Assembly: GCF_014077005.1 (NCBI RefSeq)
Contig: NZ_JACGVC010000053.1
Coordinates: forward strand, 62,001-126,000
Direction of reading: 5' to 3'
DNA length: 64,000 bases
Source: Colwellia sp. MB3u-45
GTDB taxonomy: Bacteria > Pseudomonadota > Gammaproteobacteria > Enterobacterales > Alteromonadaceae
Shown here: one piece after another, positions 1 through 64,000 of the stretch
Layout of the letters: each line of letters starts with the position of its first letter
Position numbering within the stretch: position 1 is the stretch's first letter
Program-made: the position numbers and the translations under genes
The notes under the pieces: generated by a model
What the model saw: the letters and a program-made list of their open reading frames with translations, nothing else
Told to the model about the DNA's origin: nothing
Database searches by the model: none

Positions 1-1022
1 ACAATCGCCAATTTACAGCCGGTTCTAAGACCGGGATCTAAACCTAAGGTTGTTTTTGGCCCTGCTGGCGCCGCCATCATTAAGTCGTTTAAATTACGTG
101 AAAAAACCTTAATCGCTTCAATTTCCGCTTGTTCGCGTAATTGACCTAATAATTCTGTTTCCAAACTTTGGCTTAACTTTATTTTCCAGGTTGTTTGTAC
201 CACTTTAGTTAAAAATGTTGCCGCAGCTTGCCCAGTTAAGCGCAAATTGAAATGCTCGGTGATCAGCTGTTGTGCACTTGAAAAAGCCCCTTCTTGGCCG
301 GGGTCGACATCAATACTTAATGATAATAATTTTTCATTACGACCGCGTAACATAGCAAGCATACGGTGTGATGGCACCGACTTTAATAATTCGGAATGCT
401 GAAAGTAATCACGATATTTTGCTGCGGCTTTATCTTTGCCTTTGATTAATTTACTGCAAAGGTGTGCTTGCTTAAGTAAATGACGACGTAATTTTTGAAT
501 TAAATTAGCGTCTTCGGCAAAGCGCTCCACCAGAATATAGTGCGCACCTTCAAGTACTGAATTTTCATCACTAAAACCCTGCTCTTTATTGATAAAGGCT
601 TGTGCTTCTTGTTCAGGGTTAAGTTGCCAATTATTATAAATTTTATTGGCTAAAGGCTCTAAACCCGCAGCAATCGCAATTTGCCCTTTGGTTCTTCTTT
701 TCGGTTTAAAAGGTAAGTAAAGATCTTCTAAACGAGTTTTATTGTCGGCATTATTGAGTTCAGCCGCTAACGCAGGGCTTAATTTACCTTGTTGTTCGAT
801 ATTGGTCATAATAACTTTTCGACGATCGGCTAAATCTCGCAAATAAACTAAGCGTTGCGCTAAGTAACGCAAATGGTTGTCGTCAAGCCCTTGAGTGACT
901 TCTTTTCTATAGCGAGCAATAAAAGGAACCGTTGAACCTTCATCTAATAAGTTTATAGCCGCATTTACTTGGCTGGTTTTTACATCAATTTCTTTGGCTA
1001 TTTGCTCAGCAATGGGGGTCAT
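1..1022 (-). CDS. tex: Tex-family transcription accessory protein, N-terminal part (cut by window edge)
   Basis: The minus strand reads an uninterrupted frame from an ATG at 1022 to the window edge, about 340 residues beginning MTPIAEQIAKEIDVKTSQVN. It carries the Tex N-terminal helical signature (VPFIARYRKEVTQGLDD, DLYLPFKPKRRTKGQIA) and the start of the YqgF/RNase H-like domain (GPKTTLGLDPGLRTGCKLAIV). Tex proteins are about 770 residues and bind RNA through a C-terminal S1 domain, which lies outside this window. The family acts on transcription and RNA turnover in the cytoplasm. It is divergent from glmU, with a 272-base shared upstream region. Identification is by sequence recognition and is firm for the part seen. 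Confidence 0.9.
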   Translation of the reverse strand, partial: MTPIAEQIAKEIDVKTSQVNAAINLLDEGSTVPFIARYRKEVTQGLDDNHLRYLAQRLVYLRDLADRRKVIMTNIEQQGKLSPALAAELNNADNKTRLEDLYLPFKPKRRTKGQIAIAAGLEPLANKIYNNWQLNPEQEAQAFINKEQGFSDENSVLEGAHYILVERFAEDANLIQKLRRHLLKQAHLCSKLIKGKDKAAAKYRDYFQHSELLKSVPSHRMLAMLRGRNEKLLSLSIDVDPGQEGAFSSAQQLITEHFNLRLTGQAAATFLTKVVQTTWKIKLSQSLETELLGQLREQAEIEAIKVFSRNLNDLMMAAPAGPKTTLGLDPGLRTGCKLAI

Positions 1023-1294
1023 CTATACGGGATCCTAGTTGAATAAAAGTGGGGTGTTTACCGTCTATTTGTTGCACATAGTATATACCCAAACGCTCGC
1101 TAGGTGCGATATACCCACTAAGATTTTTTCTTGTCAGCGAGAAAAAACTATACAGGTTAAGCGGTTAATATGATTTTAATAGAGAAGCATTTAATTTAAC
1201 GTTACAATGTTGGCATACGTTAATGCCAAGTTAATCAGTTTATGCTTAATGACAACTTGAATTATGTAACTTTATAAAAATAATCGGACAAATT

Positions 1295-2656
1295 ATGGCT
1301 CTCTCTGTTGTTATCTTAGCTGCGGGTAAAGGCACTCGCATGCGCTCTGCTTTACCTAAAGTTCTTCATCCCGTTGCTGAAAAGCCGATGGTCTCTCATG
1401 TTATTGACGCTGCACGTCAAGTTGATAGCGAAAATATCTACTTGGTTTATGGTTTTGGCGGCGATGTGCTTAAAGCCAAAGTCACGGGTGATGATTTAAC
1501 CTTTGTGGAACAAAAAGAGCAATTAGGCACAGGTCATGCTGTTGATATGGCATCGCCATTTTTATCTGACGATGAAGATGTATTAGTGCTTTATGGTGAT
1601 GTACCTTTAACTAAAGTGAGCACATTACAGCGATTAATTGCCGCTAAGCCTGACAATGGTATGGCGTTATTAACCGTGCATTTAGCTAACCCAGCCGGCT
1701 ATGGTCGTATTATGCGCGATAGCTCAGGCACAGTGGTTGGCATTGTTGAGCAAAAAGATGCCACTGTTGAGCAATTGTTAGTCAATGAAGCTAACACAGG
1801 TATTTTATTGGCCAATGGCGGTGATTTAAAACGCTGGTTAGCCAATTTATCAAGCGATAATGCCCAAGGTGAATATTACTTAACTGACATTATTGCTGCT
1901 TGTCATCAAGAAGGTAAGCTTATTGCAACGGCCCACCCTGATAGTGAAATTGAAGTAGAAGGTGCCAACAACCGTGTGCAACTGGCCGGTCTAGAGCGCG
2001 CGTATCAAATAAGAAAAGCAGAAGCTTTGATGATTGCTGGCGCGAGTTTACGTGATCCTAACCGTATTGATATTCGTGGCCATGTTAGCGTGGGTCAAGA
2101 AGTGGTGATCGACGTGAACTGTATTTTTGAAGGCAATGTCGATATTGCCGATAACGCGACCATTGGCGCTAATTGTATTTTAAAAAATTGTACTATCGGC
2201 AAAGGTGCTGACATTAAACCTAATACCATGATCGAAGGTGCCATTATTGGTGAGCTAGCCTCAGTAGGTCCGTTTGCTCGTATTCGCCCCGGCACAGAAT
2301 TAAAACGTGATGCTCATGTGGGTAATTTTGTTGAAATGAAAAAAACATGCTTAGGCGAAGGTGCAAAAGCCGGCCATTTAAGTTATTTAGGTGATGCAGA
2401 AATAGGCGCTAACGCTAACATTGGTGCTGGCACTATTACGTGTAACTATGATGGTGTAAATAAAGCTAAAACAATTATCGGCGCGGGGGCTTTTATCGGT
2501 TCAAATACCTCATTAGTAGCACCTGTTGTTATTGGTGAAATGGCCACAACTGGCGCCGGTTCAGTGATTGTTAAAAATGTTGATGATCATGAATTAAGTG
2601 TGGCGCGTGGTAAACAGCGTAATATTGCTGGTTGGAAACGCCCAAGTAAAAAATAA
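1295..2656 (+). CDS. glmU: Bifunctional GlcNAc-1-P uridylyltransferase / GlcN-1-P acetyltransferase
   Basis: GlmU makes UDP-GlcNAc for peptidoglycan and LPS in two steps, acetylating GlcN-1-P and then coupling it to UTP. The 453-residue length is normal. The N-terminal pyrophosphorylase domain shows LAAGKGTRM at residues 8-16, a GTGHAV loop and YGDVPLT. The C-terminal half is a left-handed beta-helix of hexapeptide repeats, with the acetyltransferase region [10 protein letters not shown] and the conserved histidine in [14 protein letters not shown]. The gene is followed by its own terminator and lies upstream of a DeoR-type regulator and glmS, the enzyme that supplies GlcN-6-P, so the locus groups hexosamine synthesis. 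Start and function are secure. Confidence 0.97.
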
Positions 2657-2697
2657 CCTTATATCCTTAATATCAGCCTATTAAAATTTATCATGAG

Positions 2698-2736
2698 AAA
2701 AATGCACAAATTTAACAATGCGTGCATTTTATTTTT
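2698..2736 (+). terminator. Intrinsic terminator after glmU
   Basis: A 9-bp perfect stem (2699-2707 with 2722-2730, aaaatgcac/gtgcatttt) is followed by a T-rich tract. It lies 42 bases after the glmU stop and probably separates glmU from the regulator-glmS unit. Confidence 0.7.
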
Positions 2737-3094
2737 ACCATAACTTATATCCATATCACTCACTTTGTGAGTATTGTTACTTGTTAAAATAACCAACAAC
2801 GACATTATTTATTTCATAGTTAGAACAACTAGTTATTAAATAAATAGCTTATATTGAGCCATTTTCTCTAGCTATAAAATAGCTCAGCCAACCAATATAA
2901 TTTTTATTATCAATAAACTAACGGTCAACGGATAATGAGCTCAAAAATACTCATTTATGCTGAAAACCAGATGAGAGTTAATCAATAGTTAACTAAATTG
3001 ATGCCCGATCTTTAGATAAATATTGTTTTTATTTTCAGCTTTTGTTTTAATAGCTAAGTTTTAAACCGAAACTTTTAAGAGTAAAACGAAAGCA
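2737..3094. other. Intergenic region upstream of the DeoR-type regulator
   Basis: The glmU-regulator gap of about 440 bases holds the glmU terminator and then roughly 350 bases of very AT-rich DNA with no ORF that I can support. It presumably carries the promoter of the regulator-glmS unit. I see no clear operator. Confidence 0.4.
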
Positions 3095-3856
3095 ATGTCA
3101 AAACGAAATACTCAGCAACGTCGTCACACCATTATTGCCGAGCTAAGTAACCTAGGTGAAGTAAGTGTTGATAGGCTTGCAAAAATGTTTGATACCTCAG
3201 AAGTTACTATCCGTAAGGACTTGGCGGTATTAGAAAATAGTGGTTTACTGCTGCGCAGATATGGTGGCGCAGTGCCTTTACCTCATGAAATTATCGCGCC
3301 GAAAACAGATAAAGTTTCGAAACGAAAGATAATGATCGCAAAAACAGCGGCATCGCTGATCAGAGACCATAATCGTATTATTTTAGACAGTGGCAGCACA
3401 ACCTCAGCGTTAGTGCGGGAGTTGAATGTGAAACAAGGCCTAGTGGTGATGACTAATTCACTTGCTATAGCGTCTGATTTACATGCGCTAGAAAATGAAC
3501 CCACATTATTGATGACCGGTGGTACTTGGGACCCGCATTCGGAGTCATTTCAAGGGCAAGTGGCAGAAAGTGTTTTACGCTCTTATGATTTTGATCAGCT
3601 ATTTATTGGTGCCGATGGCATTGATTTAGCTCGCGGTACAACAACATTTAATGAACTGCTAGGCTTAAGCCGAGTTATGGCGGAAGTATCTCGTGAAGTT
3701 ATCGTGATGCTAGATTCAGAAAAACTTAATCGCAAAATACCTAATTTAGAATTACCTTGGGGAAAGATTCACACGTTGATCACAGATGCAGATATGCCTG
3801 AAAACGTACGAAGTGAAATTATCAAACAAGGCGTTAACCTCGTTATAGCAAGTTAA
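3095..3856 (+). CDS. DeoR-family transcriptional regulator, GlmR-like
   Basis: A 253-residue DeoR-type repressor. Residues about 8-60 form the winged helix-turn-helix ([24 protein letters not shown] followed by the RRYGGAV wing). The rest is the DeoR sugar-phosphate sensor domain, with [13 protein letters not shown] and LFIGADGID, both typical of ligand-binding members. It ends 14 bases before glmS, so the two are probably cotranscribed. In Pseudomonas a DeoR-type gene called glmR sits in the same place, so control of glmS by a hexosamine phosphate is a reasonable inference. The family call is firm; the ligand and target are not shown by the sequence. Confidence 0.88.
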
Positions 3857-3870
3857 AAAGGATAGATAAT

Positions 3871-5703
3871 ATGTGTGGAATTGTTGGTGCTGTCGCACAG
3901 CGCGATATAGCAGACATTTTAGTAGAAGGTTTAAAGCGATTAGAATATCGTGGTTATGACTCTGCTGGTGTTGCAATTGTTGATAATAATAACCAACTTA
4001 ATCGCGCCCGTCGTTTAGGTAAGGTGCAAGAGCTTGCTGATGCATTACATGCTAACCCAATAGCGGGTGGTACGGGTATTGCGCATACACGTTGGGCAAC
4101 ACATGGTGCACCAAGTGAAGCTAATGCACATCCGCATATTTCGTCAGAAACCATTGCGGTTGTGCACAATGGTATTATTGAAAATCATGAAGCTTTACGC
4201 ACTCGTTTGCAAGGTTTAGGCTATAGCTTTACCTCTGAAACTGACACAGAAGTTATCGCTCACTTAGTGCATCATGAATTAAAATCCACCAATAGTTTGT
4301 TAAGTGCTGTTCAAGCGACTGTAAAACAATTAACCGGGGCTTATGGCACTGTTGTACTTGATACTCGCGACAAAGACCGTGTGGTGGTTGCACGTTCTGG
4401 TAGCCCATTAGTGATTGGCTACGGTGTTGGTGAAAATTTTATTGCCTCAGATATGTTGGCACTATTACCAGTGACGCGTAAATTTGCCTTCTTAGAAGAA
4501 GGTGATGTTGCCGAAGTTACGCGTTTTGAAGTGAACGTTTTTGATACTAACGGCAAGCCTGTAACACGCGAAGCGAAAGAGTCTGCGGTTAGCCATGATG
4601 TTGGCGATAAAGGTGAATATCGTCACTACATGCTAAAAGAAACCTTTGAGCAACCTACCGCCATTCGTAATACTTTGGAAGGTCGCTTATTGGGTAACGT
4701 TTTAGACATCAATACCTTTGGTGAAGGCGCTGATGATATTTTTCAAAAAATTGAACATGTGCAAATTATTGCCTGTGGTACCAGTTACCATTCAGGTATG
4801 GTGGCACGCTATTGGTTAGAAGCCTTAGCTGGCGTGTCATGTAATATAGAAATTGCCAGTGAATTTAGATACCGCCAGTCGCATGTACCTAAAAATGCCT
4901 TGTTAGTGACTATTTCACAATCAGGCGAAACTGCTGATACTTTAGCCGCCTTGCGTTTAGCTAAACAAATAGGCTATCAAGCTAGTTTAACGATATGTAA
5001 TGTTGACGGTTCCTCATTAGTACGTGAATCTGACTTAGCCTTTATGACTAAAGCGGGTGCTGAAATAGGCGTTGCTTCAACAAAAGCCTTTACCACTCAA
5101 CTGGTGGGCTTATTAATGATGACCTTAGCAATTGGTCAGCATCACGGTATGTCAAAAGACAAGCAAACCGAAATTGCTCAATCATTAATGACCTTACCGA
5201 GTAAGCTAGAAGAAGTGTTAGCACTTGCGGGCTCCATTGAAGACTTAGCAGAAGATTTTGCCGACAAACATCATGCGTTATTTTTAGGACGTGGTGATCA
5301 GTACCCTATCGCGATGGAGGGGGCATTAAAGCTGAAAGAAATTTCATACATTCATGCTGAAGCCTATGCTGCCGGCGAACTTAAACATGGGCCACTGGCG
5401 TTAATTGACGCCGAAATGCCCGTTATCGTTGTAGCACCTCAAAACGATTTAATTGAAAAGTTAAAATCCAATGTTGAGGAAGTACGTGCTCGTGGTGGTT
5501 TAATGTATGTATTTGCTGATTCAGACGCTAACTTCAGCAGCGATGACACCATGAAAGTGATTAATGTGCCTGTATGTGATGACTTAATTGCCCCTATCGT
5601 TTACACCTTGCCGCTACAATTACTGTCTTACTATGTTGCCATTATCAAAGGTACCGATGTTGACCAACCGCGTAACTTAGCCAAGTCGGTGACGGTTGAA
5701 TAA
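3871..5703 (+). CDS. glmS: Glutamine-fructose-6-phosphate aminotransferase (isomerizing)
   Basis: GlmS converts fructose-6-P and glutamine to GlcN-6-P, the first committed step to UDP-GlcNAc. The protein is 610 residues. It begins MCGIVGA, so Cys2 becomes the N-terminal nucleophile of the glutaminase domain (residues about 1-240). Two SIS sugar-isomerase domains follow ([58 protein letters not shown]). It ends with the invariant [12 protein letters not shown] good ribosome site (aaaagga) precedes the ATG. The upstream regulator is probably in the same operon, and a strong terminator follows. Confidence 0.98.
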
Positions 5704-5735
5704 TTTGCTGTTATGGGTTTAAAAACTCTAGCAGT
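5668..5735 (+). other. Potential attTn7 region at glmS 3' end, unoccupied
   Basis: In many bacteria the last codons of glmS are the TnsD recognition sequence of Tn7-family elements, with insertion a couple of dozen bases past the stop. The conserved terminal codons (for [11 protein letters not shown]) are intact. No Tn7 end, transposase or cargo is seen downstream. The glmS terminator follows directly, so the site looks empty. Confidence 0.4.
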
Positions 5736-5776
5736 TAAATAACATTGTAAACTGAAAAGTAGATAAGAACATTTTA

Positions 5777-5805
5777 AAGCAGCCTTAATATCAGGCTGCT
5801 TTTTT
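5777..5805 (+). terminator. Intrinsic terminator after glmS
   Basis: A 9-bp perfect stem (5777-5785 with 5793-5801, aagcagcct/aggctgctt), a 7-base loop and a T run. It is placed about 75 bases after the glmS stop. Confidence 0.88.
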
Positions 5806-6730
5806 GTTGCTGGGGTTGAGATAAGCAAAATAAATACATTAACAAACATCATTAATGTATTTATTTTAAGGCAAAGAATACGGTTATATTTGACAAAAAA
5901 AACATACAGTTCATTGAGCTAAATATTCAGACAATGTCATAAAAATTTAGCATTATGCAGGATTATTTTCTGCTATTGCTAGTGCCCACCGTCAGACCAG
6001 ATAAGGCTCTGTAAATATTGATTCCAGCTAACTAAATGCATAGCATTAGCGGATTTCTTGAACCATCACGACAACACTTTAATCATTTTTTACTAACTGT
6101 GATGCGCCCATGCATCAGAACTCGCAGTAACTGGCATGATTGATTTTGATTTGAAGGTAGACGTTAGCGATATTCATTATTTATTAAGATAAGCTTACTT
6201 TTGGCGCAGTTTTTTTATTGTTGATACTTTTTACATCAGTAAAACCTTACCTAATTTGTTAGTGATAAGTTAGGTTTAGTGAGTATATTTCAGTGCCGAA
6301 TAATATTTGTGTTGACGGTGAATGAACAATGTTTTGTAACGGCTAATTAAGATGCTTAAGTTGCTGTACTTATTTAAAGCGCAGTAGCGCCAGAAAGTCT
6401 CTTTTTGGCGGATAAAATTAGTAGCATAAATAAAGTGAACTTATGCGATGAGTTGTGCTATCTTTACGATTAATGGCATGGAAAAGAAAAAATCCTGCTT
6501 GAAGTTAAGGGAGTAAACCATTAGTAGCGCATCCAGGGACGATAGGTTGGAAGCACTCTTAATGGTTTTTTTGTGCCCAAAATTACTGATTTGCTTTGTT
6601 TTACGAAAATGGGGAGTGAAAAAGACCAAGAGCAAAAAAACAAAAACAAAAACCAAAACAAAAAAATAGAAAAATAAAATATATAACTATAAAAATACAT
6701 AATAAAATACTAATACTAGAGGAAGAGAAC
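5806..6730. other. Long intergenic region upstream of TonB receptor
   Basis: About 925 bases with no ORF I can support on either strand and no tRNA-like fold. The last 130 bases before the receptor are extremely A-rich on the plus strand (runs of caaaaa type). That makes apparent minus-strand ORFs rich in F and L, which are not believable proteins. The region presumably holds the receptor's promoter and long leader. Confidence 0.4.
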
Positions 6731-9307
6731 ATGTCATCAACATTTAAAATAGCTACCTTAGCTTTAGCGGTAAATATCGCTTTAGGTACTGCGCCAACAT
6801 TCGCTGCTGAAAATGATGCAGATAAAGTTAAAAAAGAAAACATTGAACGTATCGCTGTTGTAGGCTCTCGTGGTGCACCACGTTCAGTTGATAATTCACC
6901 GGTTCCTATTGATTTAATTGGTGCAGCAGAGCTAGAAAGATCGGGTAACACCGATATGCTTGAATTGTTAAAAGGTACTGTACCTTCGTTTAACGTACAG
7001 AGTAACCCAATCTCAGATGCCGCCAGCTTAGTTAAACCTGCTAATCTTCGTGGTCTTTCATCAGACAGTACGTTAATACTTGTTAATGGTAAACGCCGTC
7101 ATCGTGCTTCTGTTATTGCATTGTTAGGTGGTGGTATTAATGACGGTGCTCAAGGTCCTGATATTTCAGTTATCCCAAGTTCTGCTCTAAAACAAGTTGA
7201 AGTTTTACGTGACGGTGCTGCAGCACAATACGGCTCAGATGCTATCGCAGGTGTAATGAACTTCGTCTTAAAAAATGATGCAGATGGTGGTTCATTAAAC
7301 GTACGTCATGGTTCATATTATGAAGGCGATGGCGATACGACTGAAGTCTCTGGTAATATTGGTATGGCATTGACTGAAGATGGTTTTGCCAACCTGAGTT
7401 TTCAATATAAAAATGCTGATGCAACTAGTCGAAGTGTACAACGTCCTGACGCTCAAGGTTTTATTGATGCCGGCAACACAAATGTTGAAGCGATAACTCA
7501 AGTTTGGGGTTCTCCAGAAGTTAATGATGACATCACTATTTTTGGTAACTTTGGTTTAGATATCGGTAACGACCGTGAAGTGTATATGTTTGGTAACTTC
7601 TCTGAACGTGATGTTCGTGGTGGTTTCTATTATCGTAATCCACATAACCGTGGTGGCGTTTACTCTAATGACGACGGTGCTTCATTATTGATTGGCGATC
7701 TTGCGCAATCTGAGGGTGCTGAGAGAACTTGTCAACCTGTAGCTATCACTACCGGTAACGTGTTAACTCAACAAAATTACATTGATAATGTCGCAAATAA
7801 TGATAATTGTTTTTCATTCAATGAATTAGCACCAGGCGGATTTACACCTAACTTTGGTGGTAACATTGTTGATACAGCAATAACCATGGGAACACGTGGT
7901 CAGTTTGATGACACTTTGTCTTATGACGTCAGTGGTTCTGTAGGTCGTAACGAATCAAGTTACGTTATCTACAACACGTTAAATGCGTCGTTAGGTCCTG
8001 AAACACCACGTGACTTTAATCCAGGTAGCCACGTTCAACTTGAAAAGTTCTTTAACATTGATTTAGTCAAAGAACTTGAAGTAGGCATGGAGATGCCACT
8101 CATTATTGCTGGTGGTTATGAATACCATCAAGAAACTTTCGAAGTGACTGCAGGTGACGAAGCATCTTTTACCGCAGGTCCATATACAGACCAAGGTTTT
8201 AGTATCGGCTCTAACGGTTTTCCTGGCTTTAAACCCTCTTCAGCCGGTTCATTTTCTCGTCAAAACTATGCGCTTTATCTTGATGTTGAAGCACAATACA
8301 CTGAAAACTTCTTAATGGGCTATGCCCTACGTTTTGAAGATTACAGTACTTTTGGTAATACCACTAACTATAAAGTAACGGCACAATATAATGTAACCGA
8401 TGATTTCTCAGTACGTGGCTCAGTAAGTTCAGGCTTCCGTGCACCAACGGTTGGTCAAGCTAACTATTCTAATGTGCAAACCTCTTTAGATGGCGGTGAG
8501 TTGGTTGATTCTGCTTTATTGCCAGCATCTAACCCTGTAGCAATGCAACTTGGTGCAAAAGAACTAACACCAGAAGAATCAGAAAGCATTTCATTAGGTG
8601 CGGTTTGGGAAATAGAAGGTATCCATTTCACACTTGATTATTACAATATTGAAGTAACTGATCGTGTTTCTCAGTCAACTAAATATAACTTAACCGCTGA
8701 TGATAAAGTTAAGTTAAAAGCTGATGGTGTACCAAACGTAGATTCAATTCAACAAGTAAGTTTCTTTACTAATGATTTTGATACTACAACTCAAGGTGTT
8801 GATTTTGTAGCTAACTATTCAACGAGTTTGTTAGATGGTGATACCACATTTGGTTTAGCTTATAACTGGAATGAGACAACTGTTGATACTTACACTGAAA
8901 TCACAGGTGACGGTAAAGTTTCTCGTTTAGAAAATGATTTACCTAACCATCGTGCGACCTTTACTTGGTCACAAAGTTGGGACAATGTCAGTATGTTTAC
9001 CCGTGTAAACTACTACGGTGAATACCAAGGCGTGCACGTTGATTGGATAGGCTCTCCAGCTGAACCAGGAACAGAAATTGTTGCTGACTCAGAAGTTACT
9101 GTTGATGTTGAAGTGAGCTATCACGTTATGGAAGATTTCAAAGTGAGTGTTGGTGCTCAGAATATATTTGACGAATACCCGAATGAGCTTGATTTTGAGC
9201 AACAAACAGGTGCGGCAAATAATAGCTGGGGCGGTAAATACTATGAAACATCACCATTTGGTTTTAACGGTGGTTTCTACTACGTAAAAGCAACTTATAG
9301 CTTTTAA
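6731..9307 (+). CDS. TonB-dependent outer-membrane receptor
   Basis: An 858-residue TonB-dependent transporter. It has a signal peptide (cleavage likely after PTFA), a TonB-box-like segment (IERIAVVGSR, about residues 37-46), a plug domain ending LRDGAAAQYGSDAIAGVMNFVLK, and a long 22-stranded barrel. It ends in the aromatic YVKATYSF typical of BAM substrates. Such receptors take up siderophores, vitamins or oligosaccharides by energy from TonB-ExbBD. No substrate-specific enzyme or regulator is adjacent, so the cargo cannot be named. A good ribosome site (gaggaag) precedes the ATG, and a strong terminator shows it is transcribed alone. Confidence 0.93.
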   Translation: MSSTFKIATLALAVNIALGTAPTFAAENDADKVKKENIERIAVVGSRGAPRSVDNSPVPIDLIGAAELERSGNTDMLELLKGTVPSFNVQSNPISDAASLVKPANLRGLSSDSTLILVNGKRRHRASVIALLGGGINDGAQGPDISVIPSSALKQVEVLRDGAAAQYGSDAIAGVMNFVLKNDADGGSLNVRHGSYYEGDGDTTEVSGNIGMALTEDGFANLSFQYKNADATSRSVQRPDAQGFIDAGNTNVEAITQVWGSPEVNDDITIFGNFGLDIGNDREVYMFGNFSERDVRGGFYYRNPHNRGGVYSNDDGASLLIGDLAQSEGAERTCQPVAITTGNVLTQQNYIDNVANNDNCFSFNELAPGGFTPNFGGNIVDTAITMGTRGQFDDTLSYDVSGSVGRNESSYVIYNTLNASLGPETPRDFNPGSHVQLEKFFNIDLVKELEVGMEMPLIIAGGYEYHQETFEVTAGDEASFTAGPYTDQGFSIGSNGFPGFKPSSAGSFSRQNYALYLDVEAQYTENFLMGYALRFEDYSTFGNTTNYKVTAQYNVTDDFSVRGSVSSGFRAPTVGQANYSNVQTSLDGGELVDSALLPASNPVAMQLGAKELTPEESESISLGAVWEIEGIHFTLDYYNIEVTDRVSQSTKYNLTADDKVKLKADGVPNVDSIQQVSFFTNDFDTTTQGVDFVANYSTSLLDGDTTFGLAYNWNETTVDTYTEITGDGKVSRLENDLPNHRATFTWSQSWDNVSMFTRVNYYGEYQGVHVDWIGSPAEPGTEIVADSEVTVDVEVSYHVMEDFKVSVGAQNIFDEYPNELDFEQQTGAANNSWGGKYYETSPFGFNGGFYYVKATYSF

Positions 9308-9399
9308 GTTACCTATACTGAATGTGCTCTTGGGTAAAGTTGACCTGCCGATTATCTAGGCATAGCTTTACTTACAGATGAATTTTTCAGTGAGTTAAG

Positions 9400-9433
9400 A
9401 ATCCGAAATCAAGCAATTGATTTCGGATTTTTT
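9400..9433 (+). terminator. Intrinsic terminator after TonB receptor
   Basis: A 12-bp perfect stem (9400-9411 with 9418-9429, aatccgaaatca/tgatttcggatt), a 6-base loop and a T run. Confidence 0.92.
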
Positions 9434-9952
9434 ATGTTTAACAGCAAAGAAAAGTAACAACTCGTTTTAACTTCACTGTTATTGCGCCGATAAGATCATT
9501 AATCAAACTTCACCATTACAAGGCTTATTTCAGACAACAAAGTAGTCAGTTACTCAGGGGGAACTGTTCTGAAAATGGTAGGAAAAATATAAAGTTCACC
9601 AGTAAATACGGCGGTTAATAACGGCACAATAATCAGTACTAAGTCATGGTCACTATGGCGGATAGTTAATGCTTACTGAAAGTTATAGCGTTTATTCTGT
9701 AAATAAGTACGTTTTATAAAAATGTGGCTATTATTAAGGTGTCTTAGCGATAAGCTAAGACAAAAATATATTAACTCCCACTAAATGTTATACCTGTTTT
9801 GTCTGAAAAACTTTCACTTAGCGGTAAACTAGCGTTATTAAATCAAATGTAGAATGAAAGATAGTGACTAGTTATCAGTTAATTAGGTTGTTGGTATAAA
9901 TGTAGTCTTAAGTTGGTGGTGGTTTTTAATTTAATAAACGGAGGAATCTATT
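9434..9952. other. Intergenic region with a small palindrome
   Basis: About 520 bases without a credible ORF. It contains an 8-bp inverted repeat, gtcttagc/gctaagac (9741-9748 and 9754-9761, 5-base loop), with no T run on its 3' side. This makes it a better candidate for a protein-binding site or RNA hairpin than for a terminator. The promoter of the small DUF1328 gene must lie in the 3' part. Confidence 0.4.
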
Positions 9953-10129
9953 ATGTTAAACTGGGCGCTTACTTTTTTAGTTGTTGCGATTGTTGCGGCA
10001 ATATTTGGTTTTAGTGGTATCGCAGGGACAGCCGCAGGTATTGCAAAAACTATCTTTTTTATCTTCGTTGTGTTGTTGGTTATTTCATTAATCGCCAATG
10101 CAGTTCGTGGTAAATCACCAAAAATTTAG
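9953..10129 (+). CDS. DUF1328 (YtjA-type) small membrane protein
   Basis: A 58-residue ORF beginning [19 protein letters not shown] and ending AVRGKSPKI. It is preceded by an excellent ribosome site (ggagg, 8 bases before the ATG). Two hydrophobic helices around a glycine-rich turn ([14 protein letters not shown]) match the DUF1328/YtjA family of tiny inner-membrane proteins, whose function is not known. The stop lies 10 bases before the ATG of the repeat lipoprotein, so the two are surely one operon. Pairing with an envelope lipoprotein suggests an envelope-stress role, which is inference. Confidence 0.88.
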
Positions 10130-10139
10130 GGAAAAACTT

Positions 10140-10583
10140 ATGACTTTTATAAAAAAACTATCAATTTCACTTATTATCTTTGTTTCCATGTTCGGCTTAA
10201 CAGCTTGTAGCGATAAAGAGGCAGAAGACGCAGGTAAAAAAGTAGAAGAAGCAGTTAAAGATGCGGGTAAAATGACTCAAGGTGCGGGTGATAAAGTAAA
10301 TGAAATGAAAGAAGATGCTGGCAAGGCTATTGACGCTGCAGGCGAAAAAGTGAATGAAATGAAAAAAGACGCAGGCAAAGCTATGGAAAATGCAGGCGAA
10401 AAAGTAGAGGAAATGAAGAAAGACGCTGGCAAGGCTATGGAAAACGCGGGCGACAAAGTAAATGAAATGAAAGAAAGTGTCAGCAATAAATTTGGTGAAA
10501 TGAAAAAAGATGCAGGTAACGCCATTGAAGATGCTTGTGAAAAGACAAAAGAGGGTGCAGATACTAAAGATGACGGTTGTTAG
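10140..10583 (+). CDS. Lipoprotein with 18-residue amphipathic tandem repeats
   Basis: A 147-residue protein. I place the start at ATG 10140, preceded by aggga, because it begins a clean lipoprotein signal (MTFIKKLSISLIIFVSMFG then LTAC); a longer frame upstream overlaps the DUF1328 gene. After the lipobox cysteine come four tandem copies of an 18-residue unit (DAGKAMENAGEKVEEMKK type), then a shorter decayed copy and a tail with two cysteines (EDACEK, DDGC). Eighteen residues equal five helical turns, so each copy repeats the same A/G/M face, as in LEA-like or apolipoprotein-like helices. Probably a periplasmic, membrane-tethered helical rod or surface binder. The function is unknown. Confidence 0.8.
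   Translation: MTFIKKLSISLIIFVSMFGLTACSDKEAEDAGKKVEEAVKDAGKMTQGAGDKVNEMKEDAGKAIDAAGEKVNEMKKDAGKAMENAGEKVEEMKKDAGKAMENAGDKVNEMKESVSNKFGEMKKDAGNAIEDACEKTKEGADTKDDGC
10260..10475 (+). repeat. Four tandem 54-bp coding repeats
   Basis: Four contiguous 54-bp units at 10260, 10314, 10368 and 10422 encode the 18-residue helical repeats. Copies three and four are nearly identical in protein (DAGKAMENAG, E/D, KV, E/N, EMK), which suggests recent duplication. An antisense ORF across the region is only a shadow of the repeat. Confidence 0.85.
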
Positions 10584-10622
10584 TCTTTAATATAAGTTAA
10601 GCTATAAGTTTAATTCAATTAT

Positions 10623-10650
10623 AAAGCTCTTGTTTTTCAAGGGCTTTTTT
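10623..10650 (+). terminator. Intrinsic terminator after repeat lipoprotein
   Basis: A 10-bp stem with one G-T pair (aaagctcttg 10623-10632 with caagggcttt 10638-10647), a 5-T loop and a T run. Confidence 0.8.
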
Positions 10651-11068
10651 ATTTAGCGATTATATCGCCATAAAAATTTATTCAGCATGACATTGCAATA
10701 TGTAGCGGTAGTTAATTGATCATAAATATAGTTTAATGGCGTCATTTTAATTTTTAATGATAAAACTTTGCAATTAAAAATGTAAAGCAATCGTACGCAA
10801 AACTAAGCTAGGTTAACAACTCAGGTGTATGCATAAACTAGTCTTTAATTTCAATAATCATATTACCGTAATACTCTGTAAAAGAGAGTGTTATAACCAA
10901 TTTATTATGCTATTTTTAAACTTTCAACTTTTGAAAATTATTGGAATAAATAAGGAAGAAAAATTCCAATATTATCGCAGCTACAAAATTAGTTCATAAC
11001 GGTAAGTTAATGGTCGATAATACCCACCATTAATACTTTCAGTTATGAATAATTAGAGATATTCAGAA
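10651..11068. other. Upstream region of the c-di-GMP operon
   Basis: About 420 bases of AT-rich DNA with no credible ORF. It includes the inverted repeat at 10940-10970, described separately. It must contain the promoter for the two-gene c-di-GMP operon. I do not see a clear TGGCAC-N5-TTGC sigma-54 element. Confidence 0.4.
10940..10970. promoter_or_regulatory. Inverted repeat, candidate operator
   Basis: attggaat at 10940-10947 is mirrored by attccaat at 10963-10970, with a 15-base spacer (centre-to-centre 23 bp, about two helical turns). It lies about 100 bases upstream of the response-regulator gene, a position suited to an activator or repressor dimer pair. No T run follows, so it is not a terminator. 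What binds it is unknown. Confidence 0.3.
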
Positions 11069-12841
11069 ATGCCAAATAATTCTAAAATTACAATATTAGT
11101 GTGTGATGACGATGTCAGTGCTCGGATTATTCTGCAAGAAATATTCGCCTGCGACAGTATAGAAGTATTAGAGGCTGAGGATGGCCAACGCGCTGTAGAG
11201 CAGTTTGAAAAACATCAGCCAGCGCTAATTTTACTCGATGTATCCATGCCAGTAATGAACGGTTTTGATGTGTGTGAACACATAAGAGCGTTGGAAAGTG
11301 GAAAACATGTTCCGATCATTATGGTTACCGGATCTGATGATTTGGACTCTATTCATAAATCTTACTCAGTAGGTGCTACTGACTTTATCTCGAAACCTGT
11401 TAAATGGGAAATATTAGCCCAGAGAGTAAGATATATTCTCCGTGCCAGCCAAGCCTTTGCAGATCAAATGTCACAAAAAAAAGCACTTCATAAACTGGCT
11501 TTTTATGATTCGTTAACAGGGTTGCCAAATAGGCTGTTGCTACTGAAAAATTTACAAAACTTTATAGCCATGGCGCGTCGCAACGACTATCAAGCCGCAA
11601 TCTTGTATATAGATCTCGATAGATTCAAAAGAATTAACGATACTATGGGACATAGTATTGGCGATAAACTACTGCGTAAAGTTGCCCACCGCTTACAAGA
11701 AAATATGCGAGAAAGCGATGTGTTTTCTCGGCACAGCGACGAAGAATTAATAAGTAACGGTCAATTATCGAGTTTTGGTGGTGACGAATTTACTATTTTC
11801 TTGAATAAGTTGCGCAATTCAAGTGAAGCGATGTTGGTCGCTGAACGGGTGATTCAAAGCTTCATTAAACCTTTTAAGCTAGAGCAATATGAAGTTGTGA
11901 TCACGCCAAGCATTGGTATTTCTATGTTTCCAGACGACGGTGAGAATGCCGAGTCTTTACTTAAAAATGCCAACACGGCAATGTATTCGGCTAAAGAGGC
12001 TGGACGTGGCTGTTTCAAGTTTTATTGCGGCTCAATGAATGCAACAGCGGCAAATCGTTTACAGCTTGAACAAGACCTACGTGTGGCAATTAAGTCAGGT
12101 GAAATTGTACCCTTTTATCAACCGCAAGTTTGCGCTGAAACAGGTAAGATTGTTAGCGTTGAAGCGTTAGTCAGATGGTTGCCAGCACAAGGAGGTATTA
12201 TTCCTCCTGATGAATTTATTCCAATTGCAGAAGAAACCGGCTTAATTCATGATTTAGGACTTTTAGTCTTAGAGCAGAGTTGTAAGCAGGCTAAACAATG
12301 GCTAGATAATGGTAACGAGGTAAGGATTGCGGTAAACGTATCTGCACACCAGTTTAGACAAGTTAATTTTACTCAAACTGTTGCGCAAACATTAAAGCAC
12401 TGTAACTTACCGCCGTCGCTACTTGAGTTGGAATTGACCGAGTCGGTCATTATGAGTGATGCTGAAGAAAATATTAAGCGCCTAATCGAATTGAAAAACT
12501 TAGGTGTTACCTTGGCGGTTGACGACTTTGGGACAGGCTACTCCTCATTAAGCTATCTGAAAAAATTCCCCATTGATACACTTAAAATCGATCGGGCTTT
12601 TATGTGTGATGCTAATTCAGCCCCTGACGATATTGCCATTGTACAAGCCATTTTAGCGCTGGCTAAAAGTTTAAAGCTAGGCGTTATCGCGGAAGGTGTA
12701 GAAGAAGTGGCACAAATAGAAATATTAAAGAACAGCAAACATTTACTGTTGCAAGGTTACTTATTTTCACGGCCATTGGCTGCAAAAAATATTACACCGC
12801 TGTTAAATCAGAACTTTACTCATCTTATGCAAAATTCTTAA
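11069..12841 (+). CDS. Response regulator with GGDEF and EAL domains (c-di-GMP turnover)
   Basis: A 590-residue protein. REC domain (1-125): acidic pocket D13-D15, phospho-acceptor D58 (LLDVSMP) and K110. GGDEF domain (about 145-320): intact GGDEF at 238-242. EAL domain (about 335-585): EAL at 366-368, NVSAHQF, ELTES, DDFGTGYSSL and KIDRAF, all catalytic signatures present. It should therefore be able both to make and to degrade c-di-GMP, with balance set by phosphorylation. Odd point: RESD (215-218) looks like an I-site, but 14 extra residues separate its flank from GGDEF. The stop overlaps the next start (TAATG), so it is translationally coupled to the sigma-54 activator. The partner kinase is not adjacent. 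Confidence 0.93.
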   Translation: MPNNSKITILVCDDDVSARIILQEIFACDSIEVLEAEDGQRAVEQFEKHQPALILLDVSMPVMNGFDVCEHIRALESGKHVPIIMVTGSDDLDSIHKSYSVGATDFISKPVKWEILAQRVRYILRASQAFADQMSQKKALHKLAFYDSLTGLPNRLLLLKNLQNFIAMARRNDYQAAILYIDLDRFKRINDTMGHSIGDKLLRKVAHRLQENMRESDVFSRHSDEELISNGQLSSFGGDEFTIFLNKLRNSSEAMLVAERVIQSFIKPFKLEQYEVVITPSIGISMFPDDGENAESLLKNANTAMYSAKEAGRGCFKFYCGSMNATAANRLQLEQDLRVAIKSGEIVPFYQPQVCAETGKIVSVEALVRWLPAQGGIIPPDEFIPIAEETGLIHDLGLLVLEQSCKQAKQWLDNGNEVRIAVNVSAHQFRQVNFTQTVAQTLKHCNLPPSLLELELTESVIMSDAEENIKRLIELKNLGVTLAVDDFGTGYSSLSYLKKFPIDTLKIDRAFMCDANSAPDDIAIVQAILALAKSLKLGVIAEGVEEVAQIEILKNSKHLLLQGYLFSRPLAAKNITPLLNQNFTHLMQNS

Positions 12842-15800
12842 TGACGAAATTGCAACACATCGGCACTTTAGCTTACGTAAAAAATAGTATCACGCTTTAT
12901 ATAGATAGTGACTTTGCAGCCAGTACTGTTTACACCAAGATGTTTTTGACTTTACAGTCCCAAGCTTCTGCTGCGGGTATAGCGTTGAAAAAAATAGCGT
13001 TATCAAGTCATTGTGATGATCAGCCATCAATGCTTGTAGCATGTCAAAATACTGAGCATGCAGAGCAGCTTATAAAGCGTTTTAATCTCAATATTCAACA
13101 AGTATTTTGGCTACAAGAGCATCCGCAACTCACAACCCAGACACAATTACCAAAAAACCATTGGTTTATTGACTGGTCAAATGAGCAAGCTTTGTTACCT
13201 ATTTTATCTTTGTTAGCACGTAATAACGAGATTTATAGCACTCAACAACATAGCGAGCAGAAGTTTAACTTACTGACTGAATGTTTAGGAGAGTTGGTAG
13301 TAACGCTTAGTACTGAAGGGAAAATAACCGAACTTAATCCGGCGTTATCGGCAGTATTGGGTGATTCAAGCGCATCTGCAATCGGTAAAGATTTACTTTC
13401 GTGTATTAAAATCCCCTCTGATACAGCCAAGAATCGTTTGCAAAATATTTTATCGGATCTTGAACCAACCGGTGCCATGACAAGGTTACCACCTTTCCCT
13501 ATTCAGTTAGAAAATACCGTAATCATTGTCGATGGTTTTGTAGGTTCATTACGTCATCAAGATAATATACTTATTATGCGCCAAGTCGCGACTTGGCAAC
13601 GTCAGAAATGGGAAGAACAACAGACAGCGCACATTGAACCCGTAACTTTATTACTCATAAATCCTGATGATTTCGCTAAATTTAATCAACAACATGGAGG
13701 TAAATTGGCCGACCAAGTGTTGGATGAAATTATGCTCAGTTTGACTAATTTATTACGTACGGCTGATTTTGTCAGTCGATATAGCGGTGTGGTTTTTGCG
13801 GCACATTTACCTGAGACTAATGAAAAGCACGGTCAAGTACTGGCCGCTCGAGTACGACAAATGTTAGTGAATAAGTCGTTTACTCAGAAAAAGTTGAAGC
13901 TAAACTTTAGTTTTGGCATAGCAACACTTGATGCTGAAGAACAGCTCGAAGAGCAATCGCCTTTAAAATTGTTTAGGCGAGCGAATACCGCCTTACAAGC
14001 CGCTCGCAGCATAGGTGGCGATAAATTAGTCGCTTGGGAACCGCAGTTTGACGCTAACATTATTGCTAATCTTGATCACATAAGTGGTAAGTTTTCAGAT
14101 GTGCCTAGAGATGACTTTAGGTTACTTTCATTGCAATGGGACTTAATTCGCTTAATTGGCACTACACATTCATTACAAGTTTTTTCCAAGCAAATTTGCC
14201 AAATGCTAACCGCAGGCATGCAATGCGAATATGTGGGTTTATATTTAGTTAAAAATCAAGCATTGATTCTGTCGTCTTGCAGTACATCTAAGCAAAACAT
14301 GGATGTCGAAAGTTTACAGAACTGGGTTAGCACAAACATACAACTTGCTAGCTTGAATAATTTAAGAGGTAAACCACTTAAGCCTTTTGCGGAATCTTGC
14401 CAAGCTATTATAGTGCCCCTGTTCACTCGTAACCAATGCTTGGGTATGATCTTATTACGTTGGCCGTTGAGCGAGCAAAAGAATGCTGAAAAATATAGTA
14501 CGCAATTACAGCAAGTCAGCCCCAATTTAGCTGCTGCTATTGATCGTATTGTTATACTCGAAAATGACCAACGCAAAACGGTTATCGCTCAAAGCAGCAT
14601 GGGCGATCAGCATGAATTGCTTTTTGAATCGGCTGCCATGCGCACGGTAATGCAGGAAGTACAGTTAGTGGCGCCTACCGACGCGTCTGTGTTGATTACT
14701 GGTGAGTCAGGTACAGGTAAAGAGCTCATCGCACGACAAATACATAATTATAGCTCGCTACGAGTAAAGCCTTTTATTACTGTAGATTGCAGTACCATAG
14801 TTGAAAATTTAATAGAAAGTGAGTTATTTGGTCATAGAAAAGGCGCCTTTACCGGTGCGACGAATGATCAACCGGGCCTGATTGCACAAGCTGACGGTGG
14901 GACATTATTTTTAGACGAAATCGGAGAACTGCCGCTTGATATTCAATCAAAGCTATTACGATTTGTACAAGAAAAAACCTATGTCGCGGTGGGTGATCAG
15001 CGTGTGCGTAAAGTCGATGTTAGACTGGTATTAGCCACTAACCGTAATTTATTAGATGAAGTTGCTATGGGGCGCTTCCGTTCAGACCTTTATTATCGTA
15101 TCAATGGTTTTACCGTCAACCTGCCTCCTCTGCATCAACGAGGCGATGATGCCCTGTTACTTTGTCGTCACTTTTTAGCTAAATTTAGCCAACAATATAA
15201 AAAAGAAATTATTGATTTTACCCCCGCAGCAATAAATATTTTGCAAGGCCATTCATGGCCAGGCAATATCAGAGAACTGCGAAACGCGATAATGCGGGCC
15301 GTTATACTTTGCGAGCGAAAATTAATCGATAGTCCACATTTGGATCTGCAAGAGCAAGGGTATATTAAAGCATCCGCAGCGCATGTGCTTTCGTCTGAGC
15401 ATGAGGCGTTTACTGATGAAACGAAAGTAAACATAGCGCAATTTTCAGATATATCGATATTACTTAGTCAACTCGTGACAATAGCGCTACAGCAAACGCG
15501 TTTATTTCCAGCAAGTGCTTGGTTGGAGCTGCGATGGTTAACGGTATGTTTAGCTAAATGGGGCAGCCTGTATCAAGTAGCTTTGCAATTAGACCAGTCT
15601 GAATCAACATTGCGACGTCGCTTTGCTAAGCTCAATGGATTAGATCTCAAGCTTTCTCAACTGGATGAATTAGCGATTAAATGCGACATAATATTAGGAC
15701 AATTGCTAACAGGAAACACCAATACCTTGCTTTGGTCCAAAATTGAGATGACATTACATCAAATCGTCATAAAAAAAGAGATCAGCCAACAGAAAAAAGC

Positions 15801-15864
15801 ACAATTACTCAATGTAACTCAGCCTACCTTGCGCAAAATTTTGCAACAGTTGCTAATTTCATAA
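12841..15864 (+). CDS. Sigma-54-dependent activator with PAS, degenerate GGDEF, GAF, AAA+ and HTH domains
   Basis: A 1007-residue activator. In order: an unrecognised N-terminal region (1-140), a PAS-like domain (about 145-245), a GGDEF-fold domain (about 255-405), a GAF-like domain (about 430-590), the sigma-54 AAA+ domain (about 595-840), and a C-terminal region with HTH segments near 910-930 and at the extreme end (AQLLNVTQPTLRKILQQL). AAA+ motifs are intact: Walker A GESGTGKE at 621, GAFTGA at 668, GGTLFLDEIGELP. In the GGDEF fold the active-site motif is replaced by SGVVF (315-319), so it cannot be a cyclase. RTAD (306-309) stands exactly five residues before it, the spacing of the c-di-GMP inhibitory site. 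A c-di-GMP-sensing activator is the best reading. Targets are unknown. Confidence 0.9.
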   Translation: MTKLQHIGTLAYVKNSITLYIDSDFAASTVYTKMFLTLQSQASAAGIALKKIALSSHCDDQPSMLVACQNTEHAEQLIKRFNLNIQQVFWLQEHPQLTTQTQLPKNHWFIDWSNEQALLPILSLLARNNEIYSTQQHSEQKFNLLTECLGELVVTLSTEGKITELNPALSAVLGDSSASAIGKDLLSCIKIPSDTAKNRLQNILSDLEPTGAMTRLPPFPIQLENTVIIVDGFVGSLRHQDNILIMRQVATWQRQKWEEQQTAHIEPVTLLLINPDDFAKFNQQHGGKLADQVLDEIMLSLTNLLRTADFVSRYSGVVFAAHLPETNEKHGQVLAARVRQMLVNKSFTQKKLKLNFSFGIATLDAEEQLEEQSPLKLFRRANTALQAARSIGGDKLVAWEPQFDANIIANLDHISGKFSDVPRDDFRLLSLQWDLIRLIGTTHSLQVFSKQICQMLTAGMQCEYVGLYLVKNQALILSSCSTSKQNMDVESLQNWVSTNIQLASLNNLRGKPLKPFAESCQAIIVPLFTRNQCLGMILLRWPLSEQKNAEKYSTQLQQVSPNLAAAIDRIVILENDQRKTVIAQSSMGDQHELLFESAAMRTVMQEVQLVAPTDASVLITGESGTGKELIARQIHNYSSLRVKPFITVDCSTIVENLIESELFGHRKGAFTGATNDQPGLIAQADGGTLFLDEIGELPLDIQSKLLRFVQEKTYVAVGDQRVRKVDVRLVLATNRNLLDEVAMGRFRSDLYYRINGFTVNLPPLHQRGDDALLLCRHFLAKFSQQYKKEIIDFTPAAINILQGHSWPGNIRELRNAIMRAVILCERKLIDSPHLDLQEQGYIKASAAHVLSSEHEAFTDETKVNIAQFSDISILLSQLVTIALQQTRLFPASAWLELRWLTVCLAKWGSLYQVALQLDQSESTLRRRFAKLNGLDLKLSQLDELAIKCDIILGQLLTGNTNTLLWSKIEMTLHQIVIKKEISQQKKAQLLNVTQPTLRKILQQLLIS

Positions 15865-15913
15865 TAAGCGAGTGTTAAGTAGGTTAGCACTTATCACTCG
15901 CTTAATTTTTTAT
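15865..15913 (+). terminator. Strong intrinsic terminator after the c-di-GMP operon
   Basis: A two-part stem: taagcgagtg (15865-15874) with cactcgctta (15895-15904), and an inner taagt/actta pair, followed by attttttattt. It begins at the base after the stop codon. Confidence 0.9.
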
Positions 15914-16077
15914 TTGCCTAGTTAACGATTATACTTGGCTTGGAACCTAGGGAAACTTAGCCTGCATTGCTGTCGAGTAGTCGTCATGCTCTCATCAAAG
16001 CCTGCCGAGTAATGTCAACTTTATGCTAAGTCTAATCAGTTTATTCCCACTTAGCACAAGCTTAATTATAGCCTCAA

Positions 16078-19000
16078 TTAAGTTTGTCTAAATGTCTCCA
16101 GCTTCTCACAACTAATAATATAAGTAGCCTGTATTTTCTGCGCTATCATATCAATATCTGCAGTCAGGTTTTGCTTTGCATTAGCTTCTAAGTTTATGCT
16201 TAACTCATACAGTGCTTTTGCTCCAGAATTTCCTGACATGGATTGCAGAGCATGGGCAATGTCAACTAGCTCATTTAAATCTACTTGTTCACTTTTTAGC
16301 TGTGCTAGTAACTGTTGAATCAACTTGTCAGCTTCCTGGGTAAATCCATCCAATACCCGATTATAGAGTTTGCTCTCATTAGCCTTGCCAATTTTTAAAA
16401 GCGTGTTGACAGTGTCCATATCAATTAATTCAGCTTCTGGATTAGCTTCAGTTTCAAAGTCTTTACTACTTAATGCTACAGGGTCATCTGAGCCATTAGC
16501 TGGGCACGATACATGCTGTAAATATAATTCGTCTGTACTATCGTGATCACTTACCGATGGATGACTAGGCGCTTCTAAGTAGTGTAAAAGTGTTTGTTCA
16601 AGTTCTCGCAATAAAAATGGCTTGGTCATTACACCATTCATGCCTGAGTCTAAACATTGTTGGCGTAGGTCATCACCCATACCAGCCGTTAGCGCTATAA
16701 TAGGAATATTTGGCCAGTTTTTTCTTATGACAACCGTGGCTTCATAACCGTCCATAATGGGCATTTGGCAATCCATTAAGATTAAATCAGGTTGTCTTAA
16801 GTTTACTTGCTCGACGGCTTCCGCACCGTTGTCTGCTAGCCATACTTCACAACCTAGCATTCTGAGCATGCTTGTTGCTACTTCTTGGTTAGTTAAGCTG
16901 TCTTCTACCACCAAAATATTGGCAACAAATATCTGATGATTACGGTGGTTGTTTTTACCTGTTTGTTGATTATGGGTTTTGATTCCCAAGGCTCGATATA
17001 AAGTGTTTATCAGGTCATAAAAATGTACTGGCAAATGTAAGATATTGCGTTTGTCATGCTCTTGCCATTGTGAAGAAGGTAATAAGCAGATCCAGTTTGT
17101 CAGTGGAATACCTGCGTTAGTAATGGCTGTTTCGTGCTCTGAAAGGCTAATCCAAAGACCATTTTTAGCGGAAGCCAACTGAGCATTAACCCGTTTTACC
17201 TGTACTGATTTAATGCCTAATTTTAGCAATATATTGGCAACTGAAGTGCCTAAACCGCCATTAAGGTTGATCAAATGCACCGTTGGACAATCAGCTATGG
17301 GCTCATATTCGATTTCCGAATTAGCCACTGTCGGTAAATCGAATATGAAGCTAAAACGGCTGCCTTCTCCTAGATTCGATTGCACACTAATATTCCCGCC
17401 CATTAAGGTAGATATTTGTCGACAGATAGCTAAGCCAAGGCCGGTGCCACCATACTTTCTCTTGGTGGAGGCGTCTGCTTGTGTAAACATTTCAAATACT
17501 TTTTGTTGACGATCTGGTGCCATACCAATACCGGTATCTTCTACACTAATTTCAAAACTACTAAGTTGTGCCTCGTTGTTTTGTTGACCAGTTTGCGCTT
17601 TGGAGCATGGCACGCGCTTAATACTGACATTAACTTCGCCACGCTCAGTAAACTTAATGGCATTACTGGTTAAATTGGCAATGATTTGGCGCAATTTCTC
17701 TGGGTCGGCGTATACATAAGGTAATGACTCTGGGGCTAGGATGGCATTGATATGCAGTCCTTTGTTGTAGGCAGATTCACTGAATAAATCACACACTTCC
17801 TCTACTATCGTTTCAAGATCGACTGGTACCGACTCTAGGGTCGTTTTACCTGCTTCTAATTTAGAGAAGTCTAAGATGTTATTTAGCAGATCAAGTAGCA
17901 AGACACCTGAGCGATAGACTAATTGCGCAAAATGTTGTTGTTTGGGTTTTAGGTCTGAATTTAACAAAACTTCGGTCATACCCAGCACGCCGTTCATCGG
18001 TGTGCGTATTTCATGACTCATAATGGCTAAGAAATCACTTTTTTCTTTGCTGGCTTGTTCGGCAATTTTCCTGGCTTTGTCAGTTTCTTCCATGCTAGTT
18101 TCAAGCTGTGCATTGGCATGGCGCAGCTCTTTGGTACGTTCTTCAACTTTTTCTTCTAGTTTTATTACTTGCTGCATTTCACGTAGCCGCTTTTGTCGAT
18201 ATCGCCAAATGAAATAAAGTAGCATCAACATCACTGCTAGAGAGTACAAACTATAGGCCCAAAAGGTTTTCCAAGGTGGCGGCAATACCGTGATCGGTAG
18301 TGATACACCAACAGTATTCCATAACCCTTGGTTGTTACTGGCTTGAACTCTCAAGGTGAAATCGCCGGCAGGTAGGTTAGTAAATGTTGCAAGTCGCCTG
18401 TTCCCAAGCTCGATCCAATTTGAGTCAAGCCCTTCTAATTGGTATCTATATTGATTTAAACTGGGTGCGTTATAGTCAAGTGCAGCAAACTCAAATGAGA
18501 TAAAATAGTCTTTGTAATCCAATTCCAAATGTTTGAGTTCTTGGTAAGGTACATCGAACCATACTTGTTCATTGAGTTTTTTAATTCTCACCAGTACCAC
18601 AGGCGGGATTGTTTTACTGTCTTTAATATCATCAGGATTAAAGCGTATAACGCCAGCATTACCACCAAAATACATATTTCCTTTGCTGTCCTTAAAACCT
18701 GCAGCAAAGCTGAAATCATTTTCCTTTAAGCCTTGATAACTATTAAAATGTCGCATTGCCCCTGATTGTTTATTTAATCTTGTTAAGCCAGCGGTACTGC
18801 TGAGCCATAGATGGCCATTATCGTCGTCTAAAATTGCATATATATGGCTGCTGGGTAGTCCACTTAAACTGTCGTAATGGGTGAACTTGTTATTTAAACC
18901 AGTAATGTCTTGAGGTAACCATTTATTGAGCCCTCCGCCTTGGGTGCCTACCCATAACTGTGCTTTGTTATCTTGATAAAAGGCCCAAGCCATGGGCGCC

Positions 19001-20634
19001 GACAAACTATCTAGGTCATCAGGTTGGTGTTCGATATGATCAAAATCCAAGCTAATAGGGTCAAGTAAATTAATGCCGGCTACGGTACCAACGACCATGG
19101 TACCGTCAACTAACTGATCAACTGCTAATACTCTGTCATTATTGAGACTTCTGGGGTTATTCTCATCATGGCGAAAATGAATAAATTCTTCGCTGCCGAG
19201 GGGCAGGTAATTTAAACCACCACCAAAGGTACCAACCCAAATATTATCTGCTTTGTCTTTAAATATACTAATAACACCATTAAAACTTAAACTTTTAGGA
19301 CCCTTAGGGTCGTTTACATAATATTTAATTTGCTCAGTATCGACATCGAGCTTACCTAAGCCACCACCGCGGGTGCCAAACCATAAAATATTATCGTCAC
19401 CGCGCACGGCCATGACTCTGTCATCAGGTAATGCAGGAACACTGTCTTTATTAATAATTTGTTGCACTTCACCATCGCTATTTAAGCGTGTTAAGCCAGC
19501 ATAAGTGGCAACCCAAATTGCTGATTCTCCGCTTGAAGATGTGGTTTCAGCAAAGCCTAAGATAGTCTTGCTGGCCAAGCCTGTATCGATATGTTGAAAA
19601 GGCACTTCAATACTTTTGCTTAGGCCATTAAAGGTACCAAACCACATTAACCCTGTTGGGTCTTGTAAAATGGATAGGACTAAATTGTTACTTAATCCAT
19701 CTTCCGTATTAAAGGAGTCAAATTTATTTCGCTTGTTCCATATGGCGACACCTTTATCAGTTCCGATCCAAATACGCTGGTGTTGATCTTGAAATACCGT
19801 GTATACGTGATTTGATGGTAAGCTGTTTTTATGATTTTCATTATGCTGCCAAGAAGTAAATTTTAGCCTTTGCGGGTCAGCAACAGCAACACCGTTATCG
19901 GCACTAGTAACCCATAAGCGCTGTTGTCCATCGATAAATAAATTGGTCAAACGATCACTAAAAAATGGCGTGTCTGAACCAGTATGAAAACGCTCTAGTT
20001 TTTTACTTTTTTTATTTAGTTTTAGTAGTCCGTTACCATTAGTGCTGAGCCAAATAAAATTCGATTCTTCGACAAACGCAGTGATAAATGTGTTTTTATC
20101 GAGATCAGGAAGTAAAGCTTGGGTATCGAAATGTTCAAAAGTCATTTTATCAGGTTGAAAACGACTAAAATTACCACTGTTATAACCTAGCCAAATATCA
20201 CCATTTTTATCTAACATAGCACTTTGTATACGATCAGACATAAGTGTAGTACTAGATAGAGTGCTACTTTGCCAACGGGTAAAAGTTTGTTTAGCCGCGT
20301 CAAATAAGTTTAAACCACCGCCATCAGTAGCTATCCATAAACGATTGCTATTATCTTCGATTATCGTTCGAACATTGTCGGAGCTCAGCGAGTCAGGTTT
20401 ACGGGGATCATGGACAAACTTTACTAGTTCATAGCCGTCGTAGCGGGCTATCCCTTCTTGAGTGACAATCCATAAATACCCTGTACTGTCTTGAAAGACT
20501 TGCCGAATGCTTTTTTGGGAGAGTTGTTGATTAAGTGCTGCGGAGGTAAAAATAAAATTAGCTTTTTGTTCAGCATGCAGCTTGAAACTAAAAACAAATA
20601 ATAATAGTAGGCAATAAATAGTGTTTTTTAACAT
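16078..20634 (-). CDS. Hybrid two-component sensor: propeller sensor, HisKA, HATPase, REC, Hpt
   Basis: A 1518-residue sensor. I place the start at ATG 20634, which begins the signal peptide MLKNTIYCLLLLFVFSFKLHA; a longer frame begins only with TTG. The periplasmic part has many Reg_prop repeats (IWIGTDGG, LWVGTQGGGL types), predicted to fold as two seven-bladed propellers. A Y_Y_Y domain follows (YRYQLEGLDSNW, LPAGDFTLRVQASN), then one membrane helix. Cytoplasmic part: HisKA with H874 (MSHEIRTP), HATPase (NLTSNAIKFTERGE), a probable degenerate receiver, a full receiver with D1288 and an Hpt domain with H1461 (AHALQSMSGN). A full phosphorelay in one chain, lacking only the final regulator. 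Such sensors often read polysaccharide or peptide cues. The stimulus is unknown. Confidence 0.93.
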   Translation of the reverse strand: MLKNTIYCLLLLFVFSFKLHAEQKANFIFTSAALNQQLSQKSIRQVFQDSTGYLWIVTQEGIARYDGYELVKFVHDPRKPDSLSSDNVRTIIEDNSNRLWIATDGGGLNLFDAAKQTFTRWQSSTLSSTTLMSDRIQSAMLDKNGDIWLGYNSGNFSRFQPDKMTFEHFDTQALLPDLDKNTFITAFVEESNFIWLSTNGNGLLKLNKKSKKLERFHTGSDTPFFSDRLTNLFIDGQQRLWVTSADNGVAVADPQRLKFTSWQHNENHKNSLPSNHVYTVFQDQHQRIWIGTDKGVAIWNKRNKFDSFNTEDGLSNNLVLSILQDPTGLMWFGTFNGLSKSIEVPFQHIDTGLASKTILGFAETTSSSGESAIWVATYAGLTRLNSDGEVQQIINKDSVPALPDDRVMAVRGDDNILWFGTRGGGLGKLDVDTEQIKYYVNDPKGPKSLSFNGVISIFKDKADNIWVGTFGGGLNYLPLGSEEFIHFRHDENNPRSLNNDRVLAVDQLVDGTMVVGTVAGINLLDPISLDFDHIEHQPDDLDSLSAPMAWAFYQDNKAQLWVGTQGGGLNKWLPQDITGLNNKFTHYDSLSGLPSSHIYAILDDDNGHLWLSSTAGLTRLNKQSGAMRHFNSYQGLKENDFSFAAGFKDSKGNMYFGGNAGVIRFNPDDIKDSKTIPPVVLVRIKKLNEQVWFDVPYQELKHLELDYKDYFISFEFAALDYNAPSLNQYRYQLEGLDSNWIELGNRRLATFTNLPAGDFTLRVQASNNQGLWNTVGVSLPITVLPPPWKTFWAYSLYSLAVMLMLLYFIWRYRQKRLREMQQVIKLEEKVEERTKELRHANAQLETSMEETDKARKIAEQASKEKSDFLAIMSHEIRTPMNGVLGMTEVLLNSDLKPKQQHFAQLVYRSGVLLLDLLNNILDFSKLEAGKTTLESVPVDLETIVEEVCDLFSESAYNKGLHINAILAPESLPYVYADPEKLRQIIANLTSNAIKFTERGEVNVSIKRVPCSKAQTGQQNNEAQLSSFEISVEDTGIGMAPDRQQKVFEMFTQADASTKRKYGGTGLGLAICRQISTLMGGNISVQSNLGEGSRFSFIFDLPTVANSEIEYEPIADCPTVHLINLNGGLGTSVANILLKLGIKSVQVKRVNAQLASAKNGLWISLSEHETAITNAGIPLTNWICLLPSSQWQEHDKRNILHLPVHFYDLINTLYRALGIKTHNQQTGKNNHRNHQIFVANILVVEDSLTNQEVATSMLRMLGCEVWLADNGAEAVEQVNLRQPDLILMDCQMPIMDGYEATVVIRKNWPNIPIIALTAGMGDDLRQQCLDSGMNGVMTKPFLLRELEQTLLHYLEAPSHPSVSDHDSTDELYLQHVSCPANGSDDPVALSSKDFETEANPEAELIDMDTVNTLLKIGKANESKLYNRVLDGFTQEADKLIQQLLAQLKSEQVDLNELVDIAHALQSMSGNSGAKALYELSINLEANAKQNLTADIDMIAQKIQATYIISCEKLETFRQT

Positions 20635-20830
20635 ACTTAAATTACATATATTCTGATTTAGAAATAGACTAACCCAAAGCGTGTAAAACACCAAACTTTA
20701 GACTGACTTACAGTTGATTTTTTACAGTAATATAAACCGACTACGAGCTATGGCTATTAAAAAAATTAATGAAAATTGGGCAGTTGAAATTAAGCGAAGC
20801 AATGCACTGTTAATTTCTTAAAAGCAAATA

Positions 20831-20876
20831 AAAAGTCCGTTATATCCTAAGCAAATACTTAGTTCATAACGGACCT
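20831..20876 (-). terminator. Intrinsic terminator after the GFIWNE-repeat subtilase
   Basis: Read on the minus strand, a 9-bp stem gtccgttat/ataacggac (20867-20875 with 20836-20844), with a nested ctaag/cttag pair, is followed by five T. It separates the subtilase from the downstream sensor gene. Confidence 0.85.
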
Positions 20877-20894
20877 TATTTAATGATTTATTTT

Positions 20895-22931
20895 TTATTC
20901 ATTAATTGCAAAGTTTTCTTGGTTCAATTGAGCTTCATTCCAAATAAAACCTTCGTTCCAGATAAAGCCTTCGTTCCAGATAAAACCTTCGTTCCAGATA
21001 AAACCTTCAGTATTCATAAATGCTTCATTCCAGATAAAACCTTCATTCCAGATAAAACCTTCATTCCAAATAAAGCCTTCTTCCCAAACTTCAAACTCGA
21101 AGCCTTGAATGTAGTAGTTACCATCGGCGTCTTGACGAGCAGCGCCTGTATAGTGTTGCTCACCACTTAAATCAGCTACGATATCCATGCCATTGTTAGC
21201 GCAAGCTTGTAGTGTTGATTCTACGGCTTTGATAGCATTAACACTGCCTGAGCCTTGATGAAAAGGACTATAAGCAAGTGTACCGTCTGGTGATTGTGCC
21301 ATGCTAGTACTGCCTAATAGTCGACATTTAACATCGTTAGCACTTAGGTTAGGGTTATTTTGTAGCATTAAAGCGACTATGCCGGTTACCACACCCGAAG
21401 ACTGTGAAGTACCTGACATCATGTATCGGTCTTTAGCCATTAAGTACTGTGGAAATTTAATGGCAGTTTGCATTGTTGAATTACCTAAACTAAACATATG
21501 GCCACCTGGGGCCACTAAATCAGGCTTAACAAAGGCATCATGTGTCGGACCCTGAGATGAAAATGACAACATTTTATCATCACTAGTATCTAAGGTATTG
21601 TTATCGCTGATGCCACCAACACTTATGACATAAGGTACGTTAGCAGGAACGCCAACTGTCATGGCACTAGGGCCAGTATTACCCACAGATGTTACTACTA
21701 CTATGTCTTTTTCCCATAACGCCATAACCGCTTGGTTAAGTGGATCTTGCCAATAACTTGAACGGGGCTGCGCACCGAATGACAAGTTAACAACACGAAT
21801 ATTTAACGCTTCGTGATTATCGGCAATATATTGTAAGCCACGAATAGCATCAGCATAGGTACTGTGACCGTCTGGATGAATAGCTTTTACCACCACTAAG
21901 TTAGCATCAGGTGCTACACCTTGATAATGACTAGTCATTTGACCATGCTCAACCGCACGATCGCTGTTAGCAATAATGCTAGTTACGTGAGTACCATGAA
22001 TATTTTCATCGGTCATTTTATGAGGCGAAACTTCAGTGCCGTTTATAGCGTCGTATGCTGCTTTGATTCTAGATCGGTTCGAAGTATTGCGGTTTAATGC
22101 TTTGTGAGCACCCCAAAGGCCACTGTCGACTACGGCTACAGTAACGTTTTTACCGGTAATACCCATATTGTGTAATGCATCTGCACCAATAATATTGACG
22201 TAATAGGTGTTGCTGTCACCATCAATACTTTGAGTTTCGTAACCTTTTGCCAATTCACGGTCACAATTTTCAGCGAAACTCACATCCATCGAAAAATCGT
22301 TGTGCATGTAACTATCAGTACCATTATTTGTAAAAGCTAATTCAACCGTCGCATCTTCATAAGCGTCTAAAAATGCAGTGGCAGGAATATCCGCGGCATT
22401 AAGTACTAACTCGCCATTTTGATCTGCTATTACGCTAACAAATACAGGAAGACCATTGATTTTAAGTGTACGTATATTGCCTAATCCTGCAGGCCAATTA
22501 AAGGTCATTTTATTGAAATTTACTTTTTGGTCTTTGGCATTATAAATATTCCAGCGGATTTTGTTAGCTGACATTTCAACGACATGGCTGCCGTAAACTT
22601 TACAGTTATCAAGTGCACTGGCGGTAAAAACTGCTTCGTTTTTAATGATGGTAATAACGCCTTCAAATAATCTTAAAGTCGCTAACTCGGTATCACTTAC
22701 GCTTACAGCAAGTCCGTTTATTAATGACAATTCGTGAGTGATAAGTCCACCTACATCACCAATAATCTTCTTAACACTTAAAATATCATTACCTTGAATG
22801 ATCACTTCGTTGTGGCGTTCAACCACGGGATCTAATAAGCTTTTAGCACTGTGAGCGGAGAAAGGTATTGCTGAAATGCTTAACATTCCAACTAACAGCA
22901 TGGCACTCTTATGAATATATTTTAGCTTCAT
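20895..22931 (-). CDS. Secreted S8 subtilisin-like protease with C-terminal GFIWNE repeats
   Basis: A 678-residue protease with a signal peptide (MKLKYIHKSAMLLVGMLSIS, cleavage near AHS-AK). A propeptide-like region of about 230 residues precedes the S8 domain. The triad is complete: D269 (VAVVDSGLWG), the His in NIHGTHVTSI, and the Ser in MSGTSQSSGV, with the oxyanion Asn in TSVGNTGPS. After a short post-catalytic region come hexapeptide repeats (EGFIWN, seven copies plus one variant) and a tail ENFAINE. The ATG has a good ribosome site (agga). The gene ends with its own terminator. Extracellular proteolysis is the likely role. The function of the aromatic repeats is unknown. Confidence 0.92.
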   Translation of the reverse strand: MKLKYIHKSAMLLVGMLSISAIPFSAHSAKSLLDPVVERHNEVIIQGNDILSVKKIIGDVGGLITHELSLINGLAVSVSDTELATLRLFEGVITIIKNEAVFTASALDNCKVYGSHVVEMSANKIRWNIYNAKDQKVNFNKMTFNWPAGLGNIRTLKINGLPVFVSVIADQNGELVLNAADIPATAFLDAYEDATVELAFTNNGTDSYMHNDFSMDVSFAENCDRELAKGYETQSIDGDSNTYYVNIIGADALHNMGITGKNVTVAVVDSGLWGAHKALNRNTSNRSRIKAAYDAINGTEVSPHKMTDENIHGTHVTSIIANSDRAVEHGQMTSHYQGVAPDANLVVVKAIHPDGHSTYADAIRGLQYIADNHEALNIRVVNLSFGAQPRSSYWQDPLNQAVMALWEKDIVVVTSVGNTGPSAMTVGVPANVPYVISVGGISDNNTLDTSDDKMLSFSSQGPTHDAFVKPDLVAPGGHMFSLGNSTMQTAIKFPQYLMAKDRYMMSGTSQSSGVVTGIVALMLQNNPNLSANDVKCRLLGSTSMAQSPDGTLAYSPFHQGSGSVNAIKAVESTLQACANNGMDIVADLSGEQHYTGAARQDADGNYYIQGFEFEVWEEGFIWNEGFIWNEGFIWNEAFMNTEGFIWNEGFIWNEGFIWNEGFIWNEAQLNQENFAINE
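20937..21080 (-). repeat. Eight tandem 18-bp coding repeats (EGFIWN)
   Basis: Eight head-to-tail 18-bp units code for EGFIWN three times, the variant EAFMNT once, then EGFIWN four times (residues 618-665). Units differ mostly at silent positions (aat/aac, ttc/ttt, ggt/ggc), so the peptide is under selection even if copy number moves by slippage. Confidence 0.92.
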
Positions 22932-23398
22932 ATGTCATTTTCCTAAATATCTATATCTTTTACCTATTATCAATATTATTGCAAATTTCGAGCCATAAAC
23001 CAAGTAACTGATTTTAAGTGCTTTAATTTAATTTGAAATAAATGACATGTTTGAATTGAAGTTAGCGAAGGTAATTATTGAATGTTTACGGTAATGATTT
23101 ACAGTCATTTATTTCAAGTAAGAGGTGGTTTATTGTTTTTGTTATTTAAATCATGTTGCTAGTAAAATAAGATCCGCATCACATCGGGTGAAAATATCTG
23201 ATGAAATTTTAAATACACTTATAGCCGCTATAATTATAAAACTCACGAAGTATGTAAGTTGATGAAATAATTAATATCAAAATATTTTAAATTTAGTTTT
23301 TAAAAATAGTTTTCAACTATGTTGGAATAAACACCTCACGTCATCCGTTATCTCAGTGTCATTAACATAAATATAAACAGACATTAGAGGAAGTAAAT
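22932..23398. other. Divergent intergenic region between subtilase and repeat-protein gene
   Basis: 467 bases with no credible ORF. The right end carries the ECF-like promoter of the plus-strand gene (23324-23349). I searched the minus strand for the same GGAA/CGT motif ahead of the subtilase and did not find it, so the two divergent genes are probably controlled differently. Confidence 0.45.
23324..23349 (+). promoter_or_regulatory. Candidate ECF-sigma promoter of the repeat-protein gene
   Basis: GGAATA (23324-23329), a 16-base spacer, then CGTT (23346-23349), about 50 bases before the ATG. The pattern matches the ECF layout (GGAA...N16...CGT). It is shared with both divergent promoters at 26941-26997 next to the local ECF sigma gene. 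Inference from pattern only. Confidence 0.5.
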
Positions 23399-24568
23399 AT
23401 GACTACATTAAATAAAATTGCACAAGTATTGGTATTAAGTGGCGTGAGTTGTTGGGTCAGTATTACGCAAGCTGCTGATTTTGAAATTAGCCAAAGCACC
23501 AACATAAACCAACAAACTCAGGCATCTCAGCAAGTTGACTCATCTGATAATGCGACACAAATATCGACACAATCAGACACGTCAGCCCAGAGCGATACGC
23601 AAGTTAAGGCGAATAGTAAAGAAGAGAACACAGTAGAGAACGCAGCAGAAAACACAGCAGAGTCTGCACCAAGCGAATCAACAGCACAGTCGTCAAATAA
23701 CACAGCGAATGTTGGCACAGCGCAAGCCTTTGATAACAATAGCCAGTTAATAACTCGTTTATCAAATGACGCTGGAAAAAACATCAATGTCACTTCAGCT
23801 ACAGCAGCAACATTGGCTCAGTCACTTACCCAAGTGACAAGCGCAGAGTTTCCAGCATTAGCTGAAAGTAATACACCTGAAAACTCTGAAATAGGGTCTG
23901 AAGCAGCTGTGCCGAGTGAAGCCATGCCAACGCCTGAAAATGTTGCTGTGAATCCTACGCTTGATAGTGCAACGTCTTTTGTTAACACTTCACAATTAAC
24001 GCAGCAATTATCTTTGCAGCCTTCTCAGCAACCCACTCTACAGCCCTCTGAGCAATTCCCTTTGCAAGAAATGGCTAATGTTGAAAACATCAGCGCATTA
24101 GATACAGCTTCGAGTTTGAGTCAGTCACTTACTCAAGTGACAAGCGCAGAGTTTCCAGCGCTAGCAGAAAGTGCTGCACCAGAGGAGCCTGAAGTAGGGT
24201 CTGAAGCAACTATGCCGAGTGAAGCCATGCCAGCACCTGAAAATGTTGCCTTGAACCCTACGCTTGATAGCGCAACGTCTTTTGCTAACACTTCGCAAAT
24301 AACTCAGCAACTTTCCCTACAAGAAATAGCTAATGTTCAAAACATCACTGCATTAGATGCGGCAGCACAAACCTCGCAAGCGCTTGAGCAAACGATTAAT
24401 GCCAATGTTGAAGATGCAATCACCTCAAGTACGCAAAGTGTTATCAGTGAAAACCTTAATACGCAAATTACCAGTGCGGTTACTGAGCAAATTAACACCG
24501 AGTTGGCGGCTGCAACCGCTGCTGAAGTGGTTAGTACCTTAACAAGCGATTTAGCGTTAGCTTGGTAA
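23399..24568 (+). CDS. Secreted low-complexity protein with two long internal repeats
   Basis: I do not recognise the family. A 389-residue protein with a signal peptide (cleavage likely after SITQA), then about 100 residues rich in S, T, Q, N and E. Two copies of a 101-residue module follow, starting SLTQVTSAEFPALAES and including PSEAMP-PENVA-NPTLDSATSF and SQ-TQQLSLQ. The C-terminal 75 residues look helical (AVTEQINTELAAATAAEVV). It is acidic, lacks cysteine in the mature part and has no membrane segment after the signal. The ribosome site (gagga) is good. It stands first in a two-gene unit with a beta-barrel and behind an ECF-like promoter, so an exported surface or matrix protein is likely. 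The function is unknown. Confidence 0.7.
   Translation: MTTLNKIAQVLVLSGVSCWVSITQAADFEISQSTNINQQTQASQQVDSSDNATQISTQSDTSAQSDTQVKANSKEENTVENAAENTAESAPSESTAQSSNNTANVGTAQAFDNNSQLITRLSNDAGKNINVTSATAATLAQSLTQVTSAEFPALAESNTPENSEIGSEAAVPSEAMPTPENVAVNPTLDSATSFVNTSQLTQQLSLQPSQQPTLQPSEQFPLQEMANVENISALDTASSLSQSLTQVTSAEFPALAESAAPEEPEVGSEATMPSEAMPAPENVALNPTLDSATSFANTSQITQQLSLQEIANVQNITALDAAAQTSQALEQTINANVEDAITSSTQSVISENLNTQITSAVTEQINTELAAATAAEVVSTLTSDLALAW
23822..24379 (+). repeat. Two direct 303-bp-period coding repeats
   Basis: Copy one starts at 23822 and copy two at 24125 (period 303 bp). Both open with the codons for SLTQVTSAEFPALAES. Copy one carries an extra glutamine/proline-rich insert (near 24020-24065) that copy two lacks. 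The second copy fades into the unique C-terminal segment near 24379. Confidence 0.8.
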
Positions 24569-24585
24569 TTGTTGCCATGTTGAAT

Positions 24586-24612
24586 GTGCCAGTAGCCCTG
24601 GCACTTTTTTTT
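24586..24612 (+). terminator. Terminator between repeat-protein and beta-barrel genes
   Basis: A perfect 7-bp stem gtgccag/ctggcac (24586-24592 with 24598-24604) and eight T, only 17 bases before the next ATG. No room for a separate promoter is evident, so this probably acts as an attenuator that lowers expression of the downstream barrel relative to the secreted protein. Confidence 0.85.
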
Positions 24613-24628
24613 ATTTGAGGTAGTTAAG

Positions 24629-25546
24629 ATGAAATATATATTAAGTGGTTTAAGCTGTGTTTTAAGTCTACATTTAATGGCGGCAACATCAGAGCCTATG
24701 TCGGTTAACGGCGAAGTTTCTTTAGGTCTAATTAGTAATTCAGCACTCAGTGTTGATGAGCTTGATGAGGTTTCTTCACAAGGTGACAGTGGCCTGCAAA
24801 AAACAGCAGCAGTTACTGGTTTGTGGAAAGTTAATGATAAAGCAAAAATAAGCGCGGCATATCGTTATAATGAAAAAGATTATAATGAGTTTGATGCCTT
24901 CGACCTAACCTTACATCAAGTGAGTCTTGATGCTAGTTATCAATGGCGTAAAAAAGATTTAGGCCTGCGTTATGATGGGGCTAAGGCCCAATTAGCCGGC
25001 GATAGCTTTTTAACCTTTCACCAAGCCAGTATTTACCTAGGCACTTTTCTGCAACCAGAAACATTTTTACGTACCAGTGCAAAAATTAAAAGTAAAAAAT
25101 TTGCCGTGATCACTAGCCGCAATGCCGACGCTTTTGGTGCTAGTGCTGAGCTGTTCCATTTTCTTAACGACGGTGACACTATGTTTATGCTCGGGGTGAG
25201 TGCGGGTAAGGAAACGGCTACAGACCCTAAGTTTAATTATAATGGTTATGGGCTGAGTACTAAGCTTTCGCAAAAGTTTGAATTATTTGGTTTAGCGCAA
25301 AAAGCTGCTATAGGCTGGCGTTTTCAATCGAAAGATTATCAAGCCTATGGTAATGAGAATATGGACAGTCAGCTTGAGTCAAAGGCAGATGAACATAGAA
25401 ACATTTTTCACGCGCAATGGCAGTTAGACTTCAATAAATATCTCGCGTTGGTCAGCAACCTTGAATATGGCGATTACCGTTCACAACTTGATAGCCAAAC
25501 GTACAGCCAAACCCTTTCTTCATTGTCTATTAAAGCGCAATTTTAA
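24629..25546 (+). CDS. Predicted outer-membrane beta-barrel protein
   Basis: A 305-residue protein with a signal peptide (MKYILSGLSCVLSLHLMA, cleavage near A-AT). The mature part is almost all alternating amphipathic strands (KISAAYRYNEKDY, LGLRYDGAKAQL, AAIGWRFQSKDYQAYG, YLALVSNLEYGDY). It ends SIKAQF, an aromatic C-terminus typical of BAM clients. About 12-14 strands fit the length. It resembles the barrel part of surface-assembly proteins but lacks a TPR domain. It follows the secreted repeat protein by 60 bases, so it may anchor or export that protein, which is inference. It overlaps the convergent subtilase gene by 4 bases. Confidence 0.72.
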   Translation: MKYILSGLSCVLSLHLMAATSEPMSVNGEVSLGLISNSALSVDELDEVSSQGDSGLQKTAAVTGLWKVNDKAKISAAYRYNEKDYNEFDAFDLTLHQVSLDASYQWRKKDLGLRYDGAKAQLAGDSFLTFHQASIYLGTFLQPETFLRTSAKIKSKKFAVITSRNADAFGASAELFHFLNDGDTMFMLGVSAGKETATDPKFNYNGYGLSTKLSQKFELFGLAQKAAIGWRFQSKDYQAYGNENMDSQLESKADEHRNIFHAQWQLDFNKYLALVSNLEYGDYRSQLDSQTYSQTLSSLSIKAQF

Positions 25547-26901
25547 GGTCTAAAGATCGCGCCCACACCATAAATAGGGTCCTTACCTTTAGGGCCCAAA
25601 TCTATCGCTAAATCATTTAGTTTATCTAATAAATTCTGCTTATTCTTACCATAAGTTAGCGCTAAACAGGCTAAGGTTGCTGTAACATATGGGGCAGCAA
25701 TCGATGTGCCTGACTCCCTACCTACACGTTGGCCACTTTGCGCTGTGAGTACATTTACCCCTAACGCTGAGTAATCGACATAGTCACCTCTATTTGACCA
25801 ACGATACGGTTGTTGATGTTTATCTATCGCACTGACCGCGATAACCTCTTGATAAGCGGCAGGATACATAGGCGGAGCTGCCGGCCCTTCATTACCCGCC
25901 GCGGCGATAACGATTGCACCTTTTGCGATAGCGGCGCTTAGTACGCTATGCAAAATTTGATTGTCCGGCCCCGCTAAACTCATATTGATCACTTGCACGT
26001 TTTGTTCTAACAACCAGTTCACGCCAGCGATGATGGCTGACAGCGTCGCGCCTTGGGCATAGTCTGACTGCTGATAAAATACTTGCGAGGAATATATTTT
26101 ACCCTGCGGTAACAGTGGCACCAGTTGTGTGGTTTTGCCAACCAATAAACTGGCGATCACGGTACCGTGTTGCAACGAGGTAGCTAAATCATCAGGTAAA
26201 AAAGATTTCGCGGTAATATCAGCGTGTTTAAAGGCTTTATGTTTGGTATCAATTGCGCTATCAACCAGACCCACTTTTACCGCTAATTCGCAAGCCGGAT
26301 TAACGCGGCTTAGTGGCGTTACTTTTTCATTGTCGATGTGATGACGGAGTAAACTTTCATTTTCTGGCTGACTTGTTTGACTTTGTGCTTGATAAATATG
26401 GTTTCTAGCTAAACTTAGCGCGGCTTGCGTTGAGAGTATCTGGCTTAACGCTTGCTTCGAGTCTAAAGCTTCGGGCACATTAAAACGCAGCAGCGCCATA
26501 CCCAAACCCGCATATCGCGACTCGGTAATAATCAGCGCTCCATGCTCAATTAAGCGTTTTTTACTGCTATCGTCGGCTAATAATAGCCATTGTCGCTGAA
26601 CAGCTCGAAAGCCACTTTCTACTTCGACATCAAGCCACAGATTTTTACCTGCGCTGGTGGTTATCGCTAAAGTGGCAGGCAAAGCGTTAAGTGGCTCAGT
26701 GCTAACCTTGTTAATGTCGGGTAAGTGACTTAATTCAAAAGGTGCTAGTAGCGGCGGTCTATCGAGTTGTCGGGTAATGTCGCGGGCGGTACCGTCTATG
26801 GTATTAATTTGTCCTAAAACACCGCCTGCCGGCAATTGCTGGGCAGATGATAATGTACTGAAAACAGCAATAAATATGGCGGTAAAAGCTAAGGTTTTCA
26901 T
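25543..26901 (-). CDS. Exported S8 subtilisin-like serine protease
   Basis: A 452-residue protease. I choose ATG 26901 (MKTLAFTAIFIAVFSTLSSA, a clear signal peptide); the longer frame starts with TTG. A propeptide-like segment of about 190 residues precedes the catalytic domain. The triad is present: Asp in VGLVDSAIDT, His in LQHGTVIASLL and Ser in ESGTSIAAPYV, with Asn in AAAGNEGP. The catalytic domain is short, about 235 residues. It is divergent from the ECF sigma operon and carries a matching ECF-like promoter, so it is probably a member of that regulon. It could process the neighbouring secreted repeat protein or the anti-sigma factor. Both are inference. Confidence 0.9.
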   Translation of the reverse strand: MKTLAFTAIFIAVFSTLSSAQQLPAGGVLGQINTIDGTARDITRQLDRPPLLAPFELSHLPDINKVSTEPLNALPATLAITTSAGKNLWLDVEVESGFRAVQRQWLLLADDSSKKRLIEHGALIITESRYAGLGMALLRFNVPEALDSKQALSQILSTQAALSLARNHIYQAQSQTSQPENESLLRHHIDNEKVTPLSRVNPACELAVKVGLVDSAIDTKHKAFKHADITAKSFLPDDLATSLQHGTVIASLLVGKTTQLVPLLPQGKIYSSQVFYQQSDYAQGATLSAIIAGVNWLLEQNVQVINMSLAGPDNQILHSVLSAAIAKGAIVIAAAGNEGPAAPPMYPAAYQEVIAVSAIDKHQQPYRWSNRGDYVDYSALGVNVLTAQSGQRVGRESGTSIAAPYVTATLACLALTYGKNKQNLLDKLNDLAIDLGPKGKDPIYGVGAIFRP

Positions 26902-26940
26902 GTTAATCTTGAGCCTCAAAAATAAGCGTGTAGTTAATAA

Positions 26941-26966
26941 AACGTTTCAACTGAAAATAAATTTCC
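26941..26966 (-). promoter_or_regulatory. Candidate ECF-sigma promoter of the subtilase gene
   Basis: On the minus strand, GGAAAT (26966-26961), a 16-base spacer, then CGTT (26944-26941), about 40 bases before the ATG at 26901. It stands back to back with the sigma gene's own candidate promoter; the two -35 elements are 6 bases apart. Confidence 0.5.
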
Positions 26967-26972
26967 TTTTAT

Positions 26973-26997
26973 GGAATAAAATTTTTTTACATACGTC
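26973..26997 (+). promoter_or_regulatory. Candidate autoregulatory ECF-sigma promoter
   Basis: GGAATA (26973-26978), a 15-base T-rich spacer, then CGTC (26994-26997), 25 bases before the sigma-factor ATG. Autoregulation is the rule for ECF sigma operons, so this is a natural place for the motif. Confidence 0.55.
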
Positions 26998-27022
26998 TTC
27001 TTAGTAGAGAGGAGTAAAAAAC

Positions 27023-27514
27023 ATGAATAATACCATTGAAAATATACTACCAATGCTAAGACGCTTTGCCTACTCATTAACCGGTAATGCCGCAGATGCT
27101 GACGATTTAGTGCAAATAACGTTAGAAAAAATACTGAAAAAAGGTGTGCCTGATGAAGTAGATGTCAACAAATGGGCTTTTAAGGTTTGTCGCAATGTCT
27201 GGATTGACGAATATCGTGCGCGCAAAGTCAGGCAGAATGCAGTGCTTAAACCTGAACTGCAAGAACCACAAAGCGTGAATGAACAGCAAGCATTCGACAG
27301 CAAAGAAATGCTCGCACAAGTTAATGTCGCGATGAATACTTTACCCGACGAACAACGCGCTATTTTGTCTTTAGTGGCGGTACAGGGTATGTCATATAAA
27401 GAAGTGGCGTCGTCAATGGAAATCCCTGTTGGTACTGTGATGAGTCGATTATCAAGAGCGCGCTGCGCATTATTAGATATGATAAAGCCTGAAAGATTAG
27501 GAGCAGACGCATGA
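27023..27514 (+). CDS. ECF-type RNA polymerase sigma factor
   Basis: A 163-residue sigma factor. Region 2 (about residues 8-75) shows RRFAYSLTGNAADADDLVQITLEKIL and the WAFKVCRNVWIDEYR helix. Region 4 (about 105-155) shows LPDEQRAILSLVAVQGMSYKEVA followed by the recognition helix IPVGTVMSRLSRAR. Region 3 is absent, as in the ECF class. Ribosome site gagagga. Its stop overlaps the start of the next gene (ATGA), so sigma and anti-sigma are translationally coupled. It probably drives its own operon and the two flanking surface units through GGAA/CGT promoters. Confidence 0.93.
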   Translation: MNNTIENILPMLRRFAYSLTGNAADADDLVQITLEKILKKGVPDEVDVNKWAFKVCRNVWIDEYRARKVRQNAVLKPELQEPQSVNEQQAFDSKEMLAQVNVAMNTLPDEQRAILSLVAVQGMSYKEVASSMEIPVGTVMSRLSRARCALLDMIKPERLGADA

Positions 27515-28275
27515 AAATCAGCGATGAAATGTTAAGTGCTTTTATAGATGCTGAACTTAGCGAAGCAGCCATGGAAGAGATTCGCTGTGCGCTGGAAAGC
27601 GATGACGATTTAGTGATGCGTTTAGCGGATTTAGCACAAGCGGATCACTGGGTGGCAGAAAATGCTTCTGTGATTGATAGCACACCGATGGCAGATAATT
27701 TATTGCCATTAGCGCAAAGCATCGATAAAAAAATAGCGAAAGGAAAAACGACTGAGTCAGCGGCTGACTCAGCGAAAAATGTCGTGAGTTTATCCGCTTG
27801 GAAAAACTTCAATAAAAGCCTACAAAAGCCTTATGCATTGGCCGCTGGTGTTGCCATGTTATTTGGCGTAGGTACGGTAACCTTAATGCAGTCTCAACAA
27901 GCACCGACAGTGCTTACTGCGGGTATAACACAAGTATTAGATCAGCAGCGAAGTGGCGAAATATCGTCAATAGCGCAAGGAGATAAGATCACAGCCAACT
28001 TAAGTTTTACTAACCGTGCCGGTGATTACTGTCGCCAATTTCAGCGCGTTAGCGAGCAAACGGCGAGTGTTAATATTGCTTGTAAAGAAAATGGCCTATG
28101 GCAGTTAAAAATTACCGAAAAAGTAAAAATTACTGAAAACACACAAAATTACCGCGCCGCGTCTAACCAGGCGCAACTGGATAGCGCTATAGACGTGATG
28201 ATCAATGGACCCGCTATGGACAGCGCTCAAGAACAACGAGCCATCGCAAACAACTGGCAAACTGAGCAACAATAA
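27511..28275 (+). CDS. Membrane anti-sigma factor
   Basis: A 254-residue protein starting inside the sigma gene stop. The N-terminal about 50 residues (ISDEMLSAFIDAELSEAAMEEI) resemble the anti-sigma domain of RseA/RsiW-like proteins but lack the HxxxCxxC zinc motif. One membrane helix lies near residues 108-126 (YALAAGVAMLFGVGTVTLM). The periplasmic part of about 125 residues has two cysteines (DYCRQF, IACKENG) that could form a disulfide. The topology (cytoplasmic N-terminus, single helix, periplasmic sensor) suits an anti-sigma released by proteolysis. Function is assigned mainly from position and topology. Confidence 0.82.
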   Translation: MKISDEMLSAFIDAELSEAAMEEIRCALESDDDLVMRLADLAQADHWVAENASVIDSTPMADNLLPLAQSIDKKIAKGKTTESAADSAKNVVSLSAWKNFNKSLQKPYALAAGVAMLFGVGTVTLMQSQQAPTVLTAGITQVLDQQRSGEISSIAQGDKITANLSFTNRAGDYCRQFQRVSEQTASVNIACKENGLWQLKITEKVKITENTQNYRAASNQAQLDSAIDVMINGPAMDSAQEQRAIANNWQTEQQ

Positions 28276-28286
28276 TAGAGGTTAAA

Positions 28287-28817
28287 ATGAAAAAACTTAT
28301 TACATTTATATTGATGACTTTATTAGTAACGGCTTGCGCATCTAAGCCTGAATATCGCCCAGCAAACAAAGGCTCTGTCGGCTATAGCGAGCAAAAAATA
28401 ACCGAGGACAGGTTTCGTGTGCAGTTTAAAAGTGTTTCTAATAGTGTCGCAGATGCCGCGGATTATGCCCTATTAAGATCAGCTGAACTGACTCAAGCGC
28501 AAGGCTATGATTGGTTTGTGATCACCAGTAAAGAAACCTCTGTAGAGTCTGAAAAAGTTCAGCCAGCTTCCTCGATAGGTTTATCGCATCAGCAGCGGGT
28601 TGAACGTCGTTGTGGACTATTAACTTGTGAAACTTACCGACGTCCAAGCAGTGAAGTTGGGGTTGCTTTTAGTAGTACGAATACGAATAGCCGCAAAGAA
28701 GTGCATAGTATTTTAGAAATTCGTCTGGGCAAAGGCGTTATGAGCAACGAGTCAAGTTACAGCGCTGCCGATGTGATTGAAAATTTATCTAAAAAACTAG
28801 CAACAAAGGCTAATTAA
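28287..28817 (+). CDS. Lipoprotein, CC0125/CC1285-like
   Basis: A 176-residue lipoprotein: signal MKKLITFILMTLLVTAC with the lipobox cysteine at 17. The mature part begins SKPEYRPANKGSVGYSEQKITEDRFRV and contains DAADYALLRSAELTQAQGYDWF, the pattern I associate with the CC0125/CC1285 family of unknown function. Two cysteines (RRCGLLTCE) may pair. It lies 11 bases after the anti-sigma gene with a ribosome site (agagg), so it is the third gene of the ECF operon. Probably an envelope protein expressed under the same stress. Confidence 0.8.
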   Translation: MKKLITFILMTLLVTACASKPEYRPANKGSVGYSEQKITEDRFRVQFKSVSNSVADAADYALLRSAELTQAQGYDWFVITSKETSVESEKVQPASSIGLSHQQRVERRCGLLTCETYRRPSSEVGVAFSSTNTNSRKEVHSILEIRLGKGVMSNESSYSAADVIENLSKKLATKAN

Positions 28818-28877
28818 TTCCTTGGCTATGGTGGGTTAAAAGCTGAAGTAGCATATATTCACTTGAGTAAGCATTTG

Positions 28878-28903
28878 AAAAGGCCTATTTAGGGCTTTTT
28901 TTT
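28878..28903 (+). terminator. Probable terminator of the ECF operon
   Basis: A short stem aaggccta/tagggctt with one mismatch (28880-28887 with 28890-28897), followed by about eight T. It lies about 60 bases after the lipoprotein stop. Confidence 0.6.
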
Positions 28904-28964
28904 GGTTAATAGTCATTGGCTAATACTCATTGATAAGTCAGAGAGCAATGATAAGTGAGTATAA

Positions 28965-29000
28965 ATGTCCTCGCACCCGATTACTCAGGCGCGAGGACAT
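28965..29000 (-). terminator. Hairpin downstream of katG
   Basis: A perfect 10-bp stem atgtcctcgc/gcgaggacat (28965-28974 with 28991-29000), 16-base loop, just after the katG stop on the minus strand. The following tract is only moderately T-rich, so it could act as a terminator or an mRNA 3'-end stabiliser. Confidence 0.55.
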
Positions 29001-29024
29001 GATGGCAAGGTTATTAGCTGAACA

Positions 29025-31283
<2,259 letters not shown>

Positions 31284-31474
31284 CTACAAGCAAACTGTTT
31301 AAAGCGCCAATATTACAAATGTTTTATTACCTATTGAAATTCAGTTAGATAGACCTACATTAACAGCCAAAAATTTCAGTTGAAATGTGATATTTCTCCA
31401 TTTGATATGATGGCAAAATACGCATTTTCAAGTGACGTTACTAGAAGAGCTAAGCAGCGATATTCAGTGTTATT

Positions 31475-31624
31475 TTAGCCTTTAGCAGCATTTTGAATGG
31501 CTTCACCCGCTTTTTCGAGATCTTTACCTGCACCATCAATGGTGGCACAAGCACCTAAGGCACTACTTAGTAATAATACCGTTAATATTGATTTTATCTT
31601 TGGGTAGTATGTTTTAGCTGTCAT
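31475..31624 (-). CDS. Entericidin-like small lipoprotein
   Basis: A 49-residue ORF: MTAKTYYPKIKSILTVLLLS, then SALGAC (lipobox, Cys26), then ATIDGAGKDLEKAGEAIQNAAKG. The C-terminal half is the amphipathic signature of entericidin A/B (GAGKD-EKAGEAI). The ribosome site is strong (aagga, 8 bases before the ATG). Entericidins are tiny envelope lipoproteins linked in enterobacteria to stress and stationary phase. It has its own start 276 bases upstream of katG on the same strand, so the two may be cotranscribed or separate; I see no terminator between them. Confidence 0.85.
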   Translation of the reverse strand: MTAKTYYPKIKSILTVLLLSSALGACATIDGAGKDLEKAGEAIQNAAKG

Positions 31625-31851
31625 TTTCTGTTCCTTTTAGGTTATTAGTTATTAGCTTGTCGCGATACAGAGAATATCCTGTTATGTGTCATTTTATGGT
31701 CATTAGAGTATGGCGCAACTCAATGCATTTGCTTTTAATTGAGTCGCTAAAGCCCGTGTCGTTAGTAACCTTATCATTACTTATATCACAATATTTAAGT
31801 TCATAATGCTACTAAGAATATTGCCATATTTAGCACCATAGTCCAGTATTT

Positions 31852-32182
31852 TAATAGCCAAGAGATAAAAAGTTAATTGGCGCTCCTTCAGCTTCTGAGC
31901 CAACATCGTAGTTGTGCACAGAAATAATCGCTTTTGCTGCCATGGTTAATTTTTCAGTTACGCCGTACTCGATTTCAGGACGAATATTGTGAAATGTGTA
32001 GTGATCACCAGCATTTTTATCCAAACGAATGGTATCGGCGAACTTGAATTCGTAACTGCCTGCTGGTTGGGTATCAGTACCTTCTGCGTAAAGTTATAAG
32101 TTGTCGCCTGCTGATACGGTAAAAGGGGCAGATAAATAGCAGCAGCCATAATGGTATTGAAGTTTAGTTTCGTGTGGTAAAC
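31852..32182 (-). pseudogene. Decayed exported beta-barrel-type gene
   Basis: Minus-strand remnants in more than one frame. A hydrophobic leader (KLNFNTIMAAAI) is followed, after a shift near 32138, by SAPFTVSAGDN. An in-frame TAA comes at 32094-32096, then an open stretch (YEFKFADTIRL, HYTFHNIRPEIEYGVTEKLT, MAAKAIISVHNYDV) runs to a stop at 31852. The stop sits in a near duplication (aactta, taacttta) that could have created it. The preserved part reads like a periplasmic/outer-membrane strand protein of the kind comparing a spectrum of envelope forms, but the remnant is only about 100 codons, so an internal deletion is likely. The family name is uncertain. Confidence 0.5.
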
Positions 32183-32485
32183 CTAGTGTTTATCAAGAGA
32201 AGTTTATTTTTTGTCAATAGTACAATCACTTACAACCGATAGTTATTATCATTTGTATTTTTTTGAGTGTTGATTAGCCCTTGATTAAAAGGCGTTGTGA
32301 GAGATTTTGATGCGAGTAACTAAAAGTGAACCCTTGTGCGTATGTTAAAAGTGATTAAGACAGACTAAAGCTTATATCACCAGGTTAAATGCTCGTCAGT
32401 AAGGCATGATTCAAGCTGTGATGTATAAGCTACTTTTTTATGATTATGTTGTTAGTTATTAACTAAGCGTTTTAAATAGTAAAGC
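32183..32485. other. Intergenic region without recognisable features
   Basis: About 300 bases of AT-rich DNA between the decayed gene and a small secreted-protein gene. No supportable ORF, repeat or terminator. Confidence 0.35.
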
Positions 32486-32797
32486 TTAATACGCTTGATA
32501 AGCTTTATAGTTAGGATAAACCTCTAGATAATCACACCAAGTACTAAAATCTCGGTAGGTAAAGCGTGTATCTGTTGTGGTTATCCAGCGGGAGGTCGAT
32601 CTCATGCGTAGCCGAAATTTAGCTTTATAGCCATCAATGGCGACAAAGCAAGCTAAGGATTCTTCGGTTTCGTTTTTAATTTTTACTTGGCTAAAACCAT
32701 TAGAAGATTCGCCAAAGGTGACGGTTATTTTCGGCAAAGCCCAGATAACTGGACTAATAATAAATGCCGTAGCACAAAGGTATTTGATGATTTTCAT
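32486..32797 (-). CDS. Small secreted protein of unknown function
   Basis: A 103-residue ORF beginning with a signal peptide (MKIIKYLCATAFIISPVIWA, cleavage near WA-LP). The mature part of about 83 residues is basic and aromatic, with two cysteines (ESLACFV, STWCDYLEVY) likely to form a disulfide. It has a predicted beta-rich fold (KITVTFGESSNGFSQVKIKN). I do not recognise a family. It is monocistronic and divergent from the SapC-family gene. The clean signal peptide is the main argument that it is real. Confidence 0.6.
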   Translation of the reverse strand: MKIIKYLCATAFIISPVIWALPKITVTFGESSNGFSQVKIKNETEESLACFVAIDGYKAKFRLRMRSTSRWITTTDTRFTYRDFSTWCDYLEVYPNYKAYQAY

Positions 32798-32989
32798 AGA
32801 TTAACATACTGTTTTTAAATGGTTTTAATTAATTATTTTTATGGAGAAGCTTAAGTGTAATTAAAATTAACTCCAGCTAATTTTGATTATACCATTGAAA
32901 GCGTTATTAGGTGTCTCCATAACTAATAGCAACGAAGAAGTGTCAAAAACGACAACGCTTAAAATACGCAGTAAAAAGAGAACTTATTC

Positions 32990-33769
32990 ATGGCTAACAT
33001 TACTCCGATTAAAAAAGAAACTCATCAGAAAATTAAAATCGCTGCCAAGCGCGATTTATCAAATGTATCTAATCAACATATTGCACCAATCACCGCTCCT
33101 GAGTATTCTCAAGCAGCAACCAGCTACCCTATTGTACTTGTTAAAGATCAAGGTACAGAACGCTACCGTAGTGTGGTAATGCTAGGTCTAGAAGCGAATG
33201 AAAACTTATATTATAAAGAAGATTCTTGGAATGCAGTTTATGTTCCGCAAAGTATTTCAATGGCACCTTTTTCTTTAGGTTTAGACCCGGAAAAAGAGAA
33301 AACATTAACGGCTTGTGTTGATTTAGACAGCAAGTTTGTTGGTGAAGATAAAGACCATGAATTATTTGATGCTGAAGGCAAAGACACTGAGTTTTTTCAA
33401 GGTGTACAAGATTCACTAGGTCGTTTATACGATAATGAAGTGATGAACGAGAAATTCATTAAAGAATTGCTTGATAATGACTTATTGTTAGAACTTGAAC
33501 TTAATATTAACTTTGCCTCAGGTGAAAGTAAAAAACTTGTTGGTTTATATAATATTAATGATAAAAAAGTGCAAGAGTTAAGTGACGACAAAGTTTTAGA
33601 TTTCCATAAGCGTGGTTTATTCGTGCCAATTTACGCCATGTTAGGTTCTATTGGTCAAATTAATCGTCTAGCACAATTACGTAACCAGAGTGAATCTACC
33701 GCTAAAGTAAATGCTATTCGCTTTACACCAGCTACTGCTGAAGCTGCTGAAACTGTAGCTGAAAAGTAA
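32990..33769 (+). CDS. SapC-family protein
   Basis: A 259-residue soluble protein of the SapC family (YRSVVMLGLEANENLYYKED, WNAVYVPQSISMAPFSLGLD, QELSDDKVLDFHKRGLFVPIYAMLGSIGQINRLAQLRN). The name comes from an S-layer-associated protein, but in marine gammaproteobacteria and Caulobacter relatives the genes usually sit near TonB receptors and tryptophan-halogenase-like genes. The biochemical role is unknown. No signal peptide is seen. Here it is monocistronic with its own terminator and has no such neighbour. Start ATG 32990. Confidence 0.85.
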   Translation: MANITPIKKETHQKIKIAAKRDLSNVSNQHIAPITAPEYSQAATSYPIVLVKDQGTERYRSVVMLGLEANENLYYKEDSWNAVYVPQSISMAPFSLGLDPEKEKTLTACVDLDSKFVGEDKDHELFDAEGKDTEFFQGVQDSLGRLYDNEVMNEKFIKELLDNDLLLELELNINFASGESKKLVGLYNINDKKVQELSDDKVLDFHKRGLFVPIYAMLGSIGQINRLAQLRNQSESTAKVNAIRFTPATAEAAETVAEK

Positions 33770-33788
33770 TAGCGCAGTAAGTTACCCT

Positions 33789-33817
33789 TAAAAAAGGACC
33801 GTTTGGTCCTTTTTTTT
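33789..33817 (+). terminator. Intrinsic terminator after SapC-family gene
   Basis: A perfect 10-bp stem aaaaaggacc/ggtccttttt (33791-33800 with 33805-33814), 4-base loop and T run. Confidence 0.93.
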
Positions 33818-33905
33818 CGAGTGAAATTTAGCTTTTTAAACCAAAATTTTTCTCAAGGCAGATAGTGAAAAACCAGCAACAATAAAGCCTAACCACTAAA
33901 ACACT

Positions 33906-34124
33906 GAATTTAACGTTTGTACTAGCAGCTGGCAGCAAGAAAATAAAGACAAACAAGCAGTGGAATATAACAAAACACGCGAAACCATAAAGTATCTTGT
34001 TGATGAAAATACTGAGCTAAACCTGAAACTTGAACAACAAGTTAATGCGCTTAAAGATAAATGAACCGAGTATCGCTTAGGCTTTGATTATGCACAGAAG
34101 CAGTTAACAAAATTCAGTAAATAA
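33906..34124 (+). pseudogene. Remnant of a coiled-coil protein gene
   Basis: A 73-codon frame without a proper start, reading SSWQQENKDKQAVEYN, then a heptad-like segment (TIKYLVDENTELNLKLEQQ), an in-frame TGA at 34062-34064, and TEYRLGFDYAQKQLTKFSK to a TAA. The 52 codons before the TGA and 19 after it keep a coherent coiled-coil/basic composition, which suggests a once-longer ORF. The cysteine near its left edge (NVCTSS) could be a lost lipobox. No family recognised. Confidence 0.4.
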
Positions 34125-34180
34125 ACTGCTAATTTCGTTGGGATCCTTATATACTAACAGCCAACTTTTTAGCATTGAAA

Positions 34181-34807
34181 ATGAGATTTTACGTGGCGAT
34201 TAACCTACCTTTTAGCAAATTAAGTCAATGGCAGCAGGTGGCATTTAGTGCTGCATTACTTGAGCGCATGTTACCTAATTATCAAATGTTTGCTGAACAT
34301 GTTGAGTTTGGTGACTTTAAGGTCTTGAGAAATCAACTTGATCTTATCTGGCAATGGTTAGATAAAGCTAACCGTTGCAAAATTAACTATGATGCCCAAA
34401 TTGCTAAACTTGAAGAGCAAGTACCTGATCCTGATGATTTTGATTTTTTGGGTGTTTTTCCAGCCTTAGATAGTGCCATGGCATTAATGTCGTTATTTCA
34501 AGGTATGCAAGACCTAGAAAGTGATAGCTTGAGCAATATCAGTAAATTGTCAGAAAATAGTGTCAGTTACTATGTTGAGTTGAGCTTAGCTCAGCAAATT
34601 GATGAAATAACTCCTGATGAAGAAGAGATAGTGATCTCAGCGCAACAAATTGCTGAACATCCATTAATGCAGTGGGAAATAGCCACACAAAATGAGCTAT
34701 TTGAATTTTTAACCGCGGCTAGCGAAAATAAAGCCAGTTGTTTGCAGGCAAAAGCTATGGTGCTAGAAGAAGGTTTATCTAATTTAGGCATAGACATTAA
34801 CGCTTAA
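34181..34807 (+). CDS. YjaG-family (DUF416) protein
   Basis: A 208-residue protein matching E. coli YjaG: LSQWQQVAFSAALLERMLPNYQMF, DLIWQWLDKANR-KINYDAQIAKLEEQVPDPDDFD, GVFPALDSAMALMSLF, and a C-terminal acidic-helical part. The family is cytoplasmic and of unknown function; in enterobacteria it lies near the hupA/nfi region. I choose ATG 34181 over the TTG six bases upstream. The ribosome site is weak for either. No operon partner is clear, since speD begins 140 bases later with its own ribosome site. Confidence 0.85.
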   Translation: MRFYVAINLPFSKLSQWQQVAFSAALLERMLPNYQMFAEHVEFGDFKVLRNQLDLIWQWLDKANRCKINYDAQIAKLEEQVPDPDDFDFLGVFPALDSAMALMSLFQGMQDLESDSLSNISKLSENSVSYYVELSLAQQIDEITPDEEEIVISAQQIAEHPLMQWEIATQNELFEFLTAASENKASCLQAKAMVLEEGLSNLGIDINA

Positions 34808-34946
34808 TTTTTAGTGGTTAATTAAGCCCAATTTAAGTTGATGTTAAGCTCGTAACCTTTTTTTGTAAAATAGTGTGCTGTTTTTGCGATAGAATTTGGC
34901 AACTTAATATGGCGCCATCAGCGATTGCTGTTATGACGTTGAGGAT

Positions 34947-35915
34947 ATGTTTTTGTTTTTTGAAGGTTCAGAAAAAAAAGCTCAAATTGTGGTTAAAGAC
35001 AAGCAAATTTCGCTACTTGATGATATTACCGATGACTTTTGGACCGCGTTTGTTCAATGTTGTAATGCGCAAATTTTGTCGTCAATTCGTAATGATGACT
35101 GTAAAGCTTTTTTGTTATCAGAGTCGAGCTTATTTGTTTGGCACGATAGGTTATTAATTTTGACCTGTGGCAATACACGATTAGTACATTCGGTCGAGTT
35201 TTTTATCCAGCACATCGGCATGGATAAAATTAAGCAGGTTATTTATCAACGTAAAAATGAATATTTTTCCCATGCTCAGCCAAGTAGTTTTGGTGACGAC
35301 ATTAAGTTGCTCGGGCAATATGTTACGGGTAAAGCCTATCGTTTTGGTGAGTTGGACAGCCATCATAACTATATTTTTCATCAGGATAACAGTTTTCAAG
35401 CCGATAAATTAGATAAAACCTATGAACTGCTTGCATATCAAATTAGCGATCGAGCTTCTGAAAAGCTGACCACAGTGGGTTTAACAGCACAGGAAATTCG
35501 TCAATTTTTACAATTAGACAAATTTTTTGCTGACTTTACCTTGGATGATTTTGTTTTTGATCCCTTTGGTTACTCTGTTAATGCGATTAAAGGGAAAGAA
35601 TATCTCACTATGCATGTTACGCCTCAAGCTAACAGTAGTTACGTCAGTATTGAATCCAATATTAATTTAATAAAAATAGCGGCTGATTTTTTAGCGATAC
35701 TAGCACCAAAGTCGTTTGATTTACTGAGCTTTAATGACTTTGACTTTGCTAACTTAACCAATGAATTTATTCCAAAAGATTATGTGAGCAAATCCTTAGT
35801 AAGCGAGCACTTAAGCAATAATTATTTCGTTTGTTTTGCTAACTATATATTACCGCAGCAAAAATTTATGCAAGCAACGGTGCTTGATTTAGCAGGAGAA
35901 AACCATGCACTGTGA
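34947..35915 (+). CDS. speD: S-adenosylmethionine decarboxylase, eukaryotic-type
   Basis: A 322-residue pyruvoyl enzyme that decarboxylates SAM to supply the aminopropyl donor for spermidine. It matches the large eukaryotic-type family, not the short E. coli form: it starts FFEGSEKKAQI; the self-cleavage site is LLSESSLFVW (cleavage expected between E59 and S60); the catalytic cysteine is in LTCGNTRL (C74). The processing Ser/His region is FDPFGYSVNAIKG and TMHVTPQ. All key residues are present, so the enzyme should be active. The gene's 3' end overlaps the old start of speE by 11 bases, as in an operon, but that speE is broken. Confidence 0.92.
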   Translation: MFLFFEGSEKKAQIVVKDKQISLLDDITDDFWTAFVQCCNAQILSSIRNDDCKAFLLSESSLFVWHDRLLILTCGNTRLVHSVEFFIQHIGMDKIKQVIYQRKNEYFSHAQPSSFGDDIKLLGQYVTGKAYRFGELDSHHNYIFHQDNSFQADKLDKTYELLAYQISDRASEKLTTVGLTAQEIRQFLQLDKFFADFTLDDFVFDPFGYSVNAIKGKEYLTMHVTPQANSSYVSIESNINLIKIAADFLAILAPKSFDLLSFNDFDFANLTNEFIPKDYVSKSLVSEHLSNNYFVCFANYILPQQKFMQATVLDLAGENHAL

Positions 35916-36372
35916 TTTTTGTGTAGCAGAAAAATTTCAAGATTTTTAGGTTTAAAATTTAAAGTAAAAAAAGTACTTTTTTCAGGAAAAAGTGAATTTA
36001 AAACGGTTGATGTGGTTGAAACTAAAGGCCATGGCAACATGTTACTCAAGGATGGTTTAATTATGGTGACCGAACGTGATGAGTTTGCCTATCATGGTAT
36101 GCCATGGATATTCAGCAAGCACTTTTAAAAGTGCTCAATACGGTATTTACACAAAGTTATTTGTATTCATTTAGTCATTCAACTTACCCTGGTGGTTTGT
36201 GAAGCTTTACTTTTGCCAGTAAAAATATTACCCCGTGCATGACTTTGATAAGCAACCTGTTGCAGCAAGTGGCCTAGATTTTCATTATTATAACCAAGCT
36301 TTACACAGCGCCGCGCTTGCCTTACCTAACTTTGTTAAAAAAGCTTTAGCGGGTTTAATCAATAATAGTTAA
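35905..36372 (+). pseudogene. speE: Broken spermidine synthase gene
   Basis: The ancestral ATG at 35905 sits inside the speD end behind a fine ribosome site (aggag). From there MHCDFCVAEKFQD runs into a one-base loss in a T run (near 35942). The next frame gives FKVKKVLFSGKSEFKTVDV and MVTERDEFAYHGM, the SpeE N-terminal domain. The central Rossmann/active-site region of about 140 residues (GGGDGG type) is missing. After the deletion another frame gives DIQQALLKVLNTVFTQSYLY, FSHSTYPGGL, then TGA in place of Trp, and after a loss in an A run AASGLDFHYYNQALHSAAL to TAA at 36372. At least four lesions, so no functional protein. Confidence 0.9.
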
Positions 36373-36389
36373 CTGTTACTTCTCCTTAT

Positions 36390-36421
36390 ACGTCATAATT
36401 TTATATCAAATTATGACGTTA
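36390..36421 (+). terminator. Long hairpin after the spe region
   Basis: A perfect 12-bp stem acgtcataattt/aaattatgacgt (36390-36401 with 36408-36419), 6-base loop. The T tract after it is poor, so termination may be weak or factor-aided. It is symmetrical and could serve either strand. Confidence 0.5.
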
Positions 36422-36546
36422 TCAAACTAGTGTTGCAGCCATCATTTGTTCAGTCTGTATCCTTTTGCGATGAATGCTACTATGAATGAAAGACTACAAC
36501 TTCGTTAGCGTTATGACAACGAACAACAATAAAAATAGGACGGTAA

Positions 36547-38139
36547 ATGAAATTACCTTATGCATGGTTATGGGTTAGCGCACTACTTTGTTCTCTCTTG
36601 GGTTTTGCTGAAGCTGCAGATCAAACTGTCAGTGGCAAGGTCGCTAATATTGAGTTGTCAGTCAGTAAGGCCATGGCAGCATTTCAAGTGCCCGGCATTG
36701 CTGTGGCAATTATTAAAGATAACGAAGTTGTGCTAAGTAAAGGCTTTGGTGTGCTTAAGCAAGGCAGTAAAGAAAAAGTGACTGCCGATACCTTATTTGG
36801 CATTGCCTCAAATACTAAAGCCATGACAGTGGCATTGTTAGCGGCTTTAGTAGACGAAGGGAAATTGACTTGGAAAACTAAAGTTATTGATATCATTCCA
36901 GCGTTTCAACTACCCGATGCCTATGTCACGAGAGAATTCACTATTATTGATTTATTGTCGCATAACAGTGGCTTAGGTTTAGGTGCTGGCGACTTAATGA
37001 TCTGGCCAGAAACCACGTTAAGCAATCAAGACGTTATTAAAGGTTTAAAATATTTACCACAAGTGTCGAGCTTTCGCAGTGAATTTGCTTATGACAACCT
37101 AATGTATATTATTGCTGGTGAGATTATTGCCAAGCTCACAGGTAAACCTTGGCAAGAGGTTATTCAACACCGTATTTTTGAGCCATTAGGTATGGATAAT
37201 ACCCGCGCAACTTTCTCTTTAATTCCTAAAAGTAATCAAAATGTGGCTAGCGCTCATGTGTTATTAGATGGTGAGTTGCATGTTGTTGGTGGAAATTTTT
37301 TAGAGAGATTTTCATCAGCAGGCTCGGTTGCATCCAGTGTTAATGATATGGCGTTATGGCTTAAAGCTCAGCTTAATCTTGGACAATACGGTGTTAATGG
37401 CGATAAAGCGTTAAGGCTTTTTAGTGAACAGCAAAGTCGTGAAATGTGGCAAACACGTACGCTTTTACCGGTTTCACCACAAGCTAGCGAGCAAGATAAA
37501 ACGCATTTTTATGCTTATGCGTTAGGTTGGTTTGTTAAAGATTATCATGGCGTAAAAGTAGTACGACATACCGGCGGCATATTAGGCATGGTGTCAAAAG
37601 TGCTGATGGTACCAGAAGAAAATTTAGCCATGGTTATTTTAACCAATCAACAATCAGGTTTTGCTTTTAATGCCTTATCTCAACAAATTTTGACTGAATA
37701 TCTTGAACTACCCGAAAAAGATTGGGTTGCGCATTATGCTAGATTGCAGCAAGAAGATAATGTCAACAAAAAAGCACAGTTAGCAAAAGTGGCTGCAGCC
37801 GCTGATAAAAGCTCAACACCTTCTTTACCGTTAGCAAGTTATGCGCAAAGTTATGTGGATGATTGGTATGGTGAAATAGCCATTAGCTTAGAAAATAACC
37901 ACTTAGTTATGCAGTTTGCTCATACCCCGGCACTGCATGGCACCTTAGCGCATTATCAGCACAATACTTTTATTGTACGTTGGGACGATCGAACTTTAGA
38001 AGCCGATGCTTATGTGAACTTTAATTTAAACCCCGATGGCAGTATTAGCTATGTCAGTATGAAAGCAGTGTCTTGGGCGACAGATTTTAGTTTTGATTTT
38101 CATGATCTAAAACTGTGGCCTAAATCTGCGGGTAAATAG
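36547..38139 (+). CDS. Serine hydrolase of the beta-lactamase/PBP family
   Basis: A 530-residue exported protein: signal peptide (MKLPYAWLWVSALLCSLLGF, cleavage near AEA-AD), then a class C beta-lactamase-fold hydrolase. Its SxxK is in GIASNTKAM and its YxN-type motif in FAYDNLMYI; the third motif is likely HTGG in VVRHTGGILGM. A C-terminal extension (about residues 420-525) with DDWYGEIAI and TLAHYQHNTFIVRWDD looks like DUF3471. Such proteins are usually D-amino-acid peptidases or esterases, not antibiotic-resistance enzymes. The substrate is unknown. Monocistronic, ending at a strong bidirectional terminator. Confidence 0.88.
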   Translation: MKLPYAWLWVSALLCSLLGFAEAADQTVSGKVANIELSVSKAMAAFQVPGIAVAIIKDNEVVLSKGFGVLKQGSKEKVTADTLFGIASNTKAMTVALLAALVDEGKLTWKTKVIDIIPAFQLPDAYVTREFTIIDLLSHNSGLGLGAGDLMIWPETTLSNQDVIKGLKYLPQVSSFRSEFAYDNLMYIIAGEIIAKLTGKPWQEVIQHRIFEPLGMDNTRATFSLIPKSNQNVASAHVLLDGELHVVGGNFLERFSSAGSVASSVNDMALWLKAQLNLGQYGVNGDKALRLFSEQQSREMWQTRTLLPVSPQASEQDKTHFYAYALGWFVKDYHGVKVVRHTGGILGMVSKVLMVPEENLAMVILTNQQSGFAFNALSQQILTEYLELPEKDWVAHYARLQQEDNVNKKAQLAKVAAAADKSSTPSLPLASYAQSYVDDWYGEIAISLENNHLVMQFAHTPALHGTLAHYQHNTFIVRWDDRTLEADAYVNFNLNPDGSISYVSMKAVSWATDFSFDFHDLKLWPKSAGK

Positions 38140-38154
38140 CACGAGTGACGAATA

Positions 38155-38180
38155 AAAAAAGCGCCTGATGGCGCTTTTTT
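38155..38180 (+). terminator. Bidirectional terminator between hydrolase and rsmD genes
   Basis: An A run, stem gcgcc/ggcgc (38161-38165 with 38170-38174), 4-base loop and T run. The A/T flanks make it usable by the convergent rsmD gene as well. Confidence 0.9.
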
Positions 38181-38247
38181 AGCACATTTCAATCAACTTA
38201 ACTAAATTTAACTTGGGGTAAATAAGGCTAATGCTGAGGTGCTGGCC

Positions 38248-38838
38248 TTACTCTGAACCATTTTGGTAGAGTCGATAGATGACTTGGCCAGCCACCTTTT
38301 CTTTTAAAAGTTGCCAATGGCTTGGCATTATTTGTAGGTTATCGTCAGCTTCCATTTCAACATAGATCAATGCTTCGTCAGTTAAGCCTTTTTCGACTAA
38401 TAACTCAGCGGCTTTTTGCGCTAGGCCTTTTCTAAAAGGTGGATCAATAAATACTAACGAATAAGCTTGTTGGTTACTGTGCAAAAAGTTTAAGGCATTT
38501 TGCTGTATTACTCTGATATTACTGGCTTTGAGTAACGCTTTATTATCGTTTAATTGCTGAGCTGCTGATTTATTCAACTCGACTAAAATTGCTGAACTTG
38601 CGCCGCGAGATATGGCTTCAAAACCCAACCCACCAGAGCCGGCAAAGCAATCTAAGCAATTAGCGTCTTGAATATAAGGCATGAGCCAATTAAAAACCGT
38701 TTCTTTGACACGATCGGTAGTTGGCCGCAAACCATCGGCCATTAATACGGGTAATTTGCGACCACGATGTTGGCCTGCAATAATGCGAATATGGCCTTTT
38801 GGGGCGCTTTTTTCTGATTGTTTTTTGACTTTGCTCAT
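38248..38838 (-). CDS. rsmD: 16S rRNA (guanine-966-N2) methyltransferase
   Basis: RsmD methylates G966 of 16S rRNA in the 30S subunit using SAM. 196 residues with a basic N-terminus, RIIAGQHRGRKLPV, GLRPTTDRVKETVFNWL, the SAM-binding CLDCFAGSGGLGFEAISRGA, and the catalytic FIDPPFRKG (the DPPF/Y motif of N-methyltransferases). It is divergent from ftsY, the usual gammaproteobacterial arrangement (rsmD next to ftsYEX). Start ATG 38838. Confidence 0.95.
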   Translation of the reverse strand: MSKVKKQSEKSAPKGHIRIIAGQHRGRKLPVLMADGLRPTTDRVKETVFNWLMPYIQDANCLDCFAGSGGLGFEAISRGASSAILVELNKSAAQQLNDNKALLKASNIRVIQQNALNFLHSNQQAYSLVFIDPPFRKGLAQKAAELLVEKGLTDEALIYVEMEADDNLQIMPSHWQLLKEKVAGQVIYRLYQNGSE

Positions 38839-39013
38839 AACTTAAACAGCTTTTGTTTTTTGTCGGCAGGTTAGGTGGTACTATATCGACAATTTTATCC
38901 TTGTTTACCCGCGAATAGCAATTAATCTAATGAATTGTTCAAGTTAGAACATGTCTTAGATAGATGGTTTTAGTAGTAAACCTCTACATCAAATTAATAT
39001 TGTAAATACATTT

Positions 39014-40198
39014 ATGTCAAAGAAAAAAGGTATGTTCTCCTGGTTAGGTCTAGGTAAAAAACAGCAAGAAGACGCGGCCTCAGTTGTTGAGAATGTTACT
39101 GACGAGACTGAGCAAGTAGCGGCCTCTGAAGAGCATTTAACCACTGATGCGATGAGTCATGAAGAAAAACTGACTCAAAATAATCAGCAAACACCGGCAA
39201 AAGAGCTTGCAATCGACAATGCCATTATTGAAGACTTACCTGCAGAGCCAGAGCCAGAGCCAGAGCCCAAAGTTGGCTTTTTTGCCCGTTTAAAGCAGGG
39301 CTTAACTAAAACACGGCAAAATTTAGGCGGTGGGCTTTTCAGTTTATTTAGCGGTAAAAAAATTGATGAAGCGTTATTTGAAGAACTCGAAACCCATTTG
39401 TTGATAGCAGATGTAGGTGTTGAAACCACAACAAAAATTATTACAGCGTTAACAGAATCTGCATCGCGTCAGCAACTAAAAAATGCCGAAGCTTTATATG
39501 ATTTATTAAAAGCTGAGCTGAAAAAAATTATTGAACCTGTTACCCAGCCCCTAGTGATCCCGTCATCTAATAGCCCTTATGTTATTTTAATGGTCGGCGT
39601 TAACGGGGTGGGTAAAACCACCACTATTGGTAAATTAGCGAAGCAATTTCAGGCCGAAGGCAAGTCGGTTATGTTGGCAGCCGGAGACACGTTCCGTGCT
39701 GCGGCCGTTGAACAATTACAAGTATGGGGTGATCGAAATGATGTGCCGGTCATTGCTCAACATACGGGTGCTGATAGTGCCTCGGTTATTTTTGATGCTA
39801 TCAGTTCCGCTAAAGCGCGTGGTGTTGACGTGTTAATAGCCGACACGGCTGGGCGCTTACAAAATAAAAGCCATTTGATGGAAGAGCTGAAAAAAGTGGT
39901 ACGAGTAATGAAAAAACTCGATGTTAATGCTCCCCATGAGGTAATGTTAACCCTAGATGCAGGTACCGGACAAAATGCCTTAAGCCAAACTAAACTTTTT
40001 AACGAAGCTGTGGGTTTAACTGGATTAGTATTAACAAAACTTGATGGTACTGCAAAGGGGGGTGTTGTTTTTGCTGTGGCGGATAAGCATGCTATTCCCA
40101 TTCGCTATTTAGGTGTTGGTGAAGGTATTGATGATTTACGGCCATTTAATGATAATGACTTTATTGACGCCTTGTTCACACGCGACGCACAAGAGTAA
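39014..40198 (+). CDS. ftsY: Signal recognition particle receptor FtsY
   Basis: FtsY docks SRP-ribosome complexes at the inner membrane for cotranslational insertion. A 394-residue protein with a short acidic A domain (residues about 10-90, including an EPEPEPEP run), then the NG GTPase: N-domain IDEALFEELETHLLIADVGV, P-loop GVNGVGKTTTIGKLA, DTFRAAAVEQLQVW, DTAGR and TKLDGTAKGG. It is first in the ftsY-ftsE-ftsX cluster, 11 bases before ftsE, and rpoH follows, as in E. coli. Confidence 0.97.
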   Translation: MSKKKGMFSWLGLGKKQQEDAASVVENVTDETEQVAASEEHLTTDAMSHEEKLTQNNQQTPAKELAIDNAIIEDLPAEPEPEPEPKVGFFARLKQGLTKTRQNLGGGLFSLFSGKKIDEALFEELETHLLIADVGVETTTKIITALTESASRQQLKNAEALYDLLKAELKKIIEPVTQPLVIPSSNSPYVILMVGVNGVGKTTTIGKLAKQFQAEGKSVMLAAGDTFRAAAVEQLQVWGDRNDVPVIAQHTGADSASVIFDAISSAKARGVDVLIADTAGRLQNKSHLMEELKKVVRVMKKLDVNAPHEVMLTLDAGTGQNALSQTKLFNEAVGLTGLVLTKLDGTAKGGVVFAVADKHAIPIRYLGVGEGIDDLRPFNDNDFIDALFTRDAQE

Positions 40199-40209
40199 TA
40201 AGACTTGAT

Positions 40210-40911
40210 ATGATCCGATTTAATAACGTTAGTAAAACCTACCCAGGAGGATTTTTAGCACTTAAAAAAGTGAGTTTCACTATTGCTCCTGGCGAAATGG
40301 CGTTTTTAACGGGTCATTCTGGCGCTGGTAAGAGTACCTTATTGAAACTCATGAGTGTGATGGAAAAGCCAACGGTTGGCAGTATTGAGATCAATGGTAC
40401 TGAATTATCTACCATTAAGTATGCACAAGTCCCTTATGTACGGCGCGGTATTGGTATGATTTTTCAGAGCCATAATTTGTTACCCGACCGTACTGTCTTT
40501 GATAACGTTGCGCTGCCTTTGATTATTGAAGGCTATAGCCACAAAGAAACTCGTAAGCGTGTTGAAGCGGCACTTGATAAAGTGCATTTAACCAGTAAAT
40601 TAAAGTGCTTTCCAAATATGCTTTCGGGTGGCGAACAGCAACGTGTTGGCATTGCTCGGGCGATTGTTAATAAGCCACCAATACTACTAGCAGATGAGCC
40701 TACGGGTAATTTAGACCCTAAGCTTTCATTAGATATTATTCGATTATTTGAAGAGTTTAATGATATGGGCATTAGTGTGTTAATTGCGACTCATGATCTA
40801 GGGCTAATTGCCCGCATGAGGTATCGCACACTGACTTTAAAGCAAGGTCATATGATCACTGACGGTATTGTTGATGGTTTACAAACGATAAGTGAACGTA
40901 ATGGCAGCTAA
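40210..40911 (+). CDS. ftsE: Cell-division ABC ATPase FtsE
   Basis: A 233-residue ATPase of the FtsEX complex, which couples divisome assembly to activation of peptidoglycan hydrolases through EnvC. Walker [14 protein letters not shown]-loop MIFQSHNLL, signature [15 protein letters not shown], Walker [13 protein letters not shown], and the switch His in IATHD. It overlaps ftsX by 11 bases and shares the ftsY operon. Confidence 0.96.
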
Positions 40912-41878
40912 TGATACTCGCCACAATAATAGTCAGCATTTAAACTGGACTGGACGCATTACTGCCAGAGTTTTACGGCATTTGCAGCAAGCCATAGGGA
41001 GCTTAGGTGACTTGTGGCGCACACCCTTTACTTCGGTGATGACCGTACTTGTTTTAGGTATTAGTTTAACCTTGCCTGCTACCTTACATTTGTTTGTAAA
41101 AAATACCCAAACGGTGACCGAACAGTGGAATTCTGCCTCAGAAATCACCTTGTTTTTGCAGCTATCAACCTCAGACAAAGTCGCACAAAATCTTGTGCAA
41201 CGTATTCAGCTTTACCCTGAAGTAGCCAATGTTATCTATATTTCTGCTGAGCAGGCATTAACTGAGTTTAAAGTGAATTCTGGTTTTGGCCAAGCATTAG
41301 AATATTTAGATGAAAACCCATTACCGGCAACCTTATTGGTAACGCCAACTCAACGTTTTAGCCAAGCACAAGCCGCCCGTGAGTTACTACTTAAATTAGA
41401 ACAAGAGCGCGCTGTTGATCAAGGTAAACTGGATTTGGAATGGCTGACTCGATTACAGGCTATAGCAGCTCTGATAGAAGACGTTGTTATCGGTATCGCC
41501 ATATTATTGTGTTTATCCGTAGTCTTAATTATTGGCAATACCATTCGATTGGCCATACTTAACCAAAAAGATGCGATTGCTGTGATGAAATTAGTCGGCG
41601 CGACAGATGATTTTATTCAGCGGCCATTTTTATATGCGGGCATTTGGTACGGGTTACTCGGTGGTTTTGTCGCGAGTATTTGTGTCGCTATTTTAGCCAG
41701 CTATATTTCTGGCGCTTTACGCCAGTTAACCGATCTGTATCAAAGCCAATTCGTTTTGTCAGGCTTATCATTTAACGAATTAGCGATATTACAACTCACG
41801 GCAATTGGCTTAGGTTTATTAGGCAGTTTCATTTCTGTACGCCAACATATCCGAGCAATTGAGCCAACCGCAGATTAA
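40901..41878 (+). CDS. ftsX: Cell-division permease-like protein FtsX
   Basis: A 325-residue integral membrane partner of FtsE. One N-terminal helix (TPFTSVMTVLVLGISLTL), then a periplasmic loop of about 90 residues that would bind EnvC (EITLFLQLSTSDKVAQNLV, LEYLDENPLPATLLVTP), then three C-terminal helices around VVIGIAILLCLSVVLIIGNTI, the FtsX core. I use ATG 40901, overlapping ftsE by 11 bases; a GTG at 40892 is in frame but less likely. Function follows FtsE. Confidence 0.95.
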   Translation: MAANDTRHNNSQHLNWTGRITARVLRHLQQAIGSLGDLWRTPFTSVMTVLVLGISLTLPATLHLFVKNTQTVTEQWNSASEITLFLQLSTSDKVAQNLVQRIQLYPEVANVIYISAEQALTEFKVNSGFGQALEYLDENPLPATLLVTPTQRFSQAQAARELLLKLEQERAVDQGKLDLEWLTRLQAIAALIEDVVIGIAILLCLSVVLIIGNTIRLAILNQKDAIAVMKLVGATDDFIQRPFLYAGIWYGLLGGFVASICVAILASYISGALRQLTDLYQSQFVLSGLSFNELAILQLTAIGLGLLGSFISVRQHIRAIEPTAD

Positions 41879-42156
41879 TATCCTCTGTTTGTAGTTGCCT
41901 TTTTTACTCACCATCACCTTGTAATTTATACTAATTTTTATCTTGGTGACAAAGTTTAACAAATTATTCATGAAAAAATTGAAAGAGAGTATTGTTTCAC
42001 TCTGTCTTCTAAGCTAGTGTTAGTTCATTAAAATCATGTTGATCTTTAATGCACCCTGCGCCGTATTATTTTCATTTACCACTAAAATGAGGATCTTGAG
42101 GTGGTTTGGGTATTTATGTTATTATCATCGACCAGATTAGATAGAGGAGTTATTAA

Positions 42157-43020
42157 ATGAGTGAAGCAATGCAATCAATGGCGTTAACTGTGCCCAAAAG
42201 TGGCAGCATTGAGGCATACGTGCAATCAGCATATAGCATTCCAATGCTAACAGCTGAAAAGGAACGTGAATTAGCAACTCGTTTATATTCTGAAAATGAT
42301 TTAAAAGCGGCGCAAGAGTTAATTATGTCGCACCTTCGTTTTGTTATCCATGTTGCTAAAGGCTATGCCGGCTACGGTTTACCACAAGCTGACTTGATTC
42401 AGGAAGGTAACATAGGTTTAATGAAAGCGGTTAAACGCTTTAATCCAGAAGTGGGTGTGCGCCTAGTATCATTTGCTGTGCATTGGATCAAAGCTGAAAT
42501 TCATGAATTTGTGCTAAAAAATTGGCGTATCGTTAAAGTTGCCACTACCAAGGCACAACGAAAATTATTTTTTAACCTACGCAAAAATAAAAAGCGTTTA
42601 GGTTGGTTTAGTCACGATGAAGTCCATAATGTTGCTGAAACCTTAGGTGTAACCCCCAAAGATGTTTTGGAAATGGAATCTCGAATGAGTAATCAAGATC
42701 AAGCATTCGAATTATCAACTGATGATGATGATAATGCTAGCGCCAGTACTTATTCTCCAGCGCAATATTTAGAAGATAAACAATCTGATCTTGCTACTGA
42801 AGTAGAAGATTCGAATTGGGAGCAGCACGCCAATAAAAGGCTAAGTAATGCTTTAGTCGGTCTTGACGAACGAAGCCAAGATATTATTCGTACTCGTTGG
42901 TTACATGACGAAAAAACTACCTTACAAGAGTTAGCGAATAAATATGAAATATCAGCAGAGCGCGTTCGACAATTAGAGAAAAATGCCTTAGCAAAGTTAA
43001 AAGGTGCCATGGCAGCCTAG
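42157..43020 (+). CDS. rpoH: Heat-shock sigma factor sigma-32
   Basis: A 287-residue alternative sigma factor for the heat-shock response. Region 2 ([52 protein letters not shown]) is followed by the RpoH box ([13 protein letters not shown]) and region 4 ([37 protein letters not shown]). The ribosome site is strong (agagga). The 278-base gap after ftsX would hold its promoters and any regulatory mRNA fold, as in E. coli, but I cannot verify a thermosensor by eye. Conserved ftsYEX-rpoH order. Confidence 0.97.
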
Positions 43021-43037
43021 TGCTAAAAAAACATAAT

Positions 43038-43064
43038 TTAAACCGGCTTTCTGCCGGTTTTTTT
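43038..43064 (+). terminator. Intrinsic terminator after rpoH
   Basis: Stem aaccggc/gccggtt (43041-43047 with 43053-43059), 5-base loop, seven T. Confidence 0.92.
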
Positions 43065-43358
43065 ATGTGCAAAATAAACTGCCTGTCTTGGTTACATGGC
43101 TGTAAAGCATGATAATAGAAAACTCTTTATAGCGAAAACAAAATTATTGTGATTATAAAACAAACACTTAAATCTAGGTTAAGGGTGAGTTTTTAACATA
43201 AAGTAACATGATCGAAATAAAAGTTACAAAACTCTAACGTTACATTACAACTCTTCAACATTAAATAACAAACCTCACTGAACTTTTGTCGCAAAATTGC
43301 TCTAGGCGATAAAACGCCGCTTTATAAAAAAGCTAATCATCGATGTTTGGAGAATTTA
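43065..43358. other. Upstream region of the second TonB receptor
   Basis: About 290 bases, A-rich, without an ORF. It presumably holds the receptor promoter. I do not see a clear Fur-box or a riboswitch fold by eye. Confidence 0.35.
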
Positions 43359-45866
43359 ATGTATTCGGAAAAATTTTTAAGCCATGCTATTCGCGTTGCT
43401 TTACTCGCAGGTACAACCAGCTCTTTAGTTGTTGCTGGTCAGGTCAGTGCTGCAGAAGAGCAAATGGCAAGTGTTGAACGTATCCAGGTAACAGGCTCAC
43501 GTATTAACCGTACTGATATTGAAACAGCCAGCCCAATAACAGTAATATCGTCAGAATTTATAGCCCAAAGTGGTTACACCTCAGTAGCAGAAATATTATC
43601 AGCACAGCCTACTGCTGCAGGCATGAGTTTAGGTGCTACCACTAATAACGGCTCAGGCGGCACGGCAACAGTAAATTTACGTGGTATGGGTGTTGAACGC
43701 ACTTTAGTGCTATTAAATGGTCGCCGTATGGTGTCATCAGGCACAGGTGCTGATGCAGCCGTGGACTTGAATACTATCCCCGTTGCCATGATCAAAAATA
43801 TTGAAATTCTTAAAGATGGTGCGTCTGCTGTTTATGGTTCTGATGCCATTGCCGGTGTAGTTAATATTATTACTAAAAAAAACTTCGTTGGTACTGAGTT
43901 AACCGTTGAAGGCAGCCAAACTGATAAAGGTGACGCTACCAGTAAAGGTATTAGTATTTTACATGGCGTAGAGCTAGCTAACAGTAATTTAGTTTTAGGT
44001 TTACAGTATTCTGACCGTGGTGAAATTATTCAATCTGACCGTGATTTTGTTGAACCGGGTGCATCGTCATTTATTCCGCAAGGTTCTTTAGCGGGTCTGG
44101 TTGCAGATGCATCAGGTGGTTTTAAGTCAAGAGACACCTCATACGACTATACTGTTGATAGCTACGCACAAACACCCAATGAATTATTAAGCTTCTTTAC
44201 AGCTTACAATACTGAGCTAGATTCAGATACTGAGCTCAATGTTGATTTAATGTATACACGCCGTGAATCTAATCAGCAATTAGCACCACAGCCAGCGAAC
44301 TTAGATTTAGTCACCAATAAGTTGAATTCTATACATATTGACAACATTCAAGACGTTTTTGATGAACTTAATTCAGCTATCGATGATCCCGATGATCACC
44401 ATGTTATTGATGATAAAGTAAATTACCGACGTCGTATGATTGACGCGGGCCCACGTATTTACTCACAAGAAACTGATACTTATCGCGCGTCAATTGGCCT
44501 TAAAGGCTATTTAGCAAATGATGCTATGTGGGATATTTCGGCAACATACGGTCGAAATGACTCGAAAGACAGCGTTCAAAATTCGATTCATGCCGGTAAT
44601 ATGGCAACCAGTATCTACCAAGACCAAAGCACTTGGTTCAGTGGCGAAGCATTTGATAAAAGTGTCTTAGTGTCTGAAGGCATTATATACAATGAGGAAA
44701 ATGAAGGCGGTAATGAGCAATTCACTTTAGCTGCCGGTTATAGCGGCGTAACTGAAAGCGATATTGGTTATGCGCTAGGTTTTGAAACCCGTCATGAAAG
44801 TGGTTACTATACTCCTGATGAAGTGACCCAAAAAGGTGAAAGTACCGCAGCACAGCAATTTGCTACTGACGGTAACTATTCTGTGCAATCAGTTTACGGT
44901 GAAGTCTCAGTGCCAGTCACTGATGAGTTAACCTTTGAAGCTGCTTCGCGTTACGACCAGTATTCTACTTTTGGTGGTGAGATAACGTGGAAACTAGGTG
45001 CTACGTACCGAGTGAATGATTCTTTTATGGTGCGTTCAGTAGCCGCTACAGGATTTAGAGCACCGAGTGTAAGTGAATTATACGGTGGTGACAGCGGCTC
45101 TTATGACTACTTGAGTGACCCATGGGATAATGAGTTAGATCCACAAATTAAAGTCAATTACACCAGTGATGAAGACTTACAGCCTGAAGAAAGCGAGTCA
45201 TTTACTTTTGGTGCTGTGTTGGAGTTAGCTGACAATCTTTCTACGACAATAGATTACTGGGCATTTGATATTACCAATGCCATTAGCCGCGTTGATGTTC
45301 AGCAAGAATTGAATGCCTGCTTTAACGGTGCTCAAGCTTCATGTACAGCGGTGAATATTACGGCTGGTGGTGATTTATCTGACCTAAGCGCTCAATTAAC
45401 CAATATTGGTTCGCAAAAAACTTCAGGTGTTGATTGGAATGTCAGCTATAGCCATGACTTGTTTAAAGTTACTTTTGATACCACGTACTTAATTGAGTTT
45501 GAACAAGACGACATAGACTACACCGGCACTATCGATGGCAATATTGGTGGTTATGCTGATATTAAGTCTAACTTATCGGTTTCTGGCTATGTCACTGAAG
45601 ATTTAACCGTACTTTATAGTGCGCAGTTTATTCGTGGCATGGATGGTGAATATTACGGTGAGCAATTTGCCACTGATAATATTATCTACCATAACGTTTC
45701 TGCCTCATACTATATTAATGACCAATGGGCTGTTAATGGCGGCGTTAAAAACCTTTTTGATACTGAACCTGAGACAGTACTTGGCGGTAATGATATGGGC
45801 ACAGTACCCAGTATCTATGATGTGGTAGGTCGAAACATGTTCATTAGTACCTCTTATAACTTTTAA
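43359..45866 (+). CDS. TonB-dependent outer-membrane receptor
   Basis: I place the start at ATG 43359 (MYSEKFLSHAIRVALLAG), preceded by ggag at 5-8 bases; the longer frame starts at a TTG. 835 residues: signal peptide (cleavage near VSA-AE), TonB-box-like VERIQVTGSRINR, plug ending LKDGASAVYGSDAIAGVVNIITKK, long barrel, and aromatic C-terminus MFISTSYNF. The plug style (ITVISSEFIAQSGYTSVAEIL) matches the large family common in Alteromonadales and Xanthomonadales, often for oligosaccharides or peptides. No partner genes identify the cargo. Monocistronic. Confidence 0.93.
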   Translation: MYSEKFLSHAIRVALLAGTTSSLVVAGQVSAAEEQMASVERIQVTGSRINRTDIETASPITVISSEFIAQSGYTSVAEILSAQPTAAGMSLGATTNNGSGGTATVNLRGMGVERTLVLLNGRRMVSSGTGADAAVDLNTIPVAMIKNIEILKDGASAVYGSDAIAGVVNIITKKNFVGTELTVEGSQTDKGDATSKGISILHGVELANSNLVLGLQYSDRGEIIQSDRDFVEPGASSFIPQGSLAGLVADASGGFKSRDTSYDYTVDSYAQTPNELLSFFTAYNTELDSDTELNVDLMYTRRESNQQLAPQPANLDLVTNKLNSIHIDNIQDVFDELNSAIDDPDDHHVIDDKVNYRRRMIDAGPRIYSQETDTYRASIGLKGYLANDAMWDISATYGRNDSKDSVQNSIHAGNMATSIYQDQSTWFSGEAFDKSVLVSEGIIYNEENEGGNEQFTLAAGYSGVTESDIGYALGFETRHESGYYTPDEVTQKGESTAAQQFATDGNYSVQSVYGEVSVPVTDELTFEAASRYDQYSTFGGEITWKLGATYRVNDSFMVRSVAATGFRAPSVSELYGGDSGSYDYLSDPWDNELDPQIKVNYTSDEDLQPEESESFTFGAVLELADNLSTTIDYWAFDITNAISRVDVQQELNACFNGAQASCTAVNITAGGDLSDLSAQLTNIGSQKTSGVDWNVSYSHDLFKVTFDTTYLIEFEQDDIDYTGTIDGNIGGYADIKSNLSVSGYVTEDLTVLYSAQFIRGMDGEYYGEQFATDNIIYHNVSASYYINDQWAVNGGVKNLFDTEPETVLGGNDMGTVPSIYDVVGRNMFISTSYNF

Positions 45867-45903
45867 TTAACTCAAAGCTTAGGTTAATAACTTGGGTTAC
45901 CTT

Positions 45904-45935
45904 AAAAAAGCGATGGCATGACCATCGCTTTTTTT
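45904..45935 (+). terminator. Intrinsic terminator after the second TonB receptor
   Basis: An A run, stem gcgatgg/ccatcgc (45910-45916 with 45922-45928), 5-base loop, T run. Confidence 0.93.
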
Positions 45936-46277
45936 ATGTTATAGCTGATCAAGTAGTCTTCAATATTTTGGATCTATTTATGCTGGTTTATTAATAGCAG
46001 GCTTAACAATAACGCTCACTATCAACAAAGATTTAAGGTTATCTGCTTAGTTATTACGGATAGTCAATCTGGCTATTCTTTATTTTTATTATCTAGGATA
46101 ACTACTGCCACTAAACAGTCTACAATAACCGGCTTTTTAGTTTCAATATTAGGTCAGCAAAGTGGCATTTCTACCCTTAACAATCATTTCAAAAAACTTT
46201 GAATTCCAAAAGTCATAGTTGACTTTATTAAGTTGACAACCCCATACTTTGCTAAAGGTAACGAAGGAATACCCATA
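45936..46277. other. Intergenic region without recognisable features
   Basis: About 340 bases between the receptor terminator and the STAS-like gene. No supportable ORF. An in-frame leader upstream of 46278 (MTTPYFAKGNEG type, from a non-ATG codon) is not taken as coding because the ATG at 46278 has its own ribosome site. Confidence 0.35.
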
Positions 46278-46691
46278 ATGGAAACTTCACCGCAAAGTTA
46301 TGAAATTATAGTTGATGGTAACATCGTTAATGTTAAAACTTTTGGCCCTTTTAACCAAGATAGTGCACAGACTTATCAACACGATATGCAAAATGTAATC
46401 AAACAGCTAAAAGGTAAATCTTGGGCAACCTTAGTTACCTATCAAGATAGTGGTATTTTTACCTCAGAAGCTGAAATAGTACTAACGGAATTAACCGTGT
46501 ACAGGGCTAAGTTTGGTATGGTTGCCAACGCAAGTGTATTTTACAATAGTAAAGTTACCGACATACAACAGATGCAATTGTCACGGATTTATGAAGCAGC
46601 AAAAATACCTTTTCATGTTTTCAGTGAAATCGATAGTGCAAAAAATTGGTTAAACTATTTTTTGGAACACAGCGCACTAAAAAAATGGTAA
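46278..46691 (+). CDS. Conserved-looking cytoplasmic protein, STAS/SpoIIAA-like
   Basis: A 137-residue protein from ATG 46278, with aagga about 10 bases before it. The pattern of short strands and helices (YEIIVDGNIVNVKTFGPFNQ, WATLVTYQDSGIFTSEAE, VANASVFYNSKVTDIQQM, IPFHVFSEIDSAKNWL) resembles the SpoIIAA/STAS-like fold used in small regulatory or lipid-binding proteins. No signal peptide or membrane helix. The family is not certain, and no neighbour hints at a role. Confidence 0.6.
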   Translation: METSPQSYEIIVDGNIVNVKTFGPFNQDSAQTYQHDMQNVIKQLKGKSWATLVTYQDSGIFTSEAEIVLTELTVYRAKFGMVANASVFYNSKVTDIQQMQLSRIYEAAKIPFHVFSEIDSAKNWLNYFLEHSALKKW

Positions 46692-47106
46692 AGGTCTAGC
46701 AATCAACACCTAGCGTGATTAATGGATTCGATTACTCCAGTCAAGAGATATTAAGCTGGTGTTTGAGTAGTTATCGATACAAAAACCAAACCCAATTCAA
46801 ATCTGGTTAGTAGATGCTAATGTTCGCAGTGTGCCAAAAATGAATGTTCAGATACGAGTCGCCAGCGGCAGCAATAAGCTGTGAGCTGACATTAGCCAGA
46901 AATACTTACTAATATCGTCTATGCACTTTTCTGACGTTTTTCATCTTGCTCTATATTTTACTTTTCAGTAAAAAAGCCAAGGAAATAGGTAGTAAATTCC
47001 AAAGTCAGCTTCAAATACTCACAGAATATGCACAGGAGCGAATGATACCAAGGGAATTTTGTAGTTTAGAAAAAGTTGAAGGTCTTGCTAATAAAGGGGA
47101 AAAGAA
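46692..47106. other. Intergenic region beside tRNA-His
   Basis: About 415 bases with no credible gene. A short plus-strand ORF running into the antisense of tRNA-His (46946-47128) lacks a ribosome site and is rejected. No integrase or att duplication is visible beside the tRNA. Confidence 0.35.
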
Positions 47107-47183
47107 TGGGGTGGCTAAAGGGACTTGAACCCTCGACAACCGGAATCACAATCCGGGGCTCTACCAACTGAGCTATAGCCACC
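47107..47183 (-). tRNA. tRNA-His (anticodon GTG)
   Basis: Read on the minus strand, the sequence starts GGTGGCTATAGCTCAGT, with the extra 5' G typical of tRNA-His. The D-arm GCTCAGTTGGTAGAGC is followed by anticodon loop TTGTGAT (GTG), T-arm GAGGGTTCAAGTCCCTT, acceptor GCCACC and an encoded CCA. All four arms pair; length 77 with CCA. Confidence 0.97.
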
Positions 47184-47222
47184 ACTGATATTACTGAAAG
47201 CGCCTAGTGGTAAGGCGCGAGG

Positions 47223-47252
47223 ATTGTATTGCATTTTATAGTGACATGACAA
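47223..47252 (-). promoter_or_regulatory. Promoter of tRNA-His with GC-rich discriminator
   Basis: On the minus strand, TTGTCA (47252-47247), an 18-base spacer and TACAAT (47228-47223), then the discriminator CCTCGCGCC. A GC-rich discriminator of this type is the hallmark of stringently controlled stable-RNA promoters. Confidence 0.6.
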
Positions 47253-47475
47253 GCAAAATATTGCCTTTCGACTCACTTTTGTTGAATTTTATGGTGCGGG
47301 TAAACAATTATCAGTTAGTATGATTGCTATTGAGTGCATTAGCGAAAAATTACGCTAGCGTCTAATGATTTTAGACGCGGTAAATAAGCGAATAGCGACA
47401 CTTACTTATGTGGCTATTTTAAGTTTTACTGTTAACTTGCTACCATTAGGTAAGTCAGTAATTAGGATAACTATT

Positions 47476-48024
47476 ATGTCATTAGAAAAAATTTCTGCCC
47501 AAATTTCAGATTCACAACCGGGTAGTGTGAAAAAAATGCCACCGGTTGAATTATGGGATCCTCCTTTTTGTGGTGATATTGATTTAGAAATAAAGTCAGA
47601 TGGCAGTTGGTTTTACAACGGCACGGTCTTTAAGCGTTTGTCTTTGGTTAAGCTGTTTGCCTCAGTATTAAAAAAAGAAGATGAACGCTATTTTTTAGTC
47701 ACGCCTGTCGAAAAGGTCGGCATCGTGGTTGCTGATGCGCCATTTATTTTAACGCAATGGCAATGGTTAGATGAGCAGAAAACAAGTATGCAAGTGACGA
47801 CCAATTTAGACGACAGCTTTATCTTAAATGCGGAACATCCATTAGAAATTACCGAAGAAGGTAGTTTATATGTCACGGTCAGACGAAATTTGCAGGCAAA
47901 GGTGCATCGTAATGTTTATTATCAGTGGGTAGATTTAGCCCGTGAAGATAACGATGGTCACGGCGCAGAATTAGTGTTTTTCAGCGCCGAACACCGATTT
48001 AGTTTAGGCCAACTAGAAAGCTAA
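47476..48024 (+). CDS. DUF1285 family protein
   Basis: A 182-residue protein from ATG 47476 (MSLEKISAQISDSQPGSVKK), preceded by agga; the longer frame upstream runs through the AT-rich leader and is not supported. The body has the DUF1285 signatures PPVELWDPPFCGDIDLEIKS, DGSWFYNGTVFKRLSLVKLF, YFLVTPVEKVGIVVADAPF and LYVTVRRNLQAKVHRNVYY. Cytoplasmic, function unknown. It is convergent with hemN, with a one-base gap between stops. Confidence 0.88.
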   Translation: MSLEKISAQISDSQPGSVKKMPPVELWDPPFCGDIDLEIKSDGSWFYNGTVFKRLSLVKLFASVLKKEDERYFLVTPVEKVGIVVADAPFILTQWQWLDEQKTSMQVTTNLDDSFILNAEHPLEITEEGSLYVTVRRNLQAKVHRNVYYQWVDLAREDNDGHGAELVFFSAEHRFSLGQLES

Positions 48025-48025
48025 C

Positions 48026-49396
48026 TTAAATCACCCGTGAAAAGCGCTGTTGGTTTAGATTTTTCTTCATATAGGCATCAAAAGTCATACAAATATTACG
48101 TATTAGCAACCTGGCTTTTTGCTCGACCCGAATTTCATTAAGAGTAACAATGACTAATCCGTCATTAACGAAGGTTTGGAGCAAGGGTAAGTCTTCAGCA
48201 AAATATTCATCAAAATTAATAGCAAACTGCTGGCTAATTTTATTTTTATCGATATAAAGATTACACATCAACTCGCGAATAACTTCTCCACGAATAATAT
48301 CGTCTTGAGATAAGCTGACACCTTTTACCTGAGCGTGTGCTTGAGTTTCTATGGCTTGGTAATAGTGTTGTAGCACTTTGGTGTTTTGACTGAAGCTGTG
48401 CCCAATAGCACTAATTGACGACAGCCCTAAACCGAGTAAGTCACAACCGCCTTTGGTGGTATAACCTTGAAAGTTTCGGTGTAGAGCACCGGACTTTTGG
48501 GCAATTGACAGTTCATCTTCAGGCTTAGCGAAGTGGTCCATACCGATGAAATCGTAGCCAAAATTACACAGCTTTTCAATGGCTAGCTTCATCAAAGAAA
48601 ATTTTTCATCTGCGCTAGGCAACCATTCATCTTTGAGTTTACGTTGGGCGGCAAAGCGAGAGGGAATATGAGCGTAACTAAATAATGAAATACGGTCGAC
48701 ATCCATTTCATGGGCTTTGTTTAGCGTCCGAGTGAAGGTCTCTATAGTTTGATGGGGTAGGCCGTAGATCAAATCGATATTAATGGCTTTGAAGCCAACT
48801 TGTTTGGCATGGGCAATAAATTTTTCAATAAACTCGGTTGATTGTACGCGATTAATGCTTTGTTGAACTTTGTCATCTATGTCTTGCACGCCAATACTTA
48901 AACGATTGAAGCCTAAACTATAAAGGTGCTCAGCTAAGTTCATTTCAATTTCACGTGGGTCAATTTCAATACTCATTTCAACTTGCGTTGCAAAGGTAAA
49001 CTGCGCTTTTAATTCAGCCACTAGTTGGCTAATTTGCTCGTGTCGTAAAAAGCTAGGTGTGCCACCGCCCCAATGTAATTGCTTAACGGTATAGTCTTTA
49101 AATAACGGTGCTCTAGAGGCAATTTCTTGTGCAAGAAACTCAAGATAGGTGTTGGCTTTATCGCGATGACGGGTGACAACTTTATTACAACCACAGTAAT
49201 AGCAAAGGCTATGACAAAAAGGAATGTGTACATACAAAGACAATTCACGGTTCGGTGATGCGACTATCGCTTGTACTAAATTTTCATGGCTAAATTGCTC
49301 ATGAAATTCCAATGCGGTTGGATATGAAGTATATCTAGGACCATGGGTGTTATATTTTTTTAAGAGTGTGCTATCAAAAAATTGAGCTGCTTGCAT
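48026..49396 (-). CDS. hemN: Oxygen-independent coproporphyrinogen III oxidase
   Basis: A 456-residue radical-SAM enzyme that makes protoporphyrinogen IX precursor without oxygen. The CxxxCxC cluster motif is HIPFCHSLCYYCGCNK; HWGGGTPSFL, SIEIDPRE and NRLSIGVQDID follow, all HemN signatures. I choose ATG 49396 because tgga lies 6 bases before it; ATG 49402 immediately upstream has no room for a ribosome site. Upstream lies a near-perfect class II FNR promoter, fitting anaerobic induction. The gene is next to DUF2489 and yihI genes, a conserved gammaproteobacterial block. Confidence 0.95.
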   Translation of the reverse strand: MQAAQFFDSTLLKKYNTHGPRYTSYPTALEFHEQFSHENLVQAIVASPNRELSLYVHIPFCHSLCYYCGCNKVVTRHRDKANTYLEFLAQEIASRAPLFKDYTVKQLHWGGGTPSFLRHEQISQLVAELKAQFTFATQVEMSIEIDPREIEMNLAEHLYSLGFNRLSIGVQDIDDKVQQSINRVQSTEFIEKFIAHAKQVGFKAINIDLIYGLPHQTIETFTRTLNKAHEMDVDRISLFSYAHIPSRFAAQRKLKDEWLPSADEKFSLMKLAIEKLCNFGYDFIGMDHFAKPEDELSIAQKSGALHRNFQGYTTKGGCDLLGLGLSSISAIGHSFSQNTKVLQHYYQAIETQAHAQVKGVSLSQDDIIRGEVIRELMCNLYIDKNKISQQFAINFDEYFAEDLPLLQTFVNDGLVIVTLNEIRVEQKARLLIRNICMTFDAYMKKNLNQQRFSRVI

Positions 49397-49424
49397 CAGC
49401 ATTCCAGTTTATCTATTTGGTGCT

Positions 49425-49465
49425 ATTATAGATAAACTAGCCGCGCAAACATTGATCAAGCTCAA
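49425..49465 (-). promoter_or_regulatory. FNR-type anaerobic promoter of hemN
   Basis: An FNR-box-like TTGAT-N4-CTCAA (49452-49465, one mismatch to TTGAT-N4-ATCAA) and a perfect -10 TATAAT (49430-49425) on the minus strand. A start near 49418 puts the box centre at about -41, the class II position. Leader of about 21 bases to the ATG. Confidence 0.72.
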
Positions 49466-49560
49466 TGCTGACGGCTTCATTGTCACTTAGGGTTATTTAT
49501 CACGGGTTTGATTAATGGCTACCCTGGCTTAACGGTGCAATTTTAACGGTGCAAGTTTAG

Positions 49561-49633
49561 CGGTTAGTGGCAAGCTAACCGTTTTATTATTTGAAGCTAA
49601 GTTTGATAAAGCCTAAGTTTGATAAAAGCTAAA
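49561..49633. repeat. Small hairpin and direct repeats between hemN and DUF2489 genes
   Basis: Hairpin cggttag/ctaaccg (49561-49567 with 49575-49581), then two near-identical copies of about 16 bases (taagtttgataaagcc, taagtttgataaaagc) at about 49597-49630. Neighbouring aacggtgcaa repeats near 49530-49555 look like local duplication. No obvious function. Confidence 0.5.
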
Positions 49634-49639
49634 TTAAAC

Positions 49640-50134
49640 CTAGGACTGGCTTAGCATGCTATTTCGTTCATTAGCATATTGGTGCAGTAGCTCGATATCT
49701 TGGCGAATATCTTCTGCCATTTCTGCCTCAAGTTTCATGCGCTCTAAGTCAAGTCTCATGCGAGACTGTTTATCAAGTTCTTTACGTGCCGCTAAAATAG
49801 GCATATGTTTTATCGCTTCATAAAACTTGAATACGGCTGGAAATTGTACATTTAAGTCTTGGCTTAACTTTAATGAATCTAGCAATACACTTAAGCGCCA
49901 GCAACCTTCTCCCATGTCGCATTGTTCTTCTTTCATCGCGCGCACAATAATAATAACACTGGCGATGATTTTTTTATCGTGCTGTTGCAGGGCTTGTTGC
50001 TGCTCTACTTTTTTCTGCTCTTGCTCAAGCTTTTGTTGTTTTAATTGGCGTAGCAGCCTAGTGGCTACTGCTGCTAATACACCAATAATAACGATGGCTA
50101 ATAAAGCTAGGTATATCCAAGGGTTGGATAGCAT
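49640..50134 (-). CDS. DUF2489 membrane-anchored protein
   Basis: A 164-residue protein with one N-terminal membrane helix (IYLALLAIVIIGVLAAVATRL), a coiled-coil linker rich in Q and K (residues about 30-55), and a conserved helical domain (CDMGEGCWRLSVLLDSLKLS, FPAVFKFYEAIKHMPILAARKELDKQSRMRLD) that I recognise as DUF2489. Function unknown. It starts 9 bases after the yihI stop, so both are cotranscribed, and it precedes hemN on the same strand. The cytoplasmic face is probable. Confidence 0.88.
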   Translation of the reverse strand: MLSNPWIYLALLAIVIIGVLAAVATRLLRQLKQQKLEQEQKKVEQQQALQQHDKKIIASVIIIVRAMKEEQCDMGEGCWRLSVLLDSLKLSQDLNVQFPAVFKFYEAIKHMPILAARKELDKQSRMRLDLERMKLEAEMAEDIRQDIELLHQYANERNSMLSQS

Positions 50135-50143
50135 TAAATACTC

Positions 50144-50716
50144 CTATTCAAATTTTGATAAATCACTCTTATCGAACTTGTCCCATAAGTCATCTTCAGA
50201 GTCTGACTTTTTAGAGGGTGCTACAATTTCATCTTCATCATCAAGACCTAGTGCTTGACTAATTTTTTCATGCTGCTCCATTAGCGTATTGAAATAGCTA
50301 ATATCTTCTGATGTTAGTTCTAGGTCATCATCTTGCTTCTCAAGTATTTCAAGCAATCTAGGGTCTTGTTCAATACGGCTTAATTGCTCGGCTAATGACT
50401 CACTAGCTTCAACGACACGAATTGCGGCAATAGGTGAGTTGTCTTGAACCTTTTTAATGGCTTTAGTTTTGATCGGTGCAGTCACTTGTTTGCCTAAATC
50501 AATAGGTGTTTTGCTACCAATGCGGGGATCTTTGTTTTTGGCAGAGTTCTGACCATGAGCCATGACAGGGCTAGCCTCTTTTTGGCGATTACCCGGCTCT
50601 TTACCGTTTGTTTTCTTTGCTCTGCGAGGTGTTGGTGCGACTAATTTTTTGTTGTCATCTTTAACGATGCCAAGAGAACCGGTACCCGGTTTGCGTGATT
50701 TTTTAGTACGAGACAT
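50144..50716 (-). CDS. yihI: Der GTPase-activating protein YihI
   Basis: A 190-residue protein: very basic N-terminal half (MSRTKKSRKPGTGSLGI, PTPRRAKKTNGKEPGNRQKE) and acidic C-terminal half (DPRLLEILEKQDDDLELTSEDISYFNTLM). This split matches YihI, which stimulates the GTPase Der and so tunes 50S ribosome assembly. Mostly disordered N-terminus. First gene of the yihI-DUF2489 unit. Confidence 0.9.
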   Translation of the reverse strand: MSRTKKSRKPGTGSLGIVKDDNKKLVAPTPRRAKKTNGKEPGNRQKEASPVMAHGQNSAKNKDPRIGSKTPIDLGKQVTAPIKTKAIKKVQDNSPIAAIRVVEASESLAEQLSRIEQDPRLLEILEKQDDDLELTSEDISYFNTLMEQHEKISQALGLDDEDEIVAPSKKSDSEDDLWDKFDKSDLSKFE

Positions 50717-50787
50717 AGTAATAACTTAAAATAATAAACAATTGCTTTCATTTTACGACATTCTACGCTAAACAGCGATAGAAAGAA

Positions 50788-50816
50788 AAAAAGCGACGTT
50801 AATAACGTCGCTTTTT
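50788..50816 (-). terminator. Bidirectional terminator-like hairpin
   Basis: An A run, stem aagcgacgtt/aacgtcgctt (50791-50800 with 50804-50813), 3-base loop, T run. Flanks suit termination on either strand. On the minus strand it would stop readthrough from the VOC-protein gene before yihI. Confidence 0.8.
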
Positions 50817-51320
50817 GGAAGAAATGTAGCATAAGCTAACATTTATAGTTCCGACTCTTAAGTCGCTGTCCTAGCCTTTTGTTACGATCCATGTGAATTT
50901 TATAATTTTCAATCTTATTGTTATTATTATTTTGTACACAATTTTATTTTTTTCGGTCATCCTGACACTTTTTGGTGCTATCCCTGATGCCCTTTTGGGC
51001 TAAATATTTCAGTACTCATCCTGAGCTTTAGTAAACAATCCATATTTTAAATAATATACTGCGTTAATTAACGCTTATTGCTTTCCGTGCAAATACTATC
51101 CATTTTGTTGAGTGCTATCTATGTAGCTGGCCATACTGTACGTGAGTTGAGTAAAGCTTCAAGCTATTTTTTCGCTTATTTATTGCACTAAAGTCTAATG
51201 CTTAGCAAGTCTTTGTTTTTGATTGTAATTTTTTGTTAATAAATGTAATTTTATTTTTTAACAGAGAATTACATGGGTTAATCTTTTATAAAAGTTGGCA
51301 AATAGCTATGTTTTTTCTCC

Positions 51321-51352
51321 CCCCTACTTACGAAATCTTTCGTTAGTAGGGG
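51321..51352. repeat. Long hairpin downstream of the VOC-protein gene
   Basis: A 15-bp stem with one mismatch (51321-51335 with 51338-51352; cccctac...gtagggg). Neither strand has a T run on the correct side, so it is not a standard terminator. It may be an mRNA 3'-end stabiliser or a recoding of a small repeat element. Confidence 0.5.
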
Positions 51353-51374
51353 CTTGTAGCGCTGTTTTTATGCC

Positions 51375-51908
51375 TTAGTCGTCTAGTTGATGCAACCAAG
51401 CCGCATGTGTTGGCGCTTGTTTAGTTTGTGCCCATTCTTCAACCATTACTGCCGCTACCCGTTTAAGTTCTGCATATTGTTCTGTGGTACCGATATTGGC
51501 GGCTAATTCTAAGCGGTGGCCGTTAGGATCAAAGAAATAAATAGACTTAAATACACCATGATTAACTGGGCCTAAAACGTCTAGGCCGTGTGCTTGTAAA
51601 TCGCTTTTTGCTGAAATTAAAGCATCAACATTTTCAACTTCTAATGCGATATGTTGTACCCATTCTGGGGTGTTTTCATCTCGGCCCATGTCAGGAGAAT
51701 TGGGGATCTCAAAAAAGGCCAATACATTGCCCATACCCGCGTCTAAAAATATATGCATGTAAGGATCGGGCGCTTTTGTTGACGGCACCTCATTTTCGGC
51801 AATGGCGACAGTGAGTGCCATATTCAAATGTTTTTCATACCAATCGACGGTTTCTTTTGCGTCTTTACATCGATAAGCCACATGGTGCAAACGTTTTACA
51901 TTAATCAT
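51375..51908 (-). CDS. VOC-family (glyoxalase/dioxygenase-like) protein
   Basis: A 177-residue protein with two beta-alpha-beta-beta-beta units. Likely metal ligands are His8/9 (RLHHVAYRC), the His in WVQHIALEVENVD and the Glu in GHRLELAANIG. The pattern resembles lyase- and dioxygenase-type VOC enzymes. The C-terminal 40 residues (EEWAQTKQAPTHAAWL) are an extra helical tail. The substrate cannot be told from sequence. Monocistronic; start ATG 51908. Confidence 0.85.
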   Translation of the reverse strand: MINVKRLHHVAYRCKDAKETVDWYEKHLNMALTVAIAENEVPSTKAPDPYMHIFLDAGMGNVLAFFEIPNSPDMGRDENTPEWVQHIALEVENVDALISAKSDLQAHGLDVLGPVNHGVFKSIYFFDPNGHRLELAANIGTTEQYAELKRVAAVMVEEWAQTKQAPTHAAWLHQLDD

Positions 51909-52056
51909 AATATTATTACTTAAGTGAGTAGTTAAGCGAATGAGTTATTTTTTACCATAACTCGATAATGCGCCCTAATTTTCTGGCGAGTTTAGTCGCT
52001 AAATGTTGTCAGCAATTACGTACGCTTTAGTTTACAACACGGGTTTACAAAGCTCA

Positions 52057-53850
52057 TTACCCATTCGGTAAAATATGCTGCCAACGTTTTACTAAGTTGT
52101 CATCAACCACTTTAAAAGCGATACCCGCTAATGGCGAGTCAGTAACTTTCAATGTTGAGCTTAGCAGTTGGTCATCACGAAAAAAATCACAGCTTAGCTC
52201 TCTACCTGCCGGTAAGTGATCAAATAGGGCTTGTATAGATTGCTCAGTCATTTTGATTTTATCTATCGCGACCAGCGTGTCGTTAACCGCTAAACCCGCC
52301 TTGGCTGCGGGTGAATTTTCCAGTACTTGCGTAATGGTTAAGCCAAAGCCTTGTACTTTATATTGTGCACCTAAATAACCCTGGTAATGCATTTCAGGTG
52401 TGGTTTCTACACTGTTTAATTTTTTGAATTTTTGTTTTTGCAGTTCAACGCCGTATGTTGCCAGTTCAGCGGTTAAATCAATACGCTCATTGCTGTATAA
52501 ATAGTGCTTAAAGCTTGATGAAATATCTTCACCACAGAGCAGGTTAGCAATGTTAATAAAGTCAGCTTCACTGGTACCGATATTGGTGCGACCAAAGTGA
52601 ATCCATAACTCTCGCATTAAGGTGTCTAAACTATGCTGGTTGTTTGATTTGCGGCGAATAATTAAGTCTAACCATAAAGCAATTAAAGCACCTTTGGTGT
52701 AATAACTAACAATGTTATTCACCGCATCTGGGCCTTGTTGATAAAACTTGGTCCAAGCATCAAAACTTGAAGCCGTGACGCTTTGTTTTAATTCACCACT
52801 ACCGCGATAAACCCGCGTGGCTGTTTTCGCTAATATAGTTAAATAGTCTTCAAAGTTAATTAAGCCGGTACGATACAGTGAAAAGTCATCGTAGTAAGAT
52901 GTTATCCCTTCAAAGGCCCATAACTGTTGGGTATAACTTTCTTTTTGTAAGTTGTAAGGGACAAATTCTTTCGGTTTTATGCGACAAACATTCCAAGCAT
53001 GAAAATATTCATGTGAACATAAGCTTAAGAAGCTTTTATAATCATCATTTAGCGCGGTTGCTGTTTGTTTTGGATTGGGTAAGTCGAAGCGACTGGCTTG
53101 TAAAATAGTAGAGTTTTTGTGTTCTAAGCCACCAAAACCATTCGCTTGTAAATGAGTGATAAACCAATATTCTTGAAAAGGTGCTTCACCAAATAAGCTA
53201 ATGTGATGTTGGCATAACTTGCTAATATCAGCAGCCAAACGCTGAGTATCGCCATAGTGTTTACTGGTAAATACTAAATGGTGCACTACCCCTTCTACCG
53301 TAAATTCAGTGCTGTCAAAGTCACCAATAGCGACTGGGCAGTCGATTAAGTGTTGGTAATTATCCGCAATATATTCACCAAATTGATATTTTGTCGTGGC
53401 TTTCGCTCGTGGTAAACCCGTCGCCACTCGCCATTGACTATGTTCAGCTAACGTTGAGGGATGAATGATGAGCTCACATGCTTGCTCGCTCAGCTCTTGT
53501 ACTTGCAAAAAGGTTGAGCTGCCATTGAAAAATCCGCGCTGGCTATCTAGGTAAGCTGTGCGAACGGATAGGTCAAAAGCGAAAACTTGATAGCGCACTT
53601 GCACTTGGTCATTGTTGGCCTGCAATGACCAAGTTTGTTTATCAACTTTACTTAAGCTAATGGCTTGCTCATTGCTGTCAAAGGCGCAAATTTCGGTAAT
53701 ATTTTTGGCAAAATCACGGATCATGTAACTGCCGGGTAACCAGGCGGGTAAAGATAAAGTGTAGCTTTCGCCTGGGGTACTTTTAAATGACAATAAGACC
53801 TCAAATAAATGACTATTTGGGTTAAGAGGGGAAATTTGATATTGGATCAT
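52057..53850 (-). CDS. M61-family metallopeptidase with PDZ domain
   Basis: A 597-residue peptidase of the glycyl-aminopeptidase (M61) family. N-terminal beta domain (LPAWLPGSYMIRDFAKNI), thermolysin-like catalytic domain with HEYFH (in LCSHEYFHAWNVCRIKP) and the third ligand Glu in AFEGITSYYDDF, then a PDZ domain (GFGLTITQVLENSPAAKAGL, about residues 490-570). No signal peptide, so it is probably cytoplasmic. I use ATG 53850 (MIQYQISP); the frame extends to a TTG. It degrades small peptides with N-terminal Gly or Ala, by analogy. Confidence 0.92.
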   Translation of the reverse strand: MIQYQISPLNPNSHLFEVLLSFKSTPGESYTLSLPAWLPGSYMIRDFAKNITEICAFDSNEQAISLSKVDKQTWSLQANNDQVQVRYQVFAFDLSVRTAYLDSQRGFFNGSSTFLQVQELSEQACELIIHPSTLAEHSQWRVATGLPRAKATTKYQFGEYIADNYQHLIDCPVAIGDFDSTEFTVEGVVHHLVFTSKHYGDTQRLAADISKLCQHHISLFGEAPFQEYWFITHLQANGFGGLEHKNSTILQASRFDLPNPKQTATALNDDYKSFLSLCSHEYFHAWNVCRIKPKEFVPYNLQKESYTQQLWAFEGITSYYDDFSLYRTGLINFEDYLTILAKTATRVYRGSGELKQSVTASSFDAWTKFYQQGPDAVNNIVSYYTKGALIALWLDLIIRRKSNNQHSLDTLMRELWIHFGRTNIGTSEADFINIANLLCGEDISSSFKHYLYSNERIDLTAELATYGVELQKQKFKKLNSVETTPEMHYQGYLGAQYKVQGFGLTITQVLENSPAAKAGLAVNDTLVAIDKIKMTEQSIQALFDHLPAGRELSCDFFRDDQLLSSTLKVTDSPLAGIAFKVVDDNLVKRWQHILPNG

Positions 53851-53955
53851 ATTGGAGCACAAATGTTGACAAGATATTTGTGCTCCAATGTAGCAGAGTT
53901 AACTGAATAAAACAGCTTGAAAATAAGCCTTAGCGACTAGCTATTGCACTGGCGA

Positions 53956-54816
53956 TTAACTTAAAATAACGGTTTTATCTTTATTGATGCAGATACGTTG
54001 CTCAGCATGCATTTTTACGGCATTACATAAGGCGATGGCTTCTAAATCGTGGCCCAGATGCACCATGTGCTCAATGGTAAAAGCATGGTTAATTGGTTTT
54101 ACTTCTTGAACAATAATCGGCCCTTCATCTAGGTCTGCAGTGACATAATGTGCGGTAGCGCCAATGATTTTAACGCCACGTTTGTGCGCTTGATGATAAG
54201 GCTTTGCGCCTTTAAAACTGGGCAGAAAAGAGTGATGAATATTAATCGCTTGGCCACGTAAGCTCCGACAAAGCTCGTCTGACAATATTTGCATATAACG
54301 GGCAAGCACCAATAAGTTACCATTATACTGCTGATAAATAGCTAATAATGCCTGCTCTTGCTGTGCTTTATTATCTTTATTGACCGGTAAGTAATGAAAG
54401 GGAACATTATGCCATTGGGCCAGTGCCTGACAATCTTGATGGTTTGAGGTAATAGCGACAATATTGACCGGTAACACACCCGCTTTCCATTTGGTTAAGA
54501 GTGACACTAAGCAGTGATCATCTTTTGACACGGCAATAACGACATTAGGAAAATTCTCTTTTTCTCTAAGTTGATAATGCATATTTAACGGTTTTGCTAA
54601 TAAATCAATGGCTTGTCTGAATGCTGAAAAACTGACAGTCAGTTCTCGATCATCAAAAGCAATGCGTGAAAAAAATGTATCTGTATAGGGATCACTGTAT
54701 TGGCTAGTTTCAGTAATAAAGGCCCCGTGTTCGAATAAACTCTGGCTGACTTTTGCCAGTACACCTGAAGTATCAGGGCACTGCCAAGTAAGAATATAGT
54801 GATGAATTTTTTTCAT
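53956..54816 (-). CDS. purU: Formyltetrahydrofolate deformylase
   Basis: PurU hydrolyses 10-formyl-THF to THF and formate, feeding PurT and balancing one-carbon pools. 286 residues: an N-terminal ACT domain (YILTWQCPDTSGVLAKVSQSLFEHGAFITE) and a formyltransferase-like domain with NIHHSFLPSFKGAKPYHQA and the aspartate in TADLDEGPII, together the N-H-D catalytic set. Complete length. Start ATG 54816. Monocistronic. Confidence 0.96.
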   Translation of the reverse strand: MKKIHHYILTWQCPDTSGVLAKVSQSLFEHGAFITETSQYSDPYTDTFFSRIAFDDRELTVSFSAFRQAIDLLAKPLNMHYQLREKENFPNVVIAVSKDDHCLVSLLTKWKAGVLPVNIVAITSNHQDCQALAQWHNVPFHYLPVNKDNKAQQEQALLAIYQQYNGNLLVLARYMQILSDELCRSLRGQAINIHHSFLPSFKGAKPYHQAHKRGVKIIGATAHYVTADLDEGPIIVQEVKPINHAFTIEHMVHLGHDLEAIALCNAVKMHAEQRICINKDKTVILS

Positions 54817-54905
54817 GCGGTAGACGTTATTGTGGTTATATCTCAGCAGTTTGGCATTTTATTGTCATCTTGTTCAATACTTTTGTGCGATATGCTTATG
54901 CTATT

Positions 54906-55148
54906 TCAAACCGAATCGTCATCGTCATCAAGTTTGGTTTTGTGTTGAATATAAAGTGCTTCAACCTTTTCTCTGGCCCAAGGGGTTTTTCTGAGAAACT
55001 TCAAGCTTGAGTTAATGCTAGGATCATCACTAAAACAACGAATTTTTATTTCTTTACCGAGATAATCAAAACCAAAGTGATCAACTAATTGAGTAACGAT
55101 AATTTTTAACGTGACTCCGTGTAATGGGTTGTAGGGTTGGTGATCCAT
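54906..55148 (-). CDS. VF530-family (DUF2132) small DNA-binding-type protein
   Basis: An 80-residue protein from ATG 55148 ([17 protein letters not shown]), with aagg about 9 bases before it. Signature segments: [48 protein letters not shown]. These match VF530/DUF2132, a family with a DNA-binding-like structure and unknown role. The acidic tail DDDDDS is a local feature. Monocistronic. Confidence 0.88.
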
Positions 55149-55258
55149 ATTGTTGGCCTTAACAGTTTTAAGCACTATTCTATCATGACGTAGGCTAATG
55201 CCTACTGGATTAATGACACTATTAGTGACGAAAGAAAAATGGTGACGAAAGCAAAAAA

Positions 55259-55287
55259 TAAAAAACGACGCTAAGGCGTCGTTTTTT
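55259..55287 (-). terminator. Bidirectional terminator downstream of the peroxiredoxin gene
   Basis: An A run, stem acgacgc/gcgtcgt (55265-55271 with 55276-55282), 4-base loop and T run. It serves the peroxiredoxin gene on the minus strand. Confidence 0.88.
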
Positions 55288-55329
55288 AATCGTTAAGCCA
55301 AATTCAATGGCTTTAGTCTTGCGTCACTA

Positions 55330-56058
55330 TTAATTCAAGTGAGCTGCCAATGCTTCGCTGCCACCAATATGTTGTCCGTCGATAAAAATTTGCGGTACTG
55401 TGTCTGCATGAGTTAGCGCTTTAAACATGGTTAAGTTAACATCTTTACCTACTTCTAACTCTTCAAATGTTAAGCCTTTTTCATTTAACAAGGCTTTTGC
55501 ATTTTTGCAATGTGGGCAACCCGGCTTACTAAAAACCACAATCGCTGATGTTTGACAGGCTGACGGGTTAATATGATTTAGCATAGTGTCGGCGTCAGAT
55601 ACTTCAAATGGGTCACCTGGTAAATCAGGCTCAATAAACATTTTTTCAATGACGCCATTTTTAACTAACATCGCATAACGCCAGCTACGCTTACCAAAAC
55701 CTATCGCGGCTTTATCAACTAACATGCCCATGCCATCAGTAAATTCGCCGTTGCCATCAGGAATAAAGCTAATGCTGTCTGCATTTTGGTGTTCTGCCCA
55801 AGCGTTCATCACGAAGGTGTCATTGACTGACATACAAATAATTTCGTCAACACCATTGTTAAACAGTTTTGGCGCCAATTCGTTATAACGTGGTAAATGT
55901 GAAGATGAACAGGTCGGTGTAAAAGCACCGGGTAGCGAAAAAACCACTACCGTTTTATCACTAAAAATTTCGTCACTAGTGCGCGTTGTCCACTCGTCAT
56001 TGGCTCTTAATGTGAAAGTAACATTAGGGACTTTTTGTTGCTCTTTGTTTTCTAACAT
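55330..56058 (-). CDS. Peroxiredoxin-glutaredoxin fusion (Prx5/Grx)
   Basis: A 242-residue hybrid peroxidase that reduces hydrogen and organic peroxides with glutathione. I use ATG 56058 (MLENKEQQKVPNVTFTLRAND), with ggagcc 3-8 bases before it; the longer frame starts with TTG. Residues about 1-160 are a Prx5-type domain with the peroxidatic Cys in GAFTPTCSSSHLPRY. Residues about 170-240 are a glutaredoxin with CPHC (in SKPGCPHCKNAKALL), TVPQIFIDG and GGSEAL. No adjacent regulator. Monocistronic. Confidence 0.93.
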   Translation of the reverse strand: MLENKEQQKVPNVTFTLRANDEWTTRTSDEIFSDKTVVVFSLPGAFTPTCSSSHLPRYNELAPKLFNNGVDEIICMSVNDTFVMNAWAEHQNADSISFIPDGNGEFTDGMGMLVDKAAIGFGKRSWRYAMLVKNGVIEKMFIEPDLPGDPFEVSDADTMLNHINPSACQTSAIVVFSKPGCPHCKNAKALLNEKGLTFEELEVGKDVNLTMFKALTHADTVPQIFIDGQHIGGSEALAAHLN

Positions 56059-56394
56059 AATGGCTCCGTTTATAGTTTCTAAAATAATGTTGTCACTGAC
56101 TATGTTGCTATTATTGAACAAGTCCAACTTTAAATAAAGTGATTAATAGTGCACTTCATGATTGATAAAATCGATTAATGAAATCAATGGATAAAAGTTG
56201 CCACTGATATTAAGCAATTTTAGCTACTGGCATCAATAGATTTAATCAGGCGGCTGTCATTATCTGCACGGGTCAATTTTCACTTATCAATTTGTACTGG
56301 TCAATTTGGCAAAGATGGCCTAAATGAATTCGATGCTATCAATAGAAATAATTTCCTGTTTTATCGGTAAAGTGGTAAATTAACCGCAATAAAG
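56059..56394. other. Divergent region between peroxiredoxin and hut genes
   Basis: About 340 bases without an ORF. The right end runs into the HutC-type operator. I see no clear OxyR site for the peroxiredoxin gene. Confidence 0.35.
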
Positions 56395-56406
56395 TTGTAT
56401 ATACAA
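56395..56406 (+). promoter_or_regulatory. HutC-type operator upstream of hutG
   Basis: A perfect 12-bp palindrome TTGTATATACAA at 56395-56406, ending 14 bases before the hutG start. HutC repressors bind tTGTA-N2-TACAa sites and release on urocanate, so this explains control of the hutG-hutF pair. HutC itself is not in the window. Confidence 0.75.
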
Positions 56407-56420
56407 TTTGAGGGATTTAG

Positions 56421-57233
56421 ATGTCAAACAGTTACACCTTAATTAAAGGCTCTGTGCCTTTACTCATCAGCATGCCACACAATGGCGAAGAAATACCCGC
56501 AGATATTGCGAAGGTGATGACCGCTAAAGGGCGTGAAGTTGCCGACACTGACTGGCATATGGAGCGTTTATATGCCTTTGCAAAAGAGCTTGGCGCTTAT
56601 ATATTAATGCCTAAATATAACCGTTATGTGATTGACTTAAATCGTGATCCTGATGGTGTTGATTTATACCCAGGTGCAAATAATACTGAACTTTGTCCCA
56701 CCACAGCATTTGATTTATCACCTTTATATCAAGCAGGCGGTGCACCGAGTGCTGAACAAATAGCGGCTCGCGTTGCCAATTATTGGCAACCTTACCATCA
56801 GGCCTTAAGCTCAACCATGCAAGCAATAAAAGCTGAATTTGGTCAAGCTGTTTTGCTTGAGGCACATTCTATTCGCTCGCATGTGCCAAGATTTTTTCAG
56901 GGACAATTACCTGATTTTAATTTTGGTAATGCCGATGGAAAAAGTTGTGCTCCTGAACTCATGGCAGCTTTAGCGGATCTAGATTACGCACCTTACACTA
57001 TGGTCTGTAATGGTCGCTTTAAAGGCGGTTATATTACGCGGGCATTCGGTCAACCTAATAATAATTTTCATGCTATTCAATTAGAGCTCTCACAGCATAC
57101 CTATATGAATGAGCAAGCCATGACTTATAACGAAAGCTTAGCCTTGCAAGTGCAACCTAAACTTGCTGCCTTGGTTAATACGCTGATAAATTTTACTGCC
57201 ATTAACACCAAAACCTCAAACGCCACTGAGTAA
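56421..57233 (+). CDS. hutG: N-formylglutamate deformylase
   Basis: HutG hydrolyses N-formyl-glutamate to glutamate and formate, the last step of the HutF branch of histidine degradation. 270 residues with LLISMPHNGEEIP, TDWHMERLY, YNRYVIDLNRDPDG, the catalytic-type EAHSIRSHVPRFF, and NGRFKGGYITRAFG near the C-terminus. Ribosome site gaggg. It lies 12 bases before hutF and behind a HutC-type operator. Confidence 0.94.
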   Translation: MSNSYTLIKGSVPLLISMPHNGEEIPADIAKVMTAKGREVADTDWHMERLYAFAKELGAYILMPKYNRYVIDLNRDPDGVDLYPGANNTELCPTTAFDLSPLYQAGGAPSAEQIAARVANYWQPYHQALSSTMQAIKAEFGQAVLLEAHSIRSHVPRFFQGQLPDFNFGNADGKSCAPELMAALADLDYAPYTMVCNGRFKGGYITRAFGQPNNNFHAIQLELSQHTYMNEQAMTYNESLALQVQPKLAALVNTLINFTAINTKTSNATE

Positions 57234-57245
57234 GGGAAGGTATCG

Positions 57246-58610
57246 ATGAAACTTTTTGCTAAAAAAATCTTATTAGCTGATGGTTGGGCTAACGAGCAAA
57301 CGTTGACGATTGAACAGGGCGTGATTACTGATATTACCGCCGGATATATCGCCGGCGCGGAACGTGCTAATGGTGTGGTTATACCGGGTATGGTCAATTG
57401 TCACTCTCATGCTTTTCAACGGGCTTTTGCCGGTTTTAGTGAACAAGGCAGCGAAGGTCAAGACAGTTTTTGGACTTGGCGTAATGTTATGTATAAATTT
57501 TTGGGGCAATTAAGCTCAGAAGATATTCAGGTAATTGCTCGCCAGCTTTATATTGAAATGTTGAAGATGGGTTATACCCGTGTTGCTGAATTTCATTATC
57601 TTCATCATGATATTGACGGCCAAAATCATCAAAACCTCGCTACTATGGCACAAGCTATTTTTGCCGCTGCTGAGAAATCGGGTATTGGTTTAACATTATT
57701 ACCTGTGCTGTATAGATTCAGTGGCTTTGGCAGACAAGCCGCGACTGACGGACAAAAGCGCTTTATTAATTCAGTTGAGCAGTTTAATGACTTAGTCACT
57801 GATTGTTTTGCGCTCGCCAAATCACAAGCTAATTGCAATGTCGGTATTGCGCCACATTCTTTACGCGCGGTTGATAAAAATTCGCTCTTAGTGGCAGTGG
57901 CTCATGTTAGAGCACTTGATGCGCAAGCGCCGATTCATATTCACATTGCCGAACAGCAAAAAGAGGTAACAGACTGTCTAGTTCATTATGGTCAACGGCC
58001 GGTGCAGTGGTTACTCAACAATGCCGATTTAGACCAGCATTGGTGTTTAATTCACGCCACACATATCGATGAACAAGAGCGCAAAGGTATTATTGCTAGC
58101 CAAGCAATAGCCGGAATTTGCCCAACCACAGAAGCTAATTTAGGTGATGGTATATTCCCGACCAGTGAATTTTTAATAGACAATGGCACCTTTGCTATTG
58201 GCTCAGACAGCCATATTTCGGTTAATCCAATCGAAGAATTACGCTGGCTTGAATATGCTCAACGCTTAAGTAAGCAACAACGCGCCCTGTTAGCCAACAG
58301 CGAGCAAAAGTCTGTTGGGCTTAATTTATGGCAAAAAGCCGCCGCCGGAGGCGCGCAAAGCACCAACAGTAATACGGGTGCATTGGCTATGGGTAAGCAA
58401 GCTGATTTATTGGTCTTGGATGACCGCCAATTACGTTTATTTGCCCATGACGATATTCACTTACTCGACAGCGTTATTTTTGCCAGCCAAAGTAACCCGG
58501 TTTTAGATGTGATGGTCAATGGTCATTGGGTGATCCAAGGCGCAGAACATGTCTTAGAGCAAGCCAGTGCAGATAGTTTTGCGACCTTATTAGCTCGGCT
58601 TTCAGCTTAA
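57246..58610 (+). CDS. hutF: Formimidoylglutamate deiminase
   Basis: HutF deiminates N-formimino-glutamate to N-formyl-glutamate plus ammonia, so with HutG it completes the five-step histidine pathway. 454 residues of the amidohydrolase superfamily: metal ligands NCHSHAFQRAFAG and HIHIAEQ, then HATHIDEQE and GSDSHISVNP. The normal lengths of both genes indicate a working pair. Genes for histidase, urocanase and imidazolonepropionase are not in the window. Confidence 0.94.
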   Translation: MKLFAKKILLADGWANEQTLTIEQGVITDITAGYIAGAERANGVVIPGMVNCHSHAFQRAFAGFSEQGSEGQDSFWTWRNVMYKFLGQLSSEDIQVIARQLYIEMLKMGYTRVAEFHYLHHDIDGQNHQNLATMAQAIFAAAEKSGIGLTLLPVLYRFSGFGRQAATDGQKRFINSVEQFNDLVTDCFALAKSQANCNVGIAPHSLRAVDKNSLLVAVAHVRALDAQAPIHIHIAEQQKEVTDCLVHYGQRPVQWLLNNADLDQHWCLIHATHIDEQERKGIIASQAIAGICPTTEANLGDGIFPTSEFLIDNGTFAIGSDSHISVNPIEELRWLEYAQRLSKQQRALLANSEQKSVGLNLWQKAAAGGAQSTNSNTGALAMGKQADLLVLDDRQLRLFAHDDIHLLDSVIFASQSNPVLDVMVNGHWVIQGAEHVLEQASADSFATLLARLSA

Positions 58611-58940
58611 TTATTTCGCTTAACGCTAACTAGGCGATTAACTAGGCGATTAGCTTGGCTCGCAATCGTCTTGATCCCTTGGCTATGATAACAATATGAC
58701 TGATTTTCTGATTATTGCTAGGGGTTAAAACAAGCGACTATGGGGTTATTTATTTAATCATTAGCCTAACGAGTGATTAAATAATAACCTTTCAATCCAT
58801 TTTTTTTCATACGTTTATGTATCTGAATGTAAACTAGCCCCGCTAATTAATGCAACGGATATTAGCTAGCTGTTTGACCTCAAATTGAACATTTGTCCAA
58901 GTCGATAAGTGCAAGTCGATAAAAGCGCTACAGCAACTCA
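58611..58940. other. Intergenic region with a 12-bp tandem duplication
   Basis: 330 bases without a credible ORF between hutF and a minus-strand gene. Two perfect tandem copies of aactaggcgatt occur at 58628-58651, and aagtcgata is repeated near 58899-58920. No terminator hairpin with T run is clear. Confidence 0.45.
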
Positions 58941-59297
58941 TTATAATAAATTGCTATATTTGCTGATGGCTCGACACACTTTGGCTAAATTATCGCGCTG
59001 TAGTTTTGGCGTTTGTTTTTTACTTCGACAATATTGCTCGTTAAACTTTTTTACCTGTTCACGGCTACTGGTGATTTCTGCCACGTAAGCTATTTCCTGG
59101 CTAGTGAAGTGACTAAAGTCACGCGATAAATCTTGATATATTTTATCGGACTTTAAACGTACTTTGGTGTCAGTCACCTCTGAAAAATAACTCAGCACCA
59201 CTTGTTTTTGCTCAAATAACCAGTCATTTAATTTTTCATTGGGATAATAATGAAAATATAACGCGGCGGCCACGATCAAGATCAATAATTTTTTCAT
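58941..59297 (-). CDS. Small membrane-anchored protein of unknown function
   Basis: A 118-residue protein from ATG 59297 (MKKLLILIVAAALYFHYYP, a signal anchor), preceded by aaggc at a good distance; the longer frame is not needed. The rest is a charged helical domain (EKLNDWLFEQKQVVLSYFSE, VTDTKVRLKSDKIYQDLSR, REQVKKFNEQYCRSKKQ) with two cysteines (EQYCRS, AKVCRAI). Probably an envelope-facing small protein. Family not recognised. Divergent from ccoG. Confidence 0.72.
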   Translation of the reverse strand: MKKLLILIVAAALYFHYYPNEKLNDWLFEQKQVVLSYFSEVTDTKVRLKSDKIYQDLSRDFSHFTSQEIAYVAEITSSREQVKKFNEQYCRSKKQTPKLQRDNLAKVCRAISKYSNLL

Positions 59298-59519
59298 CTC
59301 TTGCCTTATAATCATATGTACGTACAAATAATCAGCAACTCGTTGCTGTTATTTAACCAATCACCAATAGTATTATTGTTTTCTTGGGCTAAATGTCGTG
59401 CTAATGACGCTAGAGTAATCAATTTGGTAGTAACAAAGCAATTTTATGCTATTTTTTTGATGGGTAATGAGTACGAATCCGTTATAATTATCCGGTATTA
59501 CCGACATAAAGGATCCGCT

Positions 59520-60953
59520 TTGAAATCAAAAGATAAAAACATTAACGTTAGTCAGCATATTCCGATTAAAAATGTTCAAATTCATCAGCCCGCCAAAAGC
59601 GATACCTATAAACCTCGTGACCAAATCTATGTTCGCAAAGTAAAAGGTGTATTTCAAAAACTACGCAAAAAGATGAATTTTTTCTTTTTAGCACTATTTG
59701 CTGGTTTACCTTGGTTACAATATGACGGCCACCAAGCGATTTTGTTTGATATTAGTGAACAACGTTTTACGCTATGGAGTGTCACGCTTTGGCCACAAGA
59801 TCTGACGCTATTGGCCTGGCTCTTAATTCTTAGTGCTTTTTTACTGTTCTTCATTACCACCTTTTTAGGGCGAGTTTGGTGTGGTTACCTTTGCCCTCAA
59901 ACGGTGTGGACCTTCATATTTATCTGGTTTGAAGAAAAAATAGAAGGCACAGCCAACCAACGTAAAAAACTCGACAGCCAAGCGATGGACATTAATAAGT
60001 TTTGGCGTAAAGCGCTAAAACACTTTTGTTGGGGCTTAATTTCTGTTTTAACCGCGCTAACCTTTGCCGGTTACTTTGCACCCATGCGTGAAGTGTTTGT
60101 TGATTTTTTCACTCTTAAGGCCTCGTTTGCCTTAGCCGCAACCGTATGGTTTTTTGCTTTTTGTACTTACGGTAACGCCGGATGGATGCGAGAAATTATG
60201 TGTTTACATATGTGCCCGTATGCCCGCTTTCAATCTGCGATGTTTGATAAAGACACCTTAACCGTTTCTTACGATGCCAAACGTGGTGAAAACCGAGGTC
60301 CACGTACCAGAAAAGACGTACCAAAAGATATTGGTTTAGGTGATTGTATTGACTGTAATTTATGTGTTCAGGTTTGCCCTACCGGTATTGATATTCGTAA
60401 TGGCTTACAATATGAATGTATCAATTGTGGTGCCTGTGTTGATGCCTGTGACGGTGTTATGGATCGCATGGGTTATGATAAAGGGTTAATTCGTCATGCC
60501 ACTGAGCATGAGTTAGAAGGGAAAAAAGTGCACTTTGTCCGTGCTAAACTTATTGGTTATGCCATCGTATTATTTGTGATGACCAGCTTATTGGTGTTAG
60601 AAATGGTCAACAGAGTGCCCGTATCAATGGAAATTATTCGCGATAGAAATGAGTTAGCCAAAGAGAACTTTAATGGCGATATTGAGAATGTTTACACCCT
60701 AAAGATTCTCAATAAATCACAAAAAGATAATCGTTATCGCCTGTCAGTAAAGGGTATTAACAATACTAAATGGAACGGTGACCAAGAGGTACTTGTTAAA
60801 GCGGCTAAAGTCTATACTTTGCCGATCAGCCTTTCGGTCGCCCCTGAGGAATTAGAAGACTATATGACAGATATAAGTTTTGTGATTGAATTAGTATCTG
60901 AGACGGATGAGGTGAAGCTTGAACACGAAAGCCGCTTCTTTAATAAACGCTAA
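59520..60953 (+). CDS. ccoG: Cytochrome oxidase accessory protein CcoG
   Basis: CcoG is a membrane iron-sulfur protein that reduces copper for assembly of cbb3-type oxidase. I take TTG 59520 as the start: it has aaagga 6-11 bases before it, gives 477 residues (usual about 470), and a -10-like TATAAT at 59483 would lie downstream of the alternative ATG at 59460. Several membrane helices, WCGYLCPQTVW, a ferredoxin domain with CIDCNLCVQVCP and CINCGACVDACD, and a C-terminal Ig-like domain (YRLSVKGINNTKWNGDQEVL). The cbb3 oxidase genes are not in the window. Confidence 0.92.
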   Translation: MKSKDKNINVSQHIPIKNVQIHQPAKSDTYKPRDQIYVRKVKGVFQKLRKKMNFFFLALFAGLPWLQYDGHQAILFDISEQRFTLWSVTLWPQDLTLLAWLLILSAFLLFFITTFLGRVWCGYLCPQTVWTFIFIWFEEKIEGTANQRKKLDSQAMDINKFWRKALKHFCWGLISVLTALTFAGYFAPMREVFVDFFTLKASFALAATVWFFAFCTYGNAGWMREIMCLHMCPYARFQSAMFDKDTLTVSYDAKRGENRGPRTRKDVPKDIGLGDCIDCNLCVQVCPTGIDIRNGLQYECINCGACVDACDGVMDRMGYDKGLIRHATEHELEGKKVHFVRAKLIGYAIVLFVMTSLLVLEMVNRVPVSMEIIRDRNELAKENFNGDIENVYTLKILNKSQKDNRYRLSVKGINNTKWNGDQEVLVKAAKVYTLPISLSVAPEELEDYMTDISFVIELVSETDEVKLEHESRFFNKR

Positions 60954-61930
60954 TGTCAGTATTTGATTTTACCTCGCTGTCACCCGATTTAATTCTAGAC
61001 GGTTTGGAAAGCACAGGTTTAACGGTTGATAGTGGTTTGTTGGCATTAAATAGTTATGAGAATCGTGTTTATCAATTTCATGACATGGCTAAAACTAAAT
61101 ATGTGACTAAGTTCTATCGGCCGCAACGCTGGACAGAAGCACAAATTAGGGAAGAGCATGATTTTTCTTTTGAATTAGACGCAAGCGAGCTGCCTTTGGT
61201 GGCACCAATGAAAATTGATGGCGAGTCTTTGTTTTCATACAAAGGCTATAAATTTGCAATATTTCCTTGTCGTGGTGGCCGAATTTTTGAGGTGGATAAC
61301 TTAGACCAACTAGAGTGGATGGGCCGGTTTTTAGGCCGAATTCACGCTGTTGCTGCGCAGAAAAGCTTTAGCGAACGGCCAACCTTTAATAGTGAAGAAA
61401 TGCTTCAGCAAGCACAGCTTATTATTGAAGGGTCTAACTTTGTTCCTGCTGGCTTAAGCTTGCCTTTTTTCACTATTTTAGAACAAGTCATCACAGTTGC
61501 AAGTCAGCAATATCAGCCTAGGTCGCAGATCCGTCTGCACGGTGATTGTCATGTGGGTAACATTTTGTGGACTGAGGTTGGGCCGCACTTTGTTGACCTT
61601 GATGATTGTCGTATGGGGCCTGCGGTGCAAGATATTTGGATGATGCTTAGTGGTGATCGCCAGCAGCAGTTATTACAACTTGATACCATATTAACTGGCT
61701 ACAATGAATTTTATCGCTTTGAAGCCAATCAATTGCCTTTAATTGAATCATTGCGTACTATGCGAGTAGTTAATTATATGGCATGGCTATGTAAACGTTG
61801 GCAAGACCCTGCTTTTCCTCGTAACTTTCCGTGGTTTAATACTGAAAAATATTGGGAACAACAAATTTTGATGCTTAAAGAGCAAATGTCAGCATTACAG
61901 CAGCCACCGCTAAGTTTGCTAGGTTATTAA
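60953..61930 (+). CDS. srkA: Stress-response Ser/Thr kinase SrkA
   Basis: SrkA (YihE) is an aminoglycoside-phosphotransferase-fold kinase that protects stressed cells from death signalling. 325 residues: NSYENRVYQFHD, KFYRPQRWTEAQIREEHDF, the catalytic LHGDCHVGNILW, DLDDCRMGPAVQDIWMML and a C-terminal helical part. Its start overlaps the ccoG stop (TAATG). dsbA follows 54 bases later, the same order as E. coli yihE-dsbA, where a promoter inside yihE also drives dsbA. Confidence 0.95.
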   Translation: MSVFDFTSLSPDLILDGLESTGLTVDSGLLALNSYENRVYQFHDMAKTKYVTKFYRPQRWTEAQIREEHDFSFELDASELPLVAPMKIDGESLFSYKGYKFAIFPCRGGRIFEVDNLDQLEWMGRFLGRIHAVAAQKSFSERPTFNSEEMLQQAQLIIEGSNFVPAGLSLPFFTILEQVITVASQQYQPRSQIRLHGDCHVGNILWTEVGPHFVDLDDCRMGPAVQDIWMMLSGDRQQQLLQLDTILTGYNEFYRFEANQLPLIESLRTMRVVNYMAWLCKRWQDPAFPRNFPWFNTEKYWEQQILMLKEQMSALQQPPLSLLGY

Positions 61931-61983
61931 GCACGCATAGCGCTATTGATTTTGATTTATTAATAATTAGGAATTTTAATTTT

Positions 61984-62616
61984 ATGAAGAAGTTAGTGAG
62001 CTTATTCGCTTTAATGTTATTACCCGTACTCTCATTTGCAGCAGATTATACTGAAGGTGAGCATTACACTAAAGTGAATGAAGACGTTTCGGCGAAATCT
62101 GAAGTACGTGAATTTTTCTCTTTTTATTGCGGACATTGTTTTAAATTTGAACCCTTTATGGCGACGTTAAAAACGTCTATACCCGCAGATGCTGACTTTG
62201 AAATGAACCATGTAGATTTCTTGCGTGCTGCGTCACCTAAAGTACAACAAATGCTAAGTAAAGCCGTTGTTGTTGCCCACCAAATGGGTTTAGAGAAGAA
62301 AATTATTGGCGCACTGTTTAATTACATCCATATCCAAAAAGCGGTATTTACTTCAGAAAAAGATATCCGAAACGTTTTCGTACTCAACGGTGCTGATGGT
62401 GAAAAATTCGATAAGTTAATGAAAAGCTTTAGTGTGGTTAGCAAAGCCAATGCGATGAAGAAACAGCAAGACTACTTTGCTAATAAAGGTGCTTTAACCG
62501 CAGTACCTACTGTGATTGTTAATGGTAAATACCGTGTTGATCCAGCCGGCTTAGATAGAAACAATTTTGAACAAGATTATATCAAGCTAGTAAATCACTT
62601 ATTAACCTTAAAGTAA
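61984..62616 (+). CDS. dsbA: Periplasmic thiol:disulfide oxidoreductase DsbA
   Basis: DsbA introduces disulfides in exported proteins and is reoxidised by DsbB. 210 residues: signal peptide (MKKLVSLFALMLLPVLSFA), thioredoxin fold with the active site CGHC (SFYCGHCFKFEP), a helical insert, and the cis-Pro loop AVPTVIVNGKYRV. Ribosome site agga. It ends at a strong terminator, so srkA-dsbA form the end of the ccoG operon. Confidence 0.97.
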   Translation: MKKLVSLFALMLLPVLSFAADYTEGEHYTKVNEDVSAKSEVREFFSFYCGHCFKFEPFMATLKTSIPADADFEMNHVDFLRAASPKVQQMLSKAVVVAHQMGLEKKIIGALFNYIHIQKAVFTSEKDIRNVFVLNGADGEKFDKLMKSFSVVSKANAMKKQQDYFANKGALTAVPTVIVNGKYRVDPAGLDRNNFEQDYIKLVNHLLTLK

Positions 62617-62691
62617 GTTAATCCGTGCCGACATGGATGTAGTGACTGAGTTTTTGTCTGGCATAAAAAACTGACCGTTCATCCGGTAACT

Positions 62692-62718
62692 AAAAAAGAG
62701 GCTTTGGCCTCTTTTTTA
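62692..62718 (+). terminator. Bidirectional terminator after dsbA
   Basis: An A run, stem gaggc/gcctc (62698-62702 with 62707-62711), 4-base loop, T run. Usable by the convergent ATP-grasp gene. Confidence 0.9.
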
Positions 62719-62737
62719 TTGCTTTGCTATTTATATC

Positions 62738-63628
62738 CTATGTTTTAGCCGTGAACGCTGTCATGCGAGTATCAAAAGCGTTGGCAAAGCGCAGTGCTGA
62801 GGCATCGTCCATATTAAAATAAAGCGAAGGCTCAATTAACTCGGCTTCCATTAAGGCAAAGGTGTTTTGATAGCGAACAAAGTCAATGCGCGCGTAGAGT
62901 AGTTCACCATGGAGCTTGCTGATAGCTCGCATTGTATTGTTTGCTGCTACCAATAAGGATGGTTCAGGCATTACCGATAATAAGCCACCACCATGCTCTT
63001 CTTGAACACGAAAATCACCTTGGGCTGGGGTTTTTAATATGGTGTGACTGTACTGGCCGTTAAAATAAAACAACGAAAATTCACCTTCTTGGCAAATAGC
63101 AGCCATAAAAGGCTGCACCATCAACTCTCGCTTTGCAAACGCTTGACTTAACTCCGCTACTTTATCTTGATAAGTGTCTTTTGTAAGCCAAAATGTATTA
63201 TCAGCATTGGCACTGACTCGCGGTTTTAAGACTATTTGCTCGGTAGAAAAATGGCTGAAATATCCCGCCATATTGTCAGGGTCAAAAGCCTGTGGCCATA
63301 AGGTCGGTACAATAGTCACTTGTTCAGCGGCTAAGCTTTTTAAGTAGCTTTTATTAATATTCCACTGCACCACATTTAAGCTATTTTCTAACCGGGCGCT
63401 TGATTGATCAATAGCCGACAGTACCTTGAGAAAACTTTCCATGTCATCTTGGTAATCCCATGGGCTACGAATAATAACCGCGGTATAGTCTGACCAATTT
63501 ACGCTGCTATCATGCCAGGAAATCACTTCGGTTTGCCAGCCTAAAGCCAGCATTGGCTGATCAATCAAACAATCATAAGCCTCAAAATTTTCCAAACTGT
63601 CCATGGATAAAATTGCGCATTTTTTCAT
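62738..63628 (-). CDS. ATP-grasp domain protein
   Basis: A 296-residue protein with an ATP-grasp fold: N-terminal Rossmann-like part (MKKCAILSMDSLENFEAYD, VIIRSPWDYQDDMESFL), a lysine-bearing QIVLKPRVSANADNTFWL as ATP-binding strand, VQPFMAAICQEGEFSLFYFNG, and the metal-binding EAELIEPSLYFN at the C-terminus. It resembles cycloserine-pathway DcsG and glutathione-synthetase-like ligases, which join an amino or carboxyl group through an acyl phosphate. The substrate is unknown, and no biosynthetic partner is adjacent. Start ATG 63628. Confidence 0.85.
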   Translation of the reverse strand: MKKCAILSMDSLENFEAYDCLIDQPMLALGWQTEVISWHDSSVNWSDYTAVIIRSPWDYQDDMESFLKVLSAIDQSSARLENSLNVVQWNINKSYLKSLAAEQVTIVPTLWPQAFDPDNMAGYFSHFSTEQIVLKPRVSANADNTFWLTKDTYQDKVAELSQAFAKRELMVQPFMAAICQEGEFSLFYFNGQYSHTILKTPAQGDFRVQEEHGGGLLSVMPEPSLLVAANNTMRAISKLHGELLYARIDFVRYQNTFALMEAELIEPSLYFNMDDASALRFANAFDTRMTAFTAKT

Positions 63629-63682
63629 AAAATCTACTGCCTCTGCTACATTGGTTAAAGGTTAAAGTGAATAAAACTAAGG

Positions 63683-64000
63683 CTAGTTAGCAAAAATTTC
63701 TGCTGGAAATAATTGCCCATACATAGCTATTGGCATAACAAGCCACTGTTCTGATATTTGATTAAAGCTCAATAATTGCTGCTCAGTGGCATAAAAACTT
63801 AACTGTAATGGAAGTGGTTGGCCGGCAATATCGAGCTTAACATCGAGCGAAAATTGTCGATCAACTATCGGGGCTTGGGCCATTGCCTGACCGCTACTTT
63901 GCTGCCAAGACATCATCATTTGTGCTAATGCTTGGCCAGAAATATTAGCCGGAGCTGCCCGCCAAGTGCGGCCTATCCGCTCAATAGTGAGCACATTACT
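63683..64000 (-). CDS. C-terminal part of an unknown protein (cut by window edge)
   Basis: The minus-strand frame is open to the edge of the window (about 105 codons: SNVLTIERIGRTWRAAPANI, a glutamine-rich segment with QSSGQAMAQ, PLPLQLSFYATEQQLLSFN, MYGQLFPAEIFAN, stop at 63683). A GTG at 63994 is in frame, but the codons before it continue the frame, so the true start is outside. The strand/helix composition suggests a soluble or periplasmic domain. Family not recognised. It lies 55 bases upstream of the ATP-grasp gene on the same strand, so the two may be one operon. Confidence 0.6.
   Translation of the reverse strand, partial: SNVLTIERIGRTWRAAPANISGQALAQMMMSWQQSSGQAMAQAPIVDRQFSLDVKLDIAGQPLPLQLSFYATEQQLLSFNQISEQWLVMPIAMYGQLFPAEIFAN

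Follow-up and report, generated by a model that had tools for sequence, protein, structure and literature searches.

A putative ECF-controlled surface module of mostly marine bacteria combines a low-complexity secreted protein, a predicted outer-membrane barrel and a subtilase

Lipoproteins are the usual cargo of Slam, the barrel of type 11 secretion, which is typically preceded by an N-terminal TPR domain. Slam-dependent lipoproteins are also the substrates of NalP, a surface subtilase that is an autotransporter and is encoded in a separate locus. In the Fap and curli systems, a low-complexity repeat protein comes with an outer-membrane barrel of its own and with a protease (FapD). Passages of PMC8406197 mention TPR, and the introduction of PMC12282271 describes a C-terminal 8-stranded barrel domain in Slam cargo (TbpBBD, lipoprotein C). 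The words sigma, Marinobacter and Pseudoalteromonas are absent from the main texts of both papers, and the word subtilisin from that of PMC12282271. Regarding regulation, the subtilase-linked group of ECF sigma factors named in the available part of PMC8999054 is ECF54, which is described there without an anti-sigma.

The locus described here lies in a window of 64,000 nt from Colwellia sp. MB3u-45 (GCF_014077005.1, contig NZ_JACGVC010000053.1, positions 62,001-126,000 of the forward strand). An initial annotation had proposed a six-gene cluster, and all six ORFs were confirmed in the window: a secreted low-complexity protein (hereafter, the cargo), a barrel, a subtilase, an ECF sigma factor, an anti-sigma and a lipoprotein, with matches to PF00082 (subtilase), Sigma70_r2 and Sigma70_r4_2 (sigma) and NF047637 (lipoprotein). 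The proposal that all products except sigma are exported has to be corrected for the anti-sigma, a predicted inner-membrane protein with a periplasmic domain. A literature search found no description of the six-gene module as a unit, and the statement that it fits no described system still stands, with the barrel being placeable near, not in, the Slam/T11SS barrels. The module is common to many mostly marine bacteria and apparently undescribed as a unit. An upstream subtilase gene (20895-22931) was considered as a further member and rejected because it does not adjoin the module in relatives. On the other side, katG (at 29025) is a neighbour of the module in no loci other than the window and L021-L023.

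The comparison covered 57 loci, which form 19 clusters at 80% sigma identity; L077 and L078, from the 58 loci collected, were excluded from all counts, and L151 (G123), which ends at the sigma gene, was not used. Gene order is kept in Colwellia, Pseudoalteromonas, Glaciecola/Paraglaciecola, Alteromonas, Rheinheimera, Cellvibrio, Marinimicrobium and Marinobacter. Furthermore, long subtilase matches (at least 350 of 458 residues, E 8.8e-56 or better), the barrel and the anti-sigma are carried by an identical 8 of 60 genomes (own included), a coincidence with a chance of 4e-10 if the genomes are independent. Linkage of the genes across genera, which the initial annotation had required of its proposal, is supported by gene order and this co-occurrence. 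Genome G774 belongs to another class and carries five of the six (cargo, barrel, subtilase, sigma and anti-sigma) together with three motifs; its cargo is an almost pure tetrad repeat.

The sigma factor (163 aa; 27023..27514, + strand; Sigma70_r2, Sigma70_r4_2; TIGR02937, E 6.8e-26) has the features of the ECF class (group 4): sigma2 and sigma4 domains, an adjacent anti-sigma, and an operon of its own behind its own predicted promoter type, whose motif is present in 55 of 57 loci. In this, it resembles pairs of ECF sigma and class I anti-sigma factors, with an adjacent membrane anti-sigma and a GGAA...CGT promoter in front of the sigma operon. By contrast with the usual pairs, the sigma operon has a subtilase gene at its back, and in the window's own genome strict sites between genes are confined to the module. 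The presence of the anti-sigma in 57/57 loci also sets the module apart from ECF54 as that group is described.

Three GGAA...CGT-type motifs had been reported, and they were found, at 23324 (+), from 26966 downward (-) and at 26973 (+). They constitute predicted ECF-type promoters of the cargo-barrel unit (23324..23348, + strand, GGAATAAACACCTCACGTCATCCGT), the subtilase (26942..26966, - strand, GGAAATTTATTTTCAGTTGAAACGT) and the sigma operon (26973..26996, + strand, GGAATAAAATTTTTTTACATACGT), the last with a gap of 6 bp to the -35 box of the subtilase. The motif is not significant in the window alone (4 matches vs a shuffle mean of 1.81, with 13 of 100 window shuffles reaching 4); its significance derives from position and conservation, not from window or genome totals. 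In tblastn-anchored scans, the form GGAATA(A/C)-N14/15-CGT precedes sigma in 55/57 loci and lies up to 1.5 kb ahead of the barrel match in 52/56, while a relaxed, T-rich motif precedes the subtilase in 57/57, the chance of a motif at these places being 0.0006-0.03 per locus. Once the misses of a first pass were known, the pattern for the subtilase was loosened to [GT]G[AC]A[AT]4, which has a chance rate of 0.03 per locus. That first pass, from which some loci are missing because the ORF picker had dropped their sigma or cargo ORF, gave 51/52 for sigma, 46/50 for the cargo and 32/56 for the subtilase, with controls of 4/572 (GGAATAA) and 8/572 (GGAAWWW). Three Glaciecola loci have an inverted cargo-barrel pair that nonetheless retains its own motif; in genome G018, the motif scan found none beside sigma or the subtilase.

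Because these promoters are conserved, sigma likely activates three units: the operon to which it belongs, the subtilase gene and the cargo-barrel pair. The claim of an ECF-controlled, autoregulated unit with three promoters is supported, autoregulation being probable, and regulation of the module genes by the module sigma is predicted from sequence with high confidence. The window's own genome, scanned with a spacer of N13-14, contains five strict matches (vs 8 for the reversed control), of which two are module sites outside ORFs and three lie inside ORFs. As only the module sites are outside ORFs, the regulon looks local, judged by strict sites in this genome. Both module strict sites are present in each of six further genomes, and the motif totals in six relatives are 32 vs 54 for the reversed control, so that neither total exceeds its control, a point against the model favoured below. 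A wider regulon was considered and is unsupported for strict sites. Three non-module sites seem, by eye, to recur in a second genome: G000 C53:233213 with G008 C117:10887, G000 C44:71565 with G005 C50:788087, and G008 C116:23481 with G005 C53:179430; the two G000 strings are both inside ORFs.

The anti-sigma (254 aa; 27511..28275, + strand) has a putative N-terminal helical domain, one probable TM helix and a predicted periplasmic domain with C174 and C191, a pair that is invariant in 28 aligned proteins (alignment A2, with 28 of 53 anti-sigmas, near-duplicates having been removed by hand). Its structure model (pLDDT 80.9) has helices within residues 5-78 and 109-127, which fits the class I anti-sigma layout; a zf-HC2 match is sub-threshold (E 0.044), and no solved structure matches the fold at E <= 0.001. 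This protein would hold sigma until released by a periplasmic signal, perhaps read via the Cys-paired domain. Downstream lies the gene of a CC0125/CC1285-family lipoprotein (176 aa; 28287..28817, + strand; NF047637, E 5.2e-44), which has BLASTP relatives in 33/57 loci and none in the Marinobacter loci, and which may be an accessory component.

The exported S8 subtilase (25543..26919, - strand; PF00082, E 2e-30) has 458 aa when read from TTG, and ATG 26901 is the probable start, with a better fit to a signal peptide. Its triad (D220, H251, S406) and oxyanion residue (N343) are invariant in 30/30 aligned proteins (alignment A3, 29 of 56 subtilases plus L008, near-duplicates removed by hand). One explanation is that the subtilase is a site-1 protease that cleaves the periplasmic domain of the anti-sigma, the divergent promoters providing positive feedback and the cargo and barrel being merely one output. 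Consistent with this, only 6-10 bp separate the divergent -35 boxes in 48/56 loci; subtilase, sigma and anti-sigma remain together in L149, L150 and L152, and subtilase and anti-sigma in L153 (without a called sigma ORF), with no recognised barrel or cargo in these four loci; and subtilase and anti-sigma occur together in 11 other phylum-level loci, with sigma labelled in 7. However, in 6 of these 11 a secreted low-complexity protein directly follows the subtilase, so the protease is also paired with cargo-like proteins, and we regard this explanation as possible, on the less probable side. The alternative function, that the subtilase trims or releases the cargo, is put forward tentatively, as somewhat short of probable. 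It would resemble NalP in acting on surface proteins exported by a Slam barrel, and would differ from it in lacking a translocator domain (none was found by Pfam in the window subtilase) and in being encoded within the module, NalP being encoded in another locus.

The intact catalytic residues also agree with an effector role, in which the subtilase would act outside the cell as a protease, in feeding or competition, with the cargo serving it as scaffold, inhibitor or anchor. The N-terminal segments of the subtilases, with a coiled-coil-like periodicity (lags 4, 7 and 11) and, in G018, MAG locus L077 and G774, long VED-type tetrads, point in the same direction. Nevertheless, such a role leaves the dedicated barrel unexplained, and small subtilases of this build resemble maturases too (NF049966 QhpE, E 1.3e-24, below the curated cut-off); we consider it improbable.

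The cargo (389 aa; 23399..24568, + strand) has a signal peptide, a Q/N/S/T/A/E-rich body with an internal repeat, seen by eye, and a tail with a hydrophobic residue at about every fourth position. It matches no Pfam family at E 0.1, except for an ABC-transporter model (E 0.087) judged to be noise, nothing in NCBIfam beyond noise and no PDB sequence at E 0.1; the L184 cargo has two PDB matches (E 0.00028 and 0.0033), which are taken as compositional. By BLASTP, the window cargo has matches in just 18 other loci; elsewhere the cargo is recognised by its position, signal peptide, composition and tail. The 50 proteins compared were taken, among the 57 loci, where the barrel is preceded by an ORF on its own strand; L052, L053, L055, L059, L068, L073 and L076 were dropped, of which L052, L053 and L055 do have a cargo. 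Cys is absent from 44/50 after crude signal-peptide trimming, and the tail autocorrelation is 0.44, 0.47 and 0.40 at lags 4, 8 and 12 and negative at 3, 7 and 11, periodicity statistics that ignore kinship. The pairing of a low-complexity repeat protein with its own barrel and a protease recalls Fap and curli, from which the module differs in its tetrad repeat, its barrel, its subtilase instead of a C39 protease, and a window cargo without Fap or curlin domains (Pfam, NCBIfam).

The barrel (305 aa; 24629..25546, + strand) is predicted to be a 14-stranded outer-membrane protein (AlphaFold2, pLDDT 89.5, pTM 0.82) whose first strand begins in the model at residue 25, directly behind the signal peptide. 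The window protein has no Pfam match at E 0.1, and TPR is not among 25 of 27 families listed for 46 barrels, where SlipAM (PF04575) has the most members and the best E-value, being matched by 20/46 at E <= 1. Of ten barrels chosen for scanning one by one, three (L041, L050 and L073) were above the SlipAM cut-off, the strongest being that of L073, which alone among the complete loci lacks the usual cargo gene. The barrel alignment (A1) contains 45 of 54 barrel matches plus L008, near-duplicates having been removed by hand. We might see here an ordinary small porin, the cargo being a periplasmic or outer-membrane stress protein and the module an envelope-stress operon instead of an export device, as the closest solved folds among the matches listed are passive diffusion channels (CymA, Z 22.9; OmpG, Z 20.9) and there are weak or marginal matches to Porin_4, OMP_b-brl and BBP2_2. 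No Slam entry is among the 50 structure matches listed, an absence that excludes nothing. Against a porin, in addition to the SlipAM result, at least 53/56 barrel-bearing loci have a partner gene on the same strand just before the barrel, and G018 has, in the cargo slot behind a motif, a large nine-unit DUF5666 protein with a lipobox (the latter seen by eye); this explanation seems doubtful. The barrel may be described as weakly and distantly Slam/T11SS-like, without TPR. Like type 11 secretion (Slam; DUF560), the module has a predicted 14-stranded barrel next to a dedicated exported partner, which is lipoprotein-like in one lineage (G018). Unlike Slam, it has no TPR domain, it includes ECF control and a subtilase, and its window cargo, without any Pfam family, lacks the C-terminal 8-stranded barrel domain.

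Export of the repeat protein by the barrel is plausible, as first suggested, and so is a role for the subtilase in maturing that protein or in cleaving the anti-sigma. In the reading that we favour, the module would be a self-contained, sigma-controlled surface system that makes, exports and trims a low-complexity cargo, a model as a whole evenly poised between right and wrong. Sigma would control the three units named above and, in the window's genome, hardly anything else that has a strict site. The nearly Cys-free cargo would cross the inner membrane unfolded, by Sec, and then perhaps, at a little under even chances, reach the surface through the dedicated Slam-like barrel; after processing, its four-residue-periodic tail might allow self-assembly or ion binding, giving a coat or fibre. 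More speculative, and in our opinion unlikely as a whole, is a sigma-switched pathway for tetrad-repeat proteins in which a TPR-less Slam-type barrel exports, the subtilase trims and a surface coat forms, perhaps with calcium, with a core extending beyond Gammaproteobacteria. The exported protein is, in the same reading, disordered and often acidic, and the paired subtilase sometimes bears the same tetrads.

With six genes and three promoters, the module is small enough for transfer to a laboratory host. If the model is true, it would add to the Slam/T11SS barrels an ECF-regulated, TPR-less branch with a wholly different cargo, and would provide a compact switch in which two divergent ECF promoters almost touch. 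A widespread, uncharacterised family of repeat proteins of mostly marine bacteria would thereby become testable.

The six adjoining genes of the module (about 23324-28817) and the three copies of its GGAA...CGT promoter-like motif lie in the window sequence at the positions given in the initial annotation. Judged from window shuffles alone the motif is unremarkable, with 4 matches in the window against 1.81 expected and 13 of 100 shuffles equalling that number. The module is adjoined by a second subtilase (20895-22931, minus strand; PF00082, E 2.6e-48) with C-terminal tandem EGFIWN-type repeats, which is apparently not part of it, and, both in the window and in loci L021-L023, by a gene that looks catalase-peroxidase-like by eye (29025-31277, minus strand).

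In the genome-wide motif search suggested in the initial annotation, both module sites were recovered in 6/6 module-bearing relatives, and strict sites showed no genome-wide enrichment. GGAATAAA-N13/14-CGT matches the genome of the strain (4.17 Mb) at 5 places (two module sites and three inside ORFs) against 8 for the reversed pattern, and 32 against 54 in the six relatives; as strict matches do not exceed reversed ones, the motif is not enriched by this count. No non-module matched string common to all six relatives was seen by eye.

The expected co-occurrence of the genes was borne out, since long subtilase matches, the barrel and the anti-sigma are found in the identical 8 of 60 genomes, own included; the lipoprotein is present in 7 of those 8, with weaker matches in 2 others. 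The anti-sigma model gave 7 matches better than 1e-20 among 369 genomes of the class, and reached 1e-15 or better in 16 of 398 genomes of the phylum. Possibly broken copies were observed for the anti-sigma of genome G010 (match in two pieces, C1:4227734-4228476), the barrel of L057 (two ORFs, 7535-8529) and the subtilase of G016 (one TAG inside C2:68838-70187), yet the corresponding ORF in L025, whose contig is equally long, has 446 aa.

A scan of genome_contigs with the sigma protein (one genome per species, 84,980 species) yielded 58 loci. L021-L076 (n = 56) and the window, 57 loci in all, were analysed, and L077, from an alphaproteobacterial MAG, and L078 were left out of the counts; the 57 are not independent: at 80% sigma identity they fall into 19 clusters, and at 70% into 12. 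By tblastn, sigma, subtilase and anti-sigma were matched in 57/57 loci and the barrel in 56/57, the exception being L076, whose sequence ends 408 bases before sigma. The subtilase is divergent from and adjoins sigma in 51 of the 52 loci with a sigma ORF kept by the ORF picker, again except L076; in L043 a 77-codon ORF lies between the two.

In a first pass, GGAATAA-N-CGT preceded sigma in 51/52 loci and the cargo, the secreted low-complexity protein encoded 5′ of the barrel, in 46/50, and GGAAWWW-N-CGT preceded the subtilase in 32/56, compared with 4/572 and 8/572 control ORFs, respectively. Among 16 missed loci inspected, several from Glaciecola, Paraglaciecola and Pseudoalteromonas have TGAAAT..-type sites, and in L055, L064 and L067 the site falls inside an ORF start called too early. 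With genes re-anchored by tblastn, the sigma motif was found within 140 bp in 55/57 loci (0.0006 expected per locus), a relaxed subtilase motif in 57/57 (0.03 expected) and the cargo-unit motif at most 1.5 kb before the barrel match in 52/56 (0.007 expected). The sigma exceptions, L064 and L068, have GGAATATT and TGAAATAA versions; the cargo exceptions are three short or cut loci (L026, L059, L071) and L073 (Aliidiomarina), where a DUF4382 gene on the opposite strand occupies the cargo position. The divergent promoter region was also aligned for eight loci. As the divergent -35 boxes are spaced 6-10 bp in 48/56 loci (22-35 bp in the other 8), there would hardly be room for two polymerases, and the sigma and subtilase promoters may therefore compete.

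The catalytic triad and oxyanion Asn of the subtilase are invariant in 30/30 aligned proteins, as are Cys174 and Cys191 in 28 aligned anti-sigmas; the predicted anti-sigma structure had no solved match at E 0.001. The predicted barrel (14 strands, pLDDT 89.5) resembles CymA (Z 22.9, rmsd 3.5, 272 aligned) and OmpG (Z up to 20.9, rmsd 3.5, 243 aligned), the next match falling to 15.9. SlipAM is the family touched by most barrel members (20/46 at E ≤ 1), and it is above cut-off in three of ten barrels scanned singly (L041, L050 and L073), yet L073 lacks the usual cargo.

The cargo comprises a signal peptide, a low-complexity body and a tail with a hydrophobic residue at each fourth position. Ordinary coiled coils favour periodicities of 3-4, 7 and 11. 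The tail, with autocorrelation positive at lags 4, 8 and 12 and negative at 3, 7 and 11, is unlike them, whereas the N-terminal segments of the subtilases (n = 29; lags 4, 7 and 11) are like them. Long tetrapeptide VED-type stretches precede the subtilase pro-region in L154:6413-8317, L184:9416-11173 and L077:7862-9814. By BLASTP the window cargo reaches only 18 other loci; in the remaining ones the cargo is recognised by its position, signal peptide, composition and tail.

Further loci vary around these genes. G405 has all six genes and three motifs. In G018, from another genus of the family, the cargo slot behind the motif holds a nine-unit DUF5666 protein in which a lipobox was seen by eye, and a long (VEDD)n stretch is present in the subtilase; next to sigma or subtilase the scan showed no motif. 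G774, from outside the class, has a cargo made almost wholly of (V/I/L)DDE-type tetrads, a barrel (E 3.6e-69), subtilase, sigma, anti-sigma and three motifs; no lipoprotein was identified in this locus. L149, L150 and L152 have subtilase, anti-sigma and sigma, and L153 the first two, all without a recognised barrel or cargo. Similar exported proteins of about 230-260 aa follow the subtilase in L149:3163-3951, L150:3234-3911 and L152:8349-9050; those of L150 and L152 have no Pfam family. Subtilase and anti-sigma recur in 11 further phylum-level loci, with sigma labelled in seven. In six of these (L176, L178, L179, L182, L183 and L186) a secreted Gly/Ala/Ser-rich protein directly follows the subtilase, with a sub-threshold PRC-barrel end in L182 and L186; none was seen in the ORF lists of the other five. 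The strict motif is absent near sigma in the same six, whose promoter thus differs. Additionally, an exported protein of L174 (6258-7259, minus strand) looks barrel-like by eye and contains an insert that is acidic and of low complexity; its gene lies two ORFs downstream of that for the anti-sigma, with a GGAATAA motif between the two genes at 8026.

No description of this unit was found in the parts of the literature consulted, and an ECF group with such a context may stand in the large ECF re-classification. Sigma, anti-sigma and subtilase form the core that stays constant, and a secreted low-complexity protein often accompanies them; the Slam-like barrel belongs to a large subset of loci. 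Comparative sequence evidence argues strongly that the module is regulated by its own sigma. Given this core and the barrel subset, the favoured reading is therefore a module for export and processing that its own sigma controls, in which the cargo would be transported and cleaved.
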